A DNA stretch of 64,000 nucleotides from Gammaproteobacteria bacterium RIFCSPHIGHO2_12_FULL_63_22 (GTDB lineage: Bacteria; Pseudomonadota; Gammaproteobacteria; Xanthomonadales; Xanthomonadaceae). Positions within the stretch are counted from its first letter, which is position 1. The number at the start of each line of letters is the position of its first letter. Made by a program: the position numbers and the translations under genes. Where the stretch lies: assembly GCA_001801685.1 (NCBI GenBank), contig MGYJ01000090.1, positions 62,001-126,000 of the forward strand, in the 5' to 3' direction. This document shows, piece by piece, positions 1 to 64,000 of this stretch. The notes beneath the pieces are model-generated. The model saw only the letters and a list, made by a program, of their open reading frames with translations, was not told the DNA's origin and searched no databases.

Positions 1-2185
1 GGCGTGAGCCATAGGAATTGAAGTCGGTCGGCGCCACGCCACGCGATTGCAGGAAACGCCCCGCAGGTGAATTGGCCTTGATGTTGCCAGCCGGGGAGAT
101 GTGGTCAGTCGTGATCGAGTCGCCGAACAGGCCGAGCAGCCGGGCGCCCTGGATGTCCTGGATGGTGCCGACGTCCATCTTCATGCCTTCGAAGTAGGGC
201 GGGTTCTTGATGTAGGTGGAGGCTTCGTCCCAGGCGAATGCGGCGCCGTCCGGCGATTCGATCTGGTTCCAGCGCGAGTCGCCCGCGAACACGTTCGCGT
301 AGTTGTGCTTGAACATTTCCGGGCCGACGGTGCGGGCGATCAGGTCGCCGATTTCCTTGTTCGACGGCCAGATGTCGCGCAGGTACACCGGCGCGCCATT
401 GGTGTCTGTGCCGAGCGGATCGGTGGAGAGATCGATGTCCACGGTGCCGGCCAGCGCGTAGGCGACGACCAGTGGCGGCGAGGCCAGGTAGTTCATCTTC
501 ACTTCGGGATGCACGCGGCCTTCGAAGTTGCGGTTGCCCGACAACACCGATGCCACGACCAGGTCGCTTTCGGCGATGCCGCGCGAGACCTCGTCCGGCA
601 GCGGGCCGGAATTGCCGATGCAGGTGGTGCAGCCGTAACCGACGACATAGAAGCCGAGCTTTTCGAGGTCGTCGAGCACGCCGGCCTTGATGAGGTAGTC
701 GGTGACGACCAGCGAACCCGGGCCGAGCGAGGTCTTCACCCACGGCGCGGCCTTCAGGCCTTTGGCGACCGCATTGCGCGCCAGCAGGCCGGCAGCCAGC
801 ATCACCGCGGGGTTGGACGTGTTGGTGCAGGACGTGATCGCAGCGATGACGACGGAGCCGTCGCTGAGGTGCGCGTCCTGGTCACGGATGCGGATCTTTG
901 CAGCGGGCTTGGCGGCGAGGTGTTCCGCCTGCGGCTGGTCGCCACCCTCGGCATCGAAGCGCTTCACTTCGTTGTTTGCCGGCTTGCGGTTTGCAACGAG
1001 CCCGACCAGGTTCTTTTCGAAGTTCTGCTTCATGTCGCTGAGCAGCACGCGATCCTGCGGACGTTTCGGTCCGGCCAGGGACGGCAACACGGTACCCATG
1101 TCCAGGTGCAGCGTGGCGCTGTATTCGGCTTCGACGTCGCTGCGCCACAGGCCCTGCGCACGTGCGTACGCCTCGACCAGGCGGATGAGTGCTTCACTGC
1201 GACCCGAAAGGCGCAGGTAGGTCAGCGACTCGCTGTCGATCGGGAAGATGCCGCAGGTCGCGCCGTATTCGGGCGCCATGTTGGCGATGGTGGCGCGATC
1301 GGCCAGCGGCAGGTAGTTCAGGCCGTCGCCGAAGAATTCCACGAACTTGCCGACCACGCCCATCGAACGCAGCATCTGCGTCACGGTGAGCACGAGGTCG
1401 GTGGCGGTCGCGCCTTCGGGCAGCTTGCCGGTCAGCTTGAAGCCGACCACCTGCGGGATCAGCATGGAACTGGGCTGGCCGAGCATCGCGGCTTCGGCCT
1501 CGATGCCGCCCACGCCCCAGCCCAGTACGCCCAGGCCGTTGATCATGGTGGTGTGCGAATCGGTGCCGAACACCGTGTCCGGGAACGCGTACTTCACGCC
1601 GTCGATGTCGCGCTCCATCACCACGCGGGCGAGGTTCTCGAGATTGACCTGGTGCACGATGCCGGTGTTGGGCGGCACCACCTTGAAGTTGTTGAAGGCT
1701 TTCTGGCCCCAGCGCAGGAAGCTGTAACGCTCGCCATTGCGTGAAAACTCGATCTGGCCGTTGACGTCCAGCGAGTCGGCCTTGCCGAAGGAATCAACCT
1801 GCACCGAGTGGTCGATCACCAGTTCGGACGGGATGAGCGGGTTGATGTTGGTCGCCGAGCCGCCGAGCTTGACCACGGCATCGCGCATCGCCGCGAGGTC
1901 GACCACGCAAGGCACACCGGTGAAATCCTGCAGCACCACGCGCGCCGGCATGAAGGCGATTTCGGTTTCCGGCTCGTCGGTCGGCTTCCAGGTCGCGACC
2001 GCTTCGATGGACGCGCGCGTGACGGATACGCCGTCTTCGCAGCGCAGCAGGTTCTCGAGCAGGATCTTCATGGAAAACGGCAGGCGCGACAGGTCATAGC
2101 GCTGGCCGAGCTTGGCCAGGCTGAAGATCGTGTAGTCGGTGCCGTTGACGGCGAGAGTGTCGCGGGTGGCGAAGGAGTCGCTCAT
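1..2185 (-). CDS. acnA: Aconitate hydratase, N-terminal part (runs off the left edge)
   Basis: Reverse-strand reading from ATG at 2185 gives MSDSFATRDTLAVNGTDYTIFSLAKLGQRYDLSRLPFSMKILLENLLRCEDG..., typical of AcnA/IRP-type aconitase; open to base 1. Confidence 0.95.
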   Translation of the reverse strand, partial: MSDSFATRDTLAVNGTDYTIFSLAKLGQRYDLSRLPFSMKILLENLLRCEDGVSVTRASIEAVATWKPTDEPETEIAFMPARVVLQDFTGVPCVVDLAAMRDAVVKLGGSATNINPLIPSELVIDHSVQVDSFGKADSLDVNGQIEFSRNGERYSFLRWGQKAFNNFKVVPPNTGIVHQVNLENLARVVMERDIDGVKYAFPDTVFGTDSHTTMINGLGVLGWGVGGIEAEAAMLGQPSSMLIPQVVGFKLTGKLPEGATATDLVLTVTQMLRSMGVVGKFVEFFGDGLNYLPLADRATIANMAPEYGATCGIFPIDSESLTYLRLSGRSEALIRLVEAYARAQGLWRSDVEAEYSATLHLDMGTVLPSLAGPKRPQDRVLLSDMKQNFEKNLVGLVANRKPANNEVKRFDAEGGDQPQAEHLAAKPAAKIRIRDQDAHLSDGSVVIAAITSCTNTSNPAVMLAAGLLARNAVAKGLKAAPWVKTSLGPGSLVVTDYLIKAGVLDDLEKLGFYVVGYGCTTCIGNSGPLPDEVSRGIAESDLVVASVLSGNRNFEGRVHPEVKMNYLASPPLVVAYALAGTVDIDLSTDPLGTDTNGAPVYLRDIWPSNKEIGDLIARTVGPEMFKHNYANVFAGDSRWNQIESPDGAAFAWDEASTYIKNPPYFEGMKMDVGTIQDIQGARLLGLFGDSITTDHISPAGNIKANSPAGRFLQSRGVAPTDFNSYGSR

Positions 2186-2247
2186 TGGTGCTCCAGGCAG
2201 ATCGTGGCGGGGAGGCCGGGCGGAAAAGGCACGCCGGCAGGCCGTTA

Positions 2248-2850
2248 TTATGCCTTAAGCAGGCCCCGAGCGGTCTCCACCATCGCGCGTCGCGACAACA
2301 ATAAATCCCAGTAACTGCCACCGCATTGGCGCCAGAGCACGGCCGACCGCAACGCGGCCAGCAGGGTAGCCCGTACCTCGCCAACCACGGTCGCCTGGCT
2401 CAGGTAGACAGGATTGCCCTGCACCAGCACACGGGGGCCGAGGTTGCTGATGTGCGTGGCGTAGAGCTCGCCGAGGCCCGCCAGGACTGTCGGATGGGTC
2501 GGGCCGAAGTGCAGGCTCTGCCGTTCGATCTCTTCGAGCGCCTTGCGGACCTCTTCCACCGTCGCCGGGGAGGCCATGAACTTCCTTTCCAGATGCATCA
2601 CGTTCATGGCGATGCGGGTCTGCGCGGTATCGCGATCGCTGCCGTCGAGTTGCGCGATCACGCGTTCCAGGCCGGGGCCCAATTCGGCCGCGCCGCCATA
2701 GACGTCCTCGGTCGATTCGGCATCGAAACGGAACAGGCTGCCGATGCAGGCAGCCAGCGGCCGTGTCTCGGCGTGGCCGTTGTTGGCCATGTGCTGCACC
2801 AGTCGGACCGACTGGAGCAAGCCAGCGAGGGCGAGGACGCGATCTTTCAT
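2248..2850 (-). CDS. hflD: High frequency lysogenization protein HflD homolog
   Basis: [28 protein letters not shown]...; directly downstream of mnmA, as in other gammaproteobacteria. Confidence 0.9.
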
Positions 2851-3965
2851 GCCGCCTGTTCTCTGTGAAGTTGCTCGAAGCGAGCGTCGGTGCGAAGTAT
2901 GACTGCTCCGCCCAGGCATTCCTCGCCCCGGTACAAGACAAGCGACTGTCCCGGCGTGACGGCGCGTTGCGGGCTGTCGAACAGAACCTGCAAGCTGCCA
3001 TCGTCTCGCACGATCACCCGGCACGGCTGGTCGTCCTGGCGGTAGCGGGTCTTGGCCGAACATTCGAAGCTGCCTGGCCCCGGTGTCGCGCCGATCCAGT
3101 GGGCAGGCTCGCTTTCCAGTTGGATGGACATCAACCAGTCGCTGTCGCTGCCCTGGTCAACCACCAGCACGTTGCCCGGCACGTCCTTGCCAACCACGAA
3201 CCAGGGCGCCGCCGGGCGGCCCTTCACACCGCCGACATGCAGGCCCTCGCGCTGGCCCAGCGTGTAGAAGAAGACACCTTCGTGTTCGCCGACGACGGTT
3301 CCGTCCACGCTGCGGATCTCGCCGCGACGCGCCGGGATGTACTGACCGAGGAACTCGCGGAAATCCCGTTCGCCGATGAAACAGATGCCGGTCGAGTCCT
3401 TCTTCCTGGCGGTCGGCAAGGCCGCCTCCAGCGCAATCCGCCGAACTTCCGCCTTGGGCAGGTGGCCGATCGGGAACAAGGTCGCGGCCAGTTGCTCCTG
3501 GCCCAGCTGGTGCAGGAAATAACTCTGGTCCTTGTCGCGATCCACGCCGCGCAGGAGGCGCCAGGCGCCGTCGAGGCAGTCAACCCGCGCGTAGTGCCCG
3601 GTTGCGATCTTTTCGGCGCCCAGGCGCCGCGCTTCGTCCAGGAAGGTCTTGAACTTGATCTCGCGATTGCACAGTACATCCGGGTTGGGCGTGCGGCCCG
3701 CGCGATACTCGGCCAGGAAATGCTCGAACACCTCGCTCCAGTACTGGCCGGCGAAATTGCGTGCGTGGAAAGGAATCCCGAGCCGCCCGCAAACCGCCAA
3801 GGCGTCGCGCCGGTCGTCTTCGGCCCGACAACCCGAGCCTTCGTCCTCGTTCCAGTTCTGCATGAACAGGCCGGCGATGTCCTCGCCTGCGGCCTTGAGC
3901 AGGTAAGCCGTGACCGAGGAATCGACGCCTCCGGACATGCCTACGATGATGCGCGCGGCACTCAT
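2847..3965 (-). CDS. mnmA: tRNA-specific 2-thiouridylase MnmA
   Basis: [24 protein letters not shown]..., PP-loop SGGVDSS, GHYAR, KDQSYFL motifs; ATGA overlap with hflD. Confidence 0.97.
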
Positions 3966-4441
3966 GGCATCTGGTGGAGGGCATCGAGCGGATGGCGCCG
4001 GCCGCCCAGGAAATCCTCGACGACACGCCAGACCAGCGGACTGCGGTGCCGCGCGTGCTGTTCGTGCAGTTCTTCCGGGCTCAGCCAAAGGGCTTGCACG
4101 ATGCCTTCGTCCAGCGCGCGATCGGCATCATGGCTGACCGGCTCCGCCGCGAAGGCCATGCGCAGGTAGTGTCGGCCGGATCCGCCTGCCAACTCATCAG
4201 GCGCTTTCCACTGGTAGGCGCCGACGAAGGCGGTCAGGCGCACGTGCCAGCCGGTTTCCTCCAGTGTCTCGCGCAATGCCGCATCGAACAGCGACTCGTC
4301 CGGCTCGAGGTGCCCGGCGGGCTGGTTGAGCACGCGGCGGCCGCGCACGTCTTCCTCCACCATCAACAGCTTGCCATCACGCACGACCACGGTGGCCACG
4401 GTGACATCGGGTTGCCAGAACTGGCCGCGTCGGTAGCTCAA
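3962..4441 (-). CDS. nudJ: NUDIX hydrolase, NudJ-like
   Basis: NUDIX box [23 protein letters not shown]; conserved nudJ-mnmA-hflD order. Confidence 0.88.
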
Positions 4442-4575
4442 TCAGTTTCTTCCAGTCGGTAAACAGCCATTCTGGTGGCTTCCGGCCAGTTCGTCCATGC
4501 CGGACCGGCGCCGTCCGCGCATCCGGCCGGCAAGCCTTGCATCCGGGGCCGGCCACCCCGATTTATACTGGCGCC

Positions 4576-4902
4576 ATGGCAAACAACCCAGATCAAGAAC
4601 GAGAGCACGATTACGGTGCCATGGTGGCCACCTCGAAACCCGAGGTGACGCGCCCCCCGCTGTACCAGGTGGTGCTGTTGAACGATGACTTCACGCCCAT
4701 GGACTTCGTGGTCGAGGTGCTGCAGGTTTTCTTCGCATTGAACCGTGAAAAGGCGACGCAGGTCATGCTTCACGTGCATACCCGAGGAAAGGGCGTTTGC
4801 GGCGTCTACACACGGGAAGTGGCTGAATCAAAAGTGACCCAGGTCAACGAATTTTCAAGGATGCACCAGCATCCCCTGTTGTGCAGCATGGAAAAGGCCT
4901 AG
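4576..4902 (+). CDS. clpS: ATP-dependent Clp protease adaptor ClpS
   Basis: [14 protein letters not shown]...[23 protein letters not shown]; precedes clpA. Confidence 0.97.
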
Positions 4903-4985
4903 GCTGGAACCGTAACGCGACGGATCGCAGGCTGGAAATCCAGGGAAGCTGTCCCCATATCCTGGGAAACATTCCGGAGACCAAA

Positions 4986-7265
<2,280 letters not shown>

Positions 7266-7266
7266 C

Positions 7267-7292
7267 GTGGGAGCGGCCTTGGCCGCGATGAG
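7267..7292 (+). repeat. REP-like palindromic element, copy 1
   Basis: gtgggagcggccttggccgcgatgag; inverted copy at about 7348-7372. Confidence 0.75.
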
Positions 7293-7305
7293 TCTTGCCA
7301 AGCAA

Positions 7306-7335
7306 AACGGCGGCCAGTGGCCGCCGTTGTTTTTT
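7306..7335 (+). terminator. Rho-independent terminator after clpA
   Basis: Perfect 10-bp stem aacggcggcc-agt-ggccgccgtt followed by gttttttt. Confidence 0.85.
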
Positions 7336-7347
7336 ATATTGCGAGAT

Positions 7348-7372
7348 TCATCGCGGCCAAGGCCGCTCCCAC
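7348..7372 (-). repeat. REP-like palindromic element, copy 2 (inverted), with partial third copy at 7376-7386
   Basis: ttcatcgcggccaaggccgctcccac is the reverse complement of copy 1; aagccgctcccac follows directly. Confidence 0.75.
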
Positions 7373-7388
7373 AAAAGCCGCTCCCACA

Positions 7389-7607
7389 TTATTTCATGCG
7401 GTAGGTGATGCGGCCCTTGGTCAGGTCGTAGGGAGTCATCTCGATCTTGACCTTGTCGCCGGTCAGGATGCGGATGTAATTCTTGCGCATGCGCCCGGAG
7501 ATGTGGGCGGTGACGACGTGGCCGTTTTCGAGCTTTACCCGGAACACGGTATTGGGCAGCGTTTCGAGAATCGTGCCTTCGAATTCAATGGAGTCGTCTT
7601 TGGACAT
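7389..7607 (-). CDS. infA: Translation initiation factor IF-1
   Basis: 72 aa [72 protein letters not shown]. Confidence 0.98.
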
Positions 7608-7686
7608 GCTTCGCTTCAGGATGTGGTCAACCACACAAGTCGCGAATGATGCCACAGACGGGATTTTTTCGCAAAATCCGGTCCGG

Positions 7687-8427
7687 TCAGAGGTTGCTGA
7701 ACTCGCTGGCGGGCCGATCGCCGAATGCGCCCGTCCATGGCCCAGTCCGGCCCTGCGCGGCCTGGAGCGGGGCAAGAAGGTTCAGGAACTCGCTTCGCGG
7801 CAGCAGGCGTCCACCGAGGCTGACCAGGTGGGCGTTTTCCAGCTGGGCGTCGATCAGCGGCCATTCCCAGCCTTTCAGCAGGGCCGCGAGGCCTGCCAGC
7901 GCAACCTTGGAACCGCCCGGCTCGGCGCTGAACATGCTCTCGCCGCAAAACATCCTGCCCACCGCCACGCCATAGATGCCACCGACCAGGCGCGAGCCAT
8001 CGAACACTTCGATGCTGTGCGCGTGGCCGAGTCGGTGCAGTTCGCCATAGGCGTCGAGCATTTCCGGCACGATCCAGGTGCCGTTGCCCTGGCCGCTGCG
8101 CGGCGAATGGGCACAGGCTTGGATCACTTCCCGGAAGCAGGTGTCGGCGCGCAGCGTCCAGGTGGATTTGCGCAATGATCGCGCGAAGCGCGAGGGCAGG
8201 CGAAAATTCCCGACATCGAAAACCATGCGCGGGTCGGGGCTCCACCACAGGATCGGCTGGCCCCTGGAGTACCAGGGAAAGATGCCGTGGCGGTAGGCGT
8301 TCAGCAGCCGCTGCGGACTGAGGTCGCCGCCCACTGCCAGCAGGCCATCGGGTTCGCGCAAGGCCCGTCCTGCCGGCGGAAAGGGAGCCAGCGGATCAGG
8401 ATCGAGCAGGATCGGCAGGCGGCTCAC
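7687..8427 (-). CDS. aat: Leucyl/phenylalanyl-tRNA--protein transferase
   Basis: [52 protein letters not shown]; start (GTG at 8427) is approximate. Confidence 0.95.
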
Positions 8428-9538
8428 GAAAGGGGCTGTGCTCCAGGACTTGGTCACGATAGCGCAAGACGGATGCGCGCTCCTGTTCGCACCAGTCGCG
8501 CAATGCATCTGCGAAGGCGGGCTGTCCAAGATGATGGCGGCTGTGGGTGAGTACCGGCAGGAAGCCACGCGCGATCTTGTGCTCGCCCTGTGCGCCCGGT
8601 TCGAACACACGCAGGCCTTCGCGCAGGCAGTAGTCGATGCCCTGGTAGTAGCAAGTCTCGAAATGAAGGCCGGGCACGGTTTCGCTGGCCCCCCAATAGC
8701 GACCGTACAGCGTCTCGCCACCGCGCAGCAGCAGTGCGCCGGCTATCGTCTCCGCGCCCCGCTGGGCCAGCACCAGAACCAGGCTTCGGGGCATCGTTCG
8801 CGCCAGGTGGCGCAGGAAGTCGAGGGTCAGCGCCGGCTGGTTGCCTTTTTCCGACTGCGTCATGCAGTAGAACGCATGCATCGCCATCAGGTCTTCATCG
8901 CCGGCCTCGTCGCCGTGGACCACGCGGAATGTGATTCCGCTACGGCGAACCTGTTCGCGCTCGGCACGGATGTTCTTGCGCTTCTTGCTCGAGAAAGCGC
9001 CCAGGAACTGCTCGAAGTCCGACCAGCCTGCGTCATTTCGCCAATGGAACTGCACGTCGCAACGCGCCAGCCAGGCCTCGTCGAACGCGGGGAGTTCGGA
9101 TTCGGGCAGGAAATTCACGTGTACCGAAGGCAGGGCTTCGTCATCGGCATGCCGGCGCATCGCGTCAACCAGCGTGCGTCGCGAACTCTCGTCCCGGGCC
9201 AGGATGCGCGGGCCGGGCACAGGCGAGTAGGGCACCGCGACCAGCCACTTCGGGTAGTAGTCCAGGCCGTACCGCGAATAGGCATGGGCCCACGCGTGGT
9301 CGAAAACGAACTCACCGTGTGAATTGCCCTTGAGGTAGGCAGGGGCCGCGGCGCAGAGGCGTTCGCCTCCGTACCAGGCGGCATGGCGCGGCTTCCAGCC
9401 CCAGCGTTCCTTCAGGCAGCCATGTTGTTCAAGGCCGGAAAGGAAGGCGTGGCAAACGAACGGATTTTCAGCGCCATGCAAGGCATCCCAATCGGCCGCG
9501 GGCAGATCGAGGATCGAATCGAAGAGGCGCAGGGACAC
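8396..9538 (-). CDS. GNAT-superfamily / peptidogalycan biosynthesis-like protein (DUF482 family)
   Basis: 380 aa; ...FFSSKKRKNIRAEREQVRRSGI-type motif, ...LHFETCYYQGIDYCLREGLRVFEPGAQGEHKIARGFLP. Confidence 0.8.
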   Translation of the reverse strand: MSLRLFDSILDLPAADWDALHGAENPFVCHAFLSGLEQHGCLKERWGWKPRHAAWYGGERLCAAAPAYLKGNSHGEFVFDHAWAHAYSRYGLDYYPKWLVAVPYSPVPGPRILARDESSRRTLVDAMRRHADDEALPSVHVNFLPESELPAFDEAWLARCDVQFHWRNDAGWSDFEQFLGAFSSKKRKNIRAEREQVRRSGITFRVVHGDEAGDEDLMAMHAFYCMTQSEKGNQPALTLDFLRHLARTMPRSLVLVLAQRGAETIAGALLLRGGETLYGRYWGASETVPGLHFETCYYQGIDYCLREGLRVFEPGAQGEHKIARGFLPVLTHSRHHLGQPAFADALRDWCEQERASVLRYRDQVLEHSPFREPPADPARS

Positions 9539-9562
9539 GCGCGTCTCGTCGGCCTGGCGACC

Positions 9563-10582
<1,020 letters not shown>

Positions 10583-10715
10583 CTAAATCAAGGCGCGAAA
10601 ACTCGGCAAGCCTGTGCTAAGCGTCGCTACGGGATGTGAAGGCAAGGGCGATTACGGTATAACAGCGCGAAGCATTTGCTCGTCCCGACCCCCCAGACAA
10701 GGCTCGACTCGCACG

Positions 10716-13037
10716 GTGGCCCGAACTCCCGAAAAAAATGCGCGCGCCGGCGACGATCGCCGGCAAAAACTCTGGCGGGAACTCGCGCTGGTGGCGATCG
10801 CGCCCCTGTTGATCTACCTGCTGGCCAGCCTGGCCAGCTACTCCACCAACGACCCGGGCTGGTCGCGCACCGGCAGCGTTGCCGGCGCCCTCAACAACAT
10901 CGGCGGCCTCGTGGGCGCCTATATGGCCGACCTCGCCTTCTGGTTCTTCGGTTACGTGGCCTATAGCGTTCCCTTCGTATTGGGCGGAATCGCGCACATT
11001 GCCCTGTTCGGCCTGGATTCGGATGGCGACGGGCGCGTCGATTTCGGGCCCGCGCTCAGGCTTATCGGCATCGTGGGCTTTTTGGTCAGCGCCTGCGGGC
11101 TGTTGCACCTGATCGGCGGTCCGGCGCCCAATCTTCCTGCCGAGTCCGGCGGCATCCTCGGCCAGGCCACCGGCCAGTCCATGCTCAGCGTGTTCGGCTC
11201 AATGGGCGGCAACCTGTTCCTGTTCGTGGTCTTCATGATGTCGGTGACTCTGGCGACCGGCCTGAGCTGGTTCGCGGTGATGGACTGGATTGGCGCCATG
11301 GTGCTCGCCGGCATCGCCCGTTTCTCGCAGAAGAAGCTGGAGGCCGCCGAATGGCAGCGCACCCGAACCCTGCGCGAAGAACGCGAGGAAGTGCGCAAGA
11401 TCGACACGGAAAAACGCGCCAAGCGCGAGCCAGTCAGGATCGAGGCGCCGGCCAAGGCCATCATTGAAAAGAGCGAGCGCGCGCAGCGCGAACAGCAGAT
11501 CCCGCTGTTCAACGTTGGCGGCGACAATTCGCTACCGCCGCTTTCCCTGCTCGACGATCCCAAGCCGCAGCCCAAGGGCTATTCCGAAGAGACACTGGAG
11601 ACCTTGTCGCGGCAGATCGAGTTCAAGCTCAAGGACTTCCGCATCGAGGCGCACGTGGTCGGCGCCTATCCCGGCCCGGTCATCACCCGCTTCGAAATGG
11701 AGCCCGCGCCGGGCGTCAAGGGCAGCCAGATTTCCTCGCTGGACAAGGACATCGCGCGCGGACTGTCGGTGAAATCGGTGCGCGTGGTGGACGTGATTCC
11801 GGGCAAGTCGGTGGTCGGCCTGGAAATCCCCAACAGCCAGCGCGAGATGATCTACCTGTCCGAGCTGCTGCGTTCGAAGGAATACGACAAGTCCACCAGC
11901 CCGCTCACCATCGCGCTGGGCAAGGACATCGGCGGCCGTCCGGTCGTTGCCGACCTGGCGCGCATGCCGCATTTGCTCGTAGCGGGCACCACCGGTTCGG
12001 GCAAGTCGGTAGGCGTCAACGCCATGGTGCTCAGCCTGCTGTACAAGGCCAGCGCCAAGGACGTGCGCATGCTGATGGTGGACCCGAAGATGCTCGAGTT
12101 GTCCGTATACCAGGGCATCCCGCATTTGCTGGCGCCGGTGGTCACCGACATGAAGGAGGCCGCCAACGGCCTGCGCTGGTGCGTGGCCGAGATGGAGCGC
12201 CGCTACAAGGTGATGAGCGCGGTGGGCGTGCGCAACCTGGCCGGCTTCAATCGCAAGGTGAAGGATGCGAAGGACGCGGGCCAGCCGCTGATGGATCCGC
12301 TATTCCGCCCGAATCCCGAACTGGGCGAAGCACCGCGTCCGCTGGAGGAGTTGCCCTACATCGTCGTTTTCATCGACGAGTTCGCCGACATGATGATGAT
12401 CGTCGGCAAGAAGGTGGAAGAACTGATCGCCCGCCTCGCGCAGAAATCGCGCGCGGCCGGCATGCACCTGATCCTGGCCACGCAGCGGCCTTCGGTGGAC
12501 GTGATCACCGGCTTGATCAAGGCTAATATCCCGACCCGCATCGCGTTCCAGGTTTCCAGCAAGATCGACTCCCGCACCATCCTTGACCAGTCCGGCGCCG
12601 AAACGCTGCTGGGCCATGGCGACATGCTGTACCTGCCGCCCGGCACGGCGATGCCCGAGCGCGTGCATGGCGCCTTTGTCAGCGACGAAGAAGTGCATCG
12701 CGTCGTCGCCCACCTCAAGCAGCACGGCGGCGGCACCGACTACATCACCGGCGTCCTGGAAGAAGTACAGACGATGGGCGAAGGGCAGGTGGTCGGTCCC
12801 ACCGGCCTGCCCGAATCAGGCAGCAGCGGCGACGAATCCGACCCGCTCTACGACGAGGCCGTGAAGATCGTGACTGAAACGCGGCGTGCATCCATCTCCG
12901 GTGTGCAACGGCGGCTGAAGATCGGCTACAACCGCGCTGCGCGCCTCGTGGAGGCCATGGAAGCCGCAGGCGTGGTTTCGGCCCAGGAACACAACGGCGA
13001 CCGCAGCGTGCTGGCGCCGCCGCCACCGCGCAACTGA
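10716..13037 (+). CDS. ftsK: DNA translocase FtsK
   Basis: N-terminal TM segments, Walker [12 protein letters not shown]-terminal winged-helix gamma domain ([38 protein letters not shown]). GTG start at 10716 is inferred; the ORF is open to 10614. Confidence 0.96.
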
Positions 13038-13100
13038 GTGCCGGCCTTCGTTCATCTGGCCTCGGGCAAAATTCGCCCAGTGCCCTTTTCCGAGTTCCCC

Positions 13101-13805
13101 ATGAAGCAGTCGATCTTCCTGTTCTTGCTTGCCTCGGCCCTCTCGGCCACGCCCGCAATGGCGGCCGCGCCTGCCAAGGCCAAGGGCGCAAGCGCCAGCG
13201 TGCCGGCGAAGTCCGTCGGCCGCGAGCGCCTGATGGCCTTCACCAAGGGCCTGAAGGGCCTGGACGCGCGCTTCGAACAGCACGTGTTCGATCCGAACGG
13301 GCGGCCGTCCGAAACCAGTTCCGGAAGCGTGAAGCTTTCCGCGCCGAGGCAGTTCCGCTGGGAATACCTGAAGCCTTCGCCGCAGCTGATCGTCGCCGAC
13401 GGCGACCATATCTGGATCTACGACCCGGAACTGGAACAGGTGACGGTGCGCAACCAGAGCATGGAAGAGCAGGGCAGCCCGCTCGCCGTGCTGATCGACC
13501 CGACCGAACTCGATCGCCAGTACAAGGTATCTGACGGCGGCAAGTCCGGCGGACTGGACTGGCTGGTGCTCGTGCCCAAGAAGGCAGAGGACGCCCCGTT
13601 CCAGAAGGCGATGCTCGGGTTCGGCGCATCGGGACTGGCGCGCATGGAGCTCAATGACGGCCTTGGCCAGCGCACGGTGATCGGATTCAGTCCCTGGCAA
13701 CGCAATCCCGCCTTTGGCGCGGGTACCTTCCGCTTCACGCCGCCCAAGGGCGTGGACGTGGTCGGCACCGTCATGCCCGCGGCCCAGGTTTCTCCGCTGA
13801 AGTGA
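13101..13805 (+). CDS. lolA: Outer-membrane lipoprotein carrier protein LolA
   Basis: Signal peptide MKQSIFLFLLASALSATPAMA; lies between ftsK and rarA. Confidence 0.93.
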   Translation: MKQSIFLFLLASALSATPAMAAAPAKAKGASASVPAKSVGRERLMAFTKGLKGLDARFEQHVFDPNGRPSETSSGSVKLSAPRQFRWEYLKPSPQLIVADGDHIWIYDPELEQVTVRNQSMEEQGSPLAVLIDPTELDRQYKVSDGGKSGGLDWLVLVPKKAEDAPFQKAMLGFGASGLARMELNDGLGQRTVIGFSPWQRNPAFGAGTFRFTPPKGVDVVGTVMPAAQVSPLK

Positions 13806-13847
13806 CAAGAGGCTAGGGCCGGGGCGGTCGGCTGGTTAGAATCAGTC

Positions 13848-15191
13848 GTGCGCAAGGCCAAGCCAAACACTCCCTCCCTGTTCCAGGCGCCCAGCGCGCT
13901 CAAGCCGCTGGCCGAGCGCATGCGCCCGGCAACCCTGGACGAGATGGTCGGGCAGCGACGATTGCTGGCGCCCGGCTCCGCCCTGCGGCGCGCGGTGGAG
14001 TCGGGCAACGTCCACTCGATGATCCTCTGGGGTCCGCCGGGATGCGGCAAGACCACGCTGGCCCTGTTGCTCGCGCACTATTCGGATGCCGAGTTCCGCG
14101 CAATTTCCGCGGTGCTCTCGGGCTTGCCTGAAGTCAGGCAGGTGCTGGCCGAGGCGCAACTGCTGTTCGAGCAGGGCCGTCGGACCGTGCTTTTCGTTGA
14201 CGAGGTGCATCGCTTCAACAAGACGCAGCAGGACGCATTCCTGCCGCACATCGAGCGTGGCTCGATCCTGTTCGTCGGCGCGACGACCGAGAACCCCAGT
14301 TTTGAATTGAACTCGGCGCTGCTGTCCCGCTGCCGCGTGCATGTACTCGAGGCGGTTTCGCAGGCCGACATCGTGGAGGCCCTGAAGCGCGCGCTGGGCG
14401 ATGCCGAACGCGGCCTGGCACCATTGTCGATCAGGATTTCAGACGAAAACCTTGCACTCATTGCGCAGGCAGCCGACGGCGATGTCCGTCGTGGCCTGAC
14501 GCTGCTGGAGATCGCGGCGGAGCTCGCCGCCGACGAAGGCAACGAGGTCAGCGAGGCGACGCTCGCACAAGTACTGGCCGATCGCACGCGTCGCTTCGAC
14601 AAGCAGGGCGACCAGTTCTACGACCAGATTTCCGCCCTGCACAAATCGGTGCGCAGCTCCAATCCCGATGCCGCGCTTTACTGGCTCGCGCGCATGCTGG
14701 ACGGGGGTTGCGATCCTTCCTATCTCGCCCGCAGGCTCACCCGCATGGCGGTGGAAGACGTCGGCCTGGCCGACCCGCGCGCCCTGCAGATGGCGCTCGA
14801 AGCGTGGGACGCGTACGAACGGCTCGGCAGTCCCGAGGGCGACCTCGCGCTGGCGCAACTGGCGATCTACCTGGCGACCTGCGCGAAATCGAACGCCGCG
14901 TACGCGGCATTCAATCTCGCCCGCGACGACGTCGGCAAGCACGGCACGCAAGCCGTGCCCATGCACCTGCGCAACGCGCCGACCCGCTTGATGAAGGACC
15001 TGGGCCATGGCTCGGGCTACCAGTACGACCACGACGTGGAGGGCGGCGTCGCCCTGGGACAGACAGGCTTTCCCGATGCGTTGGGTGAGCGGATCTATTA
15101 CGAGCCCGTGGAGCGCGGCCTCGAGATCCGCCTGAAGGAAAAACTCGATCAACTGCGCGCCGCGCGCGCCTCGAGCCGGGGAAGGAAATGA
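13848..15191 (+). CDS. rarA: Replication-associated recombination protein A (MgsA/RarA AAA+ ATPase)
   Basis: GPPGCGKTTLALLLA, FVDEVHRFNKTQQDAFLPHIE, GATTENPSFELN; GTG start. Confidence 0.97.
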   Translation: MRKAKPNTPSLFQAPSALKPLAERMRPATLDEMVGQRRLLAPGSALRRAVESGNVHSMILWGPPGCGKTTLALLLAHYSDAEFRAISAVLSGLPEVRQVLAEAQLLFEQGRRTVLFVDEVHRFNKTQQDAFLPHIERGSILFVGATTENPSFELNSALLSRCRVHVLEAVSQADIVEALKRALGDAERGLAPLSIRISDENLALIAQAADGDVRRGLTLLEIAAELAADEGNEVSEATLAQVLADRTRRFDKQGDQFYDQISALHKSVRSSNPDAALYWLARMLDGGCDPSYLARRLTRMAVEDVGLADPRALQMALEAWDAYERLGSPEGDLALAQLAIYLATCAKSNAAYAAFNLARDDVGKHGTQAVPMHLRNAPTRLMKDLGHGSGYQYDHDVEGGVALGQTGFPDALGERIYYEPVERGLEIRLKEKLDQLRAARASSRGRK

Positions 15192-15574
15192 ACCTGCAGT
15201 TGCTGGGAGTAGTGATGGCGGGTGGCGCACTCGGCGCCGCCGGGCGGCACCTGATCGGCGGGTGGATGGTCCGGCACGTCGGCAACTCGCTGCCGTGGGG
15301 CACGTTGGCGGTGAACCTGATCGGTTCCTTCGCGGCCGGCTTCCTGTTCGTCTGGCTGGAAAATCGCGGACCCAGCGCCCTGTACTGGCGCGCCTTCCTG
15401 ATCGTCGGCATCCTGGGCGCGCTCACGACCTATTCGGCATTGATGCTCGAAACACTCCTGTTTGCGCGTACCGGACGGCCTGGTGCATTGCTCGGCTACC
15501 TGGGCCTCACCCTGGCGGGAGGCTTCTTCCTGGTATGGGCCGGGGCGCGGCTGGCCGATCTGCTGCGCAACTGA
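15188..15574 (+). CDS. crcB: Fluoride efflux transporter CrcB/Fluc
   Basis: GGALGAAGRHLIGG...WGTLAVNLIGSFAAGFL...GILGALTTYSALMLET. Confidence 0.93.
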   Translation: MNLQLLGVVMAGGALGAAGRHLIGGWMVRHVGNSLPWGTLAVNLIGSFAAGFLFVWLENRGPSALYWRAFLIVGILGALTTYSALMLETLLFARTGRPGALLGYLGLTLAGGFFLVWAGARLADLLRN

Positions 15575-15636
15575 TACTCGCTTGCACGCCGGCCCCCGCA
15601 GGATTAGCCTGCCGCTTCAACCTGGGGAGGCTTGAA

Positions 15637-16200
15637 ATGCGCACATTCATTGCGGGACTTATCGGCGGCGTGGTGTTCTTCCTGTGGGCGGCGATCGCAC
15701 ATATGGCCCTGCCGATCGGCGAGATGGGCATGCAGCGGCCCGCATCGGAAGACGCGGTAATTGCCGCCGCTAGCGCCAACATGTCGGCGCCCGGCATCTA
15801 CATGGTGCCCGGCCTGACGGGTGAGCAGATGAAGGACGAAACCGCCGTCAAGGCCTACTCGGACAAAGCCAAAACCAATCCGTACGCGTTTGTCGTGTAC
15901 CAGCCGCAAGGCAAGGACGGCACCGACATGGGCCGTAACCTGATCATCCAGTTCATCTCCGACACGCTTTCCGCCATGGTCGTCGCCTTCGTCCTGGGCT
16001 TGGGTGCATTCGGGTTTTCCAAGCGGGTCTTCATCGCTACGGCGCTGGGCCTGTTCTCATGGTTGACCCTCAGCGTCCCGTATTGGAACTGGTATCGGTT
16101 TCCGACCGATTTCACGCTCGGCGCCATGCTTGAGCAGGTGATCGGCTGGTTGCTGGCTGGCGTGGCCATGGCCTGGTTCCTGGGGCGGCGCGGCCGCTGA
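15637..16200 (+). CDS. Conserved hypothetical membrane protein
   Basis: 187 aa with N-terminal TM (MRTFIAGLIGGVVFFLWAAIAHMALP) and C-terminal TM segments; RBS-like ggggagg upstream. Confidence 0.75.
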   Translation: MRTFIAGLIGGVVFFLWAAIAHMALPIGEMGMQRPASEDAVIAAASANMSAPGIYMVPGLTGEQMKDETAVKAYSDKAKTNPYAFVVYQPQGKDGTDMGRNLIIQFISDTLSAMVVAFVLGLGAFGFSKRVFIATALGLFSWLTLSVPYWNWYRFPTDFTLGAMLEQVIGWLLAGVAMAWFLGRRGR

Positions 16201-16242
16201 TTGCAGGCATTCGTTGCGAGAATGGGCGGGACGCGGCGATAA

Positions 16243-18497
<2,255 letters not shown>

Positions 18498-18932
18498 TTA
18501 GCGCGACGCAACCGGTTCGACGAATCCAATCCGGGTCAGCTTGGCGTTGTTTGCGCGCGCCAGCACCTGCGCCAGCAACTGGTATTCCGAACCGCGATCG
18601 GCATCGATTTTCAGCAGCGGCTGGCGATTGGGATCGATGACGCCGTTGGCGGTGAGGCCGCGCGCGGCTTCGATTCGGAATCGGGACTCGAGCTCTTCGA
18701 CCGTGACCGGCGTGCCGTTCCAGCTGAGTGCTCCGGAGGCATCGATGTGCAGGCGGATAGGTTCGAGGGCGAGGGCTTTGCTATCGCCGCCCTGGGGCAG
18801 ATTCATTGGAATCGGATGGGAGATTGCAGGCACGGTGACCATGAAGATCACGAGGAGCACCAGCATCACGTCCACGAGGGGAGTGATATTCATGTCGCGC
18901 ATCGAGCTGCCGGAACTGGACAGGAAAGCCAT
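18498..18932 (-). CDS. ExbD/TolR-family biopolymer transport protein
   Basis: MRDMNITPLVDVMLVLLVIFMVTVPAISHPIPMNLPQ is the ExbD signature. Confidence 0.93.
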   Translation of the reverse strand: MAFLSSSGSSMRDMNITPLVDVMLVLLVIFMVTVPAISHPIPMNLPQGGDSKALALEPIRLHIDASGALSWNGTPVTVEELESRFRIEAARGLTANGVIDPNRQPLLKIDADRGSEYQLLAQVLARANNAKLTRIGFVEPVASR

Positions 18933-19015
18933 GTCGTTCTCCTTAGCTGGCGTGGGCGCCCGGGCTGGGGACCCGAGGTCAGACTAGCATTGGCAGTGGG
19001 GACGGGTGCAAGTAG

Positions 19016-19105
19016 TGGCGGAGAGAGTGGGATTCGAACCCACGGTAGGCTCACACCTACGGCAGTTTTCAAGACTGCTGCCTTAAACCACTCGGCCATC
19101 TCTCC
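19016..19105 (-). tRNA. tRNA-Ser (anticodon TGA)
   Basis: Reverse strand GGAGAGATGGCCGAGTGGTTTAAGGCAGCAGTCTTGAAAACTGC...GTGGGTTCGAATCCCACTCTCTCCGCCA: 7-bp acceptor stem, long variable arm, encoded CCA, loop CTTGAAA. Confidence 0.97.
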
Positions 19106-19263
19106 GATTTCTTCGCCCTTCTGGCTCGGCGCCCCGCATGGTGATTTTAGCCTGCGGCCGCCCGGGGTAGGGAATTTCGTACAACACAATGGGGAAACAC
19201 CTTCTGGCGGCAAATGTCCGGCGGGCCGTAGCTTGGGATCAGGTTGAACCAGGGGGTAGGGAA

Positions 19264-19902
19264 ATGATTCGCGTCTTTTTGCTCGACGACCACGGACTGA
19301 TGCGCACGGGGTACCGGATGATCCTCGCTGGCCAGGACGACATCGAGGTAGTGGGAGAGGCAGGTTGCGGCGAGGATGCGATGCCGATGATCAGGCGCCT
19401 CAAGCCCGATGTGGTCGTCTGCGACCTGCATCTGCCCGGCGTCAGCGGGCTCGATGTCACCGAGCGGCTGGTGAAGGGGCAGGTTGGCCCACGGGTGGTG
19501 ATCGTGTCGGTGCAGGTGGACGGTCCGATGCCCCAGCGATTGCTGGACGCTGGCGCCCATGCCTACCTGGGCAAGGCCTGCGACTCGGCCGAGCTCATCC
19601 GCGCCATTCGTGAGGCCGCCCGTGGCCGTCGTTACCTGGGCATCGAGATCGCGCAGCAGATGGCCCTGGGCGGCAACCAGCGATCTCCCTTCGACCTGCT
19701 GTCGCGGCGCGAGATGGAGATTTCCCTGATGTTCTGCCAGGGCATGCGCGCCGAGGACATCGCTCGCCGCCTCAGCCTGAGCGGCAAGACCGTCGCCACG
19801 CACAAATACCGACTGTTCGACAAGCTCGGCATCAAGGACATCATCGCGCTCGCGCGGATGGCCGCGCAGCACGGTTTGACCCAGCCGGCCGTGATGGCCT
19901 GA
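19264..19902 (+). CDS. LuxR/FixJ-type response regulator, GacA/UvrY-like
   Basis: MIRVFLLDDHGLMRTGYRMILAGQDDIEVVGEAGCGED...DVVVCDLHLPGVSGLD receiver; C-terminal LuxR HTH (LSRREMEISLMFCQGMRAEDIARRLSLSGKTVATHKYRLFDKLGI). Confidence 0.93.
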   Translation: MIRVFLLDDHGLMRTGYRMILAGQDDIEVVGEAGCGEDAMPMIRRLKPDVVVCDLHLPGVSGLDVTERLVKGQVGPRVVIVSVQVDGPMPQRLLDAGAHAYLGKACDSAELIRAIREAARGRRYLGIEIAQQMALGGNQRSPFDLLSRREMEISLMFCQGMRAEDIARRLSLSGKTVATHKYRLFDKLGIKDIIALARMAAQHGLTQPAVMA

Positions 19903-19908
19903 GCAAAG

Positions 19909-19936
19909 AAAAAGGCACCCGAAGGTGCCTTTTTCA
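19909..19936 (+). terminator. Rho-independent terminator
   Basis: aaaaaggcacc-cgaa-ggtgccttttt, follows the response regulator; also readable from the rne side. Confidence 0.88.
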
Positions 19937-19956
19937 TTTCAGCCGATAGCGATCGC

Positions 19957-22900
19957 CTAGGCCGTGGGCGTGTTGCGGATGCTGGTGTCGGCATCTGCCA
20001 CGGACTCGTCGTTTTTCAATTCTTCTTCCACGACTTCGCCGGGCTCGGCAATCTGCGCCACTGGCTCGAGTTCCGGCAGCCATGCCACGTTCGATTCAGG
20101 CTCGACGGACATCAACGGGACTGCTTCGCGAACGGCGACGGCACTGGCCGCCGGCAAGGGCTCGATTGTCATCGAAACCACCGGCTGCACGGGAGCGGGC
20201 TCGGCGGGCAGGGCGTAAACCTCGCTCACTGATGGCGTGCTCAAGGGTGCAACGCTTGCGATCGGTGCCGCAACCACGGGTTCCGGCGCCTGCATCGCAA
20301 CGATCTGGGCCGGTGCGGTGACAACCTGGGCCGGCTCGGCCGGAGCCGGCTCGACCGGATCCGAGTAAGACTGCGCCGGGGCAACAGCCGGCTGCGCCGG
20401 AGCCACGAAGCTTGAAACCGGCGCAGCAGCGACTTCTTCGGTCATCGGCAGGTCGTCGAAGTCAGACTCGGCGGACGTAACGGTGAACGTCGATGCCAGC
20501 ACCGGCGCATTCGAGGCAACGGGACTGGTGCTCGTCGTCTCGAACGACTCCTGGCCCTCGCCTTCTTCTTCGTCGTCGAAATCAATTTCCGACTGCGAGC
20601 TGCCACCATCTTCGGTGCCAGCGACTTCGCCAGCGACGGTGCCATCCTGGCGACGACGGCGACGGCCACCGCGACGACCGCGACGACGACGTCCACCCTC
20701 GCCAGCAGCAGCCTCGGTTCCCGCAGGAGTCGTTGGGTTGCCGTCAGCAGACGCAACCGCTTCTTCAGCGGTCGCATCGGCAAGAGTCTCGCCGGTTTCG
20801 CTCGACACTTCGCCACCGGTCTCTGCAGCCTGCGCGGCCAAACGGGCTTCGCGGGCGGCCCGGCGTTCGGTCTCGCGCTTGATGTTTTCCTGGCGCTGCA
20901 ACTCGCGGCGTTCGGTTTCCTTCTTTTGTTGCTCGAGGCGACGTTGCTCGTCGAGCACCTTCTGCTCTTCGCTGCGTTCCGGACGCGGTTCGCCACGTGG
21001 CTCACCACGCGGTTCGCCGCGCGGCTGGCCCTTGGCTACCTGGGCCTCTGCAGGCTTGGATGGAGCCTGCTGCGGCTTGCCAGGCGCCTGCTGGCGACTG
21101 CCGCCACCTGCGGAACGCGAACCCTGCTGCTGTCCACCACGGCCGCCACGACGTGCGTCATTGCCGCGCGAGCCACCCCGGTCGCCGCGCTCGCCGCGAT
21201 CACGGTCGCCGCGATCATTGCGGTCCGGACGATCACTGCGCGGACGGTCTGCAGGCACGGTTGCCGCGCTTGCGGAGGAGGAGAACATCGACTTGAGCCA
21301 GGCGAAGAAACCGCCGGAAGCAGGCGCAGCCGCTACTCGGACAGGCGCATCGGCGACGGCGACCACTTCTTCGCGGATCTCCCGAGTCGGTGCAGGCTGG
21401 GCCGGTGCAACGTGGGTGACGGCTGGAAGGTCAGGCACGTTCATGTGCGCCTTGGTCAGCGCATGCACTTCGAGCTTGCGCGGCGAGGTGCGGTGATAGC
21501 TGGGCTTCGCGACCTCTTCGCCCGTCTCGCCGTCGCGCAAGCGGCTCACGTTGAAGTGCGGCGTTTCCAGTTGATCGTCGGCAACGACGATGATCGGCGC
21601 GTCATGGCGGGTTTCGATCTCTACCAATGCGCGACGCTTTTCATTCAACAGGTAGTTGGCGATTTCCGGCGGCGCCTGGATCAGCACCTGCGCGGTGTTG
21701 TCCTTCATCGCATGCTCTTCCGCCAGGCGGATGATCGACAGCGACAGGGACTCGACGCTGCGCATGCGGCCATGGCCGTCGCAACGTGGGCAGACGATCT
21801 GGCTCGATTCGCCCAGGCTTGGACGCAGGCGCTGGCGCGAAAGCTCCAGCAGGCCGAAGCGCGAGATCTTGCCGATCTGCACGCGGGCGCGGTCCTGCTT
21901 CAATGCATGCTGCAGGCGATCTTCGACGGCACGCTGGTGCTTGCCCGAACCCATGTCGATGAAGTCGATGACCACCAGGCCGCCCAGGTCACGCAGGCGC
22001 ATCTGGCGGGCCACTTCTTCGGCGGCTTCCAGGTTGGTGTTGTATGCGGTTTCCTCGATGTCGCTACCCTTGGTGGCGCGCGAGGAGTTGACGTCGATGG
22101 CGGTCAGCGCTTCGGTCTGGTCGACCACGATCGAGCCGCCGGAAGGGAGGCGGATCTGGCGTTCATACGCGTTTTCGATCTGTGATTCGATCTGGAAGCG
22201 GTTGAACAGCGGGATGTCGTCCTTGTACATCTTCAGCTTGCGCAGGTTCTGCGGCATCACCGACTGCATGAAGTCGCGCGCCTGCTCGTACATCAGGTCG
22301 GTGTCGACCAGGATCTCGCCGACGTCGGCGCGCAGATAATCGCGCAACGCACGGATGATCAGGCGCGATTCCTGGTAGATCAGGAAGCTGGCGGGCTTGG
22401 ACAGCGCAGCGTCGGTGATCGACTTCCAGACGTGCAACAGGTAGTCGAGGTCCCACTGCAGCTCTTCGGCATCGCGGCCCACGCCGGCGGTGCGGATGAT
22501 CACGCCCATGTCGTCGGGAATGGACAGCGCGTCCAGGGCTTCCTTCAGGGCGGCGCGGTCGTCGCCTTCGATCCGGCGCGAGACGCCGCCGGCGGTCGGG
22601 CTATTGGGCATCAGCACCATGTAGCGGCCGGCCAGGGAGATGAACGTGGTCAGGGCAGCGCCCTTGTTGCCGCGTTCTTCCTTGTCGACCTGCACGACCA
22701 CTTCCTGGCCTTCGCGCAGGATTTCCTTCATGCCGGCCTTGTTCGGGTCGACGCCGGGAACGAAGTAGTCGCGGGAGATTTCCTTCAGCGGCAGGAAGCC
22801 GTGGCGTTCAGCGCCGTAATCGACGAACGCGGCTTCGAGGGAAGGTTCGAGCCGGACGATCCGGCCTTTGTAGATGTTGGACTTCTTCTGCTCTTTCGAG

Positions 22901-22995
22901 GGTTGTTCGATATCGATGTCGTAAAGGGTCTGGCCATCGACGATTGCCACGCGCAGCTCTTCTGCCTGCGTGGCGTTGATCAACATACGCTTCAT
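19957..22995 (-). CDS. rne: Ribonuclease E
   Basis: [62 protein letters not shown]1 and DNase-I-like domains, CPRCDGHG Zn-link, Arg-rich and Pro/Ala-rich C-terminal scaffold. Confidence 0.98.
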
Positions 22996-23003
22996 GGTGG
23001 ATT

Positions 23004-23025
23004 CCTCACGCGCTCAACCGCGAGG
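23004..23025 (-). promoter_or_regulatory. Candidate SD-sequestering hairpin upstream of rne
   Basis: On the rne strand CCTCGCGGTTGAGCGCGTGAGGaatccaccATG; CCTC can pair with the GAGG SD-like sequence 8 nt before the start codon. Confidence 0.4.
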
Positions 23026-23360
23026 AACGCCGGTGGTCCACGGCCATGTAAACAACCTGAAGCGCACGCGCATTCAGGCTTGGCAGGAACTTCCAGCGCT
23101 ACAAAAACCGGGGTAACCGACCCACGGGAGCGCTTGATTGTTTGTTTCATTAAAGGGCCCGAAGGACGCCGAGCGTCTTTCGGTATGGCACGTGTTGTAA
23201 GCACGAGGCGATATCCGTCTGCCTTCGAGACCGGCTAACATGGTCACCCCCGTGGGGTGTGGTAGCGGCCTGTCGGGATTCTCCATTCGCAGGTTTTCGG
23301 CCGACGAACGAGGGAAATCAGGACGTTATCTCGCAAATCGAGTGTATCAGTGGAGCGCCC

Positions 23361-24326
23361 ATGGCGGCAATCGAAGTCTCAGGGGGCGTGAAACAGGTGC
23401 TCGTGCCCGAGGATCGGGACGGTCAACGCCTCGATAATTTCCTGTTGGGGCAACTCAAGGGTGCCCCGCGCAGCCTCATTTACAAGCTGGTTCGCAGCGG
23501 CCAAGTCCGGATCAATGGCAAGCGGGCCAAGCCGGATTCGCGCGTCTCTGGTGGCGATGAGATCCGGATCCCGCCGGTCCGCCTCGAAGAGTCGGGTGAA
23601 CCGCGCACGCCGCCCAAGTCGATGCTCGAGCGGCTCGCCGCAAGCATCATTTTCGAGGACAAGGCGCTACTCGCCCTGAGCAAGCCCAGCGGAATCGCCG
23701 CGCATGGCGGCAGTGGCGTCAGCTTCGGTGTGATCGAGGGGCTGCGCGCACTGCGCCCGGGCGAACCCCTGGAACTCGTGCATCGGCTCGATCGCGACAC
23801 TTCCGGCGTACTTGTGATTGCGAAGAAGCGCTCGGCGCTGCTCGAATTGCAGGCGTTGATGCGTGAAGGCGAAGACGAGGAAGCGCCCAACAAGCGCTAC
23901 CTCACGCTGCTGGTCGGTCGCATGCCGCAGGGCACGATGACCGTTGAAGCACCCTTGCTGCGCTCGGTGATGCAGGGCGGTGAACGCATGGTGCGCGTCG
24001 ATCCCTCGGGCAAGGCGTCCACCAGCCATTTCAAGCTGATCGAACGACGCGGCGGCCACAGCTTCTGCGAAGTACACATCGAAACCGGCCGCACCCACCA
24101 GATCCGTGTACACGCCGCGCACATCGGCCATCCCGTCGCGGGCGACGAAAAATACGGCGACCGCGAAGCCAACAAACGTTTGTCGGAACAAGCCGGTCTC
24201 AAGCGGCTCTTCCTGCACGCATCATCCATGGCGTTTGAACTGGGGCAGGGACGCGACAAACATCCGTACTTGATCAGCGCACCGCTCGCAGACGATCTGC
24301 GCAACGTGCTCGATCGGCTCGCCTAG
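23361..24326 (+). CDS. rluC: 23S rRNA pseudouridine synthase RluC-like
   Basis: S4 domain then LVHRLDRDTSGVLVIAKKRSAL (RluA/C catalytic motif); divergent from rne. Confidence 0.95.
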   Translation: MAAIEVSGGVKQVLVPEDRDGQRLDNFLLGQLKGAPRSLIYKLVRSGQVRINGKRAKPDSRVSGGDEIRIPPVRLEESGEPRTPPKSMLERLAASIIFEDKALLALSKPSGIAAHGGSGVSFGVIEGLRALRPGEPLELVHRLDRDTSGVLVIAKKRSALLELQALMREGEDEEAPNKRYLTLLVGRMPQGTMTVEAPLLRSVMQGGERMVRVDPSGKASTSHFKLIERRGGHSFCEVHIETGRTHQIRVHAAHIGHPVAGDEKYGDREANKRLSEQAGLKRLFLHASSMAFELGQGRDKHPYLISAPLADDLRNVLDRLA

Positions 24327-24366
24327 TCAACGCTAGCTGAGACTCCGGGTACCGCGTCGCACTGCT

Positions 24367-24513
24367 GAACGTCGCCGAGGGTGGGGTCCGCCCTGGTCGC
24401 CCCGGCGTAGCCGCTCCATGCGGACTCAGGGTCGACCGGGCGGCCATCCATGGCCACGGCCGGACAATTGTCCGGCCACCTGTGCGAACCCCACCCTCGT
24501 CGCCGTCCAGCAG
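24367..24513 (-). repeat. Palindromic MITE-like intergenic element, copy A (with extra 20-bp palindrome)
   Basis: Reverse complement aligns with copy B over its length (GGCGACGAGGG.GGGGTTCG ... GTCGACyCTGAGTCCGCA.GGAGCGGCTACGCCG ... CGACCAGGGCG.ACCC.CCCTCGGCGAC); near-perfect terminal inverted repeats. Confidence 0.8.
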
Positions 24514-24690
24514 CGCGCGGGACTCAGACACCATCAACGTGGTTGAAAAGCGGCCAAGCATCTACGTGGGTCTAGCCGTCGCGACGGAGTCACTTGTGCG
24601 GAAACTTCGATTCCCGATTCAGGAAATTCGCGCTGCCCTGGCAATTCGCGGCGCATCGCGTCTCGGCTGTCAGTGCCGAATTCGCGAGCG

Positions 24691-24823
24691 ATGCTGAAGG
24701 GCGACGAGGGGCGGGTTCGGACAGGAGGTTGGCCATGGATGGCCAACCGGTCGACTCTGAGTCCGCAGGAGCGGCTACGCCGAGTCGACCAGGGCGAACC
24801 CGCCCCTCGGCGACATTCAGCAT
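24691..24823 (+). repeat. Palindromic MITE-like intergenic element, copy B
   Basis: Terminal inverted repeats ATGCTGAAGGGCGACGAGGGGCGGGTTCG / CGAACCCGCCCCTCGGCGACATTCAGCAT (26 of 29 positions pair by my count). Confidence 0.8.
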
Positions 24824-24857
24824 CGAAACGCAGAAATTCTGGAACTGAAAGCCCGGC

Positions 24858-25199
24858 CTAGAGCTGCAGTTGCTCGGCCTTCGCAGCGCAGATGAAGTCG
24901 TTGGCGCTCAATCCGCCCACGTCATGCGTCGAGTAGCGAACCTCGACCCGGTTGTAGTGCACGCTCAGGTCGGGGTGGTGGTCCTGGCGATGGGCGATGA
25001 AGGCGAGGGCGTTCACGAAGGCCATCGTCCGGTAGTAGTCATCGAATTTGAAGGACTTGCGGATGGCCTGGCCGTTTTCGACCAGCATCCATCCCGGCAG
25101 GACATTCAGGAATCCCTGGACCTCTTCATAAGGCAGGCGGTGGTCGGGGCCGCGGAGCGGGACGCAGTGGCGCGAAGCGAGTTCGGTGAGCTGGGGCAT
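24858..25199 (-). CDS. phhB: 4a-hydroxytetrahydrobiopterin (pterin-4-alpha-carbinolamine) dehydratase
   Basis: RKSFKFDDYYRTMAFVNALAFIAHRQDHHPDLSVHYNRVEVRYSTHDVGGLSANDFICAAKAE. Confidence 0.93.
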   Translation of the reverse strand: MPQLTELASRHCVPLRGPDHRLPYEEVQGFLNVLPGWMLVENGQAIRKSFKFDDYYRTMAFVNALAFIAHRQDHHPDLSVHYNRVEVRYSTHDVGGLSANDFICAAKAEQLQL

Positions 25200-25247
25200 G
25201 GCGATCCTCGCTATTTGGCACGGGCCTGGCGCGAGTAGAATACTCCC

Positions 25248-25832
25248 ATGATCAATATCTCCGAATCCGCACAAACCTACTTTCGTCATCTTTTGCAGTC
25301 GCAGGGCGGCGACGCCGTCGGCATTCGCGTCAGCGCAGTGCATGCGGGCACGCCGAAGGCCGACGCCCGCCTTGAATTCTGTGAAAGCGGCGACCTGCTG
25401 GGCGACGAGTGGTCGCTCGAATGCGAGGGCTTCACCCTGTATGTCGATGCACCCAGCGTCCGCTACCTGGATGGGGCGCAGATGGACTATGTGACCCAGG
25501 CGACGGGCGGGCAGTTGACGATTCGCGCGCCGCGCATCAAGGGCGATGTCCCGGGCAGCGACGCTTCCATCGTTGAACGCGTGCAGTACCTCATCGATTC
25601 GGAGATCAATCCGATGCTGGCCTCGCACAAGGGGCAGGTCTCGCTGGTCGAAGTCACTTCCGATGGCGTTGTCCGGCTGCAGTTTGGCGGCGGTTGCCAC
25701 GGTTGCGGCATGGTGGACGTCACCTTGAAGCACGGCATCGAGAAGACCCTGCGCGAGCGCATTCCGGAGATTACCGCGGTACGCGACGCGACCGACCACG
25801 CCACGGGCGCGGCGCCGTACATACCCCGCTGA
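25248..25832 (+). CDS. nfuA: Fe/S biogenesis protein NfuA
   Basis: A-type-like N-terminus, C-terminal NifU domain with [22 protein letters not shown]. Confidence 0.96.
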
Positions 25833-25887
25833 ACTTTTTTCGCGGGGCGCGCACTAAGGCTGGCATCGGCCAGGGCGCAACAACTCG

Positions 25888-26790
25888 ATGAACCAGACGA
25901 CCGATGACCTGGCCGACATCGGCCCGGATCCGGATTGGCGACCGAAATCGCTGCGAACACCGGCGCCGCCATGGCTGCCGCGGCCCGTGCGGGCTTCCAT
26001 CCTTGCAGCGGTGCTGGTCGTGCATGGGCTGGTGCTGGCGTGGTGGCTTCCGCGCCTGGCAACGCCCCGCCATCCGATCGAAGACCAGACTGCGATCCGC
26101 GTGGAGTTCATCCGTGATCCGCCGCCGGTCGTGATACCCGTCGAAGCAGAAGTTCGCACGACCGAAAAGGTCGAGCTTCCAAAATCCGCAAGGCCCGTTC
26201 GCAAGCGCCCGCGCATCCAGTCGGACATGCCCTTGCAGGCCTTGCCATCGCCGCCGACGGAAGACTCTAAGCTCGAACTCTATGGCGCGGACGGCCGGCT
26301 GAAGGTACCCGACGACATGCTCGAACAGATCGACCGCAAGTACGGTGACAAGCGCGTTTTCAGCTACCAGGTTCCGCGACTGGACGATGCGAAGAAGGCG
26401 TTCTACCGCAATCCCGCCATCACTTACGAGAAAACGCGATTCGACGAATACTGGAAACCGGACCAGGACTTGTTGACGGGCTTGCTGAGCGAAATGGTCG
26501 AGAAGACCACCAAGCAGATCAAGATCCCGGTGCCGGGGCGACCGGATTCAAAGATGGTGTGCACGATTTCGCTGCTGGCCCTGGGTGGCGGCTGCGGCGT
26601 GCTGACGAACGGGTCGGATTACGTGGGCCCGCTGGACGACCCGGACACGCTCAGTCCGGAAGAGGACAGGCAGTGCAAGGCGTGGTGGGACCAGATCGTG
26701 GGCGCCCGCACGCAGGATGCCTGGCGCAAAACACGGAAGTTGTACGAGGAGCTGTGCCGGAAACCGCTCGAGCGGGTTCCGGCCGGCTGA
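25888..26790 (+). CDS. Hypothetical single-TM protein with TonB-like N-terminal architecture
   Basis: Cytoplasmic N-terminus, one TM (ASILAAVLVVHGLVLAWWLP), Pro/charged linker; C-terminal part has no motif I recognise. Confidence 0.7.
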   Translation: MNQTTDDLADIGPDPDWRPKSLRTPAPPWLPRPVRASILAAVLVVHGLVLAWWLPRLATPRHPIEDQTAIRVEFIRDPPPVVIPVEAEVRTTEKVELPKSARPVRKRPRIQSDMPLQALPSPPTEDSKLELYGADGRLKVPDDMLEQIDRKYGDKRVFSYQVPRLDDAKKAFYRNPAITYEKTRFDEYWKPDQDLLTGLLSEMVEKTTKQIKIPVPGRPDSKMVCTISLLALGGGCGVLTNGSDYVGPLDDPDTLSPEEDRQCKAWWDQIVGARTQDAWRKTRKLYEELCRKPLERVPAG

Positions 26791-26797
26791 CCGGCGA

Positions 26798-27178
26798 TTA
26801 GCGGGCGTGGCCGCTCAGATCGTGGATGTCGCCCTTCAGCGAGCCGAAGTAGGCCGACAGGTTCGCCACGTCGGCATCGGTGAGATCCACCACCTGGCCG
26901 GCCATGATGGCGTTCTTGCGCTTGCCCGACCGGTACTCGTTCAAAGCCTTGGCGAGGTATTCGGGATACTGGCCTGCAAGCTTGGGCATGCCTTCCAGGG
27001 GCTGGTTGGCGCCCTTGCCGTGGCAGCTGGAGCAGGCGGCCTTGGCCTCACCCTTGGAGTTCACGGTCGATTCGTAGGCCTTCTTGCCGGCGGCGACATT
27101 GCCTTTGGGCGCGGCGATGGCAGCGGCGCTGAAGGCCAGGACGACCAGGAAGGTGGCGGTGCGCAGGGTCATGCTCAT
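26798..27178 (-). CDS. Class I cytochrome c (monoheme, exported)
   Basis: Signal peptide, CSSCH heme site, distal Met in IMAGQV. Confidence 0.9.
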   Translation of the reverse strand: MSMTLRTATFLVVLAFSAAAIAAPKGNVAAGKKAYESTVNSKGEAKAACSSCHGKGANQPLEGMPKLAGQYPEYLAKALNEYRSGKRKNAIMAGQVVDLTDADVANLSAYFGSLKGDIHDLSGHAR

Positions 27179-27186
27179 GGTTCCTA

Positions 27187-27513
27187 TCACTTGGTCTTCA
27201 GGCTGGCGAGGTAGGCGGCGATGTTCGCGATGTCTTCATCGGAGTAGCTCTGCGCCTGCGCCTGCATGGTCGGGTGGTTGCGTTCGCGCTTCTTGTAGCC
27301 GGTGAGCGCGGCGATCAGGTATTGCTCGTTCTGGCCGCCGATTTTCGGCACGCGATAGCTCGGGTACGCATTCTTGTATTCGGCGATGCCGTGGCAACCG
27401 GTGCAGGTGTAGGCGAGGGTCTTGCCCTTGGCGATGTCGCCCTTGGCGAACACGGGACCGGCAAGCGCGGACAAGGCGAGGCAGGTGACGAACAACACGG
27501 CAGGTTTCATCAT
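27187..27513 (-). CDS. Class I cytochrome c (monoheme, exported)
   Basis: MKPAVLFVTCLALSALAGPVFA signal peptide, CTGCH heme site. Confidence 0.9.
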   Translation of the reverse strand: MMKPAVLFVTCLALSALAGPVFAKGDIAKGKTLAYTCTGCHGIAEYKNAYPSYRVPKIGGQNEQYLIAALTGYKKRERNHPTMQAQAQSYSDEDIANIAAYLASLKTK

Positions 27514-27697
27514 TGGGTTCCGGCGGATTGGGACACGGGCGAAGCAACGCGAAATTATAACGTGCGCGTGCAGTACTGAGACAGGGGGGGCGGCATGGGC
27601 AGGTGGCGATGGGACATAGAGACTTTCGGCATATGCGCCCGAGCGGCCCCATGCGTTACTGTTCTATTCAACTAACACACCCCGCAAGTGAGCCCTG

Positions 27698-28861
27698 ATG
27701 AGCGCCTTCCACGCCACCCCCAAACAAACCGGCCTTTTTCGCGCCGGCATCCTGGCCCTCGTCGTTGCGAGCGTGGCCCTGGGCGGCTGCGGAGGCGGAA
27801 AAAAGGAGGCTGACGCCGGAAAACCAGGCGAAAAGGTCGAATTGGGCAAGGACGGCAAACCGATTCCGAAGGTCCAGGCGGTCCCCGTTGAAGTCGCCAA
27901 GGCCCAGCGCAAGCCGATCGCCGCCAGCTATTCGGGCACGGCTAACCTCGAGGCCCCTGGCGAAGCCCAGGTCGTGGCCAAGACGTCTGGCGTCATGGTG
28001 CAGTTGCTGGCCGAAGAGGGTGACCAGGTGAAAGCCGGGCAGGTACTCGCGCGCATCGATGGTGATCGCGTGCGGCTGGAAGCGCAGCGACAACTGGCAA
28101 CGGTGCGCAAGCTGGAAAACAACTATCGTCGTTCCCAGGAACTGGCAGCGCGCAAACTGGTCAGCGCCGAAGCCAGCGACCAGATCAAGTACGACCTCGA
28201 ATCAGCTCGCGCCACTTACGAACTCGCCAAGCTCGAACTGTCCTACACCAACATCGTCGCGCCGATCAGCGGCGTGGTGGCCCAGCGCATGGTCAAGCCG
28301 GGAAACCTGATCGGCCTGAATGCGCCGGTGTTCCGCATCGTCAACAACTCGCACCTGGAAGGCGTTTTGAATGCGCCCGAGCGCGAGATGTCGCGGCTCA
28401 AGCCGGGCCTGCCCCTGCGCATGGTGGTGGATGCCGTGCCGGGTCGCATCTTCGAAGGCAAGGTCGATCGCGTGAGTCCGGTGATGGATTCGGCCAGCGG
28501 CACGTTCCGCGTCGTCTGCGCGTTCGACAATGCGCCCGAGTTGCGTCCCGGCATGTTCGGCCGCATCGAAGTGGTATACGACCAGCGCCTGGACGCCCTC
28601 ACCGTACCGCGCATCGCCTTGCTGGAGGACGAAGGCGAGCCCGCTCTCTACATCGTTCGCGGCAAGAACGCCAAGCGCACGACAGTGACGGTTGGCTACA
28701 GCAACGGCGAACTGGCCGAGATCCTGTCAGGCGTAAAGGAAGGCGACATGGTCGTCACTGCCGGCAAGGTCGCCATTCGTGACGGCACCGAAGTGCAGGT
28801 GATCAACGCGGCTGGCACCGCCGCGGTGCGCGGCGTGGCCCTTGAGACCGCCGGCAAATGA
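27698..28861 (+). CDS. RND efflux periplasmic adaptor (HlyD/MFP family)
   Basis: Lipoprotein-like signal (VASVALGGCGGG); adaptor motifs SGVMVQLLAEEGDQVKAGQVLARID and YTNIVAPISGVV. Confidence 0.94.
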   Translation: MSAFHATPKQTGLFRAGILALVVASVALGGCGGGKKEADAGKPGEKVELGKDGKPIPKVQAVPVEVAKAQRKPIAASYSGTANLEAPGEAQVVAKTSGVMVQLLAEEGDQVKAGQVLARIDGDRVRLEAQRQLATVRKLENNYRRSQELAARKLVSAEASDQIKYDLESARATYELAKLELSYTNIVAPISGVVAQRMVKPGNLIGLNAPVFRIVNNSHLEGVLNAPEREMSRLKPGLPLRMVVDAVPGRIFEGKVDRVSPVMDSASGTFRVVCAFDNAPELRPGMFGRIEVVYDQRLDALTVPRIALLEDEGEPALYIVRGKNAKRTTVTVGYSNGELAEILSGVKEGDMVVTAGKVAIRDGTEVQVINAAGTAAVRGVALETAGK

Positions 28862-31800
28862 ATCTCGTCGAGTTCGCCACCCGCCGCCGCGTGACCGTGG
28901 CGATGGTGACCTTCACCTTCGTGCTGTTCGGTTTCATTGCGCTGCGCGACCTGAAAGTCAACCTGCTGCCAGACCTGAGCTACCCGACCCTGACGGTGCG
29001 TACCGAATACACCGGCGCCGCGCCGGCTGAAATCGAAACGCTGATCAGCGAGCCGGTGGAAGAAGCCGTGGGCGTGGTCAAGCGCCTGCGCAAGCTCAAG
29101 TCGATCTCCCGCACCGGCCAGAGCGACGTGGTGCTGGAGTTTGCCTGGGGCACCGACATGGACCAGGCCAGCCTGGAGGTGCGCGACAAACTCGACATCC
29201 TGCGCCTGCCGCTGGAAGCAAAGGCGCCGGTAGTGCTGCGTTTCAATCCGTCCACCGAGCCGGTGATGCGCCTGGTGCTGACGACGCCGGAAAACGCGAC
29301 GGGCAGTGAACAGGCGGAGCTGATGCGCCTGCGACGCTACGCGGACAATGAACTCAAGAAGCGCCTCGAGCCGGTGGATGGCGTCGCGGCGGTGAAGGTT
29401 GGCGGCGGCCTGGAAGACGAGGTGCAGGTGCTGGTCGATGCCGACCGCCTGTCGCAACTCAATATCCCCGCCAGCCTGGTCATCGATCGACTGCGCCAGG
29501 AAAACGTCAATATTTCCGGCGGGCGCATCGAAGAAGGTAGCGAACGCTATCTCGTGCGGACCGTGAACCAGTTCAGCGACCTCAACCAGATGCGTGACCT
29601 GCTGGTGACCAATCTCAACGGAGTGCCGATTCGCTTGCGCGATGTGGCCACTGTCGAGCAAGGCTACAAGGAACGCGAGGCGGTGATCCGCTTCAAGGGC
29701 CGCGAGGCGGTCGAGCTGGCGATCTACAAGGAAGGCGACGCCAACACCGTTGCTGCCGCCGATGCCGTGCGCAAGGCGCTTCGCGCCATGGAAACCGCGA
29801 ACCAGGCCGGGCAGCCCGGCGCCGCGGGCCCAGGCACGCCGGGAACCTACAAGATCGATGGCATCCCGGTGCAGACGATCGAGGACCAATCGAAGTTCAT
29901 CCGCAATGCGCTCGCCGAGGTCAAGTTCGAGGCGCTGATCGGTGGCGTGCTGTCGATCCTGATCATCTTCTTCTTCCTGCGCGATGGCTGGAGCACGTTC
30001 GTGATCGGGCTTTCCTTGCCCGTCTCCATCATCGCGACGTTCTTCTTCATGGACCGCTTGGGACTGAGCCTCAACGTCATGTCGCTGGCAGGCCTGGCGC
30101 TGGCGACAGGCATGGTGGTGGATGATTCCATCGTCGTGCTGGAAAGCATCGCCAAGGCGCGCGAACGTGGACTGGGCGTGCTGCAAGCCGCCATCACCGG
30201 CACGCGCGAAGTCAGCATGGCGGTGGTTGCGTCCACGCTGACCACGGTGGCGGTGTTCTTCCCGCTGGTGTTCGTGCAGGGCGTCGCAGGCCAGTTGTTC
30301 AAGGACCAGGCGCTGACGGTTTCCATCGCGCTGGTGATCTCGCTGGCCGTTTCGCTGACGCTGATCCCGATGCTGTCCTCGATCGCGGGCAGGTCGCCCA
30401 TGGCATTCAAGCCCGAACAGCCTCACCCGGACTGGACGCCGAAAAACAAGGTGGCCAATGCGGTTGCCGTGGCTGGTCGCGGCGCGCGCAGCGGCGTGCG
30501 TTGGGGTAGCTTCGGCCTGGCCGTGGGCATCGTGACCGCGTTCCGGGCCGTGGTGGGCGGGTTGGGTTTCGTGTTGGCGAAAGTGGGTGAATTCATCCTT
30601 CGCCCCTACGAACGCGCCGCGAAATGGTATGCGCGCATCCTTCCGCGCGCCCTCGACAAGCCCTGGTTGATTCTCGGAACAGCCACGGCCGCGTTTGTCC
30701 TGGCGCTTGGCGTGGCCAGCACGCTCGGCACGGACCTGATTCCGCAACTTGCACAAGACCGTTTCGAAATGACCGCCAAGCTGCCGCCCGGCACGCAACT
30801 TCGCGAGACCGATGCGCTGGTCCGCGCCGTGCAGAAGGCGCATTCGCAAGATGCCGATGTCGAGGCGCTGTACGGCGTCAGCGGCACGGGTACGCGACTG
30901 GACGCCAACCCGACCGAGTCGGGCGAGAATGTCGCGAAGTTGAGCGTGGTACTCGGCGAAAACTACAGCAAGGACACCGAGGCGGCCGTTACCGAGCGCA
31001 TGCGCAGCACCATGGCGGCCTACCCGGATATCCAGGTCAAGTTCGGTCGCCCGGAACTTTTCAGCTTCTCGACGCCGCTCGAAATCGAGCTGCGCGGACA
31101 GGACCTCGAAGCCATCCAGAAGGCGGGACGCAAGCTGGCTGAACTGCTGCAGGCATCGCCGCACTTCGCCGACGTCAAGTCCTCGGTGCAGCAGGGCTAT
31201 CCGGAAATCCAGATTCGCTTCGACCAGGAACGCGCCGCGGCGCTGGGCCTGACGTCCCGGCAGATCGCCGACCAGGTCGTGCGCCAGGTACGAGGCGAGG
31301 TGGCGACGCGCTACAGCTTCCGCGACCGCAAGATCGACGTGCTGGTGCGTGGCCGCGAGCAGGACCGCGCGTCCGTCGCCGACATCCGGCGCATCATCGT
31401 CAATCCGCAAAGCGACCGACCGGTCTCGCTGGAGTCGGTGGCCGAAGTGGTGGAGACCGAAGGCCCGAGCGAGATCCATCGCGCCGACCAGACCCGCGTC
31501 GCCATCGTGTCGTCGAACCTGCGCGACGTGGACCTGGGTACCGCCGTGGCCGAAGTCCGGCAACTGGTCGCCGAGAATCCGCTGGGCACTGACATCAAGC
31601 TCGCCTTCGGCGGCCAGAGCGAGGAACTCGAGAGCTCCATCAACTCGCTGCTGTTCGCCTTCGGCCTGGCGATCTTCCTCGTCTACCTGGTGATGGCCTC
31701 GCAGTTCGAATCACTGCTGCATCCGTTCGTCATCCTGTTCTCGATTCCGCTGGCGATGGTGGGCGCGGTGGCAGCCCTGTGGCTGTCCGACTCGCCGGTG

Positions 31801-32196
31801 TCGGTGGTGGTATTCATTGGCCTGATCCTTTTGGTTGGCATCGTGGTCAAGAACGCGATCGTGCTGATCGACAAGGTCAACCAGCTGCGCGAGGAAGGCG
31901 TGCCCAAGAAGGATGCGATCTGCCAGGGTTCCGCATCGCGCCTGCGACCGATCATCATGACAACGATGACCACGCTGTTTGGCTTTGCGCCGCTGGCCTT
32001 CTTTGGCGGTGATGGCGCGGAGGTCCGGGCGCCGATGGCGATCACGGTAATCGGTGGCCTGGCCGTGTCCACCATCCTGACCCTGGTCGTGATTCCGATC
32101 ATGTACAACCTGCTCGATCGCAAGACGGATGCCTCGTACGTGGCCCGAGCGAAGCCGATCATGCCCGAGGGTGACGCCGAGGGAGCGACCTCGTGA
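28858..32196 (+). CDS. RND efflux permease 1
   Basis: 1112 aa AcrB-type (MNLVEFATRRRVTVAMVTFTFVLFGFIAL...GMVVDDSIVVLESI...GIVVKNAIVLIDKVNQLRE); ATGA overlap with adaptor. Confidence 0.96.
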   Translation: MNLVEFATRRRVTVAMVTFTFVLFGFIALRDLKVNLLPDLSYPTLTVRTEYTGAAPAEIETLISEPVEEAVGVVKRLRKLKSISRTGQSDVVLEFAWGTDMDQASLEVRDKLDILRLPLEAKAPVVLRFNPSTEPVMRLVLTTPENATGSEQAELMRLRRYADNELKKRLEPVDGVAAVKVGGGLEDEVQVLVDADRLSQLNIPASLVIDRLRQENVNISGGRIEEGSERYLVRTVNQFSDLNQMRDLLVTNLNGVPIRLRDVATVEQGYKEREAVIRFKGREAVELAIYKEGDANTVAAADAVRKALRAMETANQAGQPGAAGPGTPGTYKIDGIPVQTIEDQSKFIRNALAEVKFEALIGGVLSILIIFFFLRDGWSTFVIGLSLPVSIIATFFFMDRLGLSLNVMSLAGLALATGMVVDDSIVVLESIAKARERGLGVLQAAITGTREVSMAVVASTLTTVAVFFPLVFVQGVAGQLFKDQALTVSIALVISLAVSLTLIPMLSSIAGRSPMAFKPEQPHPDWTPKNKVANAVAVAGRGARSGVRWGSFGLAVGIVTAFRAVVGGLGFVLAKVGEFILRPYERAAKWYARILPRALDKPWLILGTATAAFVLALGVASTLGTDLIPQLAQDRFEMTAKLPPGTQLRETDALVRAVQKAHSQDADVEALYGVSGTGTRLDANPTESGENVAKLSVVLGENYSKDTEAAVTERMRSTMAAYPDIQVKFGRPELFSFSTPLEIELRGQDLEAIQKAGRKLAELLQASPHFADVKSSVQQGYPEIQIRFDQERAAALGLTSRQIADQVVRQVRGEVATRYSFRDRKIDVLVRGREQDRASVADIRRIIVNPQSDRPVSLESVAEVVETEGPSEIHRADQTRVAIVSSNLRDVDLGTAVAEVRQLVAENPLGTDIKLAFGGQSEELESSINSLLFAFGLAIFLVYLVMASQFESLLHPFVILFSIPLAMVGAVAALWLSDSPVSVVVFIGLILLVGIVVKNAIVLIDKVNQLREEGVPKKDAICQGSASRLRPIIMTTMTTLFGFAPLAFFGGDGAEVRAPMAITVIGGLAVSTILTLVVIPIMYNLLDRKTDASYVARAKPIMPEGDAEGATS

Positions 32197-35100
32197 CGCT
32201 TGCGGAACTCAGCCTTCGCCGGCCGGTAACGGCGGTGATGTTCTTCGTCTCGATGATCGTGATCGGGTTGATCGCCTCGTTCCGCCTGCCGCTCGAGAAA
32301 TTTCCCGAGGTCAACGTCCCCTTCATCTTCGTCAACTTCCCGTATTCGGGATCCACGCCCCAGGAGGTCGAGCGGAGCATCACCCGTCCGGCCGAGGAAG
32401 CGTTGTCCACGCTGCCCGGTATCCATTCGATGAACTCCACCAGCCGCGCCGATGGCGCCGGCGTGCAGATCCAGTTCAAGGACTGGGATCGCGACATCAA
32501 CATCACGTCCAGCGAAGCTCGCGACCGGATTGACGCGATCCGCAGTGAATTACCGGACGACATGCTGCGCTACCAGGTATTCAATTTCTCGCCCAGCGAC
32601 CAGCCGATGATCCGAATCCGGTTCTCGAGCAACCGGGACCTGCGCACTGAATACGAACTGTTGGAGCGCGAGATCAAGAAGCGGGTCGAGCGCATTCCTG
32701 GCGTTGCGCGCGTCGAGATCACCGGCGCATCTCCCAATGAAGTGGAGATCTCGATCGATCCGATCCGCCTTGGCGCCCACAACGTCGGCCTGAACCAGTT
32801 GGCGGCGAAGCTGCAGGCAATCAACTTCTCGGTGTCGGCGGGCGAGATCAACGAAGGAAAGCGCCGCCTGCGCGTGCAACCCGTCGGTGAAGTGAAGGAC
32901 CTGGACGAGATTCGAAACCTGGTGTTGAACGACCAGGGCCTTAAGCTGCTGGACATCGCCGAAGTCCGGCTGAAACCGCAACGGCAGGGCATGGGCAGGC
33001 GCCTGGATGGGCGGCCGGCCGTCGGCCTGGACGTATTCCGCGAGCAATCCGCCAATCTGGTCACTGCCGCGCGCGACGTGCTTGCCGAACTCGAGCAGAT
33101 CAAGAAGTCGCCGGAACTCGCGGGCATCCAGGTGCTGGTCTTCGACAACGAAGCCGACAGCGTCACCGATTCGATCAAGGAACTGATCCTGGCCGGTACG
33201 ATCGGATCGTTGCTTTCGGTATTCGTGCTGTATTACTTCCTGCGCCATTGGCCGAGCACGCTGATGGTCACCCTGGCGATTCCGATCTGCATCGTCATGA
33301 CGCTGGGCGCGATGTACTTCCTCGGCATCACCTTGAACGTGCTGTCGATGATGGGCCTGTTGCTGGGCATCGGCATGCTGGTGGACAACGCCGTGGTGGT
33401 CGTCGAAAGCATCTACCAGTATCGGGAGAAGTATCCGAACGATCCCATGCGCTGCGCCATCGAAGGCACGCGCGCGGTGCAGATTGCGATCAGCGCCGGT
33501 ACGCTCACCAGCATCATCGTGTTCCTGCCGAACCTGTTCGGCGCCACCAACATGATCAGCATCTACCTCTCCCAGGTAGCGATGACGATCACCATCGCGC
33601 TGCTGTGCTCGTGGCTGGTCGCCGTCAGTCTCATCCCGATGATCAGCGCACGCCTCGCAACGCCGCCTGCCGTGACCGCAGAGCACGGGTTCATCCCGGG
33701 CCTGAGCCGCCGCTACGGCGGCCTGCTGCGCTGGTCCCTGGAACATCGTGGCAAATCCCTGCTCGCCATCCTGTTGATCGTGGCGGTCAGCATGGTGCCC
33801 GTGACGATGACGAAGATGGACATGTTCGGCGAGGACCCCGGCGTCGAAATGAACATGTTCATGAAGTGGAAGGGCGCCTACACGCTCGAGCAGATGTCCG
33901 GTGAAATCGGCAAGCTCGAGGCGCACCTGGAAGCCAACCGCGATCGTTACGACATCGAGCAGATCTACGTCTGGTTCGCCGAACAGGGTTGGGGCGGCAT
34001 CCGCCTGACGCTGAAGGAAGATGCGGCCCCGCGGGCCAAGGAAATCCAGGAGATGCTGCGCAAGGAACTGCCCAAGCTTGCCCGGGCAGAAGTCGGATTC
34101 AACGGTGACGGCAACAACGGCGGCATGCAGGGGACGCAGATATCGGTCTTCGTCAACGGCGATTCCAGCGACGCGCTGGTCGAGCTCGGCGAAGGCATGG
34201 TGCCGGTGCTGGCGCAACGCAAGGAACTGCGTGACGTGCGCGTGGACTCCGGTGACGCAAGCAGCGAGATCCAGGTCACGGTCAACCGTGAGCGCGCCAA
34301 GTTGTATGGTTTCAGCGCGCAGGACGTCGCCCAGTACATCGGCATTGCGCTGCGTGGCTCACCCCTGCGCGAGTTCCGCCACGAGAACGCCGAAGTCCCG
34401 ATGACGGTGCGTTTCGCAGGTTCCGAATCCTTCCGCGTCGAAGACCTGTCCAGCCTGAACCTGCGCCGCGAAGATGGCAGCAGCGTGCCCCTGCTGTCGC
34501 TGGTGGACGTCAACGTTCGCCGCGGCGCATCGCAGATCTCACGCCAGGACCGCCGTACCTCGCAGGCCATCACCGCGGGCATCGCCGAGGGCTACACCAA
34601 GGACGATGCGCGCAAGGCCGTGGAAGAGGTGATGAACGCCTCGCAGTTCCCGGCAGGCTTCGGCTGGAGCTGGGGCCAGACGTTCCGCGGCGACGACGAA
34701 GCGGGCCAGCAAATGCTGATCAACCTGGCGATCGCGCTGTTCATGATCCTGGTGGTGATGGCTGCCTTGTTCGAGTCCCTGCTGTATCCCTTGGCCATCC
34801 TGAGCAGCATCATCTTCTCCTTCCTCGGCGCGTTCTGGCTGTTTGCCATCACCGGTACCAGTTTCTCCATCATGGCCATCATCGGCCTGCTGGTATTGAT
34901 GGGCGTCGTGGTGAACAACGGCATCGTGATGGTGGAACACATCAACTCGCTGCGCCGGGCCGGCATGAACCGCACCGACGCCCTGGTGGAAGGCAGCCGC
35001 GAGCGCTTGCGCCCGATCCTGATGACGATGGGCACCACCATCCTGGGCATGCTGCCCCTGTGCATCGGCGGCGCGCAAATCGGTGGCGACGGCCCGCCGT

Positions 35101-35285
35101 ACTACCCGATGGCGCGGGCCGTTGCGGGCGGCCTTGCATTCTCCACGGTGGTCAGCCTGCTGTTCCTGCCGACCATCTACGCGATGCTGGACGATTTGAA
35201 CGCCAGCACGCGCAGGGTGTTGCGACGTGCGCGCGAAAAGGCGCCCTGGGGCCGAGCGCCGGCCGAGCCGGAAGCAGTGAGCTGA
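32193..35285 (+). CDS. RND efflux permease 2
   Basis: 1030 aa AcrB-type (MTLAELSLRRPVTAVMFFVSMIVIGLIA...GIGMLVDNAVVVVESIYQ); GTGA overlap with permease 1. Confidence 0.96.
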   Translation: MTLAELSLRRPVTAVMFFVSMIVIGLIASFRLPLEKFPEVNVPFIFVNFPYSGSTPQEVERSITRPAEEALSTLPGIHSMNSTSRADGAGVQIQFKDWDRDINITSSEARDRIDAIRSELPDDMLRYQVFNFSPSDQPMIRIRFSSNRDLRTEYELLEREIKKRVERIPGVARVEITGASPNEVEISIDPIRLGAHNVGLNQLAAKLQAINFSVSAGEINEGKRRLRVQPVGEVKDLDEIRNLVLNDQGLKLLDIAEVRLKPQRQGMGRRLDGRPAVGLDVFREQSANLVTAARDVLAELEQIKKSPELAGIQVLVFDNEADSVTDSIKELILAGTIGSLLSVFVLYYFLRHWPSTLMVTLAIPICIVMTLGAMYFLGITLNVLSMMGLLLGIGMLVDNAVVVVESIYQYREKYPNDPMRCAIEGTRAVQIAISAGTLTSIIVFLPNLFGATNMISIYLSQVAMTITIALLCSWLVAVSLIPMISARLATPPAVTAEHGFIPGLSRRYGGLLRWSLEHRGKSLLAILLIVAVSMVPVTMTKMDMFGEDPGVEMNMFMKWKGAYTLEQMSGEIGKLEAHLEANRDRYDIEQIYVWFAEQGWGGIRLTLKEDAAPRAKEIQEMLRKELPKLARAEVGFNGDGNNGGMQGTQISVFVNGDSSDALVELGEGMVPVLAQRKELRDVRVDSGDASSEIQVTVNRERAKLYGFSAQDVAQYIGIALRGSPLREFRHENAEVPMTVRFAGSESFRVEDLSSLNLRREDGSSVPLLSLVDVNVRRGASQISRQDRRTSQAITAGIAEGYTKDDARKAVEEVMNASQFPAGFGWSWGQTFRGDDEAGQQMLINLAIALFMILVVMAALFESLLYPLAILSSIIFSFLGAFWLFAITGTSFSIMAIIGLLVLMGVVVNNGIVMVEHINSLRRAGMNRTDALVEGSRERLRPILMTMGTTILGMLPLCIGGAQIGGDGPPYYPMARAVAGGLAFSTVVSLLFLPTIYAMLDDLNASTRRVLRRAREKAPWGRAPAEPEAVS

Positions 35286-35286
35286 C

Positions 35287-36495
35287 TCAGCCGAGCTTGT
35301 GCAGCAGGTTCGCGCCAGCGATCCACACCGCAATGGACGTGCCGGCATTGGCCAGCACGAAGTTGACGAACACCCGTGCAAACCGGTTTCGCCACCAACC
35401 CTTGAGGGTGTCGGTGTCCTGGCGCAGGTTCAACATGTCCTGATAGGTCGGCTTGCGCACCCATGCTTCGGTGAAGGCGCTGACCATGCCCGAGCTCAAT
35501 GCCGGCACCAGGGGCGTGATGGGCGAGGCGAGGGCGGCAGCCAGGATGGACAGGGGATGTCCGCCCGCAGCTGCGCAACCGATTGCGCCACCGATGGCCG
35601 TGATCAGCACCCAGTCCAGCACCAGTTTGGCGCCGAAGTCGATGCCGCCCTGATGGAAACCCCAGGCAAATCCGCCCAGCAACAATGAAGCAAAGATGAG
35701 GGTGAACCACGGAACGCGGCTGCCTTCCGGAATATGGTCAAGCTCGGCCACGGTGGTGGCTGGATCGGCCTGTCCTTCAGCCAGCGCAACCGCCAGGCCC
35801 TTCAAGTGCCCGGCACCGACGACCGCCAGCACCTCGCGGGATTTCCCTTCACGGGCTCCCTCGCGCAGTCGTGCCGCCATGTAGCGATCGCGCTCGGCGA
35901 TCACGGCTTCGAACAACTGTGGCGTCTGCGTCGCGAACTCGCCAAAGCTCGCCTCCAGGATGTCGCCCTGTTTGAGCTTCTCGATTTCCTCTTCATCCAC
36001 CTGCTCGTTCACGAACAGGCTTCCCGCCAATCCCGCCATCAGCTTGCTGCGACCCCAGAAACCCAGGCTCGACCAGGCGCGCTTGAGCGTGGTTCCCACA
36101 TCACGATCGATCAGTTGCAGGACCAACCCACTCTCGGAAGCGCCGATGGCTGCTGCCTTGAGTTCTGCGCCTGGTTCGACGCCCAGTTGCTCGGCGAGGC
36201 GGCGTTGGTAGGCAGCCAGTGCGAGATTGGCGGCGACCAGGCCGATCTTTCCCTCACGGATGATCTGGAACAGGTCGAGCTTGGCCATGGCCTGTGGGTC
36301 GGTCAGCGCGCGGTGGCGCTGCGGATCGAGTTCCACCGCGACGGTGTCGTAGCTGCCACTGGCAATCGCCGCCTTGACCGCATCGATGCTGGCGCGTGAA
36401 ACATGCGCGGTTCCCAGCAACGTGAACCGCACGCCATCGCGCTCGACGATGGCATGGGGCTGGTCCTGCAGGTGCGACTCGATGGAATTGTCCAT
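35287..36495 (-). CDS. TraB/PrgY (GumN-like) family membrane protein
   Basis: TLLGTAHVSRASIDAVKAAI...VAVELDPQRHRAL...VVGAGHLKGL plus C-terminal TM helices. Confidence 0.88.
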   Translation of the reverse strand: MDNSIESHLQDQPHAIVERDGVRFTLLGTAHVSRASIDAVKAAIASGSYDTVAVELDPQRHRALTDPQAMAKLDLFQIIREGKIGLVAANLALAAYQRRLAEQLGVEPGAELKAAAIGASESGLVLQLIDRDVGTTLKRAWSSLGFWGRSKLMAGLAGSLFVNEQVDEEEIEKLKQGDILEASFGEFATQTPQLFEAVIAERDRYMAARLREGAREGKSREVLAVVGAGHLKGLAVALAEGQADPATTVAELDHIPEGSRVPWFTLIFASLLLGGFAWGFHQGGIDFGAKLVLDWVLITAIGGAIGCAAAGGHPLSILAAALASPITPLVPALSSGMVSAFTEAWVRKPTYQDMLNLRQDTDTLKGWWRNRFARVFVNFVLANAGTSIAVWIAGANLLHKLG

Positions 36496-37382
36496 CAGTC
36501 GCGATACCGCTTCAGGAGGTCCTGATAGGCATCGATTCGACGGTCGCGAAGGAAGGGCCAGATGCGGCGCACGTTTTCGCTGCGCGCCATATCGATATCC
36601 ACCAGCAGCACCTGCGCGGCATCGGTGCTGGCCTCGGCCAGGAACTCGCCCTGGGGACCGAGCACGTGGCTGCTGCCCCAGAAGGTGATTCCACTCGTAC
36701 CCAACGGCGAGGCCTCGTGGCCGATGCGATTGCAGCTGAGCACCGGCAGTCCATTGGCTACCGCGTGGCCGCGATGGCTCAGGATCCACGCGCCTCGCTG
36801 GCGATCCTTCTCGTCCTGGGGATCATCCGGATCCCAGCCGATGGCGGTCGGATACAAAAGCAGCTCCGCGCCCGCCAACGCCATCATTCGCGCGGCTTCC
36901 GGATACCACTGGTCCCAGCAGACCAGCACGCCCAGCCGGCCAACGCTGGTATCGATGGGATGGAAGCCCAGGTCGCCAGGGGTGAAATAGAATTTTTCGT
37001 GGAAGCCCGGGTCGTCGGGGATGTGCATCTTGCGGTACTTGCCGACCAGCCGGCCGTCTGCTTCCAGGACGACGGCGGTGTTGTGGTACAGGCCTGCGGC
37101 GCGTCGCTCGAACACCGATCCGACGATGACGACGCCATGCTTCGCGGCGAGTCGCCCCAGCCGCTCGCTGGTGGGACCGGGCACGGGTTCTGCGCGATCG
37201 AATTCATGCACGCTTTCGTGCTGGCAAAAATACGCACCGTTGTGCAGTTCCTGCAGCAACACCAGCTTGGCGCCCGCAGCAGCGGCTTCCGCGACCCGGA
37301 TTTCGATAACGGCCAGGTTGGCTTCCGCGCTGCCGTGGTCGCGCTCCTGTACCAGCGCGGCTTTCAAGGTTCGTGCGGTCAT
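36495..37382 (-). CDS. aguB: N-carbamoylputrescine amidase
   Basis: Nitrilase-fold enzyme: LQELHNGAYFCQHES, KYRKMHIPDDPGFHEKFYFTPGD, VLVCWDQWYPEAARMMALAGAE. Confidence 0.95.
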   Translation of the reverse strand: MTARTLKAALVQERDHGSAEANLAVIEIRVAEAAAAGAKLVLLQELHNGAYFCQHESVHEFDRAEPVPGPTSERLGRLAAKHGVVIVGSVFERRAAGLYHNTAVVLEADGRLVGKYRKMHIPDDPGFHEKFYFTPGDLGFHPIDTSVGRLGVLVCWDQWYPEAARMMALAGAELLLYPTAIGWDPDDPQDEKDRQRGAWILSHRGHAVANGLPVLSCNRIGHEASPLGTSGITFWGSSHVLGPQGEFLAEASTDAAQVLLVDIDMARSENVRRIWPFLRDRRIDAYQDLLKRYRD

Positions 37383-38404
37383 GCGATCAATCCTTGCGGC
37401 AGTTGCATGGTGAGGCAGTGGAGGCTGCCGTTTTGCCAGATCAGCGGCCGGCAGGGCACGGCAACGATCTCGCGTCCGGGAAACGCCGCACGCAGGATGG
37501 CCATGGCCGCGTCGTCGGCCGGATCGCCATAAGCGGGCGCAAGGACCGCACCATTGACGATCAGGAAGTTGGCGTAGGACGCCGCCAGCCTGCGTCCGCC
37601 ATCAATGACCGGTTGCGGCCACGGCAGTTCGAACAATCGGTACGGCTTGCCATTTTCCTGCACGAACGCGGCCAGTTCCCGCGCCATCGCCTGGAGCTCG
37701 GCGTGGTGAACGTCGGCCGGGTCCTGGCAGCCCTGGTAGACGATCGCGTCCACCGAGGCGAAGCGTGCGAGCGTGTCGATATGCGCGTCGGTGTCATCGC
37801 CTTCAAGGTAACCATGCTCAAGCCACAGCGTTCGACGCTGTTGCAACCATCCCTGCAATCGCCCGGTTACTTCCTGGCGATCGAGGTCGGGATGGCGTTC
37901 GTGCAGGCAACGCCAGGTCGAAAGCAGGGTGCCTTCGCCGTCGGTCTCGATCGCGCCGCCTTCCAGCGCGAAGTCGATGCGCTCACGCCGTGCTTCGCCG
38001 AACACGCCACGGTCACAAAGTTTCGCCACGATCTGGTCGTCGAGCCCGGCTTCGAACTTGCCGCCCCAGGCTGTGAAGTGGAAATCCAGCAGGCGCAGGC
38101 GATTGCCGTCCCGCAGGGTGATGGGGCCCGAATCCCGCAGCCAGGTATCGTCGTAGTCGAGTCGCTCGAACTGGACGCGCGACAGGTCGGCGGCGGCCAG
38201 CAAGCTGCGTGCCCGCGCTTCCACGGATTCATTCGCCACGCAGACCAGCGCCGTCTCGAACCGCGTGATCGCGGCGACCAGTGCGATGTACGTGGCTTCA
38301 ACCGATTCCAGTCTCTCCGCCCAATCCGTGCCGGCGTGCGGCCATGCGACCAGCACTGCCGACTGTGGCTCCCATTCCGCGGGGAAGCGCAGTACATCGC
38401 TCAT
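37379..38404 (-). CDS. aguA: Agmatine deiminase
   Basis: RFPAEWEPQSAVLVAWPHAGTDW...DDTWLRDSGPITL...NFLIVNGAVLAPAYGDPADDAA; adjacent to aguB. Confidence 0.94.
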   Translation of the reverse strand: MSDVLRFPAEWEPQSAVLVAWPHAGTDWAERLESVEATYIALVAAITRFETALVCVANESVEARARSLLAAADLSRVQFERLDYDDTWLRDSGPITLRDGNRLRLLDFHFTAWGGKFEAGLDDQIVAKLCDRGVFGEARRERIDFALEGGAIETDGEGTLLSTWRCLHERHPDLDRQEVTGRLQGWLQQRRTLWLEHGYLEGDDTDAHIDTLARFASVDAIVYQGCQDPADVHHAELQAMARELAAFVQENGKPYRLFELPWPQPVIDGGRRLAASYANFLIVNGAVLAPAYGDPADDAAMAILRAAFPGREIVAVPCRPLIWQNGSLHCLTMQLPQGLIA

Positions 38405-38730
38405 CAAGGATGCACTGGCGCAGGGCCGATTTCCAACGGACTGGCCTTGGTGAGAACCGCGTTCACGACGTGGCTGTTTTCGAAGTACACGCTGAAGGTT
38501 TCGTACTGCCAGCGGGTGATGGGCGGGGTATTGCGACTGCCGCCGCCAACGGCGGGATGTTTTTGTTGCGGCGCGCCGAAGCGGGCCTCCACCTGGGCCA
38601 TCGAGCTGCCACGCTTGGGCAGGTCCTTGCCTTGGGCGACCTGGGTGCGCTCGATCAGCAAGGTGTCGGAATGGGCGAGGGTGGATGTGAAGGCGAGCGT
38701 GCAGGCAAGCACAAGCAGGATGGGCTTCAT
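38404..38730 (-). CDS. Small exported hypothetical protein
   Basis: 108 aa with signal peptide MKPILLVLACTLAFTSTLAHS; stop overlaps aguA start (TGATG). Confidence 0.75.
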   Translation of the reverse strand: MKPILLVLACTLAFTSTLAHSDTLLIERTQVAQGKDLPKRGSSMAQVEARFGAPQQKHPAVGGGSRNTPPITRWQYETFSVYFENSHVVNAVLTKASPLEIGPAPVHP

Positions 38731-38852
38731 GTCAGGGTCCTCCAGGGGGCAGGCAATTGTCGCAGATGGAAAAAACCTTGGCCATTCACTGTCAACGCCG
38801 CGAGCCGGGAGGCGTTAAGGTAGGGACAGGGATTCGTGTCGGGGGAACGGTC

Positions 38853-40343
38853 ATGGGGCAGGCGGGCACGAGACTGACGGTCCAGGCGGGCGGCGGCACG
38901 GTCAACCCCGGGCACACCGGGCCACATCCGGACGATCCGACACTGCCGGCTCCGGATCCATTGCACACATTGCTCAGTCGCTGCTGCTACGGCATCCGTT
39001 CAGCCGACTGGAGTCGCGGCACCTCGATTGACTACACCGGCTGGCTCACCGAGCAGCTCGAGATGGACGCCAGTGCGGATGCCAACGTCGAGGCAGTCGT
39101 CGCCAGCACGTGGCCGCGGGTTGGCATGAGTGCGGCCGAGTTGCTCGCCGACGCGCGGGCCAGTTCGAACTCGCAGATTGCGGCCGGCGACTTGCGCGCG
39201 GCCAGCCTGGTTCGACAGCTGTACTGCAAGCGGCAATTGTTCGAGACGATGGTCGAATTCTGGGGCGATCATTTCAACATCGCGACGACGGCCAGTCCCG
39301 AGTCCTACTACAAATGCGTCGATGACCGCGAGGTGATCCGGGCCAACGCGCTCGGCACGTTCAAGACCATGTTGCATGCCAGCGCCCGAAGCCTGGCGAT
39401 GCTCTATTACCTGGACAATGTCAGCAACCGCAATACCGGGCCGAATGAAAACTACGCGCGCGAACTGATGGAGCTGCACACGCTTGGCGTGGATGGCGGC
39501 TATACGGAAACCGATGTCAGCGAGGTGGCCCGGTGCTTCACCGGCTGGACGGTTTCGGGCGTGGCGGCAGGGACACCGGCCTTCGCGTTTGTTGCTTCCA
39601 GGCACGATACCGGCAGCAAGCTGGTGCTCGGCACCACCATCCCGGCGGGCGGCGGCATCTCCGACGGAAACACCGTGTTGGACATGCTGGCGGCGCATCC
39701 ATCCACGGCCAGTTACATCGCGACGAAACTTTGCCGGAGATTCATCGGCGATGCACCGCAGCAAACGGCAATCGATGCCGTCGCCGCGACATTTACCGCC
39801 AGCGGCGGGCATATCCCCAGCGTGCTGATGACCCTGTTCGGCTCGGCCGAATTCATTTCCAGTTACGACCGCAAGGTGCGCCGCCCGTTGGATTACGTGC
39901 TGGCCTGCCTGCGGGCAACGGACGCCGTCCTCAGCGGGAATTTCCTGACCGGCATCGTCAGCCGCCTCAACACGCTGGGGCAGTTGCCATTTCGTTGGCC
40001 CACGCCGGACGGATATCCGGATGACATGGACGGCTGGGTGAATAGCGGCGCGATGTTGAACCGATGGAATTGGGCGGTTGCCGTGGCCGAAGGCAAGGTT
40101 TCGGGCGTGGCGCTCGATATCGCCGGACTCTCGTCCAACGCCAACACTCCGATCACGCTGGTCGATCAGCTGGCCAGCAGGCTGTTGCACCGTCCGCTCA
40201 GCATCGCCGATCGCGATGCCCTGATCGGTTTCGCGGCCAACGGCGGCGATCCGGCCGCCGTGATTGCAGCGCAAAGCCTGACGGGGCGCGCTCGCGAGCT
40301 TGTCGGCCTCCTGCTTTCATCCACCTACTTCAACTACCGCTGA
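38853..40343 (+). CDS. DUF1800 family protein
   Basis: HTLLSRCCYGIRSADW...RQLYCKRQLFETMVEFWGDHFNI...NENYARELMELHTLGVDGGYTETDVSEVARCFTGW; start after gggggaacgg. Confidence 0.9.
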   Translation: MGQAGTRLTVQAGGGTVNPGHTGPHPDDPTLPAPDPLHTLLSRCCYGIRSADWSRGTSIDYTGWLTEQLEMDASADANVEAVVASTWPRVGMSAAELLADARASSNSQIAAGDLRAASLVRQLYCKRQLFETMVEFWGDHFNIATTASPESYYKCVDDREVIRANALGTFKTMLHASARSLAMLYYLDNVSNRNTGPNENYARELMELHTLGVDGGYTETDVSEVARCFTGWTVSGVAAGTPAFAFVASRHDTGSKLVLGTTIPAGGGISDGNTVLDMLAAHPSTASYIATKLCRRFIGDAPQQTAIDAVAATFTASGGHIPSVLMTLFGSAEFISSYDRKVRRPLDYVLACLRATDAVLSGNFLTGIVSRLNTLGQLPFRWPTPDGYPDDMDGWVNSGAMLNRWNWAVAVAEGKVSGVALDIAGLSSNANTPITLVDQLASRLLHRPLSIADRDALIGFAANGGDPAAVIAAQSLTGRARELVGLLLSSTYFNYR

Positions 40344-40351
40344 GGCAGGCC

Positions 40352-41638
40352 ATGAAGATCGACCGTCGCAGTTTCCTGAAAGCCGGTGCGCTGATCGGCG
40401 CGGGTGGACTGGTTGGACCCCGTTTTGTCTTCGGGGCGCGGCACGGCACGCCCTCTGACACCGTGGTGGTGATCTTCCTGCGCGGCGGCCTTGATCCGAT
40501 GCAGGCCATCGTGCCGTATGGCGACAGCGACTACCTGCGACTGCGTCCGACCATTGCCATCCCGCAACCGGGAGCGGCCAATGGCGCGCTGCCACTGGAT
40601 AACCTGTTCGGCCTGCACCCGTCGCTTGCACCGCTGTTGCCGATCTACCAGGGCCGCCAATTGGCCGTCGTGCACGCCACCGGCCTGAAGCATGACGAGC
40701 GTTCGCACTTCGCCTGCCAGGACCATATCGAAACCGGGATCCACGACCTGGCCGGCGCCGGCGGGCATGCCGGCCATTCCGGCTGGTTGAATCGACATCT
40801 GACGGAAGTGGGGGACCCCGGTGGTTTCTTCGCCATCGGCATGGGCAGCGCGCTGCAGGCGGCGGTACGTGGCGACGCATCTGCGCTGGCGATGCAGTCG
40901 TTGTCGTCATTCTCGTTTTCCAGCACTTCCTCCCGAAAGCTGGAGATGGAAGACCGGCTCTATGCGATGTACGGCCGCGACAACGACGTCGGCCTTTCGG
41001 CCCGCCGCGCCCTGGACAGCATTGACTACATCGCGGCAGTCAAACCCGCCGCTATTCCGGTGGCGAATGGCGCGGTCTATCCGACCGGCACGTTCGGCAA
41101 CCAGATGAAGGAAGTGGCGCAATTGATCAAGGCCGGCATGGGCTTGCGGATTGCCTGCGTAGATCTGGGCGGCTTCGACCACCACGATGGCATCAACACC
41201 CGGTTGCCGCCGTTGCTCGACCAACTTGCACGCGGCATGGCTGCGTTCCACGCCGACCTGGGCAACGCGATGGGCGACGTGACCGTGGTGACGATGACCG
41301 AATTCGGGCGCCGCGCCTTCGAAAATGCGAGCGGCGGCACCGACCACGGCTGCGGCTCGATGATGTTGCTGATGGGCGGCGGTGTGGTGGGCGGGCAGGT
41401 GTACGCGGACTGGCCCGGCCTGAGGGATGTGGACTTGTTCAACGGCGACCTGGACGTGACCGTCGACTACCGGACGGTACTGACGGAGCTGATGCAAAAG
41501 CGCATGGCATCCGACCAGGACGGCGGGATCTTCCCGGATGTGCTGGGACAGCCACAGGTCGGCTGCTTTTCGAGCACGCGGTCGAACCCGAACCACCGGC
41601 TGCCCACGCCTCGGGGCAGCACGGTCGAGCTCACCTGA
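40352..41638 (+). CDS. DUF1501 family protein (Tat-type signal)
   Basis: MKIDRRSFLKAGALIGAGGLVGP; VVIFLRGGLDPMQAIVPYGD; FGRRAFENASGGTDHGCGSMMLLMGGGV. Confidence 0.92.
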   Translation: MKIDRRSFLKAGALIGAGGLVGPRFVFGARHGTPSDTVVVIFLRGGLDPMQAIVPYGDSDYLRLRPTIAIPQPGAANGALPLDNLFGLHPSLAPLLPIYQGRQLAVVHATGLKHDERSHFACQDHIETGIHDLAGAGGHAGHSGWLNRHLTEVGDPGGFFAIGMGSALQAAVRGDASALAMQSLSSFSFSSTSSRKLEMEDRLYAMYGRDNDVGLSARRALDSIDYIAAVKPAAIPVANGAVYPTGTFGNQMKEVAQLIKAGMGLRIACVDLGGFDHHDGINTRLPPLLDQLARGMAAFHADLGNAMGDVTVVTMTEFGRRAFENASGGTDHGCGSMMLLMGGGVVGGQVYADWPGLRDVDLFNGDLDVTVDYRTVLTELMQKRMASDQDGGIFPDVLGQPQVGCFSSTRSNPNHRLPTPRGSTVELT

Positions 41639-41678
41639 GCCTGCTTCGGGCAGGGCCGAACTGATTGCCCTGAAACGA

Positions 41679-41705
41679 AAAACGCCGGCAATGCCGGCGT
41701 TTTTT
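41679..41705. terminator. Probable bidirectional Rho-independent terminator
   Basis: aaaacgccggcaatgccggcgttttttg between convergent DUF1501 gene and rpmJ. Confidence 0.85.
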
Positions 41706-41728
41706 GCGACACCCTTGGCCGCCTGCGC

Positions 41729-41854
41729 TTAGCGCTGGCGAGCCTTGAAACGCGGGTTCGACTTGCAGATCACGAAGACCTTGCCCCGGCGGCGCACGAC
41801 CTTGCAGTCGCGATGGCGGGTCTTGGCCGACTTCAGGGAGTTGAGGACTTTCAT
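41729..41854 (-). CDS. rpmJ: 50S ribosomal protein L36, Zn-independent (C-minus) form
   Basis: 41 aa [41 protein letters not shown]; only two Cys. Below the ORF track length cutoff. Confidence 0.97.
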
Positions 41855-41931
41855 GGGGATTCCTGGGAACGGGCGAACAAAGAAGCGAGATTATAGGCGG
41901 CCCCGGGACTCTTTGCAATACAAGGGCTTAT

Positions 41932-42558
41932 CTAGCGCAGATAGGCCTTGCTCAGGTTGTTCAGGTGCAGGCGCTCTTCGTCGCGCATGAAGGGCGAGAC
42001 CAGCATCATGACCTGCACGATGCCCAATCTGATGGCTTCCTGCTCGTCCTTGTCGCCCCGGACGCTCGAATAGTTGAGCCAGAAGGTGGCCAGCACGAGG
42101 ATATTGGTCGCGGCCCCTTCGATTTCGGCCGCCGTGGCCCGCATGACGCCGGCCTGCACCAGGCCGCGCATGACCGCCGTTGCATTGGCCGCCGCGCGCT
42201 TGAGGATCCGCGCGAAGCGCATTCGCAAGTGCCGGTTTCGGCTGAGGATGTCGACCAGGTCGCGATACAGGAAGCGGTATTCCCAGATGCACTCGAACAC
42301 CAGGTGCAGCTGCAGCCAGATGTCCTCGAGGTTGGGCAGGCGGCCCTCGGGCGCCACCAGGGCCGAGTCCATGCGCTCTTCATAGCGCTGGAACAAGTGC
42401 TCGATGATGTCGTCCTTGTTGCGGAAGTGGTAGTACAGGTTGCCCGGGCTGATCTCGAGCTCGTCGGCGATATGGTTGGTCGTGACGTTGGGTTCGCCCT
42501 GTTCGTTGAACAACGCCAGGGACGCATCCAGGATTCTTTGCCGGGTCTGCTTCGCCAT
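41932..42558 (-). CDS. TetR-family transcriptional regulator
   Basis: TRQRILDASLALFNEQGEPNVTTNHIADELEISPGNLYYHFRNKDDII HTH. Confidence 0.94.
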   Translation of the reverse strand: MAKQTRQRILDASLALFNEQGEPNVTTNHIADELEISPGNLYYHFRNKDDIIEHLFQRYEERMDSALVAPEGRLPNLEDIWLQLHLVFECIWEYRFLYRDLVDILSRNRHLRMRFARILKRAAANATAVMRGLVQAGVMRATAAEIEGAATNILVLATFWLNYSSVRGDKDEQEAIRLGIVQVMMLVSPFMRDEERLHLNNLSKAYLR

Positions 42559-42562
42559 TGCC

Positions 42563-42820
42563 TCAGCCGACCAGCTTCTTCACGAGATCGATGTATTTCT
42601 TCATCGCCTGTTCGCTCGAGGTTCCCTGTAATTTTTCCCAGGCCTCGTACTTGGCGGCGCCGACGAAGTCGAAGAAGCCGGGCTTGTCGCCCTTCACATC
42701 GCCCTCCGAGCCCTGCTTGTAAAGCGCATACAGGCGCAACATGGTGTCGTTGTCGGGCCGTTCGGCCAGTCCCTTGATGTCTTTGGTCGCTTGTTCGAAA
42801 TCTTTTTTGAGGTCGGCCAT
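42563..42820 (-). CDS. Acyl-CoA-binding protein (ACBP)
   Basis: 85 aa MADLKKDFEQATKDIKGLAERPDNDTMLRLYALYKQGSEGDVKGDKPGFFDFVGAAKYEAWEKLQGTSSEQAMKKYIDLVKKL; canonical YALYKQ...GD...KYEAW signature. Confidence 0.95.
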   Translation of the reverse strand: MADLKKDFEQATKDIKGLAERPDNDTMLRLYALYKQGSEGDVKGDKPGFFDFVGAAKYEAWEKLQGTSSEQAMKKYIDLVKKLVG

Positions 42821-42972
42821 GGCCTTGTCCCGGGAGCTGAACCAGCATTCCTGATAGCACGGCGAATGCAGGTGGTCAACGCGCGGTAGCCAAGAATTTG
42901 AAAGCCCGGGCGAGGTCTGGCAAGTTAGCGCTTCGGGCCGGATTCTCCGGCCTTCGATTCGGGGCAGGGACA

Positions 42973-44961
42973 ATGAGCTATTTCGTAACAGGCGCCACGG
43001 GTTTCCTGGGTCGCTTCCTGGTCAGCAAGCTGCTCCAGCGCAAGGGCAGCATCCACGTACTGATCCGGAAAGGCTCCGAAAAGAAGCTTGACGCGATCGC
43101 GACGAAGATGGGCTGGGACCGGCGGCGGGTGATTGCCGTGACGGGCGACCTGTCGAAGCCCAAGCTCGGATTGTCCGCGGCGCAGATAAAGGCGCTGACC
43201 GGCAAGGTCCAGCATTTCTTCCACCTTGCGGCCATCTACGACCTGTCGGCGGATGCCGAATCGCAGAAGATCGCCAACGTCGAGGGAACCCGCCATGCCA
43301 TCGGCCTGGCGACCGTCATCAAGGCGGGGTGCTTCCACCACACCAGTTCCATCGCCGCCGCAGGCCTTTATCCCGGCATCTTCCGCGAGGACATGTTCGA
43401 CGAGGCCGAAGGCCTCAGCGACCCCTATTTCCGCACCAAGCACGATTCCGAGGGCCTGGTCCGGACCGAGTGCCGGATTCCCTATCGCATCTACCGGCCC
43501 GGCGCTGTCGTAGGCCATTCGCAAACCGGCGAGATCGACAAGATCGACGGGCCGTATTACCTGTTCAGCCTGATCAAGAAGTTGCGCCAGACCTTGCCCC
43601 AGTGGATGCCGACCCTGGGCGTGGAAGGTGGCCGCATCAATATCGTGCCGGTGGATTTCGTGGTCGATGCCATGGACCACATTGCGCACAAGCGCGGCCT
43701 CGACGGCCATTGTTTCCACCTGGTCGACCCCGCGCCGCAGCGTATCGGCGAAGTACTCAACGTCTTCTGCCGCGCCGCACATGCGCCCGAGATGACCATG
43801 CGGCTCGATGCACGCATGTTGGCGGTAGTGCCTGCGACCGTGCGCAGCGCGGTGCTCAACCTCCCGCCCGTGAAGCGATTCACCGGCATGCTGCTCAAGG
43901 ACCTGCGCATTCCGCCGCAGACCCTGAAATTGCTGACCTATCCGACCCGATTCGATTGCCGCGAGACGGAGCGTGCGCTGAAGGGAACCAAGATTGCGGT
44001 GCCCGAGCTCGAGAGCTACGCCTGGCGCCTGTGGGACTTCTGGGAGCGCCATCTGGATCCGGACCTGTTCGTCGACCACACGCTTCGCGGCAAGGTCGAG
44101 AATCGCGTCGTGCTGATAACCGGTGGTTCGTCGGGCATCGGCAAGGCGTCGGCAATCAAGGTGGCCGAAGCAGGTGCGAAAGTGGTGATCGTTGCCCGTG
44201 GCGAAGCCGAGTTGCACGAGACGCGCGACCAGATCATCGCGGCGGGTGGCAAGTGCTGGGCCTATACCTGCGACCTGACCGACCTGGCGTCCTGCGATGA
44301 ACTGATCAAGAAGGTCCTGCACGACCACAAGCACGTGGACGTGCTGGTCAATAACGCGGGCCGTTCCATTCGCCGCTCGGTGGAAGCCAGCTATGACCGC
44401 TTCCACGACTACGAACGCACGATGCAGCTCAACTACTTCGGCTGCCTGCGCCTGATCATGGGCTTCCTGCCCGGCATGACGACACGCCGCAAAGGCCACA
44501 TCATCAATATCTCGTCGATTGGCGTGCTGGCCAGCTCGCCCCGGTTCTCGGCGTATGTGGCGTCAAAGGCGGCGCTGGATGCCTTCAGCCGTTGCGCGCA
44601 GGCCGAGTTCAGCGGCAAGAACATCGCCTTTACCACGGTCAACATGCCCTTGGTGAAGACCCCGATGATTGCACCGACCAAGATGTACGACTCTATCCCG
44701 ACCCTGTCGCCTGAAGAGGCCGCGGACCTGGTCGTGAAGGCGATCATCGAACGTCCGAGCCGCGTGGCCACGCGCATGGGTATCTTCGCCGCGACCCTCA
44801 ATGCACTCGTGCCGAAGGCCTACGAGGTCATCATGAACACGGCGTTCGAGATGTTCCCGGATTCCGCCGCGGCCAAGGGTGATCGCAAGGCGCTGCGCCA
44901 GGAGCATCCGACCAACGAGCAGATTGCATTTGCCGCCGTGATGCGCGGCGTCCACTGGTAG
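42973..44961 (+). CDS. Two-domain SDR protein, probable alcohol-forming fatty acyl-CoA reductase
   Basis: N-terminal reductase domain (MSYFVTGATGFLGRFLVSKLL...HHTSSIAAAGLYPGIFREDMFDEAEGL...IYRPGAVVGHSQTGEIDKIDGPYY) plus C-terminal SDR domain (ITGGSSGIGKASAIKVAEAG...VNNAGRSIRRSVEASYDRFHDYERTMQLNYFG). Matches my recollection of the Marinobacter FACoAR (Maqu_2507 type) across its length. Confidence 0.85.
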   Translation: MSYFVTGATGFLGRFLVSKLLQRKGSIHVLIRKGSEKKLDAIATKMGWDRRRVIAVTGDLSKPKLGLSAAQIKALTGKVQHFFHLAAIYDLSADAESQKIANVEGTRHAIGLATVIKAGCFHHTSSIAAAGLYPGIFREDMFDEAEGLSDPYFRTKHDSEGLVRTECRIPYRIYRPGAVVGHSQTGEIDKIDGPYYLFSLIKKLRQTLPQWMPTLGVEGGRINIVPVDFVVDAMDHIAHKRGLDGHCFHLVDPAPQRIGEVLNVFCRAAHAPEMTMRLDARMLAVVPATVRSAVLNLPPVKRFTGMLLKDLRIPPQTLKLLTYPTRFDCRETERALKGTKIAVPELESYAWRLWDFWERHLDPDLFVDHTLRGKVENRVVLITGGSSGIGKASAIKVAEAGAKVVIVARGEAELHETRDQIIAAGGKCWAYTCDLTDLASCDELIKKVLHDHKHVDVLVNNAGRSIRRSVEASYDRFHDYERTMQLNYFGCLRLIMGFLPGMTTRRKGHIINISSIGVLASSPRFSAYVASKAALDAFSRCAQAEFSGKNIAFTTVNMPLVKTPMIAPTKMYDSIPTLSPEEAADLVVKAIIERPSRVATRMGIFAATLNALVPKAYEVIMNTAFEMFPDSAAAKGDRKALRQEHPTNEQIAFAAVMRGVHW

Positions 44962-44976
44962 GACGCCGGGTTTCGC

Positions 44977-45960
44977 CTATTCGCAAAGGCGCCAGCGGAC
45001 GGCCTGCTTGGAGTCCGCCGGCGGGTTGAGCTGAATGCGGGTAAATCGCATCTCCTCGTTTTGCACGAGGATGCGACACGCTTCGGCGACCAGCACCTTG
45101 TCCTTGCCATCGGTGTGATTGAGCGTGATCAGCAGCGTTCGCGGCGCGGACCACGCTGCGGTAGCGACCTGGCTGATTTGCGATACCTGCTTCGCCGCGT
45201 CGGCGCGCCGCTTCGCCAATTGTTCCGGCGAGAGGCGGGCGACGGCCTCCATGGCCTCGGCGGTCGCGTTGAGCTGCTGGAGCATCGCGTCCTGGGCAGG
45301 CTGGGGTGCCGAAGGCAACCCCGTGGACTGCGACGAGGATGCAAGGGGCGCAGGAGGGGCCGCGGCGGCTGGCGAGGCGGGGCTCATCACCTGTCCCACG
45401 GCGAAGACCACCACGCCTGCGAGTCCGCTGGCCAGCAGTCCCTTCCACAGGCCCGTGCGGGTCGCGGCAGAGGCCTGGCCCTGGACCTGATCCAGAAGCT
45501 TGTCATTTAGGAATGGCCGGAGCTTGGGCCAGAGATGGATGCCATCGATAAGCTGGACATGGCCTTCGGCGGCGACAGTGGCCGCACGGTGCTCGATGGA
45601 GCCCAGGGTGATGAGGATGCCGCGCGCTGCGCCGCGCAATCGAACGGCCGCTTCGAACTCACGCACGCTGGACTCGCCGAGACGGTAGGCCGTGCCGTGC
45701 TTGTAGTCGAGCAGTACTTTTTCATTGCCGTGCCGGAGCAGGAAGTCGGTGCCGCCATTGGAGGAATCGGCCAGCACCTGATAGCCCTCGCGTTGTAGGG
45801 CCTCCAGGACGATGGCAATGCAATCACGCCACTTCAGCGTAGCCAGCGACTGGATGCCCAATTCCGTTTCGGCCTTCCGGCGACGGCTGACGCCGAACCA
45901 GAAGGCCGTGATTGCAAGACCCGCCGCCGCCACGAACAAAGCGACCATCCATACCGACAT
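44977..45960 (-). CDS. Membrane-anchored Mrr-like (PD-(D/E)xK) restriction endonuclease family protein
   Basis: N-terminal TM then GYQVLADSSNGGTDFLLRHGNEKVLLDYKHG...FEAAVRLRGAARGILITLGSIEHRAATVAAEGHVQLIDGIHLWPKL; second TM near residue 180. Confidence 0.78.
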   Translation of the reverse strand: MSVWMVALFVAAAGLAITAFWFGVSRRRKAETELGIQSLATLKWRDCIAIVLEALQREGYQVLADSSNGGTDFLLRHGNEKVLLDYKHGTAYRLGESSVREFEAAVRLRGAARGILITLGSIEHRAATVAAEGHVQLIDGIHLWPKLRPFLNDKLLDQVQGQASAATRTGLWKGLLASGLAGVVVFAVGQVMSPASPAAAAPPAPLASSSQSTGLPSAPQPAQDAMLQQLNATAEAMEAVARLSPEQLAKRRADAAKQVSQISQVATAAWSAPRTLLITLNHTDGKDKVLVAEACRILVQNEEMRFTRIQLNPPADSKQAVRWRLCE

Positions 45961-46047
45961 GAATCAACTCCAGCAAGCGTGCACAGTCGGGAAGGATAAC
46001 GCGTCAGCGGGATATTTTCGGACGCCGCCGCCGATGCACGAAAGATA

Positions 46048-46069
46048 AAGGCCCGGTTTCCCGGGCCTT
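46048..46069 (-). terminator. Candidate terminator downstream of phasin gene
   Basis: aaggcccgg-gaaa-ccgggcctt on the minus strand, with a weak T-rich tail (tatcttt). Confidence 0.6.
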
Positions 46070-46158
46070 CATCCTTGCTTAAAGCGCCCACCAGCCGGAA
46101 GTCGTGAGGGGAGGGGTCTTACGAGTTCCGTGCGGCTGGCGGGCACAACTGGTGCAAC

Positions 46159-46752
46159 TCAGGATTGCGGTGCAACCGGCTTGGCGGCCTTCGGAAGCGT
46201 CTTGCGCGCCGGCTTGCGGGTGGCCTTGGCGGCAACCTTTGCAGCAGGCTTGCGGACGGCCTTCTTCGGCTTGGCGGCAGCAGCACGGGGCTTCTTTACC
46301 GGGGCGCCGGCCTTGGCCTTGCGCGAATGCGCGGAAAGCGCATCAACGCGTGCGGTCAGTTCTGCGAGCTCTTCGCGGCCCGGAATGCCGAGGCGGTTGA
46401 GCGCACGCTGCACACGATCCTCGAAAACTTTCTCAAGGCGGTCCCAGGTGTCGGAAGCGCGGCCGCGAACGGCGCCAACGCGATCTTCCATGGCGTCACG
46501 GACGGCATCGACCTTGCCGGTGGCGAGCTTGCGGGTTGTCTTTTCGATGTTCATGCCTTCATTCACCAGCGCTTCGAACAACTTCGAGCCTTCGCCCTGT
46601 GCGCGGGTGAACGCGCCCACGCCGGCCATCCAGATCTGCTGGGCGGATTCCACCAGCGAACGCGAAAGGTGCTCGGCACGCGCCTGGATTTCGGCGGCAT
46701 TGGACTTGGATGCAGCGGGTTTCGCACGCGCGGTCTTCTTGAGCTTGGCCAC
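46159..46752 (-). CDS. Phasin-family (PhaF-like) granule-associated protein with Lys/Ala/Pro histone-H1-like tail
   Basis: SLVESAQQIWMAGVGAFTRAQGEGSKLFEALVNEGMNIEKTTRKLA (phasin domain) and KKPRAAAAKPKKAVRKPAAKVAAKATRKPARKTLPKAAKP tail. Confidence 0.9.
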   Translation of the reverse strand: MAKLKKTARAKPAASKSNAAEIQARAEHLSRSLVESAQQIWMAGVGAFTRAQGEGSKLFEALVNEGMNIEKTTRKLATGKVDAVRDAMEDRVGAVRGRASDTWDRLEKVFEDRVQRALNRLGIPGREELAELTARVDALSAHSRKAKAGAPVKKPRAAAAKPKKAVRKPAAKVAAKATRKPARKTLPKAAKPVAPQS

Positions 46753-46950
46753 GAATTACTCCGAAAGGTTTATTGGGCACGGGCCCGATGTGGCGCCAAT
46801 CTGACGCCGCTGTCTAGAGTTTTCACACCAGTACCGACAATGCGACAGGCTTTCGCGAAAAGCCCGGAGGCCGCATGCTATCGCCATGCCCAAGCCGCCC
46901 GCATCCAAGCCACGTGAAGTTCGCTGGCCCCGCCCGGCCAGGGTGCGTCC

Positions 46951-47679
46951 ATGAGTGCCGAGTTTCGCCAGCGCCTGGCGCGTCGCCTGGAATGGCAGAG
47001 GGCGTTGAACGACCCGGTAAAGGAACCGCGGAATTCGCTGGCTACGCTAGCGCCGCTTCGCCAGTGGCAGTCGCGACGGCTGGCGCAGAGTTTCAAGGAT
47101 TTCCTCGCGAATCCCGCAATGAGTCCGGCCGCGGAGTTCTTCCTCAGCGACCTGTATGCGGACCGTGATTTTTCCGCACGCGATCGCGATGCTGCTCGCG
47201 TACTGCCGATGATGTCGCGATTCCTGCCCGATTCGCTGCTGCGGGCTGCCACCGATGCCATCGAGCTGGCGGTGCTGAGCCACGCACTCGACATGCGAAT
47301 GGCCGAGCATCTCGCCGCACGACCCAATCCCAAGGCGGCCATCACGATCGCCGACTACACGCGCGCCTACCAGCATGGCAACTACCGGCGCCTGCGCCAG
47401 CACCAGATCGAACTGGTGCTGCGCGTGGGCCAGGCGCTGGACGCTGCGGTCAAGAAACACGGGGTGTACAAGTTGCTCAGGGCGGCCCGGATCCCGGCGC
47501 AGATGGCCGGCCTGTCGGAGCTGCAGGGATTCCTGGAGCGGGGTTTCCACGCGTTCGATGCCCTGGGCGGCGCCGATGATTTCCTCGACCAGGTGGCGGC
47601 CAGGGAGCGGGAAGTGTCGCGTCGCCTGTTCGCGGCTCACCCCAGGCCGTTCGATCAACTGAACTCTTCGTCCAGGTAA
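46951..47679 (+). CDS. FFLEELY-motif family protein (variant FFLSDLY)
   Basis: MSPAAEFFLSDLYADRDFSARDRDAARVLPMMSRFLPDSLL; resembles the family often found near phasins in Xanthomonadaceae. Confidence 0.8.
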   Translation: MSAEFRQRLARRLEWQRALNDPVKEPRNSLATLAPLRQWQSRRLAQSFKDFLANPAMSPAAEFFLSDLYADRDFSARDRDAARVLPMMSRFLPDSLLRAATDAIELAVLSHALDMRMAEHLAARPNPKAAITIADYTRAYQHGNYRRLRQHQIELVLRVGQALDAAVKKHGVYKLLRAARIPAQMAGLSELQGFLERGFHAFDALGGADDFLDQVAAREREVSRRLFAAHPRPFDQLNSSSR

Positions 47680-47930
47680 CGATGGATCTCGCGCTCCACC
47701 GGCCCACGCAGCGCCATCAGCAGGAATCCCAGGTTGGCCGTCACGTGGACCAGCTTGGACGTGACCATGATGTACCCGTCGACGCCGCTGCGCTGGAAGT
47801 GCAAGGTATTGCCTTCCCAGCGATAGGTCACATCGAATTTCTCCGCGATGTGGTCGGCCACGCGCTGGACCTTTTTCTTGGCTTCGGCCATGGGGCGGGA
47901 ATGCGGGCGTTTGATTTCGATGCTGGGCAT
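47655..47930 (-). CDS. Polyhydroxyalkanoic acid system (PHA_gran_rgn) family protein
   Basis: 91 aa MPSIEIKRPHSRPMAEAKKKVQRVADHIAEKFDVTYRWEGNTLHFQRSGVDGYIMVTSKLVHVTANLGFLLMALRGPVEREIHRYLDEEF. Confidence 0.88.
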   Translation of the reverse strand: MPSIEIKRPHSRPMAEAKKKVQRVADHIAEKFDVTYRWEGNTLHFQRSGVDGYIMVTSKLVHVTANLGFLLMALRGPVEREIHRYLDEEFS

Positions 47931-48047
47931 GGTTCCTGATCCACGGCGGATTGGCGCCGCATGCGACCTATTCTGCGTGGTTTTGACGTCAGCACCAAGA
48001 ACCGGGACCAACCCGTGTGCTAGATTCGGCGCTCGGAGGGAGTAGGG

Positions 48048-48926
48048 ATGCAATTGACGTTTCCCAATGGCGAGCACCCCGGTGTCGCCTTTGACCATGG
48101 TGAGCTAAGCATCGGTAGCCGACAGGGCCAGGGCATTTGCCTTCCGGACCACTCGTTGGCGCCGCACCACGTCAGCCTGGTCTCCGACCGGCGCGGCGTC
48201 TGGCTTCGCGTGCCCGCGGGTACGCCCGGCGTCCACCTCAACGCCCGACCGGTCAAGCGCGCTGCTCTGCTGCATGTGGGCGACCAGGTTTGCCTCGAGA
48301 AAGTGCAGATCGTCCTGGGTGAAAACGACGCCGGGCTGATCGACCGAAAGATTCCTGCCGCCGAGCCTGCCTCGCTGGGCGAAGCGCAGCGCGTAAGTGC
48401 CAGCCGGGTAGTGATTCGCGCCCTGTCCGGCGCCCTGTATGGACGGAGTTTCACGCTGACCGAGCCCAAGGTCGTGGGGCGTGCACCCGATTGCGACATC
48501 CGCATCGACGACCCTGCGCTTGCCGAGCGCCAGGCGCAATTCGAGCTGCACACGGACAAGGTCGTGCTGCGCGCCTTGGGCGACAGCGAGTTCACCACGG
48601 TCAATGGCGTGCCGGTGCGGGACGCAGTGCTGTCTCCCGGAGACCAGATTGTGATCGACGGCCACCGCTTCCTGCTCGAAGCCCCGGGGCTTCCTGCACG
48701 CGGCCAGGCCGGTGTTCGCGGCGCGGGTGCGATGGCCCACACCCAGACCATGAAGTCGGTGAAAGTACCCGGCCCTTACACGACTGCTGCAAATCCCGAC
48801 GAGCCGGCGGACACGCCACCGCCCGCGGACCCCGGCGCACTGTGGTGGCTGATTGCCGCGGCTGCCGTACTCGCGGCAGCCATGACCGCGTTGCTGGTCT
48901 ATTCGCCGGGGCTCGGCGCCGCCTGA
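48048..48926 (+). CDS. Protein with two FHA-like domains and a C-terminal TM helix
   Basis: LSIGSRQGQGICLPDHSLAPHHVSL and KVVGRAPDCDIRIDDPALAERQAQFEL; TM WWLIAAAAVLAAAMTALLVYSPG. Confidence 0.88.
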   Translation: MQLTFPNGEHPGVAFDHGELSIGSRQGQGICLPDHSLAPHHVSLVSDRRGVWLRVPAGTPGVHLNARPVKRAALLHVGDQVCLEKVQIVLGENDAGLIDRKIPAAEPASLGEAQRVSASRVVIRALSGALYGRSFTLTEPKVVGRAPDCDIRIDDPALAERQAQFELHTDKVVLRALGDSEFTTVNGVPVRDAVLSPGDQIVIDGHRFLLEAPGLPARGQAGVRGAGAMAHTQTMKSVKVPGPYTTAANPDEPADTPPPADPGALWWLIAAAAVLAAAMTALLVYSPGLGAA

Positions 48927-48992
48927 CTCTTCGGTGCTAGGTTCCTGGCGCGGCGAGCGGTATCCTGAAAAGCTCGCAAGCAGGGAAACCCA

Positions 48993-51900
48993 GTGAGCCT
49001 GGTGGAGGCCTTTGAATCGTCGGAAAGCATCGTCGCGCTGCTGAGCGCAGCCGACGGGCGTTTCATCGACATCAACCCGGCCTTCGAAAACCTCACCGGT
49101 TATGCGCGTGCCGATGTGATCGGCCGAATGCCGATCGATGTCGGCCTCTGGTCCGACCTGGAATTCCGCGCCCAGTTGTGGGAGAGCCTGAGAGCCCACC
49201 GTCGAATCGTTGACGCGCCGGCCGAAGTGCGTTGTGCGGACGGCAGGGTGGTATTCGGGCGCCTGCATGTCGAACTGCTGCGTCGCGCCGACGAAAGCTT
49301 GCTGTTCTGCCTGCTGCAGATTCTTCCCGAGCACCACAAGGTTGATGAAGGGAACCGCCGCGAGAGCCTCTATCGTGACCTCTTTCTCTCTGCATCCGAA
49401 GGCATCTACCGAAGCCTGCCTGGCGGAGGCTTCCTCGATGCCAATCCTGCGATGGCCCGCATCCTCGGTTATGACTCTCCCGTGGAGTTGTTGCAGGCGC
49501 ATGGAAAACGGGCCCGCGACATCTACGTGGACCAGGAGTCCGACCAGGTCGAACACGACCGGCTGCTGCAGCTCGGCCGGATCGACCAGGTGCGTGTGCA
49601 GGTATACCGTCGCGACGGAAGCCGGATCTGGGTCAGCGAAAACGCGCGAGTCATCCGCGATCCGGCCGGCGAACCCATCTTCTTCGAGGGCACGCTCGAG
49701 GACATCACCGCGCAGGTCGAAGCCGAGCAGGCGCTGGCGCAATCGCAGAACCTGTACCAGGTACTGCTCGACAACAGTCGCGATGGCGTCTTCCTGATCC
49801 AGCGCGGCATCGTGCGCTTCGCCAATCCGGCCATGTCGAGCATGCTCGGCTACCAGCCGGGCGAGCTGATCGGCAAGGCGTACATGGACCTGGTGGACGA
49901 ACACGATGTGCCGGCCCAGTTGGAACGCAGGCGGCAGCGCGAAGCGGGTTCCCGCGAGTTGCAGATGTACGAAATAACGATGGTGGCGCGCGATGGCAGG
50001 CGCGTGCTTTGTGAAGTGCGGGCCGATGCCGTGGACTACCAGGGCGACATCGCCTCGACCGGCACGCTTCGCGACGTGACCGACGAACGAAAGAGCCAAC
50101 GCGCGCTGGTGGAAGCGGAGCGACGCTATCGGGAATTGTTCGAGGATTCCCCTGTGGGCCTCTTCCGCAGCAGTCTCGACGGCGAGATCAGCGAAGTGAA
50201 TCCGGCGATGGCGGCGATGCTCGGCTTCCCGAGTCCCGAGGCATTGAAACAGCGCTTCGGCAGCATGCTGGAAGTCTATGCCGACCCGTCCGAGCGCCAA
50301 CTGCTGGTCGAACGAGCGCTGCGCGACGGCGCCTTCAACCACCACGAGACCCAGGTCCGTGATATCGAGGGCAACACCCGCTGGGTCAGCACCAACGTGC
50401 GTCTCACCCGGGACGAAAACGGCCGACCGGCGCACTTCACCGGATCGGCGCTGGACGTGCAGGACCGGCGCGAGATGCAACAGGCACTGATCAGTTCGGA
50501 AAACAAGTACCGGACTCTGGTCGAACAAAGCCACGTGGGCGTCTTCATCCTGGACCATGCACGGATCGTGTACGTCAACCAGGCGCTGTGCGAAATGCTC
50601 GGGTTCACGTCCGAGGAACTGATCGGCAAGGCCTACGACCAGATCCTCGCGCCGGAAGCACTCGAGGAAGGACTGCCGATCCGGGAGTCCGCCAACGACA
50701 CCGACGAACTGACCCGCGATTTCGAGAGCTGCCTGCTGCATCAGAACGGCCAGCGCGTCTATGCCCAGGTGAGCGTGTGGCCGGTGCAGGTGGACGGCCG
50801 CAGGCACCTGACGGGCACCATCATCGACATTACCCGGCAGCGCGAGGCGGAATCCCGCCTGCGATTCCACGCCAACCATGACCCGCTGACCGGCTTGCCC
50901 AATCGGGCCCTGTTCAACCGCATGCTCGGTGAACGATTGATTCCGGACGAGCGCCGGGGCCGGTTCTCCTACGCCGTGCTCTATCTCGACCTCGACGGTT
51001 TCAAGTGGGTGAATGACAGCCTGGGCCACGGCGCCGGCGATCGACTACTGCTGGAGATCGCGCGTCGCCTGGAAGACGAACTGGCGCCGGAGGTGATGAT
51101 CGCCCGCTACGGCGGCGATGAGTTCACGCTGCTTCCGGAAGGCCCCTGCGATTACGAACGCGCGGTGTCGGTGGCGAAGCGGGTGTTGGCCTTGTTCGAG
51201 CGTCCCTTCAGCATCGGCGGGCAGCAGGTCTTTTCGGCCGTCAGCCTGGGCATCGTGCTTGGGCGCCCCGATTACGAGTCGCCCGACCAGGTGCTTCGCG
51301 ATGCCGACAACGCCATGTATCGCGCCAAGGCGGCGGGCAAGTCAGGCTTCGTGGTCTTCGATGAAGGCATGCATGCCGAGGCGCGCATGCGCCTGCAGAT
51401 GGAAACCGACTTCCGGCTTGCGCTTGAACGCGCGGAGTTCGTACTGCACTACCAGCCCATTGTCGCGCTGGATGGCGGACGCCTGGTCGGGGCCGAGGCG
51501 CTGGTGCGCTGGCAGCACCCGCTGCGCGGCCTGCTACAGCCGTCGCAGTTCCTGCCACTGGCCGAAGAAACCGGGCTGATCGTGGACCTCGATGGTTGGG
51601 TAATGCGCGAGGCGTGTCGCCAGCTTGCACTCTGGCGCCACCAGCGACCCGATTGGCGCACGCTGGTGATGAACGTCAACGTGGACGAGCGGCAGATGGG
51701 CTCGCCCGAGCTCACCGAAGACGTCTTCCACCTGCTGCAGAATTACAAGCTGCCGCCCAGCTGCCTGCGGCTGGAGGTTACCGAAAGCGTGTTCCGGTCC
51801 GGCAGCAGCCACGCCCGCGAGCAGTTGGAAGCTTTGAAGGCCCTGGGTGTCGGGCTGGCCGTGGACGATTTCGGCACCGGCTATTCGTCGCTCGAGGCGT

Positions 51901-52151
51901 TTGCAGCTTCGTCCTTTGATGCGCTGAAGGTTGACCAGAGCTTTGTTCGCGACGTCACCGTCAACCCGCGCCACCGAGCCATCGTCAAGACCATCACCGG
52001 GTTTGCCAAGGACCTGGGACTGTTGCTCACCGCCGAGGGCATCGAAACCGACGAGCAGCGGCAATTGCTGCTGGAGTTGGGCTGCGAATTCGGCCAGGGC
52101 AGACTTTTTGCGATGGCCATGCCGGCCACCGAATTTGAGCAGCGACTCTAG
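48993..52151 (+). CDS. Multi-PAS GGDEF/EAL cyclic-di-GMP signalling protein
   Basis: About five PAS domains, RYGGDEFTLLPEG, AEALVRWQHP, LRLEVTESVF, VDDFGTGYSSLEAF, LLTAEGIET; GTG start. Confidence 0.96.
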   Translation: MSLVEAFESSESIVALLSAADGRFIDINPAFENLTGYARADVIGRMPIDVGLWSDLEFRAQLWESLRAHRRIVDAPAEVRCADGRVVFGRLHVELLRRADESLLFCLLQILPEHHKVDEGNRRESLYRDLFLSASEGIYRSLPGGGFLDANPAMARILGYDSPVELLQAHGKRARDIYVDQESDQVEHDRLLQLGRIDQVRVQVYRRDGSRIWVSENARVIRDPAGEPIFFEGTLEDITAQVEAEQALAQSQNLYQVLLDNSRDGVFLIQRGIVRFANPAMSSMLGYQPGELIGKAYMDLVDEHDVPAQLERRRQREAGSRELQMYEITMVARDGRRVLCEVRADAVDYQGDIASTGTLRDVTDERKSQRALVEAERRYRELFEDSPVGLFRSSLDGEISEVNPAMAAMLGFPSPEALKQRFGSMLEVYADPSERQLLVERALRDGAFNHHETQVRDIEGNTRWVSTNVRLTRDENGRPAHFTGSALDVQDRREMQQALISSENKYRTLVEQSHVGVFILDHARIVYVNQALCEMLGFTSEELIGKAYDQILAPEALEEGLPIRESANDTDELTRDFESCLLHQNGQRVYAQVSVWPVQVDGRRHLTGTIIDITRQREAESRLRFHANHDPLTGLPNRALFNRMLGERLIPDERRGRFSYAVLYLDLDGFKWVNDSLGHGAGDRLLLEIARRLEDELAPEVMIARYGGDEFTLLPEGPCDYERAVSVAKRVLALFERPFSIGGQQVFSAVSLGIVLGRPDYESPDQVLRDADNAMYRAKAAGKSGFVVFDEGMHAEARMRLQMETDFRLALERAEFVLHYQPIVALDGGRLVGAEALVRWQHPLRGLLQPSQFLPLAEETGLIVDLDGWVMREACRQLALWRHQRPDWRTLVMNVNVDERQMGSPELTEDVFHLLQNYKLPPSCLRLEVTESVFRSGSSHAREQLEALKALGVGLAVDDFGTGYSSLEAFAASSFDALKVDQSFVRDVTVNPRHRAIVKTITGFAKDLGLLLTAEGIETDEQRQLLLELGCEFGQGRLFAMAMPATEFEQRL

Positions 52152-52229
52152 AACCCATCAAGCAAACTCGAAGGCCGCTCAACGTGTCCGCAAAACGCGT
52201 GATAGCCTGAACCCAAACCGAGGATTTCC

Positions 52230-53315
52230 ATGTCGCGTGCCTTCAATTTCAGCGCCGGCCCAGCCGCATTACCCGCCGCTGTCCTGTCCCGTGTCCAGGA
52301 CGAAATGCTTGAGTGGAAGGGCGAACGTGCCTCGGTAATGGAGGTGAGCCATCGCGGCCAGGCCTTCATCGACTGCGCGGCCGAAGCCGAGCGCGACCTG
52401 CGCGAGTTGATGGGCGTGCCCGACGACTATGCCGTGCTGTTCCTGCAGGGCGGCGCCACGACCCTGGCCGCGCTGCTGCCACTGAACCTCGCGGGACCCG
52501 ACGCCACCGCAGACTACGTGCTGACCGGGCACTGGGGCGAAAAGGCGCTGGAAAACGCCAAGCCTTCCATCCGCACGAATATTGCCGCCAGCAGCAAGAC
52601 GGGCGGTTATCGCAGCATCACGCCGCCGTCGGAGTGGCAGCTGACGCCGGGTGCGGCCTACGTGCATTACACGCCGAATGAAACGATCCATGGCGTTGAG
52701 TTCGGCTTCATTCCCGACACCGGGTCGACGCCGCTAGTCGCCGATTTTTCGTCCAGCCTGCTTTCGCAACCCGTGGACGTTTCCCGGTTTGGCGTGATCT
52801 ACGGCGGCGCCCAGAAAAACCTCGGCCCGGCCGGCATCACCATCGTGATCGTGCGCAAGGACCTGCTGGGCCGCCATGGCCGCAACCTGCCGCCCATCTT
52901 CGAACTGGTCAACCAGGCCAGCAACGATTCCATGTTCAATACGCCGCCTACGTTCTCCTGGTATGTCGTCGGCCTGGTGCTGAAGTGGCTGAAGGAGCAG
53001 GGCGGGGCAGTGGCCATCGGCGAGCGCAATGCGCGCAAGTCGGAACTGCTTTACGCAAGCATCGACGGTTCTGGTGGCTTCTATCGCAATGACGTGGCCG
53101 TTGATTGCCGTTCGCGCATGAACGTGCCCTTCGTGTTGCCGGACGCTGCCCTGGACAAGCCCTTCCTGAAGGGCGCCGAAGCCGCGGGCTTGCTCGGACT
53201 CAAGGGCCATCGCGCACTCGGCGGCATGCGTGCTTCCATCTACAACGCCATGCCGATCGAAGGGGTGCAGGCCCTGGTGGACTACATGGCCGATTTCAAA
53301 AGGCAGAACGGTTGA
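52230..53315 (+). CDS. serC: Phosphoserine aminotransferase
   Basis: MSRAFNFSAGPAALPAAVLSRVQDEMLEWKGERASVMEVSHRG; GGAQKNLGPAGITIVIVR PLP-lysine motif. Confidence 0.98.
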   Translation: MSRAFNFSAGPAALPAAVLSRVQDEMLEWKGERASVMEVSHRGQAFIDCAAEAERDLRELMGVPDDYAVLFLQGGATTLAALLPLNLAGPDATADYVLTGHWGEKALENAKPSIRTNIAASSKTGGYRSITPPSEWQLTPGAAYVHYTPNETIHGVEFGFIPDTGSTPLVADFSSSLLSQPVDVSRFGVIYGGAQKNLGPAGITIVIVRKDLLGRHGRNLPPIFELVNQASNDSMFNTPPTFSWYVVGLVLKWLKEQGGAVAIGERNARKSELLYASIDGSGGFYRNDVAVDCRSRMNVPFVLPDAALDKPFLKGAEAAGLLGLKGHRALGGMRASIYNAMPIEGVQALVDYMADFKRQNG

Positions 53316-53318
53316 GCC

Positions 53319-54434
53319 ATGCCTACTCGCGGCAGCAAGAAACCACCGACGCCACCCACGCCCGCGCTGGCTGAAGCGCGCGAGCGGATCGATGGCATCG
53401 ACCAGCAGATCCAGAAGCTGATCGCGGAGCGCGCCGGCTGGGCGCAACGCGTTGGCAAAGCCAAGGGGCCACTCAAGGCAGCGATCGACTACTACCGACC
53501 CGAGCGCGAGGCGCAGGTCTTGCGCAAAGTGCTCGACCGCAACGACGGTCCGCTTGCCGACGAAGTATTGCTGCGACTGTTTCGCGAGATCATGTCTGCC
53601 TGCCTCGCCCAGCAGGAGCCATTGAAGGTTGGATTCCTCGGTCCTGAGGGCACCTTCTCCCAGCAGGCCCTGATCAAGCACTTCGGTCACTCGGCGCGCG
53701 GCTTGCCCTTGTCGAGCATCGAGGAAGTGTTCCAGGAAGTGGAAGCCGGGCATGCCGATTTCGGCGTTGTGCCGGTCGAGAATTCGGGGCAGGGCACCAT
53801 CCAGTCCACGCTGGACATGTTCCTGACCTCCAGCCTCAAGATTTGCGGCGAGGTGGAACTGCATGTCCACCAGTACCTGCTGTCGCGAACTGGGCGGCTC
53901 GAAGACATCGAGCGCGTTTATTCACATCCCATGTCACTGGCGCAGTGCAAGGCCTGGTTGCGGCAGCACCTGCCGCATGCCGAGAGAATTGCTGTTTCCA
54001 GCAACGCCGAGGCCGCCCGCCGCGCACGCAACGCCGACGATGCCGCGGCGATCGCCGGCGAATCTGCCGGGCATGTCTACGGCTTGAAGACAGTTGCCGG
54101 ACCGATCCAGGACCGGCAGGACAATACGACACGCTTCCTGGTGCTGGGCCGCGAACTCTTCAACGCATCGGGCCATGACCGCACATCGCTGCTGGTATTC
54201 GTCCGCGACCAGCCCGGAGCCCTCTACAACGTGCTAAGTCCGTTCGCCAAGCATGGCATCAGCATGAACCGCATCGAGTCGCGGCCTTCGCACGCCGGTC
54301 TCTGGCAATACGCGTTCTTCATCGACGTTGCTGGACACGTGGACGACGAACCGGTGAAGCAGGCCATCGCCGAACTCGGTGAGTACGCCGCCGACGTGAA
54401 GATACTCGGCTCGTATCCGGTGGCGTTGCTCTGA
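53319..54434 (+). CDS. pheA: Chorismate mutase / prephenate dehydratase
   Basis: N-terminal chorismate mutase helix region, VGFLGPEGTFSQQALIKHFG, ACT domain GALYNVLSPFAKHGISMNRIESRPS. Confidence 0.97.
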   Translation: MPTRGSKKPPTPPTPALAEARERIDGIDQQIQKLIAERAGWAQRVGKAKGPLKAAIDYYRPEREAQVLRKVLDRNDGPLADEVLLRLFREIMSACLAQQEPLKVGFLGPEGTFSQQALIKHFGHSARGLPLSSIEEVFQEVEAGHADFGVVPVENSGQGTIQSTLDMFLTSSLKICGEVELHVHQYLLSRTGRLEDIERVYSHPMSLAQCKAWLRQHLPHAERIAVSSNAEAARRARNADDAAAIAGESAGHVYGLKTVAGPIQDRQDNTTRFLVLGRELFNASGHDRTSLLVFVRDQPGALYNVLSPFAKHGISMNRIESRPSHAGLWQYAFFIDVAGHVDDEPVKQAIAELGEYAADVKILGSYPVALL

Positions 54435-54436
54435 CA

Positions 54437-55558
54437 ATGCCCAGTCCGGATTTCGAGGCCCTGGCGCAGGGCGGGATACGCCGCCTTCGCGCCTACGACC
54501 CGGGCCACGACATCGTCGCGTTGCGCCGCAAGTTTCCGGGTGGCGCACTGGTCGAACTCGGTTCCAATGAAAGTCCGTTCGGGCCCAGCCCGCGGGCAGT
54601 GCAGGCGGTCAGCGACTGCGTCGCCAGCCTGCACCGATACCCGGACCCACTCGGCTCGGAACTGAAGTCGGCGTTGGCCACGCACCTGCAAGTTGACCCG
54701 GCACGGTTGATGCTGGGCAACGGCTCGCATGAATTGCTGATGATGGTGGCGCAGGTCTTCGCCGGACCGGATGCCGGGGTGGTCGCGTCCGAGTTCGGGT
54801 TCGCGGTCTACGCCATCGCAGCGCAGGCGGCTGGCGCGAAATTCGTACGTGCTCCCGCACTGCCTCTCGGTTCCGCGATGCCGCGGGGCCACGATCTGGA
54901 CGCGATCGCGGCTGCTGTCGATGCCGACACGCAGCTGGTGTACCTGGCCAACCCGAACAATCCTTCGGCGACCTGGTTCTCCACTGCCGCGCTGGCGACT
55001 TTCCTGGAATCGGTCCGGTCCGACGTTCTGGTCGTGGTGGACGAGGCATACCTCGAGTTCGTCACATCGCCGGAACTGGTTTCGGCGGTTGGGCTGCTGG
55101 ACCGCTTCCCCAACCTGATCGTGACGCGGACTTTTTCCAAGGCGCACGGCCTGGCCGGGCTGCGCGTTGGCTACGCGTGCGCGCACCCCGACCTGGTCGC
55201 CGTGCTCGAGCGCGTGCGTGAATCGTTCAACGTGGGAACGCCGGGGCTGGCCGCTGCAACGGCTTCGCTTGCGGATTCGGTCCACCTCGATTCGGTTCGC
55301 TCGGCCAACGCCGCCGAGCGCGACTGGCTGGCGAACCAGCTTCGACTGCGTGGCGCCCGGGTGGGGCCGTCCCAAACCAATTTCGTGCTGGTCGATTTCG
55401 AACGCGACGCCACTGCGATCGAGGCGAGCCTGGTTCGGAAGGGCATCGTCCTGCGACCCATGGCGGGCTACGGACTCGGCAACTGCCTGCGAATCACGGT
55501 CGGTGCGCGCGGCGACAACCTGCAACTGCTGGACGCACTCGACCAGGTCCTGTCATGA
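54437..55558 (+). CDS. hisC: Histidinol-phosphate aminotransferase-like enzyme
   Basis: LGSNESPFGPSPRAVQAV...VDEAYLEFVTS...TFSKAHGLAGLRVGYACA. Confidence 0.93.
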   Translation: MPSPDFEALAQGGIRRLRAYDPGHDIVALRRKFPGGALVELGSNESPFGPSPRAVQAVSDCVASLHRYPDPLGSELKSALATHLQVDPARLMLGNGSHELLMMVAQVFAGPDAGVVASEFGFAVYAIAAQAAGAKFVRAPALPLGSAMPRGHDLDAIAAAVDADTQLVYLANPNNPSATWFSTAALATFLESVRSDVLVVVDEAYLEFVTSPELVSAVGLLDRFPNLIVTRTFSKAHGLAGLRVGYACAHPDLVAVLERVRESFNVGTPGLAAATASLADSVHLDSVRSANAAERDWLANQLRLRGARVGPSQTNFVLVDFERDATAIEASLVRKGIVLRPMAGYGLGNCLRITVGARGDNLQLLDALDQVLS

Positions 55559-56859
55559 GCCTTGACTGGAAGGCATCGCGGGGCGGTCCCGTTACCGGAG
55601 TCATCGAAGTTCCCGGCGACAAGTCGATCTCGCACCGGGCGCTGATGCTCGCGGCGATCGCAGATGGCACGTCTACGATCAGCGGCTTCCTCGAAGGCGA
55701 GGACACCCGTGCCACCGCCCGGATACTGCAACAGCTAGGCGTCCGGATCGATACACCCGGCCCCGGCCAGCGAGTGGTCCACGGCGTGGGTCTGCATGGG
55801 CTGAAGGGCGTCGATTCAGAGCTCGACTGCGGCAACGCCGGCACCGGTATGCGGCTGCTGGCCGGCCTGCTCGCAGGCCAGTCCTTTCCCAGTCTGCTGG
55901 TGGGTGATCCCTCGCTGTCACGTCGGCCGATGGGTCGAATCACCACGCCGCTCAGCCAGATGGGCGCCCGGATCGAGACCCGCGAAGGCGGCTTGCCTCC
56001 AATCACAATTCACGTTAGCAATGGCTTGCAAGGCATTGATTATAAATGCCCCGTGGCGAGCGCGCAGGTCAAGTCGGCGACCTTGCTTGCCGGCCTGTAC
56101 GCGCAGGGTGAGACCTCGGTCCTCGAGCCGCAGCCAACCCGCGACTACACCGAGCGAATGCTGGCGGCGTTCGGCTACCCCATCCAGTTCAAGCCGGGCT
56201 TCGCGCGCCTGCAGGGGGGCGGGAATCTCCGGGCGACCGATGTCAGCGTCCCCAGCGATTTTTCATCCGCGGCCTTTTTCCTGGTCGCCGCCACCTTGGT
56301 GCCTGGCTCGGATCTGCTGGTTCGCCGGGTAGGCATGAATCCACGGCGCACGGGCCTGCTGGCGGCGCTCCGGCTGATGGGTGCCGACATCTCCGAGCAA
56401 GGCTTGGCAGAGCAGGGGGGCGAGCCGGTGGCGGACCTGCGGGTGCGCTACGCGCCCCTGCGAGGCATCTCGCTTCCGGCGGAACTGGTCCCGGACATGA
56501 TCGACGAGTTTCCGGCACTGTTCGTCGCTGCTGCGCTGGCGTCGGGCGTGACGCGGATCGAAGGCGTGGCGGAACTGCGCGTCAAGGAATCCGATCGCCT
56601 CGCGGTGATGAGCAAGGCCCTGGCGGCGCTCGGCTGCAAGCTCGAGGAGACCACCGACGGCGCCGTCATCGAAGGCGGCTCGCTGCATGGCGGCCGCATT
56701 GACAGTCACGGCGACCACCGGATCGCCATGAGCCTGGCGATCGCCGGCCAATTGGCTGCCGGTTACGTCGAAATACTCGATTGCGCCAACGTCGATACGT
56801 CCTTTCCGGGCTTTCTGGATATCGCCTCCGCCAGCGGTTTTTCGCTGCAGGTAGCCTGA
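55555..56859 (+). CDS. aroA: 3-phosphoshikimate 1-carboxyvinyltransferase
   Basis: [54 protein letters not shown]. Confidence 0.98.
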
Positions 56860-56914
56860 CCAGGCGCACCCGCACGACGTTGCAGGCCCGCGCTGCGGCT
56901 ACAATCGAGGTTCC

Positions 56915-57601
56915 ATGACCCGCCCCATTCCCGTACTCACCATCGATGGCCCCTCGGGCTCCGGCAAGGGCACCATCAGCCGGGCCGTGGCCCAGCGGCT
57001 TGGCTGGCATTACCTGGACTCCGGGGCCATCTACCGCGCCGTCGGCCTGGCAGCGGCCTGGGAAGGCCTTGACCTGAGCGACGGCGAGTCAATCGCTACC
57101 TGCGCCGCCCGAACTGAAATCCGCTTCATAACGGACGGCGAGGGCGAGCCTCATGTCATCGTCAATGGAAAGGACGCCACCCGGTCCTTGCGGACCGAAT
57201 CCGCCGGTGCCGCCGCTTCAGCCATCGCCGCGCATCCGCCGGTGCGTGCCGCGCTGGTGGACCTGCAGCTCAGGTTCCGGGCCAAGCCCGGACTGGTGGC
57301 CGATGGCCGGGACATGGGGACCGTCATCTTCCCGGATGCCCCGTACAAGGTCTTCCTGACCGCCAGTGCCGCCGAAAGGGCAAAAAGACGCTATAAGCAG
57401 TTGAAAGACAAAGGGGTTTCCGTTAATCTTGATAGTCTGCTGCACGAAATCGCCGCTCGTGACGAGCGCGATGCCGGACGCGCCGTGGCACCCCTGAAAC
57501 CCGCATCAGATGCGGTGATCCTGGATTCCACTGGCGTGCCGATCACCGAAGTGATCGAGCGTGTGCTTGCGGTGCTGCCGGCTTCCCTGCAGCCCCGCTA
57601 G
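56915..57601 (+). CDS. cmk: Cytidylate kinase
   Basis: [49 protein letters not shown]. Confidence 0.98.
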
Positions 57602-57767
57602 CTTTCGTTTCCATCGTCCGCTCCCGAACGGGGGCGCTTTCCCAGGCAGAAGTACCCCCTCGGCATCCGCCGCGGGATCATCCACGCGCTGCGCTTCCAT
57701 CGAAGCAAGGCACAAACAGGTGGGCCCGGCCAAGCCGTCAGCCCGTGTGTTCAACCGAGAAACAACA

Positions 57768-59450
57768 ATGACCGAATCATTTGCTGAACTGTTCGAACAG
57801 AGCCAGATCGCCCTCGTCAAGCTCAAGCCCGGCGCCATCGTTTCCGGCATCGTGGTCGAGATCCGCTCCGACATGGTGGTCATCAACGCCGGCCTGAAGT
57901 CCGAAGGCGTCGTACCGATCGAGCAGTTCCGTAACGAAGCAGGCGAGCTCGAAGTCGCCGTCGGCGACACCGTGAAGGTGGCGCTGGAATCCCTGGAAAA
58001 TGGCTTTGGCGAAACCGTGCTGTCGCGCGAGAAAGCCAAGCGCGCCATGGTCTGGGACGAACTCGAGACCTCGATGGAAGCTGGCGAGATCGTCACCGGC
58101 CGCATCAGCGGCAAGGTCAAGGGCGGCTTCACCGTCGATATCCGCGACGTCCGCGCCTTCCTGCCCGGTTCCCTGGTCGATGTGCGCCCCGTGCGCGATC
58201 CCGGCTACCTGGAAGGCAAGGAACTCGAGTTCAAGATCATCAAGCTCGATCGCAAGCGCAACAACGTCGTGGTTTCGCGCCGCGCCGTGGTTGAGAGCGA
58301 GAACAGCGTCGAGCGCGAGCAGATGCTCGAGCGTCTGCAGGAAGGCGCCATCGTCACCGGCGTGGTCAAGAACCTCACCGATTACGGCGCGTTCGTCGAC
58401 CTCGGCGGCATCGACGGCCTGCTGCACATCACCGACATGGCCTGGAAGCGCGTGCGCCATCCGTCCGAAGTCGTCAACGTCGGCGAAGAACTGCAGGTCC
58501 GTGTGCTCAAGTACGACCGCGAGCGCAATCGCGTTTCGCTCGGCCTCAAGCAGCTCGGCGAAGATCCGTGGGACAACATCGCCCGTCGTTACCCGACCGG
58601 CGCGCGTCTGGTCGGCAAGGTTTCCAACGTCACCGATTACGGCGCATTCGTCGAGATCGAGCCGGGCGTGGAAGGCCTGGTCCACGTGTCCGAGATGGAC
58701 TGGACCAACAAGAACGTCAACCCGTCCAAGGTCGTGCAGCTCGGCGACGATGTCGAAGTGATGGTGCTGGACGTGGACGCAGAGCGTCGCCGCATCTCGC
58801 TGGGCATCAAGCAGTGCGTGTCCAATCCGTGGGAAGCGTTTGCCGCCATCTTCAAGAAGGGCGACAAGGTTTCCGGCCAAATCAAATCAATCACCGACTT
58901 CGGCATCTTCATTGGTCTCGACGGCGGTATCGACGGCCTGGTGCACCTGTCCGACATCAGCTGGAACACGACCGGCGAAGACATCGTCCGCAACTACAAG
59001 AAGGGCGACACGCTGGAAGCCGTCGTGCTTGCCGTTGACCCGGAACGCGAACGCATCTCGCTGGGCGTCAAGCAGATGGAGCAGGATCCGATCGGCACCT
59101 ACATGGCCACCACGCAGAAGGGCGCCATCGTCACTGGCATCGTTCGCGAAGTGGACGCCAAGGGCGCAACGATCGCGCTTCCCGATGGCATCGAAGGTTA
59201 TGTCCGCGCCAGCGACATCGCCAAGGAGCGCGTGGAAGACGCTACCCAGCACCTGAAGGTTGGCGACAGCGTTGAAGCCAAGTACATGGGCATGGACCGC
59301 AAGGGCCGCGTCATGCAGTTGTCGATCCGCGCCAAGGACGAGGCAGATGTTGCCGAGTCGATGGCCGAGGTCAACAAGGCGTCCGACGCTTCCAGCGGCA
59401 CCACCAAGCTCGGCGCCTTGCTGCGTGAGCAGCTCAACAAGGGCGAGTAA
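57768..59450 (+). CDS. rpsA: 30S ribosomal protein S1
   Basis: [32 protein letters not shown]; repeated S1 domains. Confidence 0.98.
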
Positions 59451-59458
59451 GCGATACG

Positions 59459-59490
59459 ACATGGCCCGGGTTCGCCCGGGCCATGTTTTT
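59459..59490 (+). terminator. Rho-independent terminator after rpsA
   Basis: Perfect 12-bp stem acatggcccggg-ttcg-cccgggccatgt followed by tttt (UUCG tetraloop). Confidence 0.93.
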
Positions 59491-59519
59491 GCGTGACGCA
59501 CCCGAGACGCGACGCTGAC

Positions 59520-59819
59520 ATGACCAAATCAGAACTCATCGAGATACTGTCGCGGCGCCAGGCCCACCTGAAGGCCGACGACGTGGACATGGCAGTGAAG
59601 ACGCTGCTCGAGATGATGAGCAACGCGTTGACCGAAGGCGAGCGGATCGAGATTCGCGGCTTCGGCAGTTTTTCCCTTCATTTCCGTCCGCCACGCCTGG
59701 GACGCAATCCCAAGACCGGCGATTCCGTGGCGCTGCCCGGAAAGTACGTCCCCCATTTCAAGCCCGGCAAAGAACTTCGCGACCGCGTCAATGGCGGCGA
59801 AGAATCTTCCCCGCGCTGA
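59520..59819 (+). CDS. ihfB: Integration host factor beta subunit
   Basis: [67 protein letters not shown]. Confidence 0.97.
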
Positions 59820-59858
59820 TTCCTTCGCCCGTTGCGGGCGAACCCACCCTGGCTGCCG

Positions 59859-60143
59859 ATGCGCCTGATCAAATCCCTCATTGCCTTGTGCTTCGTCGCC
59901 ATGGGCGTCATTTTTGGCGCGCTCAACCGGCAGGACGTGCATGTCGACTTGTGGTTCCGCGGCTTCGATGGTCGCCTGGGCCTGGTGCTGCTTACCGTGT
60001 TGCTGCTGGGCGCCTTGCTCGGTGGGCTCGCGGTGACCGCGGGCGTCGTATGGCCGATGCGCAGGCGCTTGGGCCGCGACCACCGCACCCAGTCAGGGCC
60101 CGACGCCAACGAGATTTCCAACGACGGTGGTGACTCCCGATGA
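59859..60143 (+). CDS. lapA: LapA-domain (DUF1049) membrane protein
   Basis: MRLIKSLIALCFVAMGVIFGALNRQDVHVDLWF; upstream of lapB. Confidence 0.88.
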   Translation: MRLIKSLIALCFVAMGVIFGALNRQDVHVDLWFRGFDGRLGLVLLTVLLLGALLGGLAVTAGVVWPMRRRLGRDHRTQSGPDANEISNDGGDSR

Positions 60144-61312
60144 TGACGCATGCCGCCTGGCTGCTTTTGATTCCCGCCGCCGCCGCAGCAGGTTGGCTGG
60201 CCGGGCGTCGTGGCGGTGAAATCAAGGGCGGTGCGCGGGTGTCGCGCTTGTCCAACACTTACTTCCGCGGCCTGAACTACCTGCTGAACGAACAGCAGGA
60301 CAAGGCGATCGAAATATTCCTGCAAATTGCAGAAGTCGACAAAGATACGGTGGAAACCCAGTTCGCCCTGGGCCATCTCTTCCGTCGCCGGGGTGAGGTA
60401 GACCGCGCAATCCGGATGCACCAGAGCCTGGTAGCCAGGCACGGCCTGAGCGAAGAACAGAAGACCCGCGCGGTGCTCGCCCTGGGCGAGGACTACATGC
60501 GCGCCGGGCTGCTCGATCGCGCCGAGACGCTGTTCACCGACTTGGTGCAAATGGGCGTGCATGCGCCCCAGGCCCTGCGCCAGCTGATCGCGATCTACCA
60601 GTTTGAACGCGACTGGTACAAGGCGATCGAACACGCGCTGCAATACGAGAAGACGTCGGGCGAGCCGATGGGCAAGATCATTGCGCATTTCCATTGCGAG
60701 CTTGCGGAAAAGGCTCGCCTGGAAAATCGCAGTGACCTGGCGCGCGAAGAAATCGGCAACGCCTATGCGGCCGACAGCCACAGCGTGCGGGCCGGCGTCA
60801 TCGAAGGCCGGCTTGAATTGGCTGAAGGCAATGACGCCGCCGCGATTCGCTCGTTCGAACGAGTGGCGCGCCACGACATCGAATTCCTGCCGGAGATCCT
60901 CGGCCCGTTGCTGGCCTGCTACGAGCGCCGCGGCGAAACCGCGCGCGCGCGCGGCTTCCTGCAGGAAATGATCGAGCACTATCCCGGCGTGTCTCCGGTG
61001 CTTGCGCTCGCCCAGCTCATCCAGCGCGATGAAGGCATCGGCCCCGCCCAGGCCTTCCTGGCCCGCCAGTTGCAGCAGCGCCCTTCGGTGCGCGGCGAGG
61101 CGGCTTTGATCGACCTGAGCATCGACAACCCCGGCGATGACCCGGCCGAATCGCTGCGTACGCTCAAGCAGATCACCGACCAGTTGGTCGTGCGCACCAA
61201 CAGCTACCGCTGCCAACGCTGCGGTTTCGGCGCGCGGGCCCACCATTGGCAATGCCCCAGCTGCAAGCACTGGGGAAGCATCAAGCCCCTGCACAGCGCG
61301 GCAGGCGACTGA
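60140..61312 (+). CDS. lapB: Lipopolysaccharide assembly protein LapB (YciM)
   Basis: TPR region LSNTYFRGLNYLLNEQQDKAIEIFLQIAEVDKDTVETQFALGHLFRRRGEVDRAIRMHQ; C-terminal rubredoxin-like YRCQRCGFGARAHHWQCPSCKHWGSIKP. Confidence 0.95.
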   Translation: MMTHAAWLLLIPAAAAAGWLAGRRGGEIKGGARVSRLSNTYFRGLNYLLNEQQDKAIEIFLQIAEVDKDTVETQFALGHLFRRRGEVDRAIRMHQSLVARHGLSEEQKTRAVLALGEDYMRAGLLDRAETLFTDLVQMGVHAPQALRQLIAIYQFERDWYKAIEHALQYEKTSGEPMGKIIAHFHCELAEKARLENRSDLAREEIGNAYAADSHSVRAGVIEGRLELAEGNDAAAIRSFERVARHDIEFLPEILGPLLACYERRGETARARGFLQEMIEHYPGVSPVLALAQLIQRDEGIGPAQAFLARQLQQRPSVRGEAALIDLSIDNPGDDPAESLRTLKQITDQLVVRTNSYRCQRCGFGARAHHWQCPSCKHWGSIKPLHSAAGD

Positions 61313-62332
61313 GTGTTGCCGAGTCTGTCGAACCTGACTGGATTCGTGGCCGCGGCCATTGCGAGTGGACTGCTGACGGCGGCATGGATCCACTTCGCGA
61401 ACCGTAGGCAACTCCTCGACCTGCCGGGCGCGCGGCGCGTGCACGATATTCCCACGCCACGTGGAGGCGGAATTGGCATCGCCTTGCTGCTGACCGCCAC
61501 CTTGGCATGGCTCGATTCGCTGGAGATTCATCAGCCTTCGCTGGGGTGGGCCGCGGCGGGAATCGCGTTGTTTTCCGCGCTCGGCTTGTTCGACGACATT
61601 CGGCCGCTTCGGGCCCTGCCCAAGCTCGTCGTGCAATTGTTCGCAGCGGCGATGCTGGTATCAGTCATTCAAGCACCCATCGAACTGGGCTGGCTGGCCT
61701 GGCCGATTGCCATCCTGGCATGCGCCTACACGGTCAACCTGTTCAACTTCATGGATGGCAGCAACGGCCTGGTGGCCGTGCAGGGTCTCGTCATTTCGCT
61801 GGCTGTCGCGTGCTGGCCGGGCCAGGTCGGATGGCTCTCCGTAACAGGCTTCGTGATGGCCGGGGCCTGCGCCGGATTTCTGCCATTCAACCTGCCCAGG
61901 GCTCGGGTGTTCCTGGGCGATGTTGGCAGCCACGCCATTGGCGCGGGGGTTTTCGCACTTCTCCTGCTGTCCTGGAGCCAATCAGTGCTGGGGCTGGCGG
62001 AGTGTCTCCTGTTCGCCACGCCCGTCCTGATCGACACCGGCTACACACTGGTCCGCCGCGCCCTGGCCGGGCGTCCTGTCTGGCGCGCCCACCGCGAACA
62101 CCTTTACCAATACGCTGTCCGGAGTGGGCACAGTCATCTCGCCATTTGCCTCGCCTATGCTGCGTGGACCACAATCTCGATAGGTTTGGCCGCAATTGGC
62201 CTAAGTTTTCGTTCAAGTTTGGTTATGTGGTCTTTGTTTATCCTGAATTGGACCGCAGGAACCGCGATCTATTGCGGAATGAGGCGACATTGGTTGACTG
62301 CACGGATGCGCAGGGGAACGACGCGTGAATAA
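61313..62332 (+). CDS. Polyprenyl-phosphate sugar-1-phosphate transferase (WecA/WbpL/MraY superfamily)
   Basis: RRVHDIPTPRGGGIGIALLL, LFDDIRPLRALPKLVVQ, NLFNFMDGSNGL, RVFLGDVGSHAIG; GTG start. Confidence 0.93.
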   Translation: MLPSLSNLTGFVAAAIASGLLTAAWIHFANRRQLLDLPGARRVHDIPTPRGGGIGIALLLTATLAWLDSLEIHQPSLGWAAAGIALFSALGLFDDIRPLRALPKLVVQLFAAAMLVSVIQAPIELGWLAWPIAILACAYTVNLFNFMDGSNGLVAVQGLVISLAVACWPGQVGWLSVTGFVMAGACAGFLPFNLPRARVFLGDVGSHAIGAGVFALLLLSWSQSVLGLAECLLFATPVLIDTGYTLVRRALAGRPVWRAHREHLYQYAVRSGHSHLAICLAYAAWTTISIGLAAIGLSFRSSLVMWSLFILNWTAGTAIYCGMRRHWLTARMRRGTTRE

Positions 62333-64000
62333 GCGCTGGCCATGGCTGTCCAAATTGCCGCGCTTGCTCGTAGTGATGCACGACCTGTCCATGGTGGTGC
62401 TGACCTGGATGCTGCTCCGCTGGCTGGCCGGCCAGGCGGGGGCGCCGCCCTCGACCTTCCTTTTGCAGGAACTGGCCATCGTCGTGCTGGTACAGGGCAT
62501 CGTCTTCTGGCGCGTCGGCCTGTATCGCGGGGTCTGGCGCTTCGCCAGCATGCCCGACCTCGTCAATATCGCGAGCGCCGCCTTCATAGGCCTGTTGCTG
62601 ATCGTCCCCATCTTCATGGTCCTTGGAATGCTGCCCCAGGTGCCGCGCCGGGTCCTGGTGCCTTATCCGCCGTTCCTGATCGTCGGGCTGGGGCTGCCAC
62701 GACTGGTTTACCGGCTCTGGAAGGACAACAGCCTCGCCCTGTCGCGCAAGGCCGACGCCACGCGCGTCCTCATCCTCGGGGCAGGTCGCGCCGGTGAGAT
62801 GTTGCTGCGTGAACTCCGCGCGCAGGACCGCTATCACCCGGTTGGATTGCTTGACGACACGCGGGTGCTGAAGGGCGCCAAGATCCAGGGCGTGCAGGTG
62901 CTTGGCACCCTCGACGAACTGGCCCGGGTGGCGCGCGAAACAGCGGCGACGCTGCTGGTCATCACGATGCCGTCCGCCAACGCCGCGCAGATGCGCCGGG
63001 TGGTGGAGCTGTGCGATTCGACCGGCTTGCCATTCCGCAAGGTTTCGCGACTCACCGACCAGCTCGAACACAGCCAGGGCGGGTTCGAACTCCGCGAAGT
63101 TGCGATCGAAGACCTGCTCGGCCGCGAGCCCGTCCAGTTCGACTGGCAACTGGTGCGGGAATATTTTGGATCACGGGCGGTGATGATCACCGGGGCCGGC
63201 GGCTCCATCGGCTCCGAACTGGCACACCAGTGTGCGCAGGCCGGGGTCGCTCGGCTGGTACTGCTGGAGCGCGACGAACAATCACTCGAGGAGGTTACCC
63301 GCGCGATCCGCAACGATTTCCCGGGCCTGTTCCTGCAACCCGTGCTCGCGGACTGCGTTGACTCCGCCGCTTACCGAAGCGTGCTGCAGGGTGTCGATTT
63401 CGTCTTCCATGCCGCCGCCTGCAAGCAGGTGCCCATGCTCGAAGCGCAGGTGCGGGCAGCCATGCGCAACAATGTGCAAGTGACCGCCGTCGTGGCGCGC
63501 GCGTGCCGCGCAGCCAATGTGCGCAATTTCGTATTGATTTCCACCGACAAGGCGATCGAGCCGGTTAGCGTGCTGGGTGCCAGCAAGCGGCTGGCCGAGC
63601 TGGCCTGCCAGGCATTGTTCGTTGATGGCCCGACGTCGCTGGCCATCGTCCGGTTCGGCAACGTGCTCGATTCTGCCGGCAGCGTGGTGCCGCTCTTCCG
63701 CGAACAGATCGCGCGCGGCGGACCGGTCACCGTGACCCATCCGGACATCACGCGCTACTTCATGACCATCCCCGAGGCCTGCCAGCTGATTTTGCAGACC
63801 ACGCACCTGTCGCCCGCCACCACGTCGGTCTTTACCCTGGACATGGGCCAGCCCGTGGCCATCCGCGAGCTGGCCGAGCAGATGATCCGCCTCGCAGGCA
63901 AGCATCCCGGCACCGACATCGCCATCGAATTCACCGGGTTGCGCCCTGGGGAGAAACTGCACGAAACCGTCCTGCACCCCGAAGAACGCTATGCCCAGAC
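62325..64000 (+). CDS. Membrane-associated nucleotide-sugar dehydratase/epimerase (WbpM/CapD-like), truncated at window end
   Basis: N-terminal TM segments; LILGAGRAGEMLLRELR; ITGAGGSIGSELAHQCAQ; FHAAACKQVPMLE; ISTDKAIEPVSVLGASKRLAEL; open at right edge. Confidence 0.94.
   Translation, partial: MNKRWPWLSKLPRLLVVMHDLSMVVLTWMLLRWLAGQAGAPPSTFLLQELAIVVLVQGIVFWRVGLYRGVWRFASMPDLVNIASAAFIGLLLIVPIFMVLGMLPQVPRRVLVPYPPFLIVGLGLPRLVYRLWKDNSLALSRKADATRVLILGAGRAGEMLLRELRAQDRYHPVGLLDDTRVLKGAKIQGVQVLGTLDELARVARETAATLLVITMPSANAAQMRRVVELCDSTGLPFRKVSRLTDQLEHSQGGFELREVAIEDLLGREPVQFDWQLVREYFGSRAVMITGAGGSIGSELAHQCAQAGVARLVLLERDEQSLEEVTRAIRNDFPGLFLQPVLADCVDSAAYRSVLQGVDFVFHAAACKQVPMLEAQVRAAMRNNVQVTAVVARACRAANVRNFVLISTDKAIEPVSVLGASKRLAELACQALFVDGPTSLAIVRFGNVLDSAGSVVPLFREQIARGGPVTVTHPDITRYFMTIPEACQLILQTTHLSPATTSVFTLDMGQPVAIRELAEQMIRLAGKHPGTDIAIEFTGLRPGEKLHETVLHPEERYAQ

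Follow-up and report, generated by a model that had tools for sequence, protein, structure and literature searches.

The gap between rluC and phhB in the window, the stretch of 64,000 nucleotides of Gammaproteobacteria bacterium RIFCSPHIGHO2_12_FULL_63_22 that was analysed, holds two copies of one palindromic unit lying in opposite orientation (Table 1). This pair had been described in an earlier note on the same DNA, and both a repeat search and a covariance model built from the family of the window (R1) recovered it; in inverted orientation copies A and B are 84-92% alike over two blocks, and the arm differences between them had been quoted correctly. The predicted fold of each unit is a three-way junction in which a closing stem of ~30 bp holds two hairpins, the first being GGCCAUGGAUGGCC with extensions and the second an outer stem with CCGC-A(U)GGA-GCGG at its tip. 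The inner repeat ggtcgactc/gagtcgacc listed in the note was identified as the stem of hairpin 2; an extra perfect hairpin of copy A, GGCCGGACAATTGTCCGGCC, had escaped it, and in the unit alignment only copy A and the left-hand unit at C18 have this hairpin, copy B being devoid of it. As already proposed, the small open reading frames of the region are by-products of the repeat and not genes, since the presence or absence of a T in GCA(T)GGAG shifts the frame after the conserved ATG. A small protein read from AGGAGG-N6-ATG was also rejected, its frame not being kept through hairpin 2 and AGGAGG being missing in many relatives. The window gave no significant Rfam match for a known RNA. Elsewhere in it, at positions 7267-7372, lies an inverted pair of REP type, GTGGGAGCGGCCTTGGCCGCGATGA...TCATCGCGGCCAAGGCCGCTCCCAC, which belongs to the classical Xanthomonad REPs and has no relation to the units described here.

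Table 1. Genes and features of the rluC-phhB region (positions in the window)
Feature	Position	Strand	Basis and remarks
rluC	23361-24326	+	
phhB	24861-25199	-	placed via its translation
Copy A, one structured unit	24362-24513	- (GGA-bearing sense)	model R1 match G000:C90:86362-86513:-, 112 bits
Copy A stem arms	24358-24401 / 24474-24517		82% complementary (repeat search)
Copy A hairpin 1 loop AUGGAU, closing pair C-G	24446-24451	-	fold; predicted CsrA/RsmA site
Copy A hairpin 2 tip CCGC-AUGGA-GCGG	24411-24423	-	fold; AUGGA pentaloop, predicted second site
Extra perfect hairpin in copy A	24458-24477	unstranded	unit alignment
Spacer between the two outward-facing units	24514-24690	unstranded	
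Copy B, one structured unit	24691-24823	+ (sense)	model R1 match G000:C90:86691-86823:+, 138 bits
Copy B stem arms	24689-24719 / 24795-24825		90% complementary (repeat search)
Copy B hairpin 1	24727-24748	+	fold; loop AUGGAU 24735-24740, predicted CsrA/RsmA site
Copy B hairpin 2, tip CCGC-AGGA-GCGG	24749-24790	+	fold; loop AGGA 24767-24770, predicted second, weaker site

The suspicion that the pair belongs to a dispersed repeat family was substantiated by a whole-genome search with R1, which retrieved 27 units of 134-150 bp in the genome of origin, so that the refuting condition set in the note, the absence of other copies, does not hold. All units but one, at C47, form inverted pairs, of which there are 13. 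A second sub-type, distinguished by its stems, accounts for one unit at each of C2, C69, C61 and the second C41 locus, and the two units at C72 make up a third. All 13 pairs show outward polarity; six are located in convergent and four in codirectional gaps, none is clearly divergent, and four loci gave no clear call. The units typically lie 10-80 bp from stop codons, gap lengths being approximate and genes having been called with a simple gene finder that mis-called some frames. In the related genomes G253, G125 and G176 only 2 of 40 loci are divergent, and 23 of 32 singletons read toward the 3' end of a gene on the opposite strand. A pure 3'UTR origin was rejected as a general rule, 13 of the 32 singletons of these three genomes having a gene 5' end behind them. 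The proximity to stop codons and the scarcity of divergent loci are what would be expected of bidirectional transcript-end or mRNA-stabilising structures serving the flanking genes, with no role for CsrA/RsmA; nonetheless, we regard this explanation as very improbable, given that no T-run follows the stems, that ordinary terminators already adjoin some units (at C18, C47, C61 and C69) and that the conserved features are the loops, which a terminator does not need. The spacers are unrelated in sequence between loci, and their best sigma-70-like promoter sites are no better than those of shuffled sequences. One of them (G000:C69:52057-52203) holds an inverted repeat of its own, GAGGTGGGGAAGA...TCTTCCCCACCTC, and some others extend the arms inward, as GGGGTGGAGT/ACTCCACCCC at C18. 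In one unit (G000:C41:70918-71074) 20 consecutive N interrupt hairpin 2, where the assembly probably has a gap.

The compensatory stem changes noticed between copies A and B hold for the family at large. The stems of 21 genomic copies comprise 1134 cells, of which 96.4% pair; 24 of the 54 stem pairs have changed on both sides, 106 cells being double changes; column shuffles gave 86% paired cells, 14 such pairs and 27 double-change cells, none of the 500 shuffles reached any observed value, and pairing fell to 28-46% when the registers were slid. Therefore, the covariation of the stems is not a matter of chance. The stems are also asymmetric between strands: the GGA-bearing strand tolerates G.U over A.C in its stems (19:1 in the own units, 30:9 in those of relatives) and gives a more stable fold than the complementary strand in 26 of 26 own units, in 23 of the 28 decided units when one per genome is taken and in 22 of the 23 decided units of G125, the units of G253 being without strand bias in stability (13 vs 9). 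Tolerance and stability together are easier to reconcile with an RNA, or in any case with one particular single strand, than with a symmetric cruciform of DNA. Arm homogenisation of quasi-palindromes by template switching in the absence of selection is a documented phenomenon (PMC8604942, PMC7202029), so that the matched changes could in principle reflect replication errors corrected within passive elements, with no selection on an RNA, and the nearly perfect stems of G253, with their lack of strand bias, would agree with such a history. As a full account of the family this is improbable: certain fixed columns (e.g. 12-123, 27-108 and 72-90) retain G.U pairs that correction would remove, the strand bias outside G253 is strong, and the recurrence of the same loop motif in unrelated genera is not predicted. 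Template-switch correction may contribute to the matching of the arms, but leaves both the G.U bias and the loops unexplained.

What the earlier note missed is that, across genera, the GGA-bearing loops of one strand are conserved and the terminal repeat is not. Such a pattern is indicative of an RNA bound by CsrA/RsmA and not of a mere DNA palindrome. In the relatives the stems are unrelated in sequence and the loop theme is constant (CCAUGGAUGG, CCAAGGAUGG, CCAGGGAUGG, ACAUGGACGU, ACAGGAUGU, GCAGGAUGC and others), although conservation of the hairpin 1 loop is partly ascertained, the relatives having been found with a model that contains it; hairpin 2, which varies more, is for this reason the fairer test. 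With one unit counted per genome in 31 genomes, 60 of the 63 predicted hairpin loops of the sense strand contained GGA, as did 1 of the 62 loops of the complement and 325 of the 1679 of shuffled sequences, and at least two CA(N)GGA motifs were present in 29 of 31 sense units, in none of the 31 complements and in 12 of 620 shuffles. Besides the AUGGAU of hairpin 1 in both copies of the window and the AUGGA (copy A) or AGGA (copy B) of hairpin 2, AGGAU occurs as the hairpin 2 loop of sub-type B. The highest affinity for CsrA/RsmA is known for an ANGGAX hexaloop placed directly on the stem, some pentaloops are also tight binders and loops lacking the N bind more weakly (PMC4005645); in both loop and stem the units agree with this high-affinity rule (PMC4005645, PMC7652899). 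SELEX yielded the consensus RUACARGGAUGU in ligands with stems of mostly ≤4 pairs (PMC7652899), as compared to the 8-9 pairs in the hairpins of these units. The units thus display the CsrA/RsmA-type feature, A(N)GGA(N) in stem-borne hairpin loops, more than once per RNA. The genome of origin also encodes the candidate partner, with three csrA-type genes over the PF02599 cut-off (G000:C78:21547, C55:3993 and C96:9771). A weak fourth match was seen in the same search.

Of the 219 genomes of the family, 28, representing 13 of its 54 genera, contain R1 units at E<=1e-4; units were also found in one further family within the order (G042 and G052). Copy number reaches ~60 matches per genome in Lysobacter-family genomes, the matches at E<=0.01 (60 in G253, 27 in G125, 21 in G107, 18 in G052, 15 in G131, 14 in G176 and 13 in G031) being upper estimates that may include opposite-strand matches of one place. 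A DNA pattern scan, some other matches of which look like chance, extended the two-hairpin theme to named members of Lysobacter, Luteimonas, Thermomonas and Stenotrophomonas; Pseudomonas, Halomonas and Billgrantia yielded multi-hairpin GGA structures of a related kind. Outward polarity was observed in all 13 pairs scored in relatives and also in the Pseudomonas regions L079, L113 and L137, the exception seen being L227, with two TwoAYGGAY matches in the same direction. In G253 the core and the loops are nearly identical among copies, and the nearly perfect stems differ in a matched fashion; in this genome (L238-L257) a short conserved 5' flank, CCGAAGACCGGGCAATGAA, precedes many of the copies and CGGAAGAC/CCGCAGACG follow them on the 3' side, flanks which might mark the ends of an insertion.

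Comparison of closely related species revealed that the units come and go. Synteny of rluC and phhB is kept in 13 congeners, and 11 of these gaps measure 10-106 bp; that of the closest relative (G005), of 61 bp, holds a REP-type hairpin, and that of G008 contains unrelated DNA. The G019 gap (L210, 1239-1352, minus strand) contains a REP-flanked unit of another sub-type, with loops CAGGGACG and CCCATGGATGGG, which indicates either an independent arrival or an old presence with losses elsewhere. Likewise, the rplI-dnaB gap is ~700 bp in the genome of origin and ~150-195 bp in most congeners. Empty sites do exist in congeners, with flanks too diverged for a target-site duplication to be read, and GTAG REPs occur there separately from the units. 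This pattern of presence and absence, together with the high copy number, the inverted pairs of constant polarity and the short conserved flanks in G253, would also suit a mobile DNA palindrome of the non-autonomous type (MITE- or BIME-like), transposed as the outward pair through recognition of its single-stranded hairpins by a transposase, with no part played by RNA; recognition of single-stranded DNA could equally produce the strand bias. The linkage to a TnpA_REP that the earlier note had envisaged found no backing, as the genome of origin gave no match to Y1_Tnp (PF01797), which does match in five control genomes, and no transposase was seen among the neighbours of its copies. Given, in addition, that the spacers differ from locus to locus and that the loops correspond, across genera, both to a protein-RNA site and to an RNA family defined independently in Rfam, we consider the mobile palindrome an unlikely explanation.

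That family is TwoAYGGAY (RF01731, clan CL00106), an RNA of no known function since 2010, with which the units share a closing stem that holds hairpins with loops resembling AYGGAY. It is placed in the Csr/Rsm clan and was proposed in 2014 to bind CsrA, a role then unvalidated (PMC4333381). L079 and L081 (Pseudomonas), L108 (Lysobacter) and L227 match RF01731 above its gathering score of 43 bits, with 50.1 bits for L108 and 46.1 bits for L227 (G136), relatives of the same structural family. RF01731 and R1 matches coincide in place and strand in G136, G258, G209, G107, G052, G253 and G125, several of them below the Rfam cut-off, whereas the genome of origin, including the units of the window, gave no RF01731 match at E<=10. 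Since the intermediate genomes match both models and the genome of origin R1 alone, the units of the window are TwoAYGGAY-like without being formal members of the family. The AUGGAU of hairpin 1 fits AYGGAY, the loop of hairpin 2 is A(U)GGA here and AYGGAY there, and neither a high copy number nor inverted pairs facing outward are described in the TwoAYGGAY literature examined. In Pseudomonas (L079, L113 and L137, of Pseudomonas sp. BP8 and P. reidholzensis) several TwoAYGGAY-like units per region were observed, with outward pairs ~400 bp apart, which suggests that RF01731 is a dispersed repeat in this genus too.

Multiple stem-borne GGA loops per RNA are also typical of CsrB, CsrC, RsmX, RsmY, RsmZ and RsmW, and with these sponges the units would share the titration of CsrA/RsmA; the sponges, however, are single dedicated genes and the units many, short and dispersed, with a long closing stem. 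In Xanthomonas, homologues of the classical sponges were reported to be lacking, RsmU being the only such RNA found (PMC7694677). Compared by description, RsmU resembles the units in being an RsmA-binding RNA of the same bacterial order located at a gene 3' end, but it is the unique, unrepeated product of a comEA-type mRNA 3'UTR, reported from Xanthomonas only (PMC7694677). The REP/BIME systems with TnpA_REP are likewise intergenic palindromic repeats found as inverted pairs; REPs, however, measure 20-40 bp and carry a GTAG or CGTC tag (PMC3733652), whereas the units are three-way junctions of 134-150 bp that start at the closing stem with no such tag, in a genome without a Y1 transposase.

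Taken together, these units look like dispersed docking RNAs for CsrA/RsmA and not like ordinary palindromic debris, and they probably constitute a TwoAYGGAY-like family of CsrA/RsmA-binding RNAs. On transcription of the GGA-bearing strand, the long closing stem would hold the two hairpins side by side, each exposing A(N)GGA(N) in its loop, so that one CsrA/RsmA dimer could clamp both loops of a unit; many copies might then titrate the regulator, or tether it to the transcripts of which they are part. As a dispersed intergenic repeat, the family would spread mainly to positions beside the 3' ends of genes, frequently in inverted pairs that face outward. Other gammaproteobacteria rely on few dedicated sponge sRNA genes. 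It can be speculated, as a tentative and rather doubtful extension, that, through a repeat family that moves or duplicates, the intergenic regions of some genomes have become a distributed CsrA/RsmA sponge, in which tens of copies jointly set the level of free regulator in place of those few genes and the outward pairing is itself selected. If tens of such repeats do have working CsrA/RsmA sites, a class of repeats usually dismissed as debris would be a titration system, whose strength could vary with copy number between close species.

A further observation concerns Billgrantia, Halomonas and Salinicola, in which L084, L086, L089 and L093 contain multi-hairpin structures with CATGGATG and CAGGATG loops. 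L086 and L093 gave no Rfam match, and structures of this Halomonas type are possible unlisted Csr/Rsm RNAs.
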